Shown here: piece after piece, positions 1 through 64,000 of the stretch
Layout of the letters: every line of letters begins with the position of its first letter
Position numbering within the stretch: position 1 is the first letter of the stretch
DNA from: Saururus chinensis
Taxonomy: Eukaryota > Streptophyta > Magnoliopsida > Piperales > Saururaceae
Assembly: GCA_035235625.1 (NCBI GenBank)
Contig: CP141140.1
Coordinates: forward strand, 64,802,282 to 64,866,281
DNA length: 64,000 bases
Direction: 5' to 3'
Notes under the pieces: model-generated
The model's input: only the letters and a program-made list of their open reading frames with translations
Database searches by the model: none
What the model was told of the DNA's origin: nothing
Program-made: the position numbers and the translations under genes

Positions 1-1340
1 GATCTTGTGGATGATGACTCCCATGCATAACTTATGTTAGGCTCTCTTTCAGTGAGGGGTAGAAAAAACTCTTCTCAAATACACACCCTATAGTGTATAC
101 TTTTTTTTCCTTAAAAATATAGTGTACACTCACTAAGAAGGATAAAGTCAAATATAAAAAAAAGATCTTGTGTGATCTCCAATTACATATATTCATCAAA
201 GCAATAAATAAAGGTTGTCACTTATTAAGAAAAGGGCACACATCAGCTGAGAATAAAAGAAAAGGCAACACAGATCTTTGGTAATTTGGGGCTGTTCCTC
301 ACAATGAAAACACATATTGGAACTGCGGATTGTAACACTAGCACATATGTAACATTCTTGCTAGCACCATAAAAAGAAAGAAGGCTAATATGCAAGGACA
401 ATGGATTTTTATTTATCTTAATAATACCTTTAAAAGTTAATACTCTTTTTGTCCTAAATTAATAGTTTTATTTAGCAAAAAAAATTATTCCATATTAATA
501 GCTCCATATTGTTAAATTGAAGTAGCTGGGAACTTAGAAGAGTATTATAAGCTTATTTTTCCTTCTCTTAGACGTAAGTTTATGTCAACTAAATTACAAT
601 AGTCCATTTAGTGAGGAGTATAATTCATAGTGACCATAAAATCTACTAGGAAATGTCATTACCTAACTTAGCCCCAAAGGACCCGGATAAAGTGGAAGGC
701 TTAAGCCCATAAATAAAAGTGGTAGGAGATGCCACCTAAGCATGATGTTAGCAAGCCCCAATTACGTGTACACTAAATGATTATGTGAAAATCGGTTGTA
801 AGTCCGACTCACAGAGCCCATCATCAAAGAGGTGCAATGACATGGCCTAGTATACAACTCACCAACGAGCTAAAACTCAGAACAATTATCTCGAATCTTA
901 ACATTCTCCCATAGGCTAGGGCAAAAATCCATAACTACCTTATATTAATTAACAGAGTTGTCAGGTCAGAGCCCTTGTTCATTCCCTCCTAATTGTTTTT
1001 CATTGATCTTAGCTTAGTGATAAAGTACTAACATATCAACAATTGTATAAAAAAAAGATAAGTGAATCATCATAAATAATATCAACTCACACAAGTCCTA
1101 ATAGATGACACTAGCAAGGTTGAAATTAAATTGTGGTAATAAAAGGCCCATTGCACTTATTGGTGGGACTTGACTAAACAAAAGATAAATTATATATATT
1201 ATACCAAGTACACATATATTATATTAATAGTCATATGTATTGTATTGCAAACACACCTACTACCCTGCCAGAAGCCCATGGGGAATGAGGGTCTACCTTT
1301 ATGGTTTTGACTACTTCTAAGCCACATAGACTAAGAGTCT
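1..1340. other. Intergenic, no gene recognised
   Basis: AT-rich sequence with no long open frame on either strand. Near 437-520 the text (a run beginning ACTCTTTTTGTCCTAAATTA, then ATTAATAGCTCC) looks like a decayed half of a Stowaway-type MITE, but no clean partner end or TA duplication could be placed. Positions 660-960 are moderately GC-richer and look like old repeat, with no family I can name. Confidence 0.5.
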
Positions 1341-1567
1341 CACTACAACAAAAAGAACTATCAACAACATTTTTATAAAGCGTTGCTATGATTATTATTA
1401 TTTACAATACTTTTAATAGAGCATCACTACTAGTTATACTATTAATGACGCTTTTATAAAAGTGTTGCTAATAGTTATAAATTTTATGATACTTTTTTAT
1501 GCATCATAAAAAATTATTTTTAGTAATATTTTATTTTACGTCGCTAATAATCTTTTTTATTATAGTA
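1341..1567. mobile_element. CACTA-type MITE
   Basis: The left end reads CACTACAACAAAAAG, the hallmark terminus of plant CACTA (En/Spm) transposons. The right end reads CTTTTTTATTATAGTA, its imperfect inverted complement. Between them are short subterminal repeats of the type GCGTTGCTA / GTGTTGCTAATAG in both orientations, as expected for CACTA ends. About 227 bp and non-coding. The expected 3-bp target duplication is not preserved (TCT on the left, TAC on the right), so the right edge is uncertain. Confidence 0.6.
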
Positions 1568-3509
1568 TACCTCTATTACCTCGTAGTCACATCTCTTTTA
1601 TTTAAAGTTACTCTCTCTATCCTACATTCATAGGTACATTTGGTACTCCCTCCGTCACTCCAAAAGGCTCAACCTATCCTTCTTCCTGTCACCTGCAACT
1701 GCAACTTCTGTTGGGAGAATCCACTTGCTAGTTGCCACAGGATGGCCGATGCAGACAATCTTGCCCCCCCCCAACACCACCGGCTGAGCCCCTTCTAACC
1801 TTCGGTGGGGTGGATTGCACAGGAATACGAGAGCAGCAGCAGGCCTTCCTGTTGTTGTTTCCAGTGGTTATGACGTCATAACCCGCTGGAGAGTAGAGAC
1901 CACTCCCCTCTTCTAGAAAAGACTGCCACCACTAGTTATACTTTTCCCCATGGTGGTGCTCCTCTCTAGAAATAGAAATAGTATTTTTGTTGGCACCGGC
2001 CTATATGTCTTGAACTAGAACCTTTGTTGGTGATTGGGCTAGCCATGGCAGTGCTTTCCCTACGTCAGGACCTATGCCAATACCCTTAGTCGCAAAAACA
2101 CCCTTCGCCATTGTCGGGGATTGTCCTACCAAGGCCAAGAAGGTAAGCCACTTTCTTCACGTCGAACAATTGTTGATCAGTCTGACCATGGCGACAGCCT
2201 AGCTTGAGGCCCAATTAGGTCAAATTGGCTTTACCCAAAACGGACCCGCATTGCCCATCAGCAATCGTGAAAGTGACCGACAATGGACAATGGACAATGG
2301 CCAATGGCGTGACCAGCTGTTGTTCGGTTGATCCCCAACCACCCAAAAATCCAATCTAATAGCATAATTTTCACATAAATAAGATGGGGATTATCATGCT
2401 AATTATACAAATAACTTGAGGCTACAAATCTTACCTCTCCAAACTATTGATCTTGCTGCATGCTCCTCCCTGCCATCGTCACTACTCATGCTCGCCAAAA
2501 AATTATATGCCTCTTAATAGGTATTTAAAATAATTAGTATTAGGTTCTTAATCTCGCGGTTGGCAACATATATTTGGAAGGTCTTGTCTTTTTTATTACA
2601 TAAGATTTGGTCCACCCCAAATCACATAATTTCATTTATACAGGAAACATGCAATTTGTAAATTACTTCTTGTAACATGTTCTATCATGAGATTTCATCA
2701 TTCTTTATCTTCACCCTCCTCTCCCAATTCCCTGATAATGGTCATATCTCTGCTATCACCCTACTCTCTCATGACTTCCTTTTCTTTCTTTTCTTTCACC
2801 TATGATTTCCCCCAAATCCCTTTTGCTCAAAGCACATAAAGCCCAAAGCCCATGTTATGTTATTTACTCGAATAACAGTGAGCACTCGGTTATCGTATGA
2901 AGGGTCACGATGCAATAGAAGAAAAAACATAATCGAGATAGAATATTGAAGAGAGTTCTTGCATTACATGTAACAAGACATACTCGCAATTAGGTTTAGA
3001 AAAAAGGTTTCATAACATTTCACGTACGAATTCACACTTTTCTCAAACACTAAGAATCTGAAATACAAATCATAAGGTCATGAATTTACGAAATGATACA
3101 ATTTAGAAATACCATATTTCTAAATGTATTTTCAAACATACCCCCAAAGAAACTGACAAAAATGCCCTCCATTAGGCAACCTAATAAGGCTCAAACCCAA
3201 TTTTCGTTACTTAAATTAACTAGGTTCTTAGAGTTAAGTAAACAATCCATTTATGCATCTAATTTAAGTAATAACCCTACACATCATGTCTAACTTCAAA
3301 TAATCATATTCCACTTTTACGCATTCTTAGTAACATTATAAAACTTCCTTGTACTTCGGGGAGTTGTTCTGCTTAAAAGATATGTCAAACTCAAAATTTT
3401 CTACATAGCCAAATTTGAAAAATTAAGATGTTACAAGTTGTAAAAAATGAAAAAACACATTTACACAGAAAATCCCTTTTTAATTAGGGCACCAAATTTA
3501 CAATTTTTT
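1568..3509. other. Intergenic repeat-like DNA, no gene
   Basis: A GC-richer stretch (about 1,640-2,340) is followed by AT-rich DNA. It contains small local repeats such as ACAATGGACAATGGACAATGG near 2,280. The open frame at 3,093-3,293 has no recognisable domain and is not bounded by splice or promoter signals. Nothing here could be assigned to a gene or a named element. Confidence 0.4.
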
Positions 3510-4238
3510 GCATGAGGATTTACTAGGAGAGATCAAATTTAAGGGTTTTCACTTATCTATCAACATTTTATTACATGATAATTAGTTGTGGCTTGATCTC
3601 AACTCACCTTGGGCTTAGGTGAAGACAGGCATAATATTTGCTTTCCTAGCTGAGATAAGCTGGAGCCTACAGGAGCCAAGGCGGAGTCAAATCTCATTAT
3701 TTTTTTGTGCTTCCACTACCCTCTTCCCACTAATGGTTAACGCCTCTGAATTCATGATTAACGCCTTCAGACGAAGTACATAACTATGAACTTGTCAGAT
3801 CACAGAGCCAATAGAACAGGGGCCTTTTTTTAATCTATATGCGAAGATAAAAGCATGAGGATTTACTAGGAAAGATCAAACTAAAAGGGTTTTCAGTTTT
3901 CACTTCATTTATCAACATTCTATTAGACACAAGGATTAGTTGTGGCTTGGTCTCAACTCACTTTGGGCATAGGGGTACACGGGCCTAATATTTGCTTTCC
4001 TAGCTGAGAAAAGCTGAGCCTATAGGAGCCAAGCCTAAGCCAAATCTCATTGTTTTTTCGTGCTTGAACCCCACTCGCCTTAGTTCGCTCGGTCGGGCTT
4101 GTTGCATGACCGAATAGCCGCCTCCCTTTTCCCACTAATGGTAAACGCTTCTTAAGTCATGATTAACACCTTCAGACCAAGTACAAAACTATGAACTCGC
4201 CAGATCACAGAACTAGATAAAAGGGCCAATAGAACAGG
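3510..4238. repeat. Tandem duplication of a ~320-390 bp block
   Basis: The block starting GCATGAGGATTTACTAGG at 3,510 (ending near 3,820 at CCAATAGAACAGG) is repeated at 3,853-4,238 with the same order of landmarks: GATTAGTTGTGGCTTG, TTGCTTTCCTAGCTGAGA, TTCCCACTAATGGT, ATGATTAAC, CAGATCACAGA. The second copy is longer by an insertion around 4,065-4,120 (HindIII-free GC-rich stretch with CGGTCGGGCTTG). Copies are diverged by point changes and small indels, so the duplication is not recent. It lies just downstream of the importin-11-like gene. Confidence 0.85.
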
Positions 4239-4789
4239 TTTGAACTCACATTTCAAATTTTTTTTATACCTGGAGTTTGTAAATGATACAAATATGAAAA
4301 CTATACCTTCACAAGTTGAAGTGAAAAGACAACTGTGAAGCACCCAAGTTTCAACCACTCATCTTTCACATTGACACTCAATAACCTATTTCTGATTTTT
4401 CCACCACTACCAGTGGCTGGTGGCTAACCTCTATATTTTGAGAACTACCGTGTGTGGTGGCCTTCAAAGCAAGTGCCCTAATTGTATTATCTACAACCAG
4501 CGAGCATTTGTATCATAGTGAAGTTATATTACAACAATCCTGATGTGATTATGAAAAACCCAGCGACAAAAATGGAACATCATCCCTCTCAAAAAATCAT
4601 GAAGTAGAAGCATATGCACCTGAAAAACATATACCAGATCTTAGTGGCGATAAAAATGAACTGAATGCGTAAATTCTTATGGACAATGAAAAGTGTAACT
4701 TACACTATATGCAACAGGAAAATTAGCACAAGCTCTTGCAGGGGGAAAAAATGAGTGGACTACAAAGAATGAAAGTGGATATATAAACT
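4239..4789 (-). other. 3' flank / probable 3' UTR of the importin-11-like gene
   Basis: Sequence immediately after the stop codon of the minus-strand importin gene. It should hold the 3' untranslated region and poly(A) site, but no cleavage site can be fixed from sequence alone. No other gene or repeat is recognised here. Confidence 0.45.
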
Positions 4790-7700
4790 TCACTGAACCA
4801 GCTTTAATGCTTGTTGTAACTGTTGGAATAACGTTGGGTGCATCTTGCCAATGGCTGAATTGAATGATGAGTCCCCATGAAAAGCAGCACATGCTCTAAG
4901 ATTTTCTCTTAGAGAGGACTCCAATGACAACTGCCTGATCGGATCTGAAGTTCTAATCTGAATGAATAAAGAACGTGTTTTTAGAGACAAACCATATAAA
5001 GGAAGTAGAATAATTCCTTGGATCTCGTATTAATAACTAATGGTGGAGATTTTCATAACTCAGCATAACAGAGCTAAAATGGGTCTACTATATGAATCAC
5101 TAGTCAAAGTATATTTATCACCCATTTGCAAGATTGAAATTTTTTCTATACCCAATACCCCAATTCGAGTCATGACTCATGAGGAATTAAAGGGAGCAAT
5201 ACAAAGTAAATGGTTTCAGATAACATATCTTTCTAGCTTACACAAATGCCAAATGACAAGTCAGTTTTACCTCTGCAAATTATTCTTAAGAATTATTAAT
5301 ACTTGATTAGCAACGCCCAAACACAGCATCCTGATAGTGGCCCAATTATACCAAAATTGCATATTTTACCTGTCTTCTTCTCAACTCCTTACTTGACACA
5401 ACTCCAAAAACAGCACTATGATAGTGGGACCCAATGGAGCTTGCATTATCGCTATTCAGAAAGTGCCAAGAGATGCAATCAATATAATCACAAAGTTACA
5501 TTAAAATCTTGAAGCATTACTAACTCTGAAAAGAACTTTACTTTGAATCTTCCTCATCTTCGCATTCGCTCAAAATTACACTTGTACAAACACTGCACTT
5601 GTTACCCATTACAAACAAAAAAGGCGTGAATGCATATACCAAGGTTTGTAACAAGAAATTTAAAAAATGCGCAAAGAAGCAGTACCTTAAAATTTGATCT
5701 ACTTTATCAAGAATTTGAGGTTCTCTTAAGGTCAAAACTATAGAAAGAGCCAAGGCATAAGCTTTTTTCTGGATCACTGTCACATTATCAATCTGCACGC
5801 AAGAGGCAGATACCTAAGAATTTCAACTTAAAAAATCTAAAAATGAAGTCAAAATTATTGCACTTCATAATATTTAAAGGCAACTAAGATAAGTCTAACT
5901 GATAAACATACACAACAAATCCATCAATGTCCCCATACAGTTCGAGTGTTCATTTGCTGCACATCTGTTTTAATGTGTACACCAACAGAACAGAAATGAG
6001 CCTGCTTACAAATGATCAGAACACTGTCTTTTTGTACGTTGCCGAGCTAGTAAATCAATAAGATAGCTAACATTCAAGGCACAGAACTGTGTCATTTAAT
6101 GCATATCAACATCATTATCAATTTATCATGGCATGTAGCATTCTGGAGTGTGCATTCCCCATGAGGACCAATTTTTAATTCATAAACTTAGTAGCCTTTT
6201 TCATAAATAAGGTGCACCTTAAAGTCTTTGTTACCAACTCAATTAACTATTTCTTCAGTCTACAACTCCAGCTTATGACACTCGGACTAGCCATTCTTCG
6301 TACATCTTACTGTGCCATAGGTAATATATCTTCCATGGTGCTAAATTTGTGATTGTCATTTACACATATTGACATAATTATCATGACTTATTCCAACTAT
6401 TTGGGGTTTGTGACACAGATCCTGCACTGCAAGTTCAGTTTATTCCCAAGTGCATTTTCTTATTTAAATACCATCATTTTATTTATAAACATAATACTAC
6501 AACTGTTAATCCACAATAGTGTCCTTTTTTCTCTCATGGACTGCGTGCACCTCAGCTTACTAATCCAGCATATGAGACTTCAAGTAGCTACTTTTCACGG
6601 ACTTATACCGTACCCTAGCTATATTCAATGATCAACATCTACGTACATTTTTTACAGTGCTAAAATTTAAAGCTCAACAACATAACATATCTCTATTTAA
6701 GCACACAAAAACAATATGAAATTTATCATTCTCAAAACCCTGATAGCGATATTTTCTACCTTCTCAAGCCACAAATCGGCCAGGCAGAGAATTATATTCT
6801 GATCCAGTAAAACCCCAGCCTGCTGAAGGGCCTGAAACACAGCTGGTTCGGCTGCCAAGTGGGCAAGATAATTTGAATTCATCACCAAAAGCCTTGCAAA
6901 AATGGCCCCGCTATATGCCTTTACCGATGCCTTAGAAGGATCATGCTCATCTCCTCCACTCAAACATATTACAATCAATTTCTGTAAATATAATAGGAAA
7001 ACAAAAACAAGAATAGAATGTTAGAAAAAGAGAAGAGCATATCAACTACTAACAGCTGTGGTCAATGACGAACCTGAAGAGTGCCGCCAATCAGTGGAGG
7101 CGCATCATTTGGGAAACACTGCAGTGAAAGGAAATATTCAAGTGTTTTACCTTAATTGGAGTCAAAGCACCCACTAACAAGAAGACAATAATCTTTCAAT
7201 TTGGATGATTAAACAGGCTCTTAAGAGGTGGAATGAGAATGAGTTTGGCCAGTCAATCAGATGAAACACTATAGGAATGCAAATGAGTCAAGTTGCTCCA
7301 CTGCATAAGCCGGTCGTCTCAGATTGCCTTAAGATTGAACTCATTTGTGGCTCATCAAGTCAAGCAGAGAATTTTGATCCTGCTCATTTGAGCCAGAGTT
7401 GATAAAGATTACATCCCTGCTCAATGTGGCTGAGCCCACTCAAATGATGCAATTTCAACTCAACACTCAGATCAGCTCAGGAAAATACATTTATAAAATT
7501 AAGGAAACCCTATAGCTACACATTTTTAAAGAGGAAACCCATTTGCCAAGGCTATGACTGTCAGAACCAAAAAGGTCAGAGATCTGACACTAAGAAGTTT
7601 TCAGTCCTCACTATCATATTTAACGAGGAAACTTTAGCTCCTTTTCTGTGTCACACATTCTACACAGTGATGGCCAGTATCAAACTAAGCAGTCAAGAGT

Positions 7701-10700
7701 TTCCTCTTTGGAGGTAGAAACATATAAAGATGATTTTTAGGCCTCAATTTTAGCTTTACTTGAGTTCGAATTAATCATAAACCATCTCTGTATATATGAG
7801 CAACTTGGCTCGTGGTTGGGCGTCAATCACGAGCTACAGTTATGGTTGCCAATCCAATCTTGAACATCAGTGTGCTTGACTTGGCTCCACTGATTTGCAT
7901 CCTTAAAATGCTAACATTTATAGTATGCCTAATTCATGGTCATCTTCATCAATCACATACCAAGTCAAAATAATAAAGCGTCTTTTTCCAACAATTTGAA
8001 AAGGCCTAAAAACAAAATCAGATTGAGATTTGAAGAATAACTAAAACAGAGAAATGAATCTTGATGGAGGAACACATTGCCCTTTTTAGGTAAGATTCAA
8101 TCAAAAATCAAGAAAGATTGATAAACAGGACCGGAAAATTGGGGGGCTGAATTTAAGTGGTGGGAGAACAATTTCAGCTACCCACACAAGTGAGGAGAAT
8201 TTTTCCATTAGTGGCTCTGCGATGTAAACATGGAGCAGGTGGCAGCAAGGTCAAATGACGAAATCATACTGGGTTGACACAGTCGACCCGGGCTTGTGAA
8301 CCAATTTGGCCAGGTTCCGTTTTAAAATATTGGTATAGAATAACATGTAAATCGCATTATAGCCCCATGTGTCCTATGTAGCTCCATTTGTCCTACGACG
8401 AAGATTTGAATAGAAATAAAGGGGCGGAACAACTTCCTTAAATTTAAGGACTCAATTAATTAAATAGGTGTATTGGTTTTATCCTTACAACCAAAAATAA
8501 AGTGGTCCTTGCTTCCCATTTTAAAGTTTGTTTTTTAAGCAATGGCCAAGGTGAACCAATATCTGAGAAAATCAACCAAAGTGGATTCAGTAAATTATAA
8601 AATTTGATTCCATCAAGTCCATTTAAATGACAGGAAACAAAACTTCAAATGCACAGGAATGGATGCAAACAAAATAACGACCTTGAATAAAAGAAATATT
8701 AAAGGAAAAAATAAGGGATATAACTTTCAGAAGTCTTACAGCCTTCTCCCAGTTACATTTTAACAAGAAGAGAAGAAAGAAACCGAGAGAATCATACCTG
8801 GATGAGAATTTCAATAAGAGGAAATGTTGATAGAAGTCCTCTATCATTGACATTCCCAACAATACCCTCAAGAAGATGAGAAACAGCCGAGGCATGCAAA
8901 TTCAGAAACTCGGTTCCACCTAATATTATGTAGCCCTCTATTATATCAATAGCAACCTGCAATATCAGGATAACAGTATTGGACATATGATATGTCATCA
9001 TACAAAAATAGCAAACAGAAAACTTTCATAAGATAAGAGAAGAAACACAGCAAAACTATTAATGATTGTTGCTGCCTGGTGACTAAAGGAAACTTCAATG
9101 GAGGGGAAAGGGGAGAGAAAACTAGAGGAGAAAGAGACCTCAATTGTCTAACAGTACAGTAGGTAAAACCCATATAAATAAGCTTAAACTATCCCACTTC
9201 TAATTGAAATTGCCTAACTATAAACTTAGCAACCTACCTTTAATTGACATATTTAATTCAAACTAAACTAGGCAAGCAATAAATAATAAGAATCGTACCT
9301 TTAATAAAACATAAATATTAATTTTCTACCTAAACTAGGAAAGACTATAAAGAGTAATTTCTAATTGCACCACTGAATTAAGAGGCATAGGAGATTGGCT
9401 GACAGGTCATAACAATGATGCGCGCATCTGACACAAGTTACTTCTTGATGCACCAACCTTCAAGTGGTCAAAACTTTTCTCCACAATGCCAAGTAAATAT
9501 GGAAAGAAGCTCAGCAGTTCAGAAACCATTGACGGCGCATAAGAAATGGTGGCTTCCCATAGCTGCAGAGCAATTACACCAACATAGTATATACAACAGA
9601 GTTAATAGTTAGTATTAATGCTGTTTCCTTATCGATACTGAAGAGAATGGCCTACAGAAGAGAGTAATAGCTAACCAGCACACCATCCTCCAGAAGGTTT
9701 AGTTCGTTGGGATTATTTACATCAACAGACATTTGAAGAATAGTAAGCAGCATGTTGTAGCACATAGGTGAATGATTACCAAGTGCACCCACAAAATTCC
9801 GAAGAGCAACTAGGAGCTGAATCTGCAAAAGACTTTCCCCAACAGAATCCTCCCATACCTTGACATATATAAATAGCTAAACAGTAAGGTCAAAGCCAAC
9901 AAAAGAGGATACTTCTAGCAGAGATTCTATATATGGCTAAGAAGACCTTGGAATCCAACAACCTCGTTGAAGAGAACACAAAAAGAAAGAATAAATAAAA
10001 AAGAAGTTGCAGAATAGATCTCCAAAATTGATGCCATATAACTCATTCATAGATAGTCAAATAGAAACGGGTAATATCTTATTCCATTATTTTGCCAAAT
10101 ACCAAACTTATAATCATATCATGCTCACCAGCTTCATCATTTCTCATCCCTATCAAATAATCTTTTCCTAAAGATACAGGTGTTGATTGAAGATAAAGCA
10201 TATAAAGCTCCTCAGGGATGCTGATTATTCAGAAATGCGGACTTATTTAAAATGACAAACCAAAATAGGTCAAAATCAAGCAAGTTTATGCATATTCCTT
10301 ACTGTCATGGAACACACCTTTTCTTAAACAACATAGATGATAAATAGACATCTAGAAGATCATTAAATGAAAAAAAATAGAATTTTGAGTTAAAAGTAGA
10401 ATAAAAGGTATATAAACCATGAAATGTTGCGAATAAGCAAAGATAGCCATAAATAAACCTTCATGAGCTTTTACTTTTTTGTTGAGTGCATTTGAGTGAC
10501 AAAATGAGACATTTTCAAGCCTAATACTGAAAGGAAGCCCCGAAAATACTTCCGATAATCTTGTACAATTAAAAACTCCTTAAGCCTTCCAGAACCAAAA
10601 TTCTTGGAAATTCACTATCCTGATCTAAGTAGGTAAGACACTAGATTGACTACTCCATTACAAGCCAAAAAATAAAAACACCACATAGGATAAAACAAGT

Positions 10701-13700
10701 CCCTCATGACCTATCATCATACGAAAAAAAAGACATAAAAATTCAATGGATACCTTGTGGAAAAAATCGGAAAGTTTATTCGCAACTGGAATGATGTGTT
10801 TACCACAATGTTCAATGAGCACCGAAATCAAATTCAAAACCTGAACCTGGAAATATACTAAAAAAGTCAGCAAGGCCTCCCACAGATAAGTATCTCATTG
10901 CAGAAAAACCCTCTTTTCATTGAAGGCAGATTGTAACCAATAAAAAAATATTATTGAAAGCCAACATACCTTTGAGTCAAACTCCTGCACTTCTTCTACT
11001 AATTTAAAACACAACTCCCAGCACTTGGGAAGAAGTTCTGAAAAATCTTCTTGTTGAAAATTAGTGTCCTCAACAAGGAAACACAAAGACCGACAGGCAG
11101 CTAACTAGTATCCAAAAATTATGAAGCAAATCAATAAACGACAAGGAAAGATTTGAAATATATAAAATTATCAAGGACTTATTAAAGAATACAAAATGTG
11201 AATGTGTAAACATATACAAGGTAGTCAAAGCAATGAGTGTTAGGTGCAAAACTTTGAATATTGAGAATACCTTCACAGCTAAGTCATTGTCCTGAAGCAG
11301 GCTAATCAAAGCACAGTGTACAACCTTTCTCATATCACCTTTTATCTGAAAGAATATATATGCCATAGAAAATTGGTGAAAGTTATCAGAGGGAATTTAC
11401 AAATTAATTTTAAAAGAAACCCAGGTGCATGTTAGCAAATTCATTCAGGAAGTGCCATTCCAACATGAATGTAGTCTCTCTCTCTCTCTCACACACACAT
11501 CTGACAACATAATAGAGTTCCAAAGAATTTCTTACCTCTGATACCCATTGACCCAGTATGAAAGCAATTTTCCGATGAATTACACGCATATTTGGATGGT
11601 TGTTGGAAAGTTCGAAGGACAGGACTCTGTTAAACCTGAAAATTCATACACACATATCAGTGTCGAAGGATACTTGTGCAAGCAGCAGGGCTACCATATG
11701 GGATCAGTTTTGGCCATATAATTTAAAATCACTTTTTTGCTACAGTCACTAATAACAATTTCTCACCAACATCAATTTTCTTTATTACAATCACGCATAG
11801 TTAACATTAAGTTTACCAATTTAGACAGATACCTTAGAAGCTTCACTAGATCTATTTCATATTGATGATTTTATATTAGGGACTAACTACCTCTTAACTT
11901 TAGCCAGACCTAATAATAACTCTTATTTTAATGTATTACGCATCCTGAAATTAAGAAAAAAATGCATACCAGTACAGAAATCAAAGAAACATCTTCTCAA
12001 AAAATGCAAAAGGCTTACACACAATATATTACCAATCATTGAAGTTAAGGTAATTTGCCAGTTCATAATAGACGTGCCCGGCTGCAGTGTATGCAGCATC
12101 CTTGAGAAGCATTTTAGAAGTAAGATCAGTCTCCGAAAGTGAACAACCTTCCATCGCCTCACGAAGAATAGAAACAACAACAGGGCCTAGCAACTATAAG
12201 AATAAATTTGTTAGTAAACAAATCGTGCAATATAAGTCCACTGATAATGTCAGATGAAAAGAATGGCTCACTTCTCTATAATTTTCAAATAAAACAATAT
12301 ACAAAGCTTCAGCACATGGTCTGAGCTTCTCAGTCCACTGAACCATATCCTGCTCGTGGTGGAATGATTCAGGGTTCTGGTACCATTCCTCCACATCACT
12401 TGCGGTTAAAACAAAGTACCTGGCCACATACAAAGGTTTCAACTACTTCCCTAAGAGGCCATGCAACTCATTAGAAATAACAACACCAAAAGAAACAAAA
12501 TCATCATTCCTTACAAAAACCTTCCAACAATTACCTCTTAATTAAAACATTACACAACAAAACTACTCGCTCATCTGGTAAAAGTGTCCTTAAGATGTCA
12601 GCAACAGTCTTTAAAATGTTATTCTTCCTCTGTTCCAATGAAGATCCATTGTCATTAATCACACGACCCACAAGGCTTGGCTTATACTCCTTACACTCCA
12701 ATACAGATTTCACCACAACCATACACTGAATCAAGAACTGCTCAAAGGGCATAATTTCATGTTCAGGGTTCACAATTTTGTTCAAGCAGAAATCCATAGC
12801 AAGCGGGAGTACAGCTTTATCACCAAAGGAATATGGATGCCTTGCTTGTATCAAAACTAGAATCTTCATTAACTTAACACAAGATCTTCCTACAAAGTTC
12901 CAAACTTTAGGAAACTGTTCATGGAAAGAAGAATCTGCAGTTTGAAGACAAGAAAAATAAAGGCCAATACTTTTAAATCATGTAATAAATATAAGATATG
13001 TAAACAGCACAGAAAATCAAAGGACACTGAAATTTTCTTTCAAGGTGAAAAGCATCTTACAGTATGGAAGAAACGATTGGACAGCACTCAAAATAGCAGG
13101 ACAGACTTCCTTCACAGGCTGAACCTCCTAATTAAATTACAAACAGAGAAACTGTCAATGATATCATACACCAAGTCATCAACCATGAAAAGCTGGTACC
13201 AATCCAATTCTCCTTAAACTAGCTACTCCCTCTGTTCTATATTAATAGCTACATTTGGTTTTAAAAATAAACTAATTTTCGTTCATTTTGAAAAACCAAA
13301 TGTAGCTACTAATTTAGGACAAAGAGAGTACAATATAATAAAAGAATTAATATATCTCACCTCATAATTATTCTAAACTTAGCACACTAACAAAAACCAC
13401 AAGAGGGAAAAGAACATCTCGTGCTAAGTACCTGTAGAGATTGTGCATCTGGTTGGAAACCAGAAATAGTGAGTTGCCGTATTATTTTTGAACATAGCAA
13501 CCATCTCTCACACGTCAAATTTAGTTCCTCTTCAATTGAAGCACTAACAGGAACACCATTGGCCATTGAAGAAAAGTTATGCAGTAAGGTTTGTACATCA
13601 CTCTTCCAAAGATGCCAACTATATTCAAATAAATGGGAAGATATCTGCAATAATCATAAAAAAGGATCACATTAAAACATAATTAGTCTTTAATGTCTGA

Positions 13701-16700
13701 AATCCCCTCTGTATAGAAAAGGATAAATTTTAAGTTCTTTACAAAAAGTTGTTACTGAATGACCAAATAAATAAGAAAATTTTGTAACTACTTGCTGACA
13801 GAAAAGGATTGGGTCCACATTCATTTAAGGTCAGCAATTGTCGCTGAAGAAGAAGGAGAAGAAGCAAGACTTGGTGAGGAAAGGATTGTGCTCACTTCTA
13901 GTTGTAGTTATACTCAGTAAAAAATGCAGTTGGTAAGTTTATAACTAGGACATCTGATTTATTTTCAGTAGGTGGCTCATACGGCCTTAATTCTAATTGT
14001 AGTTACTCCTAATTGAATAAGTCAAAATCAGTCTTCCTAATTCCCTTTTCGTCTCCTCTCTGTCGACTACCTCCTCCTCTTTTCTCTTCCTTCAATCAGG
14101 TCACAGCTGAACCAGAGAGAAGCTTCATCCCCATTCGTTCCTAATACCCCTAAAACTCTTAGGCTTTATAACATTTAATATTCTTATAACACTACCTTTC
14201 ATACCGCCGCCGGCATCGCCCCATTCCAAGTGGTTGATGGACACACACCACCCACTATTCTTGCCTATGTTCCTCACCCACCTGCTGTGGATGAGGTAGA
14301 CCATCTTCTTTAGGACAGAGATGCCCTTTTGCGTCAGCGTAATCAGAATTTAGCTGCTTCCCAGAATCGTATAAAGCAGATTTACGATTTGCACCAAATT
14401 GATCACGAATTTCAGGTTTGACATCTCGTTTATGTCAATTTTTCCCCACATCAGCAGTCCTCTTTATATCAGCCTATGAATGCCAAGTTGGCCCACAGGT
14501 TTCATGGCCCTTACCGCAGGTTGATTCTGTGGCTTACTAGCTCCGGCTCCAGCTCCCATATGGTTTCCAAGTGCATCCAGTGTTTCATGTCTCTTAGCCT
14601 TCGGCATTTTGTGGGTGATCCCTCTCGAATTTTCTTGAAGTCCTCCGCTACCACTTCTATTACCGGCTGCTCCACCGTTAGTGCCTTTGGCTATCATTGA
14701 TACTCACCATGTTCATCTTTTTGATAGTCTTATTTCTGAGATCGTGGTTGCATGGCTTTGGACAATGCTACATGGCTTTTTGAGGATGAGTTCTATGGTC
14801 AGTTTCTTAATTTTGCACCTTGAGGCCAAGGCAGTAGCAAAATATGTGGATTGTTATGATCTTGCCATAGAATAGGATAGTTTGATTTATTTTAAGCATG
14901 GAAGACCGTATCAATACACATGAGAGTATCGATGATCATGGATACGGGTACACGCCGATGATACATTTGGTACGTGCCGAAATTGGTATAAACCCTTTTA
15001 TAAATATAAAAAAATATTATAACTAATAATATATCATTATAATACTTCTTTTAGAGCATAATAAGGCCATATAATGCCGTATCAACTGATACAGGTATTC
15101 TAAAATTAGTTCATTCAGAACCATATACTATTATGCTCTCCGTCCCATATAAATTATTGGTCATTCTTTCCTATATTAAATGTTTTAAAATTAGATTATT
15201 TTAAAAATAAATAATATGCTTAATATGAGTCTAAATTACATGTTTAAATAAATGTATATTTGTAGAGCACTATATGTAAAAAAAAATAATTATGTAAATT
15301 GTATGGACCTACCAGTAGGGATGCCACTCGGGTCGGGTTAATGGTAAACCCGACCCGACCCGACCCTAATGGGTCGGGTTTGGTTTTTAAAAATAACCCT
15401 AATGGGTCGGGTCAGGTTTTAGTGATCCAACCCGACCCGACCCGAATATAAATATAAAATTTATATTTTTTAATATTATTTTTTTAAAAAAAATTTAAAA
15501 AAATAATAAAAAATATATATATAAAATATTTTTTTAATCTATTCGGGTCAAACGGGTCGGGTCGGGTCTGGTTCGGGTTCGGGTCGGGTCGGGTTCGGGT
15601 TCGGGTCACAACTTTGTGATGTGGGTTCGGGTTTGGCAAAACCCAACCCGAACCTGACCCGGTGGCATCACTACCTACCAGTATTGATCTCATATAGTTT
15701 TAAAAATATTATTTTTAATATAACTAAAATTTAAACTTTCAAAGAAGTTGGGTTTGAATTGTATTTTTAGTTTTAAGAAAAAAAATTATTTAATTTTTTA
15801 AAAAAAAAACTAAAATTTTTAATTAAAAAATGATTTTTTAAATAAGTATCGATATGTATCGGCCGTATCGATACAATACGGCCGATATGTATCACAAAAT
15901 GGTGTGGGGGGAGTATCGCCCCCTGTACCATATCGGTATCGACAGATATGGACCTGTATCGGTCGATATGGCCTTCCATGATTTTAAGTAGGCTGATTCA
16001 TTTTGAGTAGGTGGCTCATAAGGCCTTAATTAGGCTTTTAGTTATGTTGAATTAGGAAATTAAAGCCCAGGCCCATAGCGCTTGGCATATTACGTAAGAG
16101 GCACTGACCTCCTAATTGGAATCAATCAGAAACAGTCTTCCTACTTTCCTTTTCCTCCCCTCCCAGTCGATTATCTCCTTCTCGCTTTCTCTCACTTCAA
16201 TCTGGTCACAGCTGAACCAGAGAGAAGCCCCATACCCCCTTAATTCCAACTTCCCGTAAAAATCTTAAGCTTTATAACAAATGTCTTCAAAAATATTTAT
16301 TTTAGTTAACATATAAGTTTGTAAAGAGTTTAGTGTCATAGTTCCATGAAAAGCAGACTGGTTTTTATTGTGCCAGCTTTGCAGTTGAAAATGACCTTAT
16401 CAATAGTTGTTTTTCAACCTTCATCTCATGAAGCTAATCCCAAGGTGTATGATAAAAATGATGATGTTGAGCCTTCATCTCCTTAAGTCACTCCTTATTA
16501 TTGGGTTTTGCCACGAATGACATCCCAGATGGATTTTGCAACATCACTTTGATTATAACAAGAGTTGAATAGTGATACAAAATCCAAGGTGCCGGCCCTA
16601 GATAATTGAGATAGAGATAATGATGGTGGTGGTGGTGGTGGTTGATGATGATGACCATGAGGGAGATGATGATCAGTTTTAGTTGAGTTTCAGTTATTAA

Positions 16701-19700
16701 ATTTCAAAACTTTCAGAATTTTTCAGAGACCTCCTTAAATAATTTAGTAAATATATGTGGATGACTGAACTTACCTCATTTTTCAAAAAAGCAATCTAAC
16801 ATGAAGCATGGTTTAGAATTTTTAAAACATGTTACAGAGTTTTCATTTTGATGTTATACCTACAATCACTTTTTCTTTTAAAGTAGGTAGTTCATGTCCT
16901 GATCTAGCACTAAATATTAATCTTTTAGACAGTAAATAACAAGTACCTAACTGGATTGAATGATTGAGTAGTTGACATATAAGTTATGCATAAAAGATTA
17001 TGGAGATGGTAAATTTTGTGCCAAGTTGCTAACTCCTGAAAACAGATACACAGTTGAAAGTTTAAACCATACAACAGATTAGGTAAATTCTTCAGTTGTG
17101 AATTATGCAACATGGCTGCCAAAAATTTGGATATTCGTGAATTGCATGCTGTAGGGTGTACTGTTCTAGACATTAGTAATTTTTTTATAGAAAATCGATA
17201 ATTATTGAAATTCACAAAGACAGAACATACTTCAGCAAAATTTTTCTGGTCAGAGGTCAGACGCTTTGTTGATAATTCCTTCAAAGTTCGAAAAAGAACC
17301 ATAAAAATCCTGTGAGAGGTAAGAATATCCGCCAACTGAAGCTGTTGCCCTAAAACAGAGAAGAGATCTGGCCTGAAAGATAAAAGTATTATTGAGCAAC
17401 ACAATACTTGAAAATTGCAATTAGATTAGTAAAAAATAAATTACAAAATATGCTAATAAGTAAGCACATCCAGAGAGACTACATAAATGACATGTCTAAA
17501 AGGTTATACATAATTTTCCAGCTAAAACTAAATTCGTCCACATACACATCAACTGCAGTCTTTGACAGACATATGCTTATGAATAATCAACAAGAGCTTT
17601 CAAGAGACATTGAACTTCACATTTGAAAAAAAGAATTGTATTCAATCTAACTCTTATTCTAGTTATGCAGTGTTATAAAGTTTGCAATCAAGTAGCAGGT
17701 ACAATTCATAAATTCAATTTAACTTGAGTCGCCATATAAGCAGGATGTAATGTATTAAAGTATTACCAATCTTTTGGATAATCGATCCGGGCTATCTTTG
17801 AGACAAGCACAGCCAACTGTTGAGCTATCTGCAACATACAACATAATAAACATATCACTTAAAGAAGAATGTGGCAGCAAAAAAGTTCCCAACAATAGGC
17901 AAAAAAACATGCACAAATATCATGAGAAATTTATCTCTGCCAACACCAGATAATAAAAATGCTGCCTTAAGAAATCAATACGAAGTGGATAATTACATCT
18001 GCAACATAAAGACAAGAATCTTGCATTTAACGATTAATGACAGCTACCTGATAATTCTCTTCCTGTAAGCACAACAGCAGTCTCTTCCGCAAGTGCATCT
18101 TCTCATCATTGCTTATGCCACTACAAACAGAGAAGAAGATATGAATTTTTTTCACTAAAAATACCAGAGACGAGGCATATAAGTAGAAGCACCATTTTTT
18201 TTTTCTGTTTTGAAGGATATAATACAACAAATCTGTAGTAAAAGAGTACTAAATTGGGCACGAGAGACAGCACAGGAAACAAATATGAAAACAGGAATAA
18301 ACGTACAATGAATCACGCCTATTTCTCCAATAGCGGTTGATACTATTCTTAAAATATACAGACGCCATGAGACGAACATCTACCTGACAAGATAGATCCT
18401 TTGTACATATTATTTCCTGCACAACCAAGACACAGACATTGGAAAAGGATAGTCATTGATTAAACAAATAAAGTACTAAAAAATAGTACATAAAAAAATG
18501 GAAGAAGAATATGCAATAATATAGTAAGAAATAAAATTTGAAAAACACCCACTTCCACTCAGACTGGTTAATTTAGGCTTGAGAAGAGAAATCATGTGTA
18601 AGGGGAGCATAACCGACGATAGCTTAGTCTAGAACAACAAGGAGAAAGATAATTAAATGTAAAGTTGAGCCAACTAAGACTTCTCAAATCTATACCATTC
18701 ATTAACTGCTAAGATTAGGGCTAAGCTTTACATTAAATAGAAATCCTAAACAGGCCTAATCACTAGCTTAAAAGCCCACTAATCATAACCATAAAGAAAT
18801 TATAAAAAACTCCTCATCAATCAGGAAACTATTATAAACTCCTAATTAAAATAATAAACTAATAATACATCAAACTTGTACATGACTTTGAGTTGGTCAC
18901 ATACATACTACCACGTGGAGGAGCCTGTTATGGACTTTGGGACACACACATGGGTACGGGAGAAAGGAAATTTAGGGTTTTTTCTAAGGAGGTAAGACCT
19001 TGTAACAAAAATGAATGAAACACACACAAGTCTTTTGCCTCTTGCACTTCTTCCCCACGGGCTTCAACAGATGGAGATTTTTTTCTCGTTTTGTGAGAGA
19101 AAAAAAGAGTGAAACGAAGGGCTTCTACGTACCAGGGGATTTGTTCTCAACAAGCAGTCGGTTGTGACTTGAATTTTCACATACTAGTAAAAGGATTCTC
19201 TCTCCCGGTCATGGACGTAGGCACCTTGCCGGACCACTTAAACCTTTTTCTTTGCTTATTCTTACTTTTACTTTATAATTGTGTTTTCTATTGGGTTGTG
19301 TTGTTGCCAAAATTATACAAAGAGGTAGCTCAGCCAGGTTCTTGGTGTTTTTTGTTGTGATGGCATCAGATGGGTTTAACAAATTTAAATTTGAAAAGTT
19401 CGATAGAAAGAACAATTTTCGTTTGTGGCTGAGAAGGGTTAAGGATCCGTTGGTACAAAAGGGCTTGTTAAAGGCATTGTATGAGAATTCAAAGAAGCTA
19501 GAAAGCATGAGAGACAATGAATCAGAGGAATTGGAGATGAAGGCAGTTAGCATCATTTGTCTTTGTCTTGCAGATGAAGTATTTTACAATGTTATTGAAG
19601 AGGAATCAGCTCTAGAACTCGAACAAAGTTGGAGAGTTTGTGTATGACAAGGTTCCTTTGTTTTATCTCAAAGAGGAGCAAATTAGTTTAAACATTTCAA

Positions 19701-22700
19701 TACGTTCAACAAATTAACTTCACATTTACTTAGCATCGGTGTTAAGATTGAAGATGAGAATGCATTACTACTTTTAGCATCACATCCACCTTCATATGAG
19801 CATATGGTGGCAACACTGTCTTGTGGGAAGGAGACGATAAAGTTAGAAGATGTAATGGCTACCCTTCTACCAAATGAGATGAGGAAGAAACCTAATGTCG
19901 AAGAGTCACAAACTGAGGCCTCGTGGCCCAAAAAATTATTGAGGAAGAGGAGGGTCAAGGAACAATGGGCCTAACAAAAATTGGTCTCAGTCCATGACAA
20001 AACTAGAGAAAAAGGAACTGGTAAATGAACTTGGGTTGAAACAAGGGAATATCAAGGTTCTTTGTGATACTTAACGGAAAATCATGTTTATCATGCCATG
20101 ACAAAACATATTGTAGTGAAATACCATAAGACACGAGAACACATATCAGATGGGGAGATTCATCTTCTAAAGAGGGACACACAAGAGAATGTTGTACATA
20201 TGTTGACAAAGCATGTAACTACAAAGAAAATCAAGTATTAGCTTGAGCTTGATCAATCTCACAACATGCTGATTGCATTACACCCAGATAGGATGCAAAA
20301 GGTATTGCATTCGAAGTGGAGGCAACTGTAGTTGCATGAAGATCTCTTAAGTGACTTGTACAACTCAAGTAAAGGTAGATGTTGTACGTGACTTTGAGTT
20401 GGTCATATACAACTCAAGTAAAGGTAGTTGTTGTATGTGACTTTGAGTTGGACATATACATACAAGCGTGTGAAAGAGTTTGTTTTGGACTTGGGGACCC
20501 ACATAAAGGTTGTGACAAGAGAGAGGAAGTTGATTGGGTTCAACACACAAGTGTTTTACCTATAGTAATGGGCTTTGACACAACGATTTATGCGGTTCAG
20601 CAAGGTGCCTACGTCTACAACTGCAAGAGAAAATCCATCCACAAGTGTGGGAAAATTCATATTATTATATCTGCTTGTTGAGTGTTAATCCCCTAGTACA
20701 AAGAAGCTCTTGTAGAATTTTAGCAACAACACAGACCAAAGGAAAACACAAGTATAAAGTAATAAGAAATAAGCAAGAGACAAAGATTTATGTGGTTTGG
20801 CAAGGTGCTTACAGCTTTACACCCATGGCAGGGAAAGAGAATTCTCCCAATAGTATGTGAAACTGCAAGTCACAACCACCACCTATTGAGAGCAAATCCC
20901 CTTGTACAAAGATGTCCTTCCTTTCACCCTCGTTTTTTTTCTCACATAACCAAAAAACCTTCCAATGTCGAAGCCTATTAGGAAGAAGATTAAGAGGCAA
21001 AAGACTCGTGTGTGTTTCACACATTTCTATTACAAGGGCTTATCTCCCCAATCAACTTCCTCTCTTTCATAACAACTCATATGTGGGCCCCAAAGTTCAA
21101 AATGAACAACTCTACGAATTAGTGTGTATGTGACCAACTCAAGGTCATGTTATCCACCTTTACTTGAGTCGTACAACTCACCTAAGCGATCCTCGTGCAG
21201 CAACTGCATCCACCTAAATATAGGCGCATCTTGCATCCTCCACCTCAAATACAACACCTTCTGCACCACATTCGGATACAAGGTAATCCTCAACATATAG
21301 TAGCATTGATCAAGCTCAAGCAATACTTGAATTTCTCCGTAGTCACGGGCTTTGTCAACATATGTGCAACATTCTCTTATGTGTCCACCTTTAAAAAATG
21401 AATCTCCCCATTGATACGTATTCTCGTATCTTATGCTATCTCACAACCAATATGTTTGTCAATGGCATGAACATGATTGTTTGCTAAGTGTATGGCACTC
21501 TGACTATCACAAAGAAATTGGGTATTCCCTTGCTTTGACCTAAATTCATTTACAAGTCCCTTTTTCTTCCCCCTTTGACTTGGATTGAGACCTATTTTCG
21601 CGAGACCCATTGTTCCTTAACCTTCCTCTCACCCAAATATTTTCTTATGCCACAAGACCCTCAACCTACTGTGACTCCTCGACATTGGGCTTCTTCCTTT
21701 TCTCATTTGATAAAAGGGCAACCATTACATCTACCAACTCTACCATCTTCTTCCATAAGACAATGTCCTCACAATCACCCCTTTTGTGACTTTTAACACT
21801 CAGACCATTTGCATTAAACATGCAACCAACTGCATCTAATGCTACCAAAGAGATGAGATTCTTTTTCAAGTGAGAAACATGTTTAACTTCAATAAGTGTT
21901 TAAACTATATCGTCAAACATCTTAATTTTAACACTTCATATTCAGTGGTCTTCCAAGCAACATTGTTCCCCATTAAAATAGATCCACCATTAGATGACTC
22001 ATAGGTATCAAACCAATCACAATTATGACACATGCCATAAACAACCCAAATCTAAAATCTATGAACCATTAAAAGAATACATATTTGAAATGGCAATTAT
22101 TACATCAACCACAAAATCATTGGACCAATCCTCTACAACACTAGCCTAACTTGGAGAAGCTAGCTTTTCATTCTTCTATTCATCCTCCTTGTGCTTTTGA
22201 CACTCTTTTTCCATGTGCCCTACCTTTTTGCAATAATGACATTCAATCTTTTTCTTCCCCTTTGAATCCTAATGAGCCTCCAAAACAGGTCATAACACTC
22301 AAGCACCACTTCCGCATTGCCTTATCCTCGAGGTGGTCTTTAGGAGCAACATGGACCTGTCATATTGTTAGGCAACATGCGAGCAACTTGTCCAAGAAGA
22401 CCTTTTGTAATGGACATCCAACCTGACCTTGTAATTGGATAAATCTTGTGGAGTAGTGGGTGGATACTTAAGAGGACCTGATAAGGAGAAGAGACTCTAG
22501 GCTGTCCAAATCTGGATGTGAGTCTAAATCTACATGAGAGAGCCTAGTGAAAGAGAATCCTTGAACGGGTCTTCTGAATCAGCACAAGGCCCGACCTATT
22601 ATAGGGGCAGCCCAAAACACAAGCCCCATGGCAAGACTACATCTTCTTCTCTAGTGAAGCCCTAGCACTGCCAAGATTGATAGCATCGGTTTTCATCAGA

Positions 22701-25700
22701 TAGGTCGATGATGGTTCAAGGGGGTGGAGATGATGGCAAAAGGCAATGAAGGGAACCCCCAAAAAATATCATCTTGGCCATTGGCAATGGAGGAATGTGC
22801 ATGCAAAGGAAAAACACCAAAATAAGCCATTTTTAGACGTGGTTGCAATAGTAGATTGGGGATATGAAGCTCTGCTTGGCGGAGATTTTGGGCTAGCACT
22901 GTCACCACTATACCATCATCTTCACCAAGTTGACCACCTTTGTTTTGCTCTAGTGTTTGTCAATGAGGGCAAATTTGGTTCATGGTAAGAGTTGATGTCT
23001 TTCTAATAGTAAGAATGGTGGCCATTAGAATGGCGAAGATGGTAAGGCTAGAAAGGAGGTGAAACTGTAGTCAAAAGTCGTTCAGCGGTGGTTCTATACC
23101 AAGTGGCCGCAACACCACATCGTCGGATGTGTCCACTATAGTTAGGCACATGCCTTAACCAACAAACATGATGATGGCTTTGAAGACAAAGTAGATAATG
23201 TCATGTGCCTGCAACCCATGACCAACTTCTTTTGCCATTGATCTGCACAACATGTTGGAAGGGAACGTCAAGAAAGAAGGCAGAATTCTGCATTTTTTAT
23301 ACTATGTTGCACCGACATGGGAAAAGAAAATGCCTTTGAAATGCCCATTGTCTGGCTGAAAGAACACCATTTTTTTTGTATTTTAATGAAACTGAATTAT
23401 GTTGAAAGAACTGCACTAATACCCATGTTGTAGATTGATAAATCTACAAGGGATAACTAGGGAAGAATATAAGATGAAATTACATGGAACAATGAGAGAA
23501 GATAGTGAAGGCAGAGACAACAAGGGGAGAGATTTAGGGATGTGAAGAAATCAAGCGAAAGGGGAGCACAATAGACAATACTTTAGGTTGGAACGATGAG
23601 GAGAAGGATAATTCGACATAAGGTTGAGCCAACAAAGAATTCTCAAATCTATTCCATCCATTGAGTGTTGAGATTAGGGCTAAGCCTCATTAAATCATAA
23701 TCATAATTATAATCAAGTAGTGCCTTTTCCTAACAATTTGGGGTCGACAATATGGATCTTACGCCTCCATTCAAGCTTATTTTGTACCTAACTCTTTTGT
23801 AAGAGATAGCATAGTCATCTCCTTCATTAATTCCATCCAAGTTTTCTTAGGTCTCCCTCTCCCTCTCCCTCTTATAACATTATTTACGTAAAACTCTTCT
23901 AACCTTCTTACCAGGGCATCTGTTGGCCTTCTTTGTACATGCCCACGCCAACACAACTTACACTCTTTGAGCTTCTTCCCTAAAGGTGCTACCCCTAAGT
24001 TCTCACATATATACTCATTTTTAATCTTATTTTTCTTAGTTATTCCACACATTCACCTTAACATCCTCATTTCAGCTATATTTAGTTTATCTACATTACT
24101 TTTTTTTGGTGCCCAATATTTTGCTCCATAAAGTATTATGGGTCTAATAGAAGTTCTATAGAACTTACCTTTTAAGCCTATTTGGGACTTGTCTATCACA
24201 CAAAACTCCTTATGCCGCCCTCCATTTTACCCGCCTTGTATCCTATGTACCATGTCACTAGTGATATCTCCCTCTTTGTAGATAATAGAGCCCAAATATC
24301 AAAATTACTCACATCTTAGTACTTATTGCCCATCTATTTCAACTAAAATTTTACCTATAGATCTACTATATTTAAAGGTAAAATTCATATACTTTGTCTT
24401 CGTCCTGCTTATTTTAAAACCTTTTGATTCTAGAGCTTCCCTCCACAATTCTAATTTGGCATTTAACCCTTCTATAGTCTCATAGTCTCATCAACTAAGA
24501 TTACATCATCAGAAAAAAGCAGGCACCAAGGTATCCTATCTTGTATATGTGCAGTTAGTTCATCTATAACTAAAACAAAATAATAAGGGCTTAAGACGGA
24601 CACTTGATGAAGACATATTGTGACTTGGAACTTCTTAGTTTCTCCCCCAATTATTTGTACACTAGTTACTACCCCATTGCATATATCTTTAATAATATTG
24701 ATGTAACCTCTTATAATTCCCTTCTTCTTCTAGACACTCCAAATGAACTCTCGAGGCACTCTATCATAAGTTTTTTCCAAATCAATAAAGATCATATAGA
24801 GGTTCTATCTCCTATTCTTATACTTCTCATCTAATTGTTATAACAAAAAGATAGCCTCATATTAAATAAAAATCCTAAATGGGCCTAATCAATGTCATAA
24901 AAGACCACTAATCATAACCATAAAGAAATTGCAAATAAATCCTCATAAATCAAGAAAGTATTATTAACTCCTAATAAAATAATAAATTAATAATAATTTT
25001 ATTGGTCCTCCAAAACAGGTCGTAACAAACTTGCAACAACTGACATATGCAATCTACATTTTGATTAATTAAGTATGACAACGTCTGATATTTTTCAAAT
25101 TTCCTGCTTTTTTTCCGTTTCCAAATGTCATTGTCAACAATAGAAAAAAATATATTTCTACTTTATTCTTTCTATGAGAATCCTTCACCTATTTAGGTAA
25201 GCAAATGAAGTAAACAATGAAGTTGGGAAATCACCTCCTATAACATGCAATCTATTTAAGAAAACCTAGTACTTTTCTAGCTCCAAATCAGTTTCAAAAG
25301 TACTCATATATAGAAGATGTCATTAGTCCGGTATCCAAAACAGATAATCAAATGAAAAAGTAATCTGTAAATTGCACATGAACCAGCTCAAACAGATCAG
25401 TTTCGATAAGTACACATATATAGAAAACAATACGTGTTTGCTCTCACAAACAACAGATGATGCACTGAAAGACAGTTTCCACTTTCACATTGCACCACGA
25501 AAATCTCCATCTTTGAGCAATACAGTCCGGTTAGAAGAATGCCGATCACCCAACTAAATTGTCGCCGGGGTCCATAACGGAGCATTTCATCAAACACGAC
25601 AAAATGAAGTACGTACCATGAGACAGGAGCAGAAGCCGGGGCGGCTCTCGCACTCGGCGAGTGCGGACTCGGCGGGGAGGCGGAGGGCCGGGTCGCCGCT

Positions 25701-25757
25701 GAGGGAGTTGGAGAGGAGCGAGTAAATGGTTGGGAGGTCGGAGGCCGACAGCGCCAT
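4790..25757 (-). CDS. IPO11-like: Importin-11-like nuclear transport receptor (importin-beta/ARM repeat family), 23 exons
   Basis: A karyopherin-beta carries cargo through the nuclear pore in a Ran-GTP-dependent way; this one matches the plant importin-11-like family (Arabidopsis At3g17340 type) along its whole length. Minus-strand exons: 25757-25617, 18416-18307, 18120-18048, 17828-17767, 17372-17231, 13644-13432, 13127-13061, 12934-12535, 12419-12272, 12193-12033, 11635-11536, 11345-11271, 11104-10970, 10846-10754, 9858-9676, 9562-9458, 8956-8798, 7118-7074, 6981-6760, 5792-5686, 5592-5542, 5451-5370, 4957-4790. All introns are GT-AG and the frame stays open for 1,013 codons to TGA. The start is the first in-frame ATG (MALSASDLPTIYSLLS). 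The importin-beta N-terminal domain occupies roughly residues 25-105; the rest is HEAT/ARM repeats, with family landmarks RYFVLTASDVEEWYQNPESF and QFPKVWNFVGRS. The last residues are QQALKLVQ. Exon 1 is GC-rich, unlike the others. Introns 1 and 5 are packed with transposons. Cargo is not deducible. Exon edges are inferred from splice consensus and family memory, not transcripts. Confidence 0.93.
7119..8797 (-). other. Intron 17 of the importin-11-like gene
   Basis: A 1.68-kb intron with no coding frame of note. The part around 7,230-8,300 contains repeat-like text (GGTTGACACAGTCGACCCGG near 8,272) but no terminal repeats or target duplications could be recognised. Other introns longer than 300 bp with nothing identifiable: intron 22 (4,958-5,369), intron 19 (5,793-6,759), intron 16 (8,957-9,457), intron 14 (9,859-10,753), intron 10 (11,636-12,032) and intron 4 (17,373-17,766). 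Confidence 0.5.
11474..11500. repeat. (CT)n(CA)n microsatellite
   Basis: A short compound dinucleotide tract, CT repeats followed by CA repeats, in intron 11 of the importin-11-like gene. No functional role is suggested. Confidence 0.85.
13226..13328. mobile_element. Stowaway-type MITE in intron 6
   Basis: The element starts CTCCCTCTGTTCTA and ends CCTAAATT..AGAGAG-like sequence, its inverted complement. The inner arms (AGCTACATTTGG / CCAAATGTAGCT) also pair, so the whole 103-bp unit can fold on itself. It is flanked by TA on both sides (13,224-13,225 and 13,329-13,330), the target duplication of Tc1/mariner-driven Stowaway MITEs. It lies in intron 6 of the importin-11-like gene and touches no splice site. 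Confidence 0.85.
14180..14875 (+). pseudogene. Ty3/gypsy integrase C-terminal fragment, broken
   Basis: Conceptual translation in shifting frames gives integrase/chromoviral tail motifs: PFQVV(DGH)TPPTILAYVPHPPA, then DRDALLRQRNQNLAASQNR, then VYVNFSPHQQSSLYQP and KLAHRFHGPYR. These match the end of gypsy integrase, which normally reads GDxVYVKLQPYRQ...KLAxRFYGPY. At least one stop (a TGA where a glycine codon is expected in FQVGD) and frame changes break it. It lies between two LTR-like repeats on the plus strand, antisense to the host gene. Confidence 0.7.
14897..15980. mobile_element. hAT-like non-autonomous element, copy A, in intron 5
   Basis: Ends are CATGGAAGACCGTATC and GATATGGCCTTCCATG, imperfect inverted complements. 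The element is flanked by a perfect 8-bp duplication ATTTTAAG (14,889-14,896 and 15,981-15,988). An 8-bp duplication with CA...TG outer bases fits the hAT superfamily. The interior is very AT-rich and non-coding, with repeated GTATCGATAC-like blocks near both ends. It carries a younger 355-bp insertion (15,318-15,672). A second copy in opposite orientation lies at 27,981-36,801. The name is by structure only; no transposase is present. Confidence 0.8.
15318..15672. mobile_element. MULE-like MITE rich in GGGTCGGGTT repeats
   Basis: Inverted ends GGGATGCCACTCGGGTCGGG and (complement of the right end) AGTGATGCCACCGGGTC, flanked by an 11-bp perfect duplication ACCTACCAGTA (15,307-15,317 and 15,673-15,683). 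Inside, both arms are degenerate CCCGACCC / GGGTTCGGGT repeats around an AT-rich core of about 100 bp. A duplication of 9-11 bp suggests Mutator-type mobilisation. It sits inside hAT-like copy A, and copy B at 28,271-28,295 shows the uninterrupted site. The 70-codon open frame across it is a low-complexity artefact. Confidence 0.85.
16621..16665. repeat. (GGT)n(GAT)n microsatellite
   Basis: A short trinucleotide tract, GGT repeats followed by GAT repeats, in intron 5 of the importin-11-like gene. The rest of 16,280-17,230 shows no element I recognise. Confidence 0.8.
18540..18876. repeat. Repeat unit in intron 1, paralogue of 23,510-25,027
   Basis: Shares ordered landmarks with 23,510-23,695 plus 24,853-25,000: AAGGGGAGCA, AGGTTGAGCCAAC-like text, TTCTCAAATCTAT, GATTAGGGCTAAGC, AAATCCTAAA, GGGCCTAATCA, CCACTAATCATAACCATAA. 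The two copies lie in direct orientation about 5 kb apart and may be LTRs or duplicated fragments of one family. This copy lacks the LINE that interrupts the other, so it preserves the pre-insertion sequence. Confidence 0.75.
19360..19980 (+). pseudogene. Copia gag (UBN2-type) fragment, broken
   Basis: Starts MASDGFNKFKFEKFDRKNNF, followed by LWLRRVKDPLVQKGLL: the classic N-terminus of plant copia Gag (F-xx-W capsid region). The frame breaks at about 19,645. It resumes with LLSIGVKIEDENALLLLASH and KLEDVMATLLPNEMRKKPN, typical mid-Gag motifs, before stopping near 19,973. The Gag zinc knuckle is absent from this copy. Non-functional. Confidence 0.85.
20010..20245 (+). pseudogene. Copia RNase H tail fragment, broken
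   Basis: Shifting frames give ELGLKQGNIKVLCDT, then TKHIVVKYHKTREHISDGEI and ENVVHMLTKHVTTKKIK. These match the copia RNase H end, which normally reads TKHIDVRYH..IRE...GEI...DMLTKPV. A stop and a small deletion separate the two parts. This shows that the element was joined from Gag to RNase H by loss of everything between. Confidence 0.8.
20560..21150 (-). mobile_element. Copia LTR sequences in inverted orientation
   Basis: Reverse complement of the LTR region at 18,877-19,330. Shared blocks include AGCAACAACAC with ACACAAGTATAAAGTAA (20,727-20,765), GGCAAGGTGC (20,798 and, in a second partial copy, 20,603) and the terminal GTGACCAACTCAA at 21,131. Two partial inverted copies lie in tandem. 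With the forward element on their left they form a large imperfect palindrome inside intron 1. Confidence 0.7.
21195..22290 (-). pseudogene. Antisense copia gag-pol fragments, rearranged and broken
   Basis: Minus-strand translation gives a CCHC zinc knuckle, KIECHYCKKVGHMEKECQ (about 22,190-22,250). It is followed by a protease/pre-integrase piece around 22,080-21,860, with WFDTYESSNGG-like text and LKKNLISLVALDAVGCMFNA. Then come mid-Gag motifs ELVDVMVALLSNEKRKKPNV (about 21,750-21,670) and, near 21,330-21,200, the pre-LTR segment also found at 20,230-20,340. The order is scrambled relative to a normal copia element, so at least one internal recombination occurred. Multiple stops. Confidence 0.75.
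22300..23509. other. Intron 1 repeat-like DNA, family unknown
   Basis: No long coding frame with a recognisable domain. A probable LTR-like end (complement TGTTATGACCTGTTTTGGAG) at 22,270-22,290 recurs at 25,007-25,027. This suggests that 22.3-25.0 kb contains pieces of a further LTR element read on the minus strand, but its boundaries could not be resolved. Confidence 0.4.
23510..25027 (-). repeat. Repeat unit interrupted by a LINE; minus-strand LTR-like start at 25,027
   Basis: 23,510-23,695 and 24,853-25,000 together match the uninterrupted unit at 18,540-18,876. The right end read on the minus strand starts TGTTACGACCTGTTTTGGAG, typical of plant LTR starts (TGTNACGACC). The LINE at 23,696-24,852 splits it. 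Confidence 0.6.
23696..24852 (-). pseudogene. 5'-truncated LINE (non-LTR) reverse transcriptase, inactive
   Basis: Minus-strand translation gives reverse transcriptase blocks in the right order: FIDLEKTYDRVPREFIW, DICNGVVTSVQIIGGETKKF, LHQVSVLSPYYF, WCLLFSDDVILVDET (the YADD box altered to FSDD), then LELWREALESKGFKISRTKT. It ends with the C-terminal domain GHVQRRPTDALVRRLE and RGRGRPKKTW. Stops and frameshifts break it. The A/T-rich 3' tail lies at the low-coordinate end. The flanks AAGCCTCATTAAAT (23,682-23,695) and AGCCTCATATTAAAT (24,853-24,867) are a near-perfect target duplication of about 14 bp. Confidence 0.88.
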
Positions 25758-26072
25758 GGCTGGCAGATCGGTCTCCTGGTGCGGAATCGATGGGGCAGCA
25801 GCTAGGGTTTCCCACGATTGTCAAGCTTGAGCCTTTCCTTCCACTCCTACTCCGATTTCGTGTTTTTCAGAAAATGGGACGAAGGAAATGGACTAGGAAG
25901 CTGGGAATCGATGCCAACAGAGGCACGGACTATGAGTACTACGGCACGTGAAAGTATTTACCATGTGCTATATAAGTAAGGTCGATTTCCTCTTTTACAC
26001 GTGTTAACAATTTCAACGTATTTAATTTTAAGTATGAATAATTTTAAGGATTGAGTTTGGATTACATCTCAA
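25758..26072 (-). promoter_or_regulatory. Upstream region and probable promoter of the importin-11-like gene
   Basis: The DNA immediately 5' of the importin start codon is GC-balanced for about 180 bp (25,758-25,940) and then becomes AT-rich. The near part is likely 5' UTR. No unambiguous TATA box at a convincing distance was identified, so the transcription start cannot be placed. Confidence 0.4.
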
Positions 26073-26245
26073 AATATTCACCCCGTTTTATATAATAATA
26101 ATTTATTTAAAATAATAATATTTTTTATAAAAAGGTAAAATCTACAAGAAAAATAAATTTATAATATATTTTTTAAGTACTTAATAATTCATATTGAACA
26201 AATGAAGCTATTAATATGCTATTAATTTAAGACAGATGAAGTAAT
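26073..26245. mobile_element. Probable decayed Stowaway-like MITE
   Basis: Left end like CACCCCGTTTTATATAATAA and right end like TTAATTTAAGACAGATGAAGTAA, which are imperfect complements of a degenerate Stowaway end, with an AT-rich palindromic interior. The TA duplication is not clear. Confidence 0.4.
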
Positions 26246-27980
26246 TAATGTACCTATGCATAACTGCGTTAAAATTATTAAAACTTGTCAAAGAGTAAAT
26301 GGACCTATGCACCACATGACTTGCGCAACGGTTCCAACGAATAAGTTCTTCTTGGGCACTTTGCACAACGTATGCTCCATGGGACCCACGTCTATATTTT
26401 GTTCTACATATTATCTCTGAGAAAAATGCTTTATTGACATTAAGTTGTACGCACAAACATCATCCAAGAAGAGCTCACATTTATTTTAGGAGGGCTCACT
26501 ATTTTAGATCTCACTAATCAACGGTGCTTAAATGATAAAACATGTTCTTGACTTATAAAACTTAAACTTCAATGTCGCATCACTCTATCTCCAACCAAAT
26601 CCCAGTAATGGCCCAGGAAAATTATTAAGTGCTTTCAAAGTACCCTTTTAGAGTTGCTTCCACTTTATACGAGTGGCTTGTGTTAATTTAGAGTAAATCT
26701 CACATGGCACCCAATAGTGTTGTTAGGTGTGAGGACCATGCGTTCTATCCAACTAAAACTCAATTAGAACATTTTATTGCATAAATTTGTTAAATATACC
26801 ACTATCCTTTCTAATAGCACACCCAGCAAAGTTGGGTCTTTCTTCTCGATCCATCTTTTTTATCATTGCGAATTTCTTACTGTTCTAATTTGGCCTTTGG
26901 ATTATAATAAACTTTCTTTTAATCTATGTTTACTTTTCTCTTAAAATTCAGGTTTTCCTCTTCTATTAACTGTCAATATGTTTTAGCTCTTTGTTGCAGG
27001 GGCAATTCGCTTGGGTAGGGAGGTCATGTAGCTCTAAGCTTTGAGGATTTCATAGTTTATTTCACTGCGTGGAGAATTTGCCTGATGAGATTATCAAAAT
27101 GGTTGTTCCTAGTTTCTACTCCTTGATATTGGCCTTTTCAAACTATACATGAGGTAATCTATTGGCCTTTTGAGGCTATTCATGAGGCAATTTGGGAGCG
27201 AGAGCAAAGAAATGGATGTTAATTTTGTACCTTAGTTGCGATTAAGAAAACTTACAAAAAGTCAAAAAGTTGAAGATCAAATCGAACATCTTACATATTA
27301 TCCTTAGGACATATTTTTGCCCTCCCAGGGGTGCTTTGTATCTCTTAGACGTTTGTCTCTAAGGATAATTTAATTTATAGTATGCTATAGAAATACTTCT
27401 ACACAACACACTCAACAACCCCCTGGAAAAATTTAGTAAAAGATGAAGAAGAAAATATTCTTTTGTTTTTATAGAACATAGAAAAAATCCCGTTGAAGAA
27501 ACCTTGTTCCATTCAAATGGATGTGTCTGGCCATTAAGAGACATATTTGGTTAAGTGAAAATCAGACCTATTGTGGGTTAAAAGAAAACCAAAAGATTAT
27601 TCTAGAAAAAAAAAACATTTATCTTATCCAACCTAGCTAGATAGCGCGCGCGTGTGGGTTAACCCACATAGGTGTATGGATCCAACATGTATATCCCCCA
27701 CAAAATGGGGAAGCCTAACTAAAAAAGCAAAACTTAGGCCTTATACACCCACTCAAATTTCATCTTCCAAGTGAGGTGAGACTATTCATTCTCTCTTCAA
27801 CCAATTCACATGTGGGATTTCCATTCACATGAAAGTGGATTTGGGCTTTTAATACCCAACAAGCTCATTTATATTAACTTCTCATAAAATGGGCTTAGCC
27901 CATGTTTAATCTACTTTCCAACACGAGCTATATTTCGCAAAATTTTTTGGAAGACATGCTTTCTTGACGTGGGTGAGATT
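26246..27980. other. Intergenic, no gene recognised
   Basis: AT-rich with no conserved coding frame. A perfect 16-bp palindrome TGTGGGTTAACCCACA lies at about 27,653-27,668 next to a short GC alternation. Nothing else is identifiable. Confidence 0.45.
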
Positions 27981-30419
27981 CATGGAAGGTTGTATCGGCT
28001 GACACAAGTGCATATCGGCTGATATAGTATTGTAAGGGGGGTAGTACACCCCCTACAAAAAAATTGATTCATATCAGTCGTACTAGTTGTATTAGATTGA
28101 TATGGCAGATATGTAACGATACTAAATTAATTAATTTTTTATTTTAAAAATAACTTTTTACCAAAAATAAAAAAAATCCTAAAAATAAACACAATTCAAA
28201 CCCAACCTTTTTGAATGTTTAAAGCACACAATGTTTTTGTTATATTAAAATATTTAAAAAAAATTATATGAGATCAATACAGGTGGGTTCATACAATTTA
28301 CATAATTTTTTTTCTAAATATTGTTCCACAATTATGCATTTACTATGACGGTCGCCATAAAATATATCATATAATAATATATTCCCATTTTACATGCATA
28401 ATTATCACGTGCATGACGAACGTGGTGGCCGTCGACACGGAACAAAACACACACATTTATCATCATACATTTACTTATGAAATTAACGGTGTCATTGCAC
28501 AACAAAACATATATCATAGATAGATATTGATTTAATGGATTCAACATAACATAATAAAACTACATGTGCCAAGGATCATTGTGCATAGAGCTAGTAGTTA
28601 TACAAAGTTTTTAATCTCCAGGCATATAGTGCCTTTAAACATCAATTACACAAATAATTACATAGTTTTCTCTTGTAACAAATAGATAATTCATTTTGAA
28701 ATCTTTTCCTCTTTCACTTCCGCCTTTGCTACATAATCCAAGGGCGGGTGAGTATATTTATACTTAGTAGGTTGAGCTAAAATCCAAAGGAATGCTGAGC
28801 AAAAATCCTTGAAAAGCAATTATAATCTTTTTGCATCATATCTTATCAAAGAGTAAACCATTCAGAAAACAATTCAATTCAGAAATAGATCCAATAACCA
28901 TGATACCTAACAACCTACCCCGCACTCATAGGGCAATGAAGACCCATTAGGATAGGAGCTTTTTCATAACGGTCCACACCTATGCGTGTTAGTTGTCAAT
29001 TACATCAAAACATAATGATAGTTTCTAGTTCTTTATCCAAGAAACTACCCACATAGTGCATGAAAATCATTTCCAAGATATATCTTTTCAGGAAACAAAG
29101 CTCATATGCATACCCAAGCAAAATCTTTCAAAAGAATTAACTTTAATGAGCAGAGCATGGGTCTAGAGTTTAAAGCCCCCTACCTTAACCTTGGGTATTT
29201 ATTTTCATAACTATAGAGGTCTCAGACAACAAAAATGACCTACAATGGCATCTGACAAGCTCGATTAAGTAAAGAAGCCTCTTAAACTACTTGATTTGGA
29301 CTAAAAATGGAAGAAAAGAAGTTTGAGAAGTGTGAAAATTGGAAAACAACAAAAATCAAAATACATATGGCGCTATATATAGGTGCAGGCGGGTGATTCT
29401 GTGTGCCATGCATCACGCGGAGAGTCGCACGTCACACACGTAGCACCTGTGCTGCCCAGGACCCAACCCATGGAGCTACAAGCCAACATGTAGCTCCGCA
29501 TGTCACGATCACGCCTACATGATGGCACAAGCCTAATCCCATGTGATGCGGGCCTGACGCATAGGCCGGCCGAGCTTCATGCGGCTTGCCCATGTTAGCC
29601 AATTTTTTTTGTTTTTTTCAAATCTAAAATTTTAAAATGCGATATATTTCCAACCATAGGTTGTAATCGCACATTCTTAGTACAAATGGATTCATATTGA
29701 CAAGTGTGACACCTTGTGTTCCGATTACACTTAACCCAAAAGGGTTAGGGGTAATTATATAATTTTAGATGAATTTTAGGGGGTTTCAAAAGATAGAATT
29801 CCCATATTTGGTTAGAGCTTAAAATAACAAGTGTAACAAACCAAAGAACGAGCGAAACAGAAGCCAAGAGCAAAAGTTATAGACTCGGGAAATGTGCCAT
29901 ATGGGCAGGACCCACTTTGAAAGAGTGAGATAACCTACCCATGTGGGATCTAGTTTTGAAGGGCTCGTCAATACAAGTCCATCGGTACCAAGAACGCACG
30001 ATTCCAACTTCGGGATAAGAAGTTATCGCGTTTTGAAATTGGAATTGTATTTGAATAAAATAATAATACAATATTTCAGCTAGCCGAGCCAAGCCGCTGA
30101 GCTGCTAATGTGCAGCGCAATCGCAGCCATTCGCATGATGCGGGTCCCGCATGGGATGCGTGGTGGACGCACACATCAGGTGCGCCAACCACTTCGGCGG
30201 TCCATTCATATTGCACCACGTGGCACGAGCATATGCGCGCGTATCCTAACTTCTGTCGTACACTCGCACAACCTTATCTTATAAATATTCATTTCTGTTT
30301 ATTCTTCCGAAAGAGTTTATAGAGTCGTTTTGAGTCCGTTTCTTCATTTCAAAAAATGTTCTTAGCTAATTCGAGGGTGTTTCATGCAATGGAAGTGTCC
30401 ATTTTTTGAGTTACTAACC

Positions 30420-30575
30420 CTATATTGGGGAAACACCCCTGGGTAAGGGGAGGTTCTGTCCGCCGCCTATGGGCGTGGAAAGGGTAAAGTGTCTCTGGGA
30501 AAGGGGAGGTTTTGTTCGCCGCCTATGGGCAAGGGGAGGTTTTGTCCGCCGCCTACGGGCGTGGGAAGGGTAAAG
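30420..30575 (+). repeat. Minisatellite array in LTR family 1, first part
   Basis: About three units of ~56 bp (or shorter variants) with the core AAGGGGAGGTTNTGTCCGCC, then GCCTACGGGCGTG, then GGGTAAAGTGTCTCC. The array is cut by the solo LTR that begins at 30,576 and resumes at 33,231 and again at 34,735. Confidence 0.85.
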
Positions 30576-32651
30576 TGTAACGACCGCAAATTTTCGGTAT
30601 GATTTCTTGCCACTAATAAAGTTATTTGATAAGTTTTTAATTATTTTAAATTATTTATAGGCAGATATTTGGAGAGTGTTTATATGTGTTTGATAGAGCT
30701 TGGTGAGATGAGCGTAACGAACCTAACACACGAAAAGGAGGTCACGAGCAAAAGTTAGACCTCAAGAAACATGCCACATGGGCGGGACCCACTTTCGAAG
30801 TATGAGATAACCTACCCATGTGTAGTCTAGTTTCGAAGGGCTTGTCAATATGAGTCCATCGGTACCAAGAACGCGTGATTCCGACTTTGAGGTATAAATA
30901 CATTGTATTTTAAAGTTTTGAAAACATAAAAAGGAAAATATTAAATTTGTTGCCACATGGCAGCGCGCGAGCCGCACGTGCACCACATGGTGATGCATAA
31001 GAAAACTGACACACATCTTGATGTGCATCAGTCATGCGTGAGATACGTGTTTCATGTGTGACGCGTGTCTGACACGCGTTCAACCTCAATCCTTTATATA
31101 AACCCGTTCTGTTTCATTTTGAAATTCATTCTGAAACTTCTTTTCTTCGTCTCTCACTTGTTTTAAGTCCATTTTCTTCCGTTCAAAAAGCGTTCTTAGC
31201 TAATTCGATGGTGTTCTACGCAATGGAAGCATCCATTCCTCAAGCTAATGACCCTATATAGGGGAAACACCGTAGGGTAAGGGGAGGTTTTGTCCGTTGC
31301 CTACGCGCGCAAGAAGGGTAAAGTGTCTTAAGGGAAGGGGAGATTCTATCCGTCGCCTACGGGCATGTTGTGAGAAAAGTGTACCAGGCCAAGGGGAGAT
31401 TTTGTCCGTAGCCTATGGGTACGGAAAAAGAAAAGTGTTTTGAGCAAGGGGAGGTTTTGTCCGTAGCCTATGGACAGATAAAAAGAGTTTCTGGAGTCGT
31501 TCTGAGCTAGTTTTCTTCCGTTTAAGAAGCGTTCTTACCTAAATAAAACGTGTTGGACCTCCAGAACCCTAGGAGTAGACATCCAATTTCATGATGTCTG
31601 GTTTATCGGCTTTAGACTTGTGCAAAAAGCGAGGTAGGACTTTTATCCTTTCTTAAGGCATGATTATAAACTTTGGTTGTGTTTTGAACTTATTATTTAT
31701 ATGACTATCGCATGTTATGCATTAGAGATTACTTTCAAGTTATGATTTATGATTTCTGCATAAATATTCGATCTGTCAAATGGTTAATCGTTGAGATATA
31801 ATATAATTTATATATCGTATGCTATTATGTATATTCGATTAGTCAAATGATTTGCCGTTGGAAGTGGATATGTTTTATATACTATATGTTTTACGATTGC
31901 CTCATATATGATAGTTTAATCAAATGATTATCTGTGGATTTTGATATAAATTATACACGTTGGAGCGTGTGAGATAGAGACAAACTAGCTTCACCACTAT
32001 TTTCATTGCGAATCAATACAGTATGCTTAAAAGACGGTTTTAGAGGACTCGTCCTTTTTGAAAAGAGGATTCTCAATATTATTTTTGAAAAGACATATAA
32101 GCATGGTGATTGAGTCACTGAAGCGGGACAAAGAAGGGGTAGCTGTCTCATTGGAATGAGCGACCAACCTTGCCTTTGTAGTTGTTGATAGTGACGCTCT
32201 CATGTCTTGTAGAGGCGGAGCTAGGGTTTTCAAAAGGATAAACATTAAGATAGAATATTTTAAAAGAAAACAACCCTTTTTGGAGTCTGGGAACTCTAGA
32301 AGATTTTGATGATGAGTCTGGGACTTAAGAGTGTTTTGGTTGTCTGGAGCTATTATTTGGCTTCGTTGACTAGTTAAGGGCACAACTAATCCGGTTTGGT
32401 ATCGGATGTACTGTACCTATTTTAGCCTGGTGAGCCCCTATCGAAGGGCAAGACCCCTGATTAGCCCCTAACGAAGGGCACCTATCAAGGCTACGCGCGC
32501 TAGGGTAGAGAGTATCATGGGAAGACTCTCTACTCTCTAGATCCTGACACCCCATGAGCACGGGTGGCTCTTATATCCACAAGCATGAAATGTTTTGAGA
32601 TGATATGTGGAGGAGTAAGAGGTTGTTGTTTTGTACCTGCAGAGCTAATTC

Positions 32652-32706
<55 letters not shown>

Positions 32707-33230
32707 TGGGACATTTGTAGTGAGTCGTGAGAGCAGCTTGCAAAACCCTAGTAGCATCTTCGATACATAGGAAGAAGCTCTAGGGGTGGTTTTGGGTGAC
32801 AGAGGCACACCCTATTTTCATGAAAAATATTATATACGATATGTGATGTGAAACTGCCATGTGTTTATTCATGCCTGATTGTATAAACTCCCCTACTGAG
32901 TATTTTAAAATGCTCACGCCCCCCAGACTTTGCAGGATTCGACGAAGCTTAGTGTGCGGGTAGATGGGCCTACTCCGAGTTTTATCTATATGATTTCGAG
33001 GATTTTAATCGCACCAAAACAAATAAGAACTCTCTTTATTAGTTTTCCCTTTTGTGTAGAACTCTCTTTATTAATTTTCTCTTGTGTGTTTGTACACAGA
33101 ATGTAGTTCCTAGGGATATTACTATTTTATTATTGCATAAGGCGAGTGGCTCCCATCACGTGCTTGAGTAAACTCCGAGATTTTTGTAAAAAGAAATTTT
33201 ATATACTTTCAAAAATCCCGGGGCGTGACA
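30576..33230 (+). mobile_element. Solo LTR inserted in the minisatellite, TSD TAAAG
   Basis: Starts TGTAACGACCGCAAATTTTC and ends TCCCGGGGCGTGACA, flanked by a perfect 5-bp duplication TAAAG (30,571-30,575 and 33,231-33,235). At 2,655 bp it contains its own array of AGGGGAGGTTTTGTCCG units (about 31,265-31,480), the block ACCAAGAACGCGTGATTCC at 30,864, and a (TA)n tract (32,658-32,702). No gag or pol. The ends match Tekay/Del-type gypsy LTRs in style; the lineage is inferred. Confidence 0.88.
32658..32702. repeat. (TA)n microsatellite
   Basis: About 22 uninterrupted TA units inside the solo LTR at 30,576-33,230. The length suggests a recently active, probably polymorphic tract. Open frames crossing it on both strands encode only alternating Ile-Tyr and are artefacts. 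Confidence 0.95.
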
Positions 33231-33294
33231 TAAAGTGTCTCCGGGCAAGGGGAGGTTATGTTCGCCGCCTACAGGCGCGGGAAGGGTAAAGTAT

Positions 33295-34734
33295 TGATGC
33301 ACTGAAATAATGTTTAATAAAATGTTTTAAAATTTCAAATTATAATCCTATTTTGTGTTAAGTCATTGCTTATTTAGGCTATTTATGTTTTGAATAGGTT
33401 AGCTGGACCTTAATTGAGTTTACATGTATAAACAGGCTTCAACAGGATCCAACTGGAAGATGAAGTGAAGCCCAACTACCCAAAGTTATTTAAAAGTCAA
33501 GAATGAGCTCTTAATGGTCTAAACATACATGGAATGGTCGAACACAACCTTGTGGACCCGTTGGATTTGAGATTTGCATCAAGAGAACTACATTAAGAAA
33601 GAAGCTGATTCGGACAGATTGATACAGCCATAGTATTTTGACCATATCTTTCTCTGTATAATTTAGATTAATACGATTCTGATGGAATTGGAAAGAAGAC
33701 TTCCGTGGATACATTTGTTATTTGAGGAAGAAATTCTAAATTATAAATATTTATGGGTCGAATTTGGCATGCAATCAGACAGCTAGTAAACTAACCCGAG
33801 GCCAGCACATGAAGAATATTTTTATTGATTTTGATACATACACATAAGGAAATACAATGAGGCTGATTGGATATTTAAAGGAAGATTCAAAGATACTTAT
33901 TTGCTAAATAAATATGGATTTATTTAATTTATTTAGTATCTAATCATTGCCAAAGAAGCAACCAATCAGGCAATCAATTAGGATGCAATATAGAGATATG
34001 ATTTCACTTTCCTCTTTGAAGCAACCTCTTCTATTCCTATAAGTAGAGGGGTGGACGTGATAGATGAATGATCCCCTCCTCTTTGGAGCTCTCTTCTCCT
34101 ATTTTTCTTCTCTTCTTTTGTATTTTTGTTTTTAGTTTTATTGTCATGACTTTCTAAGCTCTTAAGCTAAGGCTAGAGGTGATTTGTAACAATCTAATGG
34201 AGTTCTATTCATGTTTCATCAATTATTTCAAGTAAGTATTGTTTATTTGAAGTGATGTTTATTTTATATTGTTCTCCTTCTTGTTTCTTTGTGATTTGGA
34301 TACATAAGATGCTTGAAGGCTCTCCTTTTTTATCTTTTGTGATTTGGATACATAGAAATCTTTAAGAGACAATTCTTTTTATCCTTCATCTATCCAAAGT
34401 ATTTTCTATCTTTAATTTCAATTTTAATGTTCATATCTTCCGGTTAGATAGAATCTTTATTTGGTTCTAACTGAGATAACATGATACATGAAGAACATCA
34501 TTAGATGTTATAATGATCCTTAATGCCTTAGTGTTTTCTCATCTTGATTTCTTGACTCCTTATTGCCTCAATACTCTTCTACTCTTTCTTTCTTAATTTT
34601 TTCTTCCTCTCTTTCTTCGTAACTATTTTTTGTTGCACAAGGCTTTCCCTGTGGATCGACCTTGTCTACTACAATTGGCAAGTAAAAAAATCTGAATTTG
34701 ACTTCTTCATAGTCTTGGTTCAGACGTAACAACA
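33295..34734 (+). mobile_element. Solo LTR (Athila/Tat-like) inserted in the minisatellite
   Basis: Starts TGATGCACTGAAATAATG and ends CAGACGTAACAACA, flanked by AGTAT (33,290-33,294) and AGTGT (34,735-34,739). AGTGT is the ancestral sequence in every other array unit, so AGTAT is a one-base decay. Near the 3' end it has TTTCCCTGTGGATCGACCTT, a motif family seen at the end of Athila/Tat LTRs. At 1,440 bp it is unrelated in sequence to its neighbours. No coding region. Confidence 0.75.
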
Positions 34735-35060
34735 AGTGTCTCCGGGAAAGGGGAGGTTTTGTCTACTACCTACTGGCGTGTGAAGGGTAAAGTGTCTCCT
34801 AGCAAGGGGAGGTTCTGTCCGCTACCTGTAAGCACGAGAAGGGTGAAGTGTCTCCGGGTAAGGGGAGGTTATATCTGCCACCTACGGGTGCGAAAAGCAA
34901 GAAGTATCTGTGGGTAAGGGGAGATTTTGTCTATCGCCTACGGGCGTGTTGTGAGAAAAGTATCCCGAGTCAAGGGGAGGTTCTCTAAGTAGCTTACGAG
35001 CACGGAAAGAAAAAAGTATTCCGGAGATAGAGGAGGTTATGCCTGCCATCTTCAGACCTA
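34735..35060 (+). repeat. Minisatellite array in LTR family 1, last part
   Basis: About six degenerate ~55-bp units with GGGAGGTT, CTACGGGCGTG and GGGTAAAGTGTCTCC. They decay toward the right, where units lose the GTAAAGTGT phase. Together with 30,420-30,575 and 33,231-33,294 this is one array split by two LTR insertions. Confidence 0.85.
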
Positions 35061-35171
35061 AAAGGGAAGACGCTATGAGGAAATGAGTAACTCCGAACGT
35101 TGCCACTTCCGGAACTGCAGGGAAGTACACTTTTTTGACCTTCTAATTCAATATGATTTATATGAATGCAC

Positions 35172-35200
35172 ATCTTAATTAGTAATATACTAATTAAGAT
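35172..35200. repeat. 12-bp perfect inverted repeat in LTR family 1
   Basis: Arms ATCTTAATTAGT and ACTAATTAAGAT around a 5-base loop. The same palindrome, with one mismatch and a longer loop, occurs at 62,941-62,975 at the equivalent place (just after the minisatellite) in the related LTR. That suggests it is a conserved LTR feature rather than chance. Confidence 0.75.
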
Positions 35201-36299
35201 ATATAATTTTCTATGATATGATATATGCTAATATGTTCCTATTTGATCTACTTTGATATATTCTGTGGTGATCCGAATCACACTAAAATGCTCTATTGTG
35301 ATATGATATACTTCGATATGATCTGATATGATCAGTATGGTCGGATGAAATCTGATATTATCTAATAGGATTTGATAAGATCCAACATGCTCTATTGTAT
35401 GTTTTGTTCCGCTCTATGATAGAGTGGGATGTGTGGTTTTGTTAGTATTTTGCTCACCTATGTGAGATGTGTATTTCGCTAATTTATTGGCTTCCGTTTG
35501 ACTCCGATGATTTATAAGATTTCTGTCTGATTCCGAATAAATTATTCTGATATAAAGTCTACGTATTTTATTGTATATGATTTTATGATGTCTGATGAAT
35601 GTAGGCAGAACTATGTTAGGATCCGATCGTATTGGAATAATATTATGGATGGTATCCAATATGTACGTAGGCAACCAACAACAAGGCAATGTTGGCCCGA
35701 TCCAAATTAGTTATAAAATTAGGTTTGTTTTGAACTATGCGCAACGAAATGTTAAAGCTCCGTAGTGTGGTGGAAGAACGTTATGACTCTCGCACTCAGA
35801 GTCTGCAACTCCTGGTCAATCCGATTTAAATTTTTTTACTTATTTATTATACTCCGATTCTATCTTCCGAACTAACCCTGGTCCGGGTCGGGTTTTCTGG
35901 GTCGCGACATTACAACAAGCCCTTCAAAAGAAGACCCCACATAGGGGGGTGTTATCATGCACTTTTCAAGTGGGTCTTGCCTATGTGGCATGCTTCCCGA
36001 GGGCATAACTTATGATCCCAATGTCTGATTCAAGTGGTTCAAGACCCATTATGCTCATATTCCATAGTTCTATCAATCTTTATAAGAACTTACATAATAA
36101 CAATTTTAACTAATTAAAATCATTCTAAAAACTCTAGCATTAGCTTTATAAGAGGCAGAAAAAACACATTGAAAATTCAAGGTCATTACATTTACTTACA
36201 CATCTAACTTTGGGGCTTCTCCATAATCTTCATGTGATTCATATTAAGTATCTTATTTGGTTCCAAAATGAACTAATTTTAGAGCACTTAATATAGGAT

Positions 36300-36569
36300 C
36301 AGGGGCAGATCCACATTAAAGATAAGGGGGTCAGTTGACCCCCATGGCTTGTGAGATAATTATGATTTTTACCTATGCCCATTAAATGACCTATACCCAA
36401 AATTACCTTGACTACTTATTAATTGGCTTATTTGTAGGAGGCTATGTTAGTTATAATCACATATATTTTTAATTTTTTCAATAGCATCTTTATTATAAAT
36501 TTTAGTAATTTATTTAAAAAAATAATTATATATATAGACCCCCTTGATTAAAATTCCTACATTCAATTG
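36300..36569. mobile_element. Small hAT-like MITE in the right part of copy B
   Basis: Starts CAGGGGCAGATCC, a typical hAT terminus, and is flanked by a perfect 8-bp duplication TATAGGAT (36,292-36,299 and 36,570-36,577). Internal arms AAGGGGGTCA and AGACCCCCTTGATT are partly complementary. The right terminus (CATTCAATTG) is poorly conserved against the left one. Copy A has uninterrupted sequence at this point (AATATAGGA equivalent), supporting insertion. Confidence 0.65.
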
Positions 36570-36809
36570 TATAGGATAGAGGGAGTAATAATATTTTTTT
36601 TGGTATTATTACTCTATATTCAATCATATCTTTTTGTGTTTTACTATGCATACTTACAACATTTTTTCATGTGTATCAAAGGGTTCGCACCCGTTTTGGC
36701 ATGTACTAAGTGCATCATTAGCGCTTATTGAATGTATCATCAGCGTGTACCTATATATATGGTCATCAATACTATCATATGTATCAATACGGCCTTCCAT
36801 GGTGAGATA

Positions 36810-37219
36810 CTAGACTAGGAGATCTCAACATCATCTAATATATTCACCCAGCTTTGTGTCAAGCTTCATATCATAATGAACATACTCATGACACCCTTGG
36901 GTATGAGGCTCTCCCTAAACTTTGTACTCCCTGCTCTATGACTTCCATGAAATAAAAAAAAATGCTAATTCAAACATCGATTCCATTATGTCCAAATCAA
37001 TCCACCTTATAATGTCAATTTATTAGGCCAAGGGTGAACATTGGTGAAATTATGATGAATGTGGTGGAGCCTCTACAACATATCGTCCTCCATTTGTTGG
37101 AAATGTGGTAGCTTGTTGGGATGCACTAGACCTGGTATGGTCTAATCCTTGTGTGTAGGTTTTGATGGCACCCTTGGGTGCTCTCATTGAGGATAGACAT
37201 GGTAAAAATGCTCATTTTT
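36810..37219. other. Intergenic, no gene recognised
   Basis: Short spacer between the nested hAT/LTR stack and the next LTR block. No coding frame or named repeat found. Confidence 0.4.
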
Positions 37220-40200
37220 TGTGACACCCAATATTCTTCAACATATTTTCTTACAATTCACAGATTTTTTTTGCAACATTATAGCTATAAATTGGGAAAA
37301 ATAACGAATACAAAACCTGTAAAAGTAGTTTTATAATTTAAAACATCACACATCAATTTTTCCCATTCAAAATTTTCTTTTCAATAAAACATCGTACGAC
37401 CAAACTAAACATTTTCATGTGCTACTCAAAAATAAATGTACGATAAAAATTACCATGATCATGGACTTTAAATACAAATCTTTCCTAGGCATCCCTGAGT
37501 ACAAGTCCCATAAACAGTCCATAGTTTAATCCAAATTACAAGTCCAGATAGTATAGACAATTTAATTTTCATCTCCTCAATACATTAGATCGCGGCAATG
37601 AAAATCGAGCTACCCATGAAAGAAACGTCCATCTTCAGGAGCTCTCATTCACAAACATGCAAAAGCTTCTCGAACATCAGGGCTAAACAATAGGGACTTA
37701 GTAGGAAAATACTCAGTAGGAGAGTTCTAAATAGTGAATTGCGCAAGTCCATATATAGATGCATTCATGCACTCAACCATGAAGCATAAAAACATACAAA
37801 TACATCATAGTCACATACACATACAATCATGCCCAATATCCTTATATTTACATTTATAGTCATACTTGTACAACCCTTACACTTATAGTTTTACTCAAAA
37901 CATTCTTACAGTCTTACTCGTACCATCTTACTTAAATTCTTACTCTTAGAGTCTTACTTAGAAACACGTGCTTACAGTCTTGCTCAGAATCATACACTTA
38001 CAGGCATGCTCATAACATTATATTACAATTGTACACATACTATTGACCATTGAATCTCATTACACTTAATAAGCTCTAGCATCTAAATGGAGAGCAATGC
38101 CACTTGGTCATCACCTTAACCTCTGGGGAGTAACTAGACGCCATAAACTTTTCTAAAGGTAAGGCACACCAATGCTCATGGGGCACGAGATTACACATGT
38201 AAGAGCAGTTCCATAATACTACTTACCTGAGCATGCAAATACCCACACTCTAGGGGCCATACAGTGCCAACAAGAGCTATATAGTGACAACTAAGAGCAG
38301 AATCATACAGTACCACTCTTAAGCCAAAATCATTTAGTGCCAACTAAAGGTAGAAACATACAGAGCACTCTCAATAGAGCATCAAACGTTTGAGCTTAAA
38401 TACAACACATAAACAACACCAAAAATATACATCGCTCTCAACATAGCATCAAACATATGGGCTTAAATATAGTGCATAGACCATCCCACAGGATAAACAC
38501 TATAACAAGGCATGAGAAATGCTCAGCCAACTCATTATCGGCTAGCTCAAGCATAGAACTTAATCTGTCAAAACCCTCATGTCTTAAACTCATAATACTA
38601 TCATATTAACTTTGCTTATAATTCAAGTTTGAATTAAGTAAGTTATGCGGGTACAGTTATGCCATAAAGTTCTTCTGTCTTACACTGATCAATCGGAAGT
38701 TAAGCCCATTCTGAAACCCTAGTTCTTCAAGGCAACACATCTCACTTAACCCATCCATCTCATAATCATAACTTACTGTACAACAAATCCTTACATATTC
38801 ATACAGTCTTCGCCATCCACCTTATAGCTAAATCATCTTACTCAAACATTATTAAACTAAGCTCCTTAGAGCCAACCCGAGCTATCACCCTCTTACTTAC
38901 ACCTCACTTATTATACTTACTTTCCGCTTCATAATATATACATTATGTTTGTACAATTATGTTGCACTCTTACTATCTGACAATCCCTCATAAGGCATTA
39001 AACCTTAAATCCACTTACTTACTGAACCCCCAACGTACGCTCCAAACCAAACCAATCCATTCCAATCATCGTCCATCACACTTACATCTTATGACTTTTG
39101 TTATACGGTTACACATCTACAACAAATCTATGTAGAACCCTTAATCACCTATTACCATCTATCGCCCATACATATGCACCCACACACATACTTATATCCT
39201 TCATATAGGCATATAGCCATAATACATATGTATGTTCATCACACATACATATAACATATACATAATTCCACACATAGCTTACTAACATACTCGCTAGCCA
39301 TCACTAGCATACACACAATCTACATACATCAAACATATTTTTAGCTCACATGCATATCATATGCATTTTTAAACATACCGTATAATCATGCTTACATGCA
39401 CAACATGCGATTGGATTGTTATTTTGTAATATCCCTAATTTTCCCGAGTTTCGAAATTTAAATACGTGGAAAATAGGGTGCTTAACCTATTGACATTCTT
39501 AATAAAATAACTACCTCCCTAGATATAATTTGTGTCTGAATCTAATTTTATTAGAAAATAGATAGACAGAGCTTCGAAACGCCACCAAGAATGCATGAAT
39601 CGGAGTCCGGATGAGGGAGATACGACCGTTTGAAGTTGAACATATCGTGCTGGACCCGTTTACCAGATTTAGATTGTATTTGGCCCGTTTAAGTCATTTT
39701 GCGGGCCCGGTTATTTATAATTCCGAAATTAATTTTTAAGGTCCTAATAAGGTGGCCTAATGGGGGAGGATTACCCAAATTTTAGAGGGGTTATGAATCC
39801 TAATCCCGATGCTTATAAAAAGGTCTTCTTATTGCACAATTAAGGGGGTCTTTGGTCCGATTTGGGGAGCTTTTGGGATGGTGAAGGAGAGGAGAGAATT
39901 CTCCGATGAGACTCCGGTGAAGCGTTTGTGGCAGTGGATCAACTACAACTCGGCCATTGAGGTTGGATTTCGATTCAAGATTTGCATAGATTTGTAAATT
40001 AGAAGATAAACCATATTCGTAATTGACATGAACAGTCATATATGCAATTACTATTCATGCAATTTTTTTTAAATAGTTATTTATTTACTGTTCATCTACC
40101 GCCCAGTCGGGGCTGGACCCATGGCTGAAACGGCATGCCGGTTCTGGCCTTGGCCACGGCGGCCGGGGATACTTGGCGGCGGCGGCTTCTGCCGCTGTTG

Positions 40201-43200
40201 CACAGCAAAAAAAAAGCGACACTGCTGCTGGCCGCACTGGCCGAGGCCGTGCTGGCCCAGGCCATGACGACCCTAGATGCACCAGCCTGGGCCGCGCTAG
40301 CTCCGGCCGCGGCGGCATCGCTGCCTGGTAAAAAAAAAAGAAAAGCGGCGTTTTGGCCGCCGGCCGACCACTGGACGGCAGCGGGATCGAGCTGGTTGGT
40401 TCCGCAGTTCTTCGGCGGTCCGAGGGCTGTGTGCCACCCAGCCCTCTGCCGTAGTGAGAGGTGGCGCCACCAGAGGCCTTTTGGCCTCTGGCCGGTCGCG
40501 GGGAAGATGACCCCGCAGGTCGTCTGTGCTCCCCGGACCGGGTTGGCTAACCCAACCCGGTTCGGTCCGGCCTTTTGAAAAAAAATTATATATTAACTGA
40601 ACCTAGTCTGGTTCAGTGAGTTATATTATTCATAAAAATTTGGAAAAATTTTAAATATCTTTAAAATGACTAAATTACCCCTGTGAGTTGAAGTGTAAAA
40701 GATTGATTAGTGACTAGATTTAGGGGCTCCGGTTCAGGGGACTATGAGTTGATCTAAAAATTGAGAAAATTCTCAGTGAGACTTTAATGGGTAATATAAT
40801 TATAACCAAACCTCTTGGTGAGAATAAAATCTCAGTGAGTGGGTAATTGACCTGTTTGTCCTTAGGTTTAATCGTAATCCGTCAAGCCAACCTGGGTTGG
40901 TTCAAGGGGTTAACGACCCCGTCACACGCAGGAAAATTACACAGAGTCCATGAAGGCCAGTAGTACCTTTGAGTTGAATTTTAGACCCATTGGATATCAT
41001 TAAGGCCTTAAACCAAATGACAGAAATACCCCTTTGAGTGGACCCGCCCACACTCTTGTGAATGGAAGCATGAGTCGGTCTGAGAGTGGAGCCTTGTGAG
41101 AGGTCAATGACTTAAATCAACAAAAGGGTAGTGAGTTGACCAAATGAACCAAGGGAGGGTAGTATACCCCCAAGTGGTGGAATTACCATAATGCCCTTAG
41201 GGGGCAGTATGTTCTATTTTCACTGAAACGGAAAACCTAGCAACCAAGCGTTAGGGTGCCCTAGAATGACATTAACTGGCTTCAAAAAGAAGGGGTGTGA
41301 ACAATAAGTGACATGAAGATCTTGTCAGGTCATAGTGTCACGGGAAATTAAGGGAAGAACCCTAATTCTTAAGGTTTAATGCAATGTAGTACACGTGTTT
41401 GCAACCAAGTACCACGATCGACTAGAGTATTAAATATGTAACTCATGCAATATGTTAGAGTTATCTGCATTATCGGGCTTGAACTCGCTGAGCCCCAGCC
41501 CTACAAATGAGTGCAATGGGCCCTTATTCATTATTTATGCATTGGTGTGAATGTATGTTATTTATGTTGATGTATGCTTTTATTATTGATGTTTGAAGTT
41601 ATATCAGTAACTTAAGGTTAATAAAGACTAATCAAGAGATTTTGGTTGTCTTTGGATTGGGCGAGAACACCTAATTAAGATAAAGACTAAAATACCTCAG
41701 AGGGGTCTGGGACTAGTTCATACAATGAACAAAGCCTTTGACCTGGCGATTTGCCTTGGTTGATGAACCGATGGCATGTTTTGAGTTGTAAACCTTAGTC
41801 TAGAAGGGACTAATAGGGTTTGGGATAGTCATTCTGAATCCTGGCTTATAGATGAGAAAGATAGGGTTCAGAATGGTTTTCTAAGTTTTAGCTCTATTGA
41901 GGAGCCGCTGATTTGACCGTGAAGTTGCACCTTCCCATTAGAGGGAGTTCTTTGTGAGCCGGGCTCACCGTAGATCTATTGAGGATCTTTTAGTGTACAC
42001 GCAATTAGGGTCGTTGACATCCTGCTTGGTTGGCGTCTCTCACCACTTCTGTTCAGGTGCAGTTGTGGGCCATGCCCTTCCACTCCGGTCAAGTCCTTAT
42101 GGGCTAGGTTGGGAGATGGCACTTCCTGGTGGATTCCAGGGTGTTTCGTTGTCATTTGTCACTTAGGTTGACATCTGATGAGTCTGTCTGTCATTGGGAT
42201 TAGACGGGGATATTAATTATCGAACAATGGTTCGAAAGATAATTTATAACATGGATTGATATTGCTTGTTTAATTAGAACAAGTGGAACGATTAAATGAC
42301 TTGCATAAAATGTAGGTTGCTTGAAAATACTTAAACATTGCATGTGTGATGTTATGCTTCTTAGTATAGTGTAGTGTTAGGCAGAACTACGTCTGGATCC
42401 GATCTTGTTGGAAACATTGGAGATATTATCTGATGAGTACGTAGGCAACTAACATCAGGTGATGTTGGCCCAATCCAAAAAATACTAATAAAACCTTTTG
42501 TCCTTTGGAAGCTCTTGTCTTAAAGGCGGAGAGATTCCATTGTTGTTGTTGTGGTTTGGTTTGCTATGTTGCAGATTCTCCAGGCGATGACAAGTGAGAC
42601 CAGGGTAGGCGACCACAAGAGGTTCCCGCATTTTTGCAACTCCGATATGTAAGTGTACCTTAAGCGTGAGAGTCAACTTGTTATTTATTTTCAGAAGGGT
42701 GACAGACTTGTACTTAGATGGATGAGCTGGTCTTTATGAATTTTCAGACGTTAAATAATATCATATGATTTGATATTCATATTTGTGAACCCCAGTTATC
42801 ATGACCTGGATATTTAATCAAAGGGTTTGTTTTGTATTTAAAGGAAAAAAATTTCTTACCTCATGCTATTTAAAAATGCTTTTAAAAATCCGGGTCGTGA
42901 CATATTTAGCATCCAAAGCATTGAATTATACAATCCTAGCATGCTGCTACACATTTAAAACATATTATCATAAAATTACGAGCTCAAAGCTCCCCTAACC
43001 CATAATCCATGAAGTTTGATGGCAAGCACACGACAGTGGCAGCGTCAACAGTGGAGTTGGCAGCCAAAAATATTGCCTAGTTGAGAAAGTTGTTATCCTG
43101 AGGTTTAGGAAGAGCCGAAAGTAATCACAGAAAGACGGGGGTGACCTAAGTTTGTGCGACAAAATCAGCAATCCATAGCGACATACTAGGGGAGGCTGGG

Positions 43201-44350
43201 AGAAGGGTTGTGCCAACAAGTGTGCAACTGGAAGTCGAGGGTGGACTAAATGGAAGTTAGCCGATGGCTAAGAGGCACTTGATTGGCCATAAGACACTGA
43301 ATTGGCCATGGACAACAGCCAATGACGGCGATTTAGCATCGACTATAGCCCACATAAAGAGAGGAGGGCATATGGCGATGCTCGAGGGCAAAGGAGAGGT
43401 GGAGGAGGGATCTGGTGGATAAATCCATTCGGTGGCGGAGCCAGCCAATGGTCAGGCGGTGCAAAAACAACGCCTAAACCCTGAAACACACTTGTGGCTA
43501 CACATACATGCGGCCAAAGGGGAGGGGTAAAGGCTAGATAGAGGCGGCCCAAGGCCCACAAAAGGGCGATAGAGCTAGGGCTAGGATGCGATATCCAATC
43601 GAAGCGGCGACATCGTCGATTGCCACCCACAACCAACACAGTTGGTGTGGGCAATTGTGCATTTCACACGACAAAGGGCGAAGGGGTGTCTTAGAGTCGA
43701 GCTGAGGTGGAGCAAAGACCATGAGGCCATTGCCATGCCAAAGATGATAGAGCTAACCCCCACTATTGCCGGGTCGTGGCAAGCCGAACCAAATCTAGTT
43801 GGAGGTCGTTCGATGTAAACTGTGTAGAAGATGATCGACATACGAAGGGGCAGAACCAAATTGGGGGTGGCAGTGCTAGATTGATCATTGTTGGGCCGTG
43901 GTGAAAACCTTGGTAGCTGGCTAGCCCTTGCCGGCTAATGGTGGCAGCAACCCAAAGACCCATACAATGGTTTGTTTGGTTTGGGCAGAAGGGGAAAGGA
44001 GTGGTGTGGGGGTCACACAGGGCCAAAGATGGCCGGATAGGGAGAGGAAGGCATGGGGAGGGAGGTTCTGACCAAACATAGGGTGGAGCAGTGGTGGACA
44101 ATTGGAAACAGCCATCGAGAAGACGACATAGTCGTTCGACAGCCAAATTCAAGCTTACACAACGAAAAAAATGAGGAAAAATACTGACAACTCGAGGAGG
44201 AGCAAAGAGAGGGTGGTGGTGGCTTTGGCTGATGCCTCTGGAGTCCTAGTGGCTGGAAGAAACTAAGTCCAATGGAGAGCGGTGGTAAACGATGGTGAAA
44301 ACTCTCAAATGACAAAAACTCTCTGACGACTAATGTGAAGTAACAAGAAA
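37220..44350 (-). mobile_element. Old reversed LTR-like block carrying a 3.5-kb solo LTR
   Basis: Begins TGTGACACCCAATATTC at 37,220, resembling the complement of an LTR 3' end. Around 37,640-37,735 the minus strand reads CTCCTACTGAGTATTTTCC, similar to the middle of the solo LTR at 30,576-33,230 (CCCCTACTGAGTATTTTAAA). The block is split at TATTT by the solo LTR at 39,425-42,902. The right boundary near 44,345 (a GAAGTAACA end) is a guess and no target duplication was found. The GC-rich stretch 43,000-44,350 has many overlapping minus-strand open frames without domains. Confidence 0.5.
39425..42902 (+). mobile_element. Solo LTR (family 2), 3.5 kb, TSD TATTT
   Basis: Starts TGTAATATCCCTAATTTTCC and ends ATCCGGGTCGTGACA, with a perfect 5-bp duplication TATTT on both sides (39,420-39,424 and 42,903-42,907). 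It is long for an LTR but internally coherent and has no gag or pol. Features: the block ACCAAGAATGCATGAATCGG (39,584), a TATAAAA at about 39,814, a very GC-rich segment with A-runs (40,085-40,580), and the 3' module GGCAGAACTACGTC...TACGTAGGCAAC (42,382-42,450). A diverged relative is spread over 55,459-64,000. Confidence 0.85.
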
Positions 44351-45540
44351 CATACAAATTGTATATGCAAGTAGGGCTTCAAGCGGGCCAGGCCTTGGTG
44401 GGCCAGAGGTAGGCCCAGTCCTGACCCTAAATATGAATGATAAATAAAAGGCTCAGCCCATCCTAACCTCCCTCATAAAAAATTGGTCCGGCTTGTCCCG
44501 ATATGTGGGCTAGGCCGGGCCATGAGTTTTCTTCACTTACACCGTCGATGGGAGAATAAGTGGTCATCGAAGGTAAAAATCGGTCTTGTCCTCTCATGCC
44601 GACCACTCAATTTCGTCATCTACTTTACTTGTTATCATAATTGGCAACTTCATAGTCTATCACAGATCGGGAGCACTAGACGATTGATTAGCCAATGAAG
44701 TTGATCCACTCCTCCTCTTTGTCAAAGTCAATGATGAAATACAAGGTCTCGCGCGGCCAATGGAGAGCTCAAAAGTAAACTACTTGTTGAGGACATCCTC
44801 TGCACCCTTGATTGTGAGACAAGTGGTAACGGGGATAACATTGTGGGGCCTAGATGCTTAGGTAATGTACAAGTCCTTGAACCATAGGACCTTTCCTTGC
44901 TTCAACACGAGCTATTGGTGGTGCATATATTTATGTATTCCCCTTACCACCTGTGGAGGCACGACTTGAACTAGTGAGATGGGAGTTTGAGACACAACTT
45001 GAATCAGTGAGATGTGAGTTTGAGACAGGAGATAACACACAATAGTAGAATGACTCAATGTATAAAAAGAGGCAGAGGAGTTAAGGTTCTTCCTCGGAGT
45101 TGGGATTGGAGATGAGATTTAAGAGATAGTTAAGTTAAAAAATGAGTTGGGCTATAATGAGCCTTACTTATTATAAATAGATATATCAACCCTTATTTTA
45201 GTCAATCACTTTTGCATGTTAAGATTTTTTTTAGTTTACACGCCAAAAATAAAAGGCTCTTAAAATATTTTTCTTAAATCATATAAAATATAAATTCAAA
45301 TATAATTTTATTTTAGTTTGCTTTTTTATAAAAAAAATTATCAAATGCCTATTTGATTTTAGTAACATATATACATTTAAATGCCTCTTTAATAATTGGA
45401 TAGTGATATTTGCTTATTTGGATTTTAATTAGATAAAAATGTAAACCTGACACAAAGTTCAATTGGTCGGGTTTTGAAATATAATATAAACCCAAATTTA
45501 GTACAGAAGGATCCTTCATAAATACAAAACAAATAAAATC
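44351..45540. other. Intergenic, GGCC-rich repeat then AT-rich DNA
   Basis: 44,371-44,530 contains repeated GGGCC words at both ends (AGCGGGCCAGGCC and GGGCTAGGCCGGGCC), like one arm set of a GC-repeat MITE; the terminal repeats could not be closed. From 44,531 to 45,540 there is no recognisable gene. The AT-rich part next to the ERDJ3A-like gene may contain promoter elements. Confidence 0.4.
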
Positions 45541-45749
45541 CTGAGTTCCTATTGGCTGGTTGCCGTGGACGCAACGACAGCAGCCACGCGTCGCCGTTCC
45601 AGGAACCATCTGGAAGATGCTCCGCCTTTTCCCGTCTTCATAACCTCCATCGCTTCGGTTCGGACCCGCCAAAGTCCCATCTCTTTCCCTTCCTCGTTCG
45701 GATTCAAGTTTCGAAGCGAAGAACACAATCACTTGGTATTTGATTGGCA
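45541..45749 (+). promoter_or_regulatory. Proximal promoter and 5' leader of the ERDJ3A-like gene
   Basis: A GC-richer island precedes the start codon. It has a reverse CCAAT box (ATTGG, 45,551-45,555), CGTGG at 45,564-45,568 and CCACGCG near 45,582. These are components seen in ER-stress elements, but the order and spacing do not match the canonical ERSE (CCAAT-N9-CCACG), so stress control is only a suggestion. Open frames overlapping the start codon in other phases begin at non-ATG codons and are not counted as upstream ORFs. Confidence 0.4.
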
Positions 45750-48700
45750 ATGAGGCTTTCCCCACTGATTCTGGTGTCTTTGGCACTTGGGTGTTGGATA
45801 TTGCTGTTCTTCAAGGGAGCAGAGGCTGCCGTTGATCTCTACAAGGTAAAAAGAGTCACCCTTTCGTTGTGGTACTTGAGCGTTTTTCCTGAAGGTCAAT
45901 GATTGGATTTTTCAACTGGGTTTTTTGTTTTTTCTTGTTTTGTGCTGAAATTTGTTCTGGGGTCTGATGGGTTTGTGGTTCTTTGATTATGGATTGCGAT
46001 TGTGGTGAGCGAGGAGGGAGAAGAAACCTGCATAATGCAATAGTTTATCCCCCGAAACTTGGATGAACTTGGTTAAAAAGCTTTCGTTTTGGTTATAACG
46101 CTCGGATGCGTTTTTCCTTTTGAAGATGAAGTTTATGTTGTTCTCCTTAAAGAGTGTTTTGATGTTTGAACGATTCATCAATTGTTTGATGAACTTGGCT
46201 GGGGCGTTGGTCTTTTCCTTTGGAGACTTATTTCTTCATTCGATGATAAAACTGAGTGAATGTTGATAGTTTCGAGTTCTTTGTGTTCTTTAAACCTGGA
46301 GAACATTGATCTGTAGTGCAGATAAAATGCCTCCTGTTAGACACTCATTGAAGTGTTTTCTAGGAATAGGATGCAACCTGTTTATTGTCGTGTAGACGAA
46401 GGAGTATTAGTGGTACACTATTCAGTGATGCTTTAGTAATAATATTGAGCTGTGTAAAATACGATATGCAAACCTTGTTTTCTTAGTTGATAGCACGGAA
46501 ATTTTAGGAAAGCATCGAATGCTACTAACTCCGGTCTTTCATGATGTAGTTATACTGAATACCTCTTCAAAGAGCCAAACGTACGTGATCAATAATGTAA
46601 CCTAATGAATGTGACTGATTTTTTTATAATTTAGTATGATAGTTAACTGTCTCTTGATTTACAATCGGAAAGTACTCATTATGTGATCTGATTTTTCTTT
46701 TCAGGTTCTTGGTGTGCAGCGGAATGCAAGTCAACGTGAGATTCAGAAAGCATTCCACAAGTACGTGCTTCATTGGAGATTCTCTATTCATAATGTGTCT
46801 TTTTGTTCCGTTAAATTTAAATTTGCTAGGTTTAGTCCTTTTTTTTTTTTAGTGTCTATGTTTTTGTGTATTTCAATGAGAAAAAATGAGAAAAATTTGG
46901 AGACGTAACAGTATATATTATTTTTCAGCTATTTTTTTGTCCATTTTTGTAATTACATTTAGATGACCTGTTTTTTTTTTTTTTTGTTTAATTTGCAGGC
47001 TATCTCTGAAGTATCACCCAGACAAGAATAAAGCAAAGGGTGCTCAAGAGAGATTTGCTGAGATAAATAATGGTATTATTATCAATCTTTCCCGGGTTTA
47101 TTTGTCTGTATTTGCTTATATCAATTTAACAATATGAGGGGTGAAGGAATGTTTCTTGTTTTCATCCTTTTCTCCCCAACTATTGATGATGCCTCTGTTT
47201 TCATCTTCATTGTCATTGTTGCTGGAACTCGTACATCTTTTTTCTCAGTATCCACTTGGTGAACCATGACTTGATCTAATGGTTTTGTCCACAACATTTT
47301 GCAGCATATGAAATTCTTTCGGATGAAGAGAAAAGAAAAAATTATGATTTATATGGAGATGAGAAGGGTGCACCACGATTTGAAAGTGAAAATCATGGGG
47401 ATGATCATGGGGGCTACACCTATTTCACTACAGGTGGCCCTGGAAGTAATCACTTTACTTTTAGACCTGGTGGTCAGTGGCAAAGAACGCACCCTCAGGA
47501 AGAGTCTTTCTCTTTCTCGTTTGGAGGGGACCCGGCTGCCAGTGGTAGCTCGTTTAGTTTTGGGGGGTTTGGAGACTTTTTCTCAAACATTTTTGGTGAT
47601 AAAATGAGAGGTGGTGATTTATTTGGCAGCTTTGGTAGTTCTGGCAGAGAAAAAGCTTCAAGTATTCAGAAGATTACCACACGAATGTTTAACAAGGAAA
47701 TAGTAGATCAATCAATGACTTGGATATTACTGTTTTATACCCCTTCTGTTAAGGGACATCGTGTAATGGAATCAGTGGTACAAGATGTTGCCAGTTCATT
47801 ACAAGGAGCTCTGAAGGTTAGTATGTTACATGAAGTTTATTACCATCCTGATATCTGTAGTCTGTCCTATTTCTGATTCACAGTCTCAATTATGTTCTTA
47901 TCTTACCCTTGTACATTCTTAGAGATCATTTTTTATTTGTAAATATAGGATATTTATCTTTGGCAATTTATTGTGAAACATTGTGTTCTTATGCTGTGTC
48001 ATTTCTGCTTGACAGGCTGGTAGTGTAAACTGTCAGGATGAACAAAATCTCTGTCGGGAGCTTGGTATATCACATTTGAAATCTACAAGGTTATTCACAT
48101 ATTCTTATAAAAGTAGTGAGAAAGCTTCATTGGTAGAATATAATGGTGAATTGGATGCCAAGGAGTTAAAGAAATTTTGTCAAGACCAATTACCCAGTTT
48201 CTCGAAAAGATTAAATCTGGGCCAGTTTGATTTCTCTTCAGTTAACTCTGAAAATTTGCCTCAAGTTCTGTTACTCTCCACGAAGAAAGATACACCTGTG
48301 ATCTGGCGTGCTCTCGGTGGTTTGTATAACAAGCGGTTGTCTTTCTATGATGCTCAGGTAGATGTTTGGCTTCTCTAATTATCCCTCTTTTCTGCAATTG
48401 TCTACCTAATATATTAAATTTGTCCTTTTATAATGTTTAAACAGGTTAGCAGCACTCAAGATCCAGTTGTTAAAAACTTAGGAGTGGATGCGCTTCCAGC
48501 TGTAGTTGGTTGGCTGTTGAATGGAGAGAAGCAGGTGTTAAAAACAGGCCCTGTAAAAGACTTGAGATCTGGGATCAACGAGTTAAAATCCTTGCTTGAC
48601 AACTTTGAGAAGAAAAACAAGAAGATCCCCCGGAATCAATGGAAAAGAGCTTCAACTACTGAAAGTGAAGGAAAAACGATCCTTGAACTTAGCACCTCGA

Positions 48701-49566
48701 ATATAGAATCTATATGTGGCAAGAACACTGCTGTGTGCATAATAGGCATTTACAGGTCCTCTGGAGCTAAGAAGAAGCTGGAATCTATTTTGTCCAATGT
48801 AAGTTCTCCATTATTATTTGGTTATACCTCAGTTTTCAGCCCATTTCTTGAAACAATGGGGAAATTTCTTTTGATCTTTCATTTCCTAATAAGCTATATA
48901 AGAATATTGTTTTTCATTAACAGTATTCTCTCAAATCCACTGCTGGATTGTCTGGTGTATGATACTAAAATGTTCCACTCAGACTGGGAAAGCCCTAGAA
49001 TTGTACACCAATGATGACACTGTTGGTAGCATTATTAGTAAATGGGAACGTCTTCTGTTTGTCATTTTTTTATGATAATATTCTTGGCTATAAACCAATA
49101 TTAGAAATATAGTAATTTCATTCTGTTATCAATCTTCTAATCTTTGGTGTTTCATATAATAAGTTGTTTTAAAGGTCTTGTATGGACAGTCGTTTTAATT
49201 TGGTTTCATTGATTAGTGATTTTTAATTCTGAGTTGCCTTTCATGTCTCAGTTCGTGTTGTGTATCTTTTCCTTTCAGGTTTCTCAAAAGACGTTGACAA
49301 GGTGGAAAAACCAAGCTTATAGCTCCAAGGAATCAGTTTCTTACTCTCTTCTTGATGCTTCCAAACAGCCAGGATTTCTTAACTCCTTGGATAAGTCTGG
49401 GTTTAAGGCATTGGATAAGTTTCTGGTGGCTTACAAGCCTAATAGAGATAAGTTTGCTGTGTTTAAAGGTGAATTGACAATGGAAGAAGTTGAAAAGTTT
49501 ATCAGCTATGTTCTCAACGGAGACATCCAGTTTACAAGGACCCGGCAAAGACCTGTCCTGAAATGA
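45750..49566 (+). CDS. ERDJ3A: ER J-domain co-chaperone with thioredoxin-like domain (ERDJ3A/TMS1 type), 7 exons
   Basis: A J-protein stimulates the ATPase of Hsp70/BiP; the plant ERDJ3A (TMS1) family acts in the ER and is needed for pollen-tube growth at high temperature. Exons: 45750-45845, 46705-46760, 46999-47072, 47305-47816, 48016-48357, 48445-48798, 49279-49566; all introns GT-AG, giving 573 codons, essentially the family length (~572). Residues 1-27 form a signal peptide (hydrophobic PLILVSLALGCWILLFF, cut near GAEAA). The J domain covers about residues 29-95 with HPD at 57-59 (SLKYHPDKNKAKG). A Gly/Phe-rich linker follows to ~190 (FGGFGDFFSNIFGDK). From ~199 a thioredoxin-like fold begins, but at the active-site position it reads WILLFYTPSVKGH, with no CxxC, so it is probably not an oxidoreductase. 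No transmembrane segment and no C-terminal KDEL (ends RQRPVLK), so retention may rely on partners. The start is the only ATG giving a signal peptide directly before the J domain. A type-II J-protein of DNAJC16/DNAJC10 kind is the alternative label. Confidence 0.92.
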
Positions 49567-51654
49567 GAAAACACGGGTAGAAACACATGCTACAGTGTAG
49601 TATATAAATTATAAAATTGAAGTTTTTTTTTTCCATGTACAAAGTCAGTATATTGTTATACTTGCCATTTAGTCATTTCTTGTGTTTTTGCACCTTGAGA
49701 CAATATGAGAGAGTCGGATAGAGGACTGAGAGAGAAGAGAAAGAGAGTGTACATACAAGAGAGTAGAGCGGCCAGGATCACATTCCCTCATTCTATGAAG
49801 TTGTACACCAGTGATTGCTGCACCATCTCAACCCTAACACGATGGCTGACGATGATGAAGAAGAAAGGGGTATAAATCCTTTTCGCAGAGGGTGTACACG
49901 CCGTGACAATAATACTTGTCCGGGAAACATTCTATTTGTTGTTATCAATGGACTTTCTCAATTACTATAAAAAATCCTTGTAATTTGTTGCATGCTCGCT
50001 TTCTAACTGTATTTTAACTTTTCATTTTTTACTTGATTAATTTACTCTAGAAGTATAGGAATAAAATTTCTTTTATCGGGTACGGCTTATCGTAGACCCT
50101 TAATCTTCGAAGTCTTTCTGGATAAGTCATTTCTAGGCTGAGTGCTTCTGTAATAAACTGCATAATTGGTCTGGGTCTCACTAGAAAAGGGGTCTTAATT
50201 AACATTTTTGTTCTTCATTGGGCATGCCATTTTGGAGACTACAACCTTTTTTAAGAGCTTGTTACCTTTTTACTTGCTAAATTCTCCCTTCGAAGATTGC
50301 TCAAAATCATCTGTCTGATACAATTTATCATGGAGGTTTTGCCATGACTAATGAAAAAACATTATATGCAGTATTACTTAATAAAATTTGAGTTTCTGTG
50401 GCAGAGTTGTTTTCTGCATATCAAATGTGAATTCAGACACCTTTGGTGTTTCCCCTTGAATTTAGTTGCATAAAAGAACCTCCCAGATCAAGCATACTCG
50501 TAAATTTTCAGACATTTTAGATTTTTTTTTTTGGGTTAATGCAAGCGTTTACATAACACTGGGCAAGATGAGGGAGCAGAGTCTGACCAGCCGTGCAAAT
50601 GACCCAATTTGACCTGTCATTGTTTGATAGCAAATCTTATTCTTTTGTACAAAGAGTCAGGAATGAGCGAATTCCAGTGAGAAAATTGGAGAATGAAACT
50701 ACGAAATAACTAGGAAGAGAATTGCCCGTGACTCTTGAGTGGGTGGGAGAATTTGTAAGTCCTACGGACTCATAAACAATGGAGAATTAGATCTTTACCA
50801 AAAAAAAAACTCATAAACAATGGAGAATTAGATCTTTACCAACAAAAGAAAGAATAAAAGTTAGCCATCAGATGATTAGTTCTAGTCATGATTTTAAGAG
50901 TGATGCCGAGAGTCAAGATTAATGCGTAACGTGATATGAGCGGAGTTAGCACTTGGCAGCAATGAGACTGATCACCAAATCACTAGTCATCACTGATTGA
51001 GTTAATTCAGTCCCTTTTGTCCTGTCATAGTTGCGAGATTTGAAATTAAGCAGGAGAAATGAAGTGACAAGTAGCTTTAGGATGACCCAACTGCCAACAT
51101 TAATCATCAGAAGAAGGTGTACCCAATCTTTCTCAATCATATTGATTAGCTCTAGTGATAATGATTTTAAGATTAATGCCGAGAACAGGATGCTTTCAAG
51201 GTTGCCCAATAATCAAGATTTACATCCGATGATCAGTTTGTTGGAAGAAAAGAGGTTCACATTCTAGTTTTGGGTCTATTCTAATGAGATTAATGAGATT
51301 CATATCATGTTTTGTTGCTTGGGAATGAATAGTGGAGACGTGGAATTTGAGTGTAAAAGAGAATTTTACCAGAAACTCAGTGATAGAACGAGGCAGACAA
51401 CAAAGACCTCTCAAGATTCAGACAGGCTGACAGTGACAAAAGACGTCAATAGGGCAGATAAGAAGTGGACCAAGCAAGCTGAGGGACGCATTCAAATTTA
51501 AGACAAGTGTCGGCATGGGCTCACCCTCCGTTTCTCTTTGATGGGCGGAATTCACCAGCAAATTATCCACTCCATCCCAGCCATTCATACCTCTTCTATG
51601 GCTAGCAATGCTTGTAGTCTCTTCTTTCAATTGATCCTCTATTGCTCTACGTTG
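49567..51654. other. 3' flank of the ERDJ3A-like gene and intergenic DNA
   Basis: The first ~100 bp after the stop is AT-rich and probably 3' UTR. A 34-bp unit starting ACTCATAAACAATGGAG is directly repeated at 50,768-50,801 and 50,809-50,842 with an A-run between. No conserved coding frame is seen in either strand; open frames at 50,946-51,630 overlap one another on opposite strands and lack domains. Confidence 0.45.
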
Positions 51655-52020
51655 ACAGTAGATCCCGTTTCATAAATTTTTTCTCTCTATCCTAAGATAA
51701 GTGTTTTATTTAATTTTTAAAATAAACTAAAATTTTATTTTAAAATAAGTATCTTATTTAATTTTTTAAAAGAAATTAAATTAATTTATTTTGAAAAATC
51801 AAACAGGATACTTATTTTAGGACAAAAGAAATATACTAATAATTTTATTTAAATAAAAAAATCTCATATTAATAGTTTCATTTGGCTCAATTTGAGTGCA
51901 TGAGTACTAATAAAACTATCTTACAAGTGTGTACCTTTTTTTTGTTGTGGGTCTCATCATTCAATAAAAAATATTATTATTTTTAAATAGAATTTTAATG
52001 TAAGATAGAGGGAGTATATC
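51655..52020. mobile_element. Cluster of Stowaway-like MITE remnants
   Basis: One palindromic unit at about 51,665-51,835 (GTTTCATAAATTT...CTATCCTAAGATAAGTG left; CTTATTTTAGGACAAAAGAAATA right, complementary). Then an adjacent unit at about 51,846-52,016 ends TAAGATAGAGGGAGTA, the classic right end of Stowaway elements (complement TACTCCCTC). AT-rich interior, non-coding. TA duplications cannot be fixed with confidence. Confidence 0.55.
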
Positions 52021-52863
52021 CTATTCATTTAGATAATGAATTAGCATTTTACCACATTTTCTTTTAGATAACTCACCCCCTTAACACATTTGATAGATAT
52101 CCACTTATAATATAAATCGTTTATGTATACCATATGATGAATATCCACAATCTATATAGTGTATATAATGGGGGTGGTCTGGCCAAAGTACATGCTGGCG
52201 AACTGCTCATTCTTAGATAATATACTTGAATTATATGTAATCATGAACATATACATACATTTAGAATATGATAATATACCCAAGTTATATAGAGACATGG
52301 ACAACCTCATGCTATCTTTCCAAATGAAGCAATAAGAATATCTCGTTGGTTCCAACTCACGATATAGCCTAGGATATGTTCCTTAGTCATTGAGAAAGAA
52401 AGAGAACACATAGAAATTTAAAATAGTCTGGTGTTCCTTCGTGATTAACTTAGGGCTTCTTTAGATGGGAAAATAAAATAGCTTAAAAGGACCTTTCTAC
52501 TAGAACCCTCATCAGGAGGAGGGTTAAGTTACAAAGGTCTTTTAAATTGATTTGATATTTTATATAATAAAATAATTTAAAATTATTTTTAAAAAAATTA
52601 AAGTGGTACCCAAATAGGCCCTTTACTATGGGTCTTCAGTAGCATGTGCAAAATTCTAAATTCTAGCCTATGATGTGCATGCTAGATTTTTTGATTTACC
52701 ATCAAGAGCATAATAATTTTGATACAAGTATGAGCCCTTCTTATTTGTCAACATTCTTGGGTCCTCCATAGCATGAGTGGTTTTCAGCGTGTCGTTGGCA
52801 AATATACTTTCTATTTCTCACTCTAGGCTTGTTATGATGATGCGAAGTAGGCGTAGGTGTAAT
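52021..52863. other. Intergenic, no gene recognised
   Basis: AT-rich spacer between MITE remnants, with no coding frame of note. Confidence 0.4.
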
Positions 52864-53050
52864 GTACTCCCTTCTCCTAAATGAATAGCTTTATTTAGTA
52901 AAAAAATTTATTTTATATTAATATTTATATTTTGTTTTATTTATGATAATTTAGTATTATTATTATAAATTTATTTATTTATCTCTTAGATATGAGTTTC
53001 ACCGTTTAATAAAAAAATACTATTTTTTTCAATAAGAGTAGGGAATATAT
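52864..53050. mobile_element. Stowaway-like MITE
   Basis: Left end TACTCCCTTCTCCTAAATGA and right end TTTCAATAAGAGTAGGGAATA, imperfectly complementary, with an AT-rich core. It resembles the mariner/Stowaway consensus, which begins CTCCCTC. Boundaries are approximate. Confidence 0.55.
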
Positions 53051-53980
53051 GATATGTGAGAAATTATGATTGGTCTTTTTATGGCTCATAACAACCCTTA
53101 TTTGTATATCAAGTTATGCTCGTAAGTTTGATGTTAATGGAAAGCTCCAATAAAAAGAATATTGTGTAGCTCAAAATTTTATTTCATGAAACCGAAATAT
53201 ATATCTTACATAGCACAACATATTTCATCAAAATAATGGAAACAATCAAATTATAACACTAATTGACAAGACGAGTCATACCAAGCATTATTGGAACCAG
53301 TAACATGGAAATAAGGTAAATCATTCTCTACTTTTTGTTAACAGGTTCAAATTTGGTGGGCTCCCACACATCTTCACGTCACTATGTTTGTGGACAGCAT
53401 GTACTTGCTGTACACAAAAAGTGACTGCTGTCCAGTTCACACTAGGTTATACATTATAGGCTAGAAAGGTCCTCCCCAAGATATCCTGCCTCCTTTTTGT
53501 GATGTATCCTGCAGAAGGGCCCTACTGCCATTAGCGTTTTGTGTTACTTTTATACCACAATTTTCGTCATCATCTTCCCACCCCTTTACGGTATAGACTA
53601 GCCATAACTTTTAAGTGGTCACTTCTTCTTGGTTTGTTGTGGTTATGCAGTTTCCATCAATATATTGTTGAAGTCTTTTCCTTCCACAGTATCACCATCA
53701 AACTTTGACAAGTTTCATTCCGTTTTCATGCTAATCTCATTTAAGTTTTAATAGAAAACAAATCATGTGTCTCAAGATCGTCTACTAGCAGCACAATCAC
53801 TTTGGTTCACAGGATAATGGTTTTGGCTAAAGGCTGCAATTGCCAAATGACAAAACTAATGTGTGCCCAAATCAATAGCCGTAACAAAACTTACATCTCA
53901 ATGAAGGAAAAACTTTGAAATGGAAAATTTATGATGGTGAAAAAATAAAAACTTAGAACCAACTTCTTCATGAAGGCAGT
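53051..53980. other. Intergenic, no gene recognised
   Basis: No domain-bearing frame and no clear repeat structure seen. Confidence 0.4.
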
Positions 53981-55458
53981 CTAATTATGACAAGGTCCTG
54001 TCAGTTGTGTTTTGAAAACAAATCCGGGTCCCACTGCAAATATATGGTACTTTTGGGCTAGGTAGTACGTGTAGAGTGGTCGGACTAACAAAAGCAACGT
54101 GAGATGGGGGTGGCACACCAATAAAAAATAAGCCTTTTTAATTAATTTATAATAACATGCATAAGCAATAAAACACATTCAATCATAGATCAAGCATATA
54201 TGAAATTGTAATGGGGCAATGAAATACTAACCTTGGGCATTCGAGCCCCTTGCACGCCCTTGAAAACAATCAATTCGCCCACCACAATCATAAGATAATA
54301 AGTAGATGAAGGGGATTACCTTTCTTAATCTTTCTTATGTGTTAATCCCTTATATCCTTGAACTTGGATTCAATCTCAACAATCAAGCCTCTCCTTGAAG
54401 CCCCAAATCAGTGAGCACTTCTTCCAATCTCGCACCACACGCCGGAGGAGAATGTAGGAGGAAGAAAGAGGGAGAAGAAGGAGGCAGCCAACCCTATTCC
54501 AAGGGAGGCTGCACCACACAAGGAGAGAGGGGGGCGGAATTGGGGAGAGAGGAGGAGGGAGTGGGGCAGCCCAAACTTAGGGCTTCCTCCTCTCCCTTTC
54601 TCCCTTAAATACCCTCACTTACTCCTCTTAAGTGGGCTCACTAAACGGGCTTACGCTGAAATTTTGTCTTAAACCTAAGGGTCAAATACAACGGGAGTGG
54701 GCTCTGTCTCTTAAAGCCCGCGGAGGCCTAGACCCCCTGCACACAGCCAAGCCCGAGACAGGGTCGACCCCTCGCTAACCACGGGTCCCATCATCAACAT
54801 ATAATTCAGGCATCTGGGCCCCACAACGTGTTGATGCACGGCTTAGTCGAATGTTGTGTGTGTGTGTGTGACGTCAGCGGGTCCTAATTGAATTAGTGTA
54901 ACGAAGGCACATGTGGGGTTGGCATGACCTCCCCCACCACTCTTGGACCCCGTGGCCCATACTAGCTCACCAAGACCGCAACAACGTTGGACCGAAATGG
55001 GCTTGAGCCCATACCTTGGTCCAACAATACAATTTTCTTGGGTTCAACCATTTTAAATAAAAAAAACTCCCAAACTAAGTCCGGACTCTACCTCAACCCA
55101 ATGAAATGTGGCATGCCCTAACCCCATTCCCTCACCTCCATTCGGCCTCCACAGTTCATCACTTTGTCACTAGCCTCTCTCTGGTCTCTCGTGATTTTCT
55201 ACATGGCCGCTACCATTGGAGTCCACCATCTACTAGGTGCTCACCACACCCATCGTGAAATTGTTGTTCATATCCATCATTGAAGGTTATAATTGTTCCC
55301 ATTGCTATTCCTTGAAGCTATTAGTTGTTATTGTCATGACAAAGTTATTGTCTTCGTGGAATTTGGACAAAATTACTATTTTCTTAGAAGTCGATAGTGA
55401 ATTGTTGATTTGCTATTGAAGACGATTTCAAGCCTTGGTCTTTCTCTATGACTAGATA
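53981..55458 (-). other. Repeat-like DNA, possibly a reversed LTR fragment
   Basis: Read on the minus strand, a TATTTAAGGGAG box (about 54,602-54,613) precedes an AG/CT-biased stretch (54,420-54,600) and then AT-rich DNA. This pattern is seen around promoters in plant LTRs. A short (TG)n tract is at 54,856-54,870. No terminal repeats were found, so this is a weak assignment. Confidence 0.35.
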
Positions 55459-56016
55459 TGTAAAGTCAGGGAATTTTAAATATTCGAAGTGGGCCACGTG
55501 AAAAATAGTGTGTTTTACTTATTGATTTTCTCAGAAAAATAACTTTTAAAGTCAAAAGATTTTAAAGATGAGACCAATGTGGATAAAAAGTAGACAAAAA
55601 GAGCTTCAAAACTCCACAAAGAACGCACAAATCGGAGTTCGGATGATAAAGATATGACCATTCAAAGTTGAATATGTCGCACATGGCTTGTATACTTGAA
55701 TTAGACGTGCAATTAGGCCATTTACGTCCCTCTATGGACCTGGCTAGTTAGGGTAACAAAAATTAATTTTTAGAGGCTCAATTAGGTTGCCCAAGGAGTA
55801 ATATTTTAGCCCAAGTCTTAGGGGATTAGGAACCCTAATCCCTATTATTATAAAAAAATTAATTATGGTTTTTTTTGTGGGGGGAGGGGACTTTATTGGC
55901 TTGGGAGATTTTGTGGGATAAGGAGGAGCCATGAATGGATTTTCCTGCGAGCATGGTTGGCTATGGAGGTGGGGAGGAGAGAGCATGAAGATTGGTGCCT
56001 TGGTGAGGTAAGATGA

Positions 56017-59000
56017 TGTTACACCCTGAATTTTCTCAAATTCACTTTTGAATTAAAACCTAGTGGAAACAAATTTTTTATAAAAATTCATTTGTTAATC
56101 CTTCGACAAATATGTCAATATAAGATGTGAGTCACTTATTTTCGAACATAAGGATAATCATTTGTTATGTCTTTAAATATATATAAATCATAATAAAATC
56201 ATAGCCAAATCTCAAAGGGTCTTCCTGTGTACATACCAATCAACATAATACACACAACTATAAGTAATTGACACTCTCGTGCCTTTGCCTTATAAATTAC
56301 ATGTATCAACTATAATTTACTAGTAAGTTCAGAAAATTTCTACATAGATCTAAGATCTTCATGCCTTTCCTTAGCACAAGTATCTCACTCGCTATTCCTT
56401 TGAAGAACATGCATCAACAACGGATGTGAGTATATGAATATGCCCAGTAGGATGGCTAAACAAGAACTATAATACTGTAAGAATTACATTTTAATTACAT
56501 TCCCATTGAAAGAATAGCATATAAATTCAATGTCAATAGCATCATACATCACTCATCAAGAACATAATAATTAAGCATGCAACATCAATTTTTTCCAACA
56601 TAATGTGACTCTCACTCAGAAGTCTCCAACTTTTTAAGTGAAAGTCAAAGGTTCTCTATGACATAGTAATCATAATCCTAGAGTATAGTCTTGCCTCACG
56701 AGACTACAAATTATATGCATTCTGACTTCATATATTTTAAAGTTTGCCCACCCCATCCACGTTATAAAGCTTGGGCCCATAGAGGCTTATGGACCTATGT
56801 GGTTAAAGTTTCAACTTTTATGATCATCGAAACCTCATGTATTGCGTTGTGCGAGACCAGTCATCTTTTAATGCTCTAGTCCATTCGAACACGACTCTTT
56901 GGCCAAGAAAGTGGTTTTATATAACTACTATTTTTAGAGAGCCAAAATACTTTGGTCATTTTTCATACCAACCCCCTTCCATCGATATGGCTAAAGACTT
57001 AACTTGAGGAGTCAAGGCAGAAAATGTTCTTCTAACCTCAAAAGTCGAAAAATATTAGTCTTGGGGTACGATCCATTACAAGGATATTCATATACAAAAG
57101 TATATACATCATCACACATCATTGCAACTTTATGTATAAAATAATATGCTATTAAAACTCTCAATAATAGCCTAACATTCATAACCATTTTTTTCTAAAA
57201 TACCCACTGACATATTGTCTGTGGACTCATTGATGTATCAGCTGAGTCACTGATGATCATCGGTAACTCGTCGATGTGTCAAACCCCCTTTTGATAGTTG
57301 AATGAAATATGAAATCAGTCTCATCAACGTCTTCATTGACATGTTGACATCACTGTCACTGATGTATTATCGGTTCACCGACACTGTTCCATCTTCTTCT
57401 TCCTTTCACATAGGTAGCATCATTGACACATCAATGACTCTACCGATCAACAGAAAGTTGCAGAACTTTTATATAATCATCAAAATAACTTACTCTCATG
57501 AAAATTAAATATATAATCTATTAGATTCATCTATCAATTATCACATAAGGACAATTAGAGGAAGTTTTTCTACTTAACAGAAGTTATTCATACGAAATTT
57601 ACAATAATCAAGAATAACAAAGCATCTGATTCAATCATGAATCAAATTCAACCATAACATGCATATTACTCTATCAACATTTATCAAACATGCATTTCTT
57701 GCTAGAGTATTACAATTTATGGTTAACAATCTAACCTCTAAACAAAATAAAGAAGAGATCTCTACAAATTCGTTTATGCTCCCTTGACATGCCCTAAACC
57801 GCTGCTCCTCAAAGTCGGAGAGTTCGTACCATTTGAGTCAAAGATTCTTCAAATGCATTTATAAGGATGCCTAAAAATTAAATTTTGGTGTGTAAATAAC
57901 TCTAAAAACCATCAGAACCCGCTTTGATGACAGTTTCACAGCCATCGGTAAGTTGGTTCCCATGTCATCGACAAGTCAAATCTTGCCAACAGTAAGATTA
58001 TGGAGCCTCTACTCTGGGCCACTTCTCTTGATGCAGCCCGGTGATAGAGGATGGAGCCTCCTCAATCTCCGGGCCGTTTCTCTCTCTTCGGGGCACGAGA
58101 GTGACAGATAGAGCATCCTCTTGCCCTGAGCCGTTCCCCACTTTTAGGGATGCCAACTAAAGGAATAGACTATGTCATTTCATAGATCACCCTTAAATTA
58201 GCTAGGAATGCCTTTTAAATGGACGAAAACATACTCAAAACGAGTCGAAAAACTCTCCAGACCCTTGAACTGGAAAATTGAATGCTATTTATAGAGAAAA
58301 TAAATAGACATGAGGCTAACACATGGCAGATAGGACTGACACGTGTCAGTCTATCCAACACATCACCAATCCTATCCGATACATCATCAATCCTATCCAC
58401 TACATCATCAATTCTTTCTGCTACGTCAACAGTCTGATCGCTACGTCATCGGTCCTATCCGACATGTCATTATTTTATTCAAATAATATCCCTACTTCAA
58501 AATGCGATAACTTCCTACCCCCCCAAAGTTGGAATCACGCTTTCTTAGTACCGATGGACTTGTATCGACGAGCCCTTCAAAACAGGGCCACATATGGGTA
58601 GGTTATCCCGCACTTTTTAAGTAGGTCATGCCCATGTGGCACACTTATCAAGGTCATACTTTTTGCTTCCAACCTCCATTTTGCGTATTCTTTGATTTGT
58701 TATGCCTAATACTTTGAGCTCTAACCATATGTCAAATTCTATCCCTTGAAACCCTCTAACCTTATCCAAAAATTATAGAATCACCCCTAACCCCTCGGGT
58801 TAGGCGTAATCAGAAAATGGGTCGTTACATCCATCAACATGTCAAATATCACCACTAGAGGATATATTGTTTAATTAGTAAGTTCATCAACACCTTGAAT
58901 GTTGCTAACAGTGAAAATGCTATTTCACTGATGAGTTTCATCGATGTGTTGATTGTTCACCGACGAAACTTTGTTATGCAAAATACATCATAATTTCCTT

Positions 59001-59102
59001 ACCTTCAGACTTATCATTATTACTATTCTCTTAACTCATTTACTCTACGATTTTATAATTAAAAAGGTTCAGAAATTCCTTTTAGAACCTACAGATGTTA
59101 CA
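56017..59102 (-). mobile_element. Reversed LTR-like insertion in the family 2 LTR
   Basis: Begins TGTTACACCCTGAATTTTC at 56,017 and plausibly ends CCTACAGATGTTACA at 59,102, where similarity to the host LTR resumes. The flanks GATGA and AATGC agree at only 3 of 5 positions, so the right edge is uncertain. The interior has recurring short words around CATCGACAAGTC / CATCAACATGTC. It contains another reversed LTR piece (57,995-58,829). No coding region. Confidence 0.45.
57995..58829 (-). mobile_element. Truncated reversed LTR (related to family 1)
   Basis: Read on the minus strand it starts TGTAACGACCCATTTTCTGA at 58,829 and follows family 1 closely (TAACCCGAGGGGTTAGGGGT, GGTTAGAGCTC, then the block around GTACTAAGAAAGCGTGATTCC). 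It then passes into degenerate minisatellite units (58,000-58,140) and stops. It therefore keeps only the first ~830 bp of a ~2-kb LTR. No target duplication was found. Confidence 0.65.
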
Positions 59103-59905
59103 AATGCTTTTTACATGCATATTCTTGTTATGTTTTGAAATTAATTTTTAGTGATCTGTGTTAAATTGTGTGAGATTAAGGTAAATAAGTTAATGTGTGG
59201 AAGGGCTGAACCACTAGTGGTAAAAGGCCGACCTAGTCTGGCCAGGCTACTGGTGGGTTAATTGGTGGCTGCAGGCTGAAGATGAGCCACTAGCTGTCCT
59301 AGGTGGTGGGGAAGGACTGGTTGTGGCCATCCCCTTCCCTTCTTCCCCCTAAAACTCAGAATAGAGACATAAGAGTTGGTTGACCAAGGGTCGGCGGCCA
59401 AGCCACCCTCCTCCGTACCTCAACTGACCCTCCCTAGTTTGGTCTAGGAAGACTCTCGCCGGAAGCTATCTATTGTCGGATGGTTATCGACTGACTTGGG
59501 AAACTTCCCCCTGTGGGTCATGGTAGAGCATAAAGAAGTGGTAAGGCAAAGAGATCACGGCCAACGACTAGCAGCTGGACCAAAGCCTCTGGGATCACTG
59601 CTCAATGGCAACCTGAGCCAGCTTAGGACTAGCCTTGGATGCCATTGCACCTATCATCGATAGCCAACTGAGGGTAGGAATATAGGCCCAAACCAAGGGC
59701 ATATGCCCCACCCTTCAATGGATCGGGGAATGGGAGGTCCACCCAGGTAGTGATTGGGAAGAATCACCACCTTTTGACCCACGTTCGGGGGGAGCCTAGT
59801 CCACTAGCAGTAGCGGGAAGTCCAACTGCTAGATTTATGCAGTTGTCTCCGCAGGGAAGATGACTGCTAGGCTGGGGAATTAATCCCCGGTTAGTAAAAA
59901 AAGGG

Positions 59906-59927
59906 ATATATATATATATATATATAT

Positions 59928-59970
<43 letters not shown>
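59906..59970. repeat. (TA)n(TGA)n compound microsatellite
   Basis: About 12 TA units (59,906-59,929) run directly into about 14 ATG/TGA units (59,928-59,970) within the family 2 LTR. The related LTR at 39,425-42,902 lacks it at the corresponding position (near 40,580-40,600), so the tract expanded after the two copies separated. Confidence 0.9.
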
Positions 59971-59972
<2 letters not shown>

Positions 59973-61626
59973 CAGGTCTAGTTCAAAAGGGTGTACATGC
60001 CCAAAATTTTTAGAAAAATTACCAATAGACGTTGAGAAGGGGCCGAGTGTGATGACCAAGTTTCAGCCCTAGGAAAAATCCCAAAGGTCTATAAAATAAC
60101 CATTTTACCCTAACAATTAAGTCGCAATTCAATAACTTGGCTCCGGTCCAAAGGCATATGAGTAGAGTTAAAAATTGTGAAAAATCCTAGTGAGAGGTGT
60201 TGTGTACCCAAAATATGGACCAATTCCCATAGTTGGGAAAAATCCCAACAAATAGGTTATTGATTAATTTACCCCTAAGGTTTAAGGTTAAATGTTAACT
60301 GAACTAAGGTCAATTCAAGGGGTTCATGGGCCCCGTGAAGCGCCAAAAAATTTATCATGGGTCCCTAACATCAAGGGTACCTTTGAACCCAATTTTGGAC
60401 CTATTAAATTTCAAGAAGGCATTTGAATGGAATAATAGAAATACCCCTATTAGTGGATTGCCTGCATTCATGTGAATGCAAGCACAAACCAATTTGAGAG
60501 TGGAGCCTATAGAGTGATCAATGTCTTGAAGTAGATAGAAAGAGAGTAAGATGACTAGAATGACCAAAGAAGATGATCATATCACATGTGGGAGGATTAC
60601 CTCAATGCCCTTAGGGCAATCTACCCCGTTTTCACTTAAATGGATACCCTTGCCAACAAAAGTGAGGGTACCCCATAACAATAGTAAATGACTTCAAATG
60701 AAAGGGGCATGATCAAGAGGTGACACAAAGACCTTGCATGATGCATAGAAAATATTTATATTCCTAGGCTTAAATTTGTATAGCCCTAGCCTTGTAAATG
60801 AGTGCAATTGGCCTTTGTTTATTACTAATGGTCTTGAGTCATGTTAGTGTTGTTTATTAAGATTTATGCAAGCCCATATTATTTATGTTCACTTTTCTGA
60901 TGTATACTTTTAATGTGGATGTGTTAGCAATATAATGGTAACTTGAGATTATAAAGATTAATCAAGAGAGATTGGCTGGATTTGGATTGGAGGAAGGGCA
61001 CCTAATCAATATAAAGACTAAAATACTTTTAATAGGATTTGAGACTAGTTTATAGAGTAAACAGGGCCCTGACGTAGAACTTACCTTGGTTAGTGAATAG
61101 GCCCTTGACATATGAACTTACCTTCGTTAATGAACTGATGGTGGTTATGGGAGTTTACCATAGTTTCATGGAGTCTTATAAAATTCAGGATATTTCTAAG
61201 TCACAGTTCATTGGATGAGTTGTTTATTAGGTCGATTCATAGTGTAAAGAGGACCTAATGGTTTTCACGAATACTTGACAAGATAAAATTGATTTGACTC
61301 TTAAGTTTTAAGAGTTGGGGAGTCAATGGTCATATAGACCATAAACTTCTATGAGTTACATTATTTATTGTCATTGAGAATATTTCTCCCAAAGTTGGGG
61401 AGGGTGGAGAATGTAATACGTGTATATTTTTTCACAACCATGACTATTTGGGTATTGGCCTAGAAAAGTCTTTACCATGGTTTCATGCAGTGATGCAGGT
61501 CTTCATTTGACCATAGTACACATGAAAAATAGAGTTGTATAAACATCATGGAAGACTTGTGTTTCTCACTAATATGTGTTGATGAGCACAGTTGAGATCT
61601 ACAACTCTATATTCGTGGCAGGCTAA

Positions 61627-63682
61627 TGTAATACCCTGCTTTTCCGATTACATCTAACCAAGGGGCTAGAAGTAATTAGTTAATTTTTTAATAAATTATT
61701 TAGGGTTTCAAAGATTGAAACCTCCATATATGAGTAGAGCTCGAAGAAATGAGCGTAGTGAATCGAAGAACGTGCAAAACAAAGGTCAGAACCGAAAGTT
61801 AAGCATTCAAGAAGTGTGCAATATAGGCGGGACCCACTTAAAAAGGGCGCTATATACTGCTTTAAGTGGGCTTGTATTTAAGGGTTCGTCGATATGAGTC
61901 CAACAATATTGAGAATGTGTGAATCCGAGTCCGGGGTAGAAAGTTACGCACATTTGAAGATAAATAAAAGAGAAAGAAAATGCGTCGTGCGAGATGAACG
62001 CATGTGTGACGCTCGTTAATGTGATGCACATGATGAATGCTCACACAACACACATTAATGCGATGCACGTAAAGCACATAAAGCACTTTGCAACATGCAG
62101 ATGATGCAGGCATTGCGCCAAGCGCGCGGTGCCAAAATGGCTGGCGCTGCCACGAAAACCGAGATGTCGTTGTTTCAATGCACTGGTGCCTATATATATA
62201 CCCCATTTTTAGTCATTTTATAGCACGAACTTTGTTTTCTTAGTTTCTAAGCGTTCTAAGTCCGATTTAGACCATCAAGAGGCATTCTTAACTAAATCGA
62301 GCGTGCTTTATGCAATAGAGGGGTCCTTTCTTCGAGTTGGAGACCGTATGAGGAAAACACGTCCTGAGATAAGAAGAGATTATGCACGTTATCCTCGAGC
62401 ACCAAAGAACTTCTCTTTCTTTGTTTCTGATCGTTCTGACTTTAATTTAGCATGTCTAAGAGGCATTCTTAAGTGAATCGAGTTCTCTGAGTTGGCGACC
62501 GTAATAGGAGGAAACACCCTGAGACAAGGAGAGGCCCTACCCGTCATCTTCGAGCACCGGAGAAAGAAAAAAGGGTCAAGAACAAGAGGGGATTCTATTT
62601 GCAATTGCCGGGCCACAACAAAAGAAGTGACCCGGAGTAGGGGAGGCTCTGTCCTCCAACGAAGAGCCACCCAGTAAGAGATGCATCCCCATGCTAAGGG
62701 GAGGCTCCGTCCACAGTTCATAAGCATAGGAGAAAAATATCTCTTAAAAGAGGATGTTATGTTCGTCACCTCCGAACACGTAAAGTAAGGAGCATCTCCA
62801 AGTGAAAGGATGCTACGTCCACCGCTTCCAGTGTCTCCAATAAGTAAGTATTTTTTATCTTCTGTTTTAATATAAGTATATGAATACGTATGTACCTGAA
62901 GTAGTCAACTTAGGATGTTAAATGACTTATATGCTTGCACATCTTAATTAGTGATAATAATATATTAATTAAGATGTATGATTTGTTATAATTTAATATG
63001 TTCTAATTTGAATTATTTTGTTATGCTTTATCCGATATGATCTATAATATCCTACTATGCTTTGATCTATCGTGTTATGATATGCTGTGTTTAGTTGTGA
63101 TTAAATGTGATGTGTCTCGCTCTAGGATAGAACGAGACGTGTGATGTGTTCGGTCTCGCTCTGGGGTAGAGTGAGACATGTAAATGTGTTATGTTCTGCT
63201 CTATAGTAGAGTGATATGTGTGATTTCATTAATTTATTAACTTTCGCTTTACTCCGATAGATTACGAGTTTCAGCATGTCTCCGATTGAATATCAGTATA
63301 TATGTATTTTAACGTATATAATTTTGTGATGCCTGATGTATGTAATAGCCATTAGGCAGAACTATGTCCAGATCTGATCATATTGGAATAATATTGTAAA
63401 TATTATCCAATACATACGTAGATAACCAATGACAAGACAATGTTGGTCCGATCCAAATTAATTATAATTATAAGTTTTATTCTGATTTACACGCGATAAA
63501 TTTTGAAGCTTCGTCATGTGTATGTAAGCGTTACAACTCGAGTCTACGTACAAAGAAGCTTTGAAGCTCTGTAGTGTGCAGACGAATATTGTGCATTTTG
63601 CACATAGACGATGATTCCTTTTTGAGAAAGAAAATTTTTTATTAGGAGATTTCTGGACCTCGGCTCAATTCGGGGAGTTACA
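61627..63682 (+). mobile_element. Solo LTR (family 1) nested in the family 2 LTR
   Basis: Starts TGTAATACCCTGCTTTTCCG and ends CGGGGAGTTACA, flanked by GCTAA (61,622-61,626) and ACTAA (63,683-63,687), a 4/5 match. At 2,056 bp it equals the reconstructed length of the family 1 copy at 29,705-35,914 and shares its landmarks in order: GATTACAT..TAACC, GGCGGGACCCACTT, a minisatellite (about 62,340-62,840), the ATCTTAATTAGT palindrome, and GGCAGAACTATGTC (63,355). Three ~45-bp repeats around CTCGCTCTAG-GTAGAGTGAGAC lie at 63,115-63,215. No gag or pol. Confidence 0.82.
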
Positions 63683-64000
63683 ACTAATAATTGGGTATTA
63701 GGAGATTTCTTTGAGAGTCAAATTATTTTTGGGTTAGTATATATTTATATTATGTTCATATTTTTTTACACTGCAATTATAGTATATTGACCTTCATAGA
63801 GAGTTTGATTTTGTTAAACCTAAAGTTAGGTCAAAACAATGATGGATGGTTAGTATCATGTGTCATTTTAGTTGACATATGATGTACTTGTTTGTCCAAG
63901 GGTTTAGACGATGTTATTAATTATTAAACAATAGTTGTGAGATAATTAATGATACTATTTTTTTATTACTAATTAAAACAAGTAGAACAATTAAAGGATT

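Follow-up and report, generated by a model that had tools for sequence, protein, structure and literature searches.

A stack of five transposable elements, nested four levels deep, was found in the 64,000-bp stretch of the Saururus chinensis genome analysed here (the window; C1:64802282–64866281). Containment supports an order of arrival, as read from the sequence, in which a hAT-like element (copy B) came first, followed by a reversed LTR (L2) within it, a family 1 LTR (L3) within L2, and two further LTRs side by side within L3 (4a and 4b). A preliminary description of this DNA had reported a five-level nest with readable order; the order is supported by empty-site relatives for the layers inside copy B, but the depth is four, five being the number of elements. 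We consider it very probable (about 95%) that ordinary insertions of transposons built the stack in a nuclear genome of plant-like type, with the hAT-like element first, the LTRs nested into it and their interiors lost, and with a 270-bp element, missing from the preliminary description, inserted independently. The features are listed below with their coordinates in the window.

27981–36801, no strand assigned: level 1, hAT-like non-autonomous element (copy B); terminal repeats and 8-bp duplication; 29 relatives
28344–36190, minus strand: level 2, reversed putative solo LTR (L2); duplication TTTAC; empty site in hAT relatives
29705–35914, plus strand: level 3, family 1 putative solo LTR (L3); duplication ACAAG; empty site in L2 relatives and in the 58.5-kb LTR
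30576–33230, plus strand: level 4a, single LTR, 2655 bp; duplication TAAAG; array in phase in L074 and L075
33295–34734, plus strand: level 4b, putative solo LTR, 1440 bp; duplication AGTAT/AGTGT; 29 relatives
36300–36569, no strand assigned: sixth insertion, 270-bp hAT/MITE-like element; 8-bp duplication TATAGGAT; gap in relatives
14897–15980, minus strand: hAT-like copy A, paralogue; about 24 bp shorter beside the L2 site
58469–58841, minus strand: 58.5-kb LTR, paralogue; conserved core with the L3 site empty; exact 5-bp overlap at 58568–58572

In the scenario that we favour, the non-autonomous hAT-like element B would have inserted first. An LTR retrotransposon (later L2) would have entered it in reverse; a second one (later L3) would have landed in an LTR of this element, and the 56-bp tandem array of L3 would have taken up a further two (later 4a and 4b). 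Each retrotransposon would then have lost its interior, most likely when its two LTRs recombined with each other, so that only one LTR and the flanking duplication were left. The 270-bp hAT/MITE-like element would have entered copy B independently.

Direct reading of the sequence confirmed the previously reported coordinates of the element ends and of all five duplications. Copy B, with a body of 691 bp without its inserts, runs CATGGAAGG...CCTTCCATG between GTGAGATT and GTGAGATA (8-bp duplication with one mismatch) and has short terminal inverted repeats, with CATGGAAGG at both ends. An 8-bp duplication combined with short terminal inverted repeats is a hallmark of hAT elements, and points to the assignment of B to this group. 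L2 (body 1632 bp) has TTTAC on both sides and, on its own strand, starts with TGTAATGACC and ends with GTCATA, so that its terminal CA reads TA (ends TG...TA). L3 (TGTGACACC...TTACA; body 2105 bp) lies between copies of ACAAG and contains a 56-bp tandem array; 4a (TGTAACGACC...GTGACA) has TAAAG on both sides; and 4b (TGATGCAC...TAACAACA) is flanked by AGTAT and AGTGT, a duplication with one mismatch. TG...CA ends and a 5-bp duplication were found for these LTRs, except for the TA end of L2 and the mismatch beside 4b. Spacing-matched random pairs drawn in the window agreed at 5/5 positions in 0.16% of the draws and at 4/5 or more in 2.0%, and spacing-matched random 8-mers agreed at 7/8 or more in 0.05%; as these rates are so low, the five duplications at the element ends are not due to chance. 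Each inner element carries its own target duplication inside the interrupted outer element, and for the layers inside copy B the outer elements were found uninterrupted in relatives, both being marks of a nested stack.

Each LTR layer and the left half of the hAT-like element were searched with about 100 bp of surroundings against the whole genome (516,460,831 bases in 11 contigs), and the best 40 places per search were scored and treated as samples. Among the best 40 places for 4b, the 39 non-self places lay within query positions 90–1543 (element 101–1540), and beyond these only the window's own array was matched. For the other searches, again among the best 40 places, the matches of the hAT left half ended by 465 (boundary 463/464), stopping at 28342–28345 of the window; those of L2 lay within 97–1461 (element part 101–1461); and those of 4a, separate array units aside, lay within 82–2761 (element 101–2755). 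For the 5′ part of L3, the matches among the best 40 places started at 95 or later (element from 101) and went no further than 977, the insert beginning after 971; the exceptions were three reverse-strand matches, including one in the window, to a shared LTR core. For the 3′ part, they started at 99 or later and ended by 1293 (L3 ends at 1280), the exceptions among the best 40 being separate shared-core matches beyond 1279 and one locus on C2 (C2:14900770–14901410). The right junction between the hAT-like element and L2 was covered in the fetched loci: in the 29 hAT loci the right-half matches began from 36184–36190 on, and the matches of the L2 relatives L070 and L071 extend as far as 36190, where L2 ends, and then stop.

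If a layer is an insertion, its two flanks are expected to meet directly in relatives of the host and to share a stretch as long as the duplication. For L2 in copy B, the overlap was exactly 5 in 18 of 29 hAT relatives; among the other 11, four gave 29, −2, 7, and −174, and seven were not measurable. Four of these 11 (L040, L041, L058, and L067) form together with copy A a visible subtype that is shorter beside the L2 site. Copy A, which had been put forward as a gap-free empty site for this layer, closes only approximately on account of the missing 24 bp or so, and was rejected as an exact empty site, since it does not match base for base; other hAT copies in the genome do close exactly. The site of L3 in L2 was compared in ten L2-family loci, i.e., the four best of the search and six chosen for having matches that extended to the site. 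Five of them were exact at 5 (L071, L079, L081, L082, and L083), L070 and L078 gave 9 and 7, and L072, L073, and L080 were not measurable. The 58.5-kb LTR, named earlier as the continuous counterpart of the second layer, also closes exactly (5), but its likeness to L2 is confined to the conserved core; outside the core it is nearer to family 1 (76.5% over 349 bp).

The sites of 4a and 4b had been closed on minisatellite units, and this was borne out by two uninterrupted L3 relatives, L074 (C5) and L075 (C3), which carry the 56-bp array through both sites with no insert and with continuous units mostly of 56 bp. When all flank-unit pairings were tabulated, a phase of 5 modulo 56 was found for 4a in 64/72 unit pairings in L074 and 26/42 in L075, and for 4b in 56/72 and 31/42, respectively; the remaining pairings were one base off or, at a 63-bp unit of L074, 7–8 off. 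The 56-bp tandem array was seen in the LTRs of both 4a (31255–31530) and L3 (30380–35130), which probably have had it in common for a long time.

If one or more of the junctions belonged to a composite repeat amplified as a unit, containment would give no insertion order here. Recurrence of the same chimeric joins as a repeat family elsewhere in the genome, which the preliminary description had named as evidence against the nest, was looked for and was not seen in the 40 best places of each search; there, the C2 locus apart, no match ran more than 19 bp past a junction. This locus, which matches across the right L3/L2 junction by 97 bp, is the one point in favor of a composite repeat. Its join, however, lies about 9 bp away, and the LTR that serves as host there is reversed and shows, at its own 5′ end, 73% identity to family 1 over 270 bp; because of this displaced join and the family 1-like reversed host, the locus is a separate insertion. 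It was also the sole one of 39 non-self places to cross the right L3/L2 junction by more than 8 bp (200-bp query, best 40). At the left L3 junction and at both ends of 4b, none of 39 places among the best 40 of the respective searches crossed by more than 11 bp; likewise, 0 of 39 crossed by more than 2 bp at the left hAT/L2 junction or by more than 4 bp at the left end of L2, and the largest crossing at 4a among the best 40 was 19 bp. A composite repeat is thus regarded as extremely improbable. Much the same holds for a misjoining of repeats during assembly: the nest is known from the assembled sequence, but misjoins would not produce a correctly sized duplication at each end of every element, and they would not let the sites in relatives close exactly at 5 and 8 bp. 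Stepwise insertion is preferred over both. In the fetched sequence around the C2 locus (L086:1–970; C2:14900600–14902300), the end of a family 1-type LTR runs into a reversed LTR belonging to the same superfamily. One junction was seen, and this join lies about 9 bp from the L3 position used in the window.

L2, L3, 4a, and 4b are single LTRs, most likely formed by LTR–LTR recombination, and a Ty3/gypsy-type lineage is suspected for them. The 29 relatives of 4b comprised 15 single LTRs with duplications (5/5 in 11, 4/5 in four), nine LTRs followed by a shared interior start, three (L033, L037, and L038) preceded by a shared interior end, one LTR in an irregular pair (L015), and one incomplete copy (L036). 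Three pairs in the 4b family differ by 3.4, 5.4, and 5.7% (49/1443, 78/1443, and 81/1429 sites). The first of these, L012/L015 (C3:23001893–23009434), is the irregular one: both LTRs are preceded by an identical run of 12 bases, and between the two lies a 133-bp piece of an LTR start; a 3.8-kb piece of its interior contains a gag-protease-like frame with an aspartyl protease domain. L3-type starts were found in pairs 5.2–5.7 kb apart, a spacing that suggests two-LTR copies; a 3.3-kb interior piece of one such pair contained no frame longer than 131 aa, and the single L3-type interior frame tested gave no Pfam match. The spacing of an L2-type pair (C8:4644733 and 4651590) likewise suggests a two-LTR relative. 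For 4a, the duplication beside the relative L076 agrees at four of five positions, and the best 40 places showed no copy with two LTRs. The single LTRs might have arisen otherwise, e.g., by conversion or if forms with one LTR had integrated, and this would agree with solo formation being seen as a product only and with the result for two-LTR copies of 4a. Such an origin is nevertheless very unlikely, as duplications flank the single LTRs, the 4b family also has interior-bearing copies, and recombination between LTRs is what is presumed in published work on wheat (PMC4290129).

The sixth insertion lies inside the right half of copy B and is flanked twice by TATAGGAT (36292–36299 and 36570–36577). 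It was absent from copy A and from 14 of 15 aligned relatives (of 29), the remaining one, L068, having other extra sequence there. At its site, the overlap was exactly 8 in 9/30 hAT loci, and the site was seen by eye to be empty in L077; the other 21 loci gave another value in eight cases (−18 in four) and were not measurable in 13, the measurement being disturbed by a unit that is repeated beside the site. Ten near-full-length matches to the family of this element start at 36293–36300, and most of them stop 4–6 bp before the right end at 36569; the terminal repeats are weak. Since the element sits directly in copy B, its order relative to the LTRs is not readable from containment.

For copy B's own arrival, the basis consists only of the terminal repeats and the 8-bp duplication, and the best 40 places for each flank included no relative with this site empty. 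Nor did either flank show a host transposon beneath copy B that would add a true fifth level; the left-flank repeat (27425–27923) mostly stops 57 bp short of copy B, and the right flank is matched only from about 37208 on (best 40). Read in reverse, 27425–27923 begins like an LTR (TGTTGGAAAG), and 39 other places among the best 40 match it at 69–84%. In one locus (L049), two hAT-like matches of like orientation were seen near each other.

The points at which 4a and 4b entered the array differ by no more than 3 bp in their position within the unit. Two LTRs of family 1 type, in the window and at C2:14900770, lie in the same LTR core at sites about 10 bp apart or less and in the same relative orientation. 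That the 56-bp array and the conserved LTR core of the superfamily are preferred landing sites is nonetheless doubtful in the extreme. By chance, two insertions would fall this close (3 bp) in a 56-bp unit with a probability of about 12% (7/56), and a hot spot in the array was not supported. An L3-type array match was present within 150 bp of the ends in 0/29 other 4b copies (E 1e-5) and at the insertion point in 0/7 other 4a-type copies (L002–L008, upstream side), nor was one seen by eye in the short flanks of L076. A hot spot in the LTR core was also rejected, one near miss among 39 places being too little.

4b carries 16 private substitutions in 1440 bp (1.1%), and its nearest relative is at 6.8%. 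As it ranks 17th of 30 copies by private share, 4b is not unusually young among the sampled copies, and alleles lacking it are possible but, judging from this rank, not to be expected. Among the best 40 places, the nearest full-span relative of 4a shows 80% identity, with the first 220 bp of 4a reaching 88%, and relatives of the host L3 show 85–86% in the 3′ part and 75–77% over most of the 5′ part; the distance to the nearest relative is no measure of insertion age.

Nesting, solo LTRs, and the reading of order from nesting are treated as standard in the literature consulted (PMC7251063, PMC2773423, PMC4290129). The account of wheat chromosome 3B gives 30,199 nested insertions with up to 8 layers (PMC4290129), and that of a 22-Mb region of maize describes nested elements with the oldest at the base (PMC2773423). 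Like these stacks, the Saururus nest consists of elements within elements, with the oldest at the base and the order given by containment; unlike them, it is shallower (four levels), its LTR layers are single LTRs, and its lowest layer is a DNA transposon. The single LTRs resemble solo LTRs of plant LTR retrotransposons in their TG...CA ends, 5-bp duplications, and, for 4b, interior-bearing kin in the genome, but differ in that L3 and 4a carry the 56-bp array. Copy B and the 270-bp element share 8-bp duplications with hAT-like non-autonomous elements and MITEs, as does copy B the short terminal inverted repeats, whereas the weak terminal repeats of the 270-bp element depart from this pattern. 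The nest is correct and well supported, yet it is an ordinary feature of such genomes and leaves existing knowledge of transposons unchanged. Another nest, with different joins, was seen on C11 (L008; C11:19157407–19160629), where a 4a-type LTR start lies beside sequence like that at 39.5 kb of the window and 4b-type LTR sequence.
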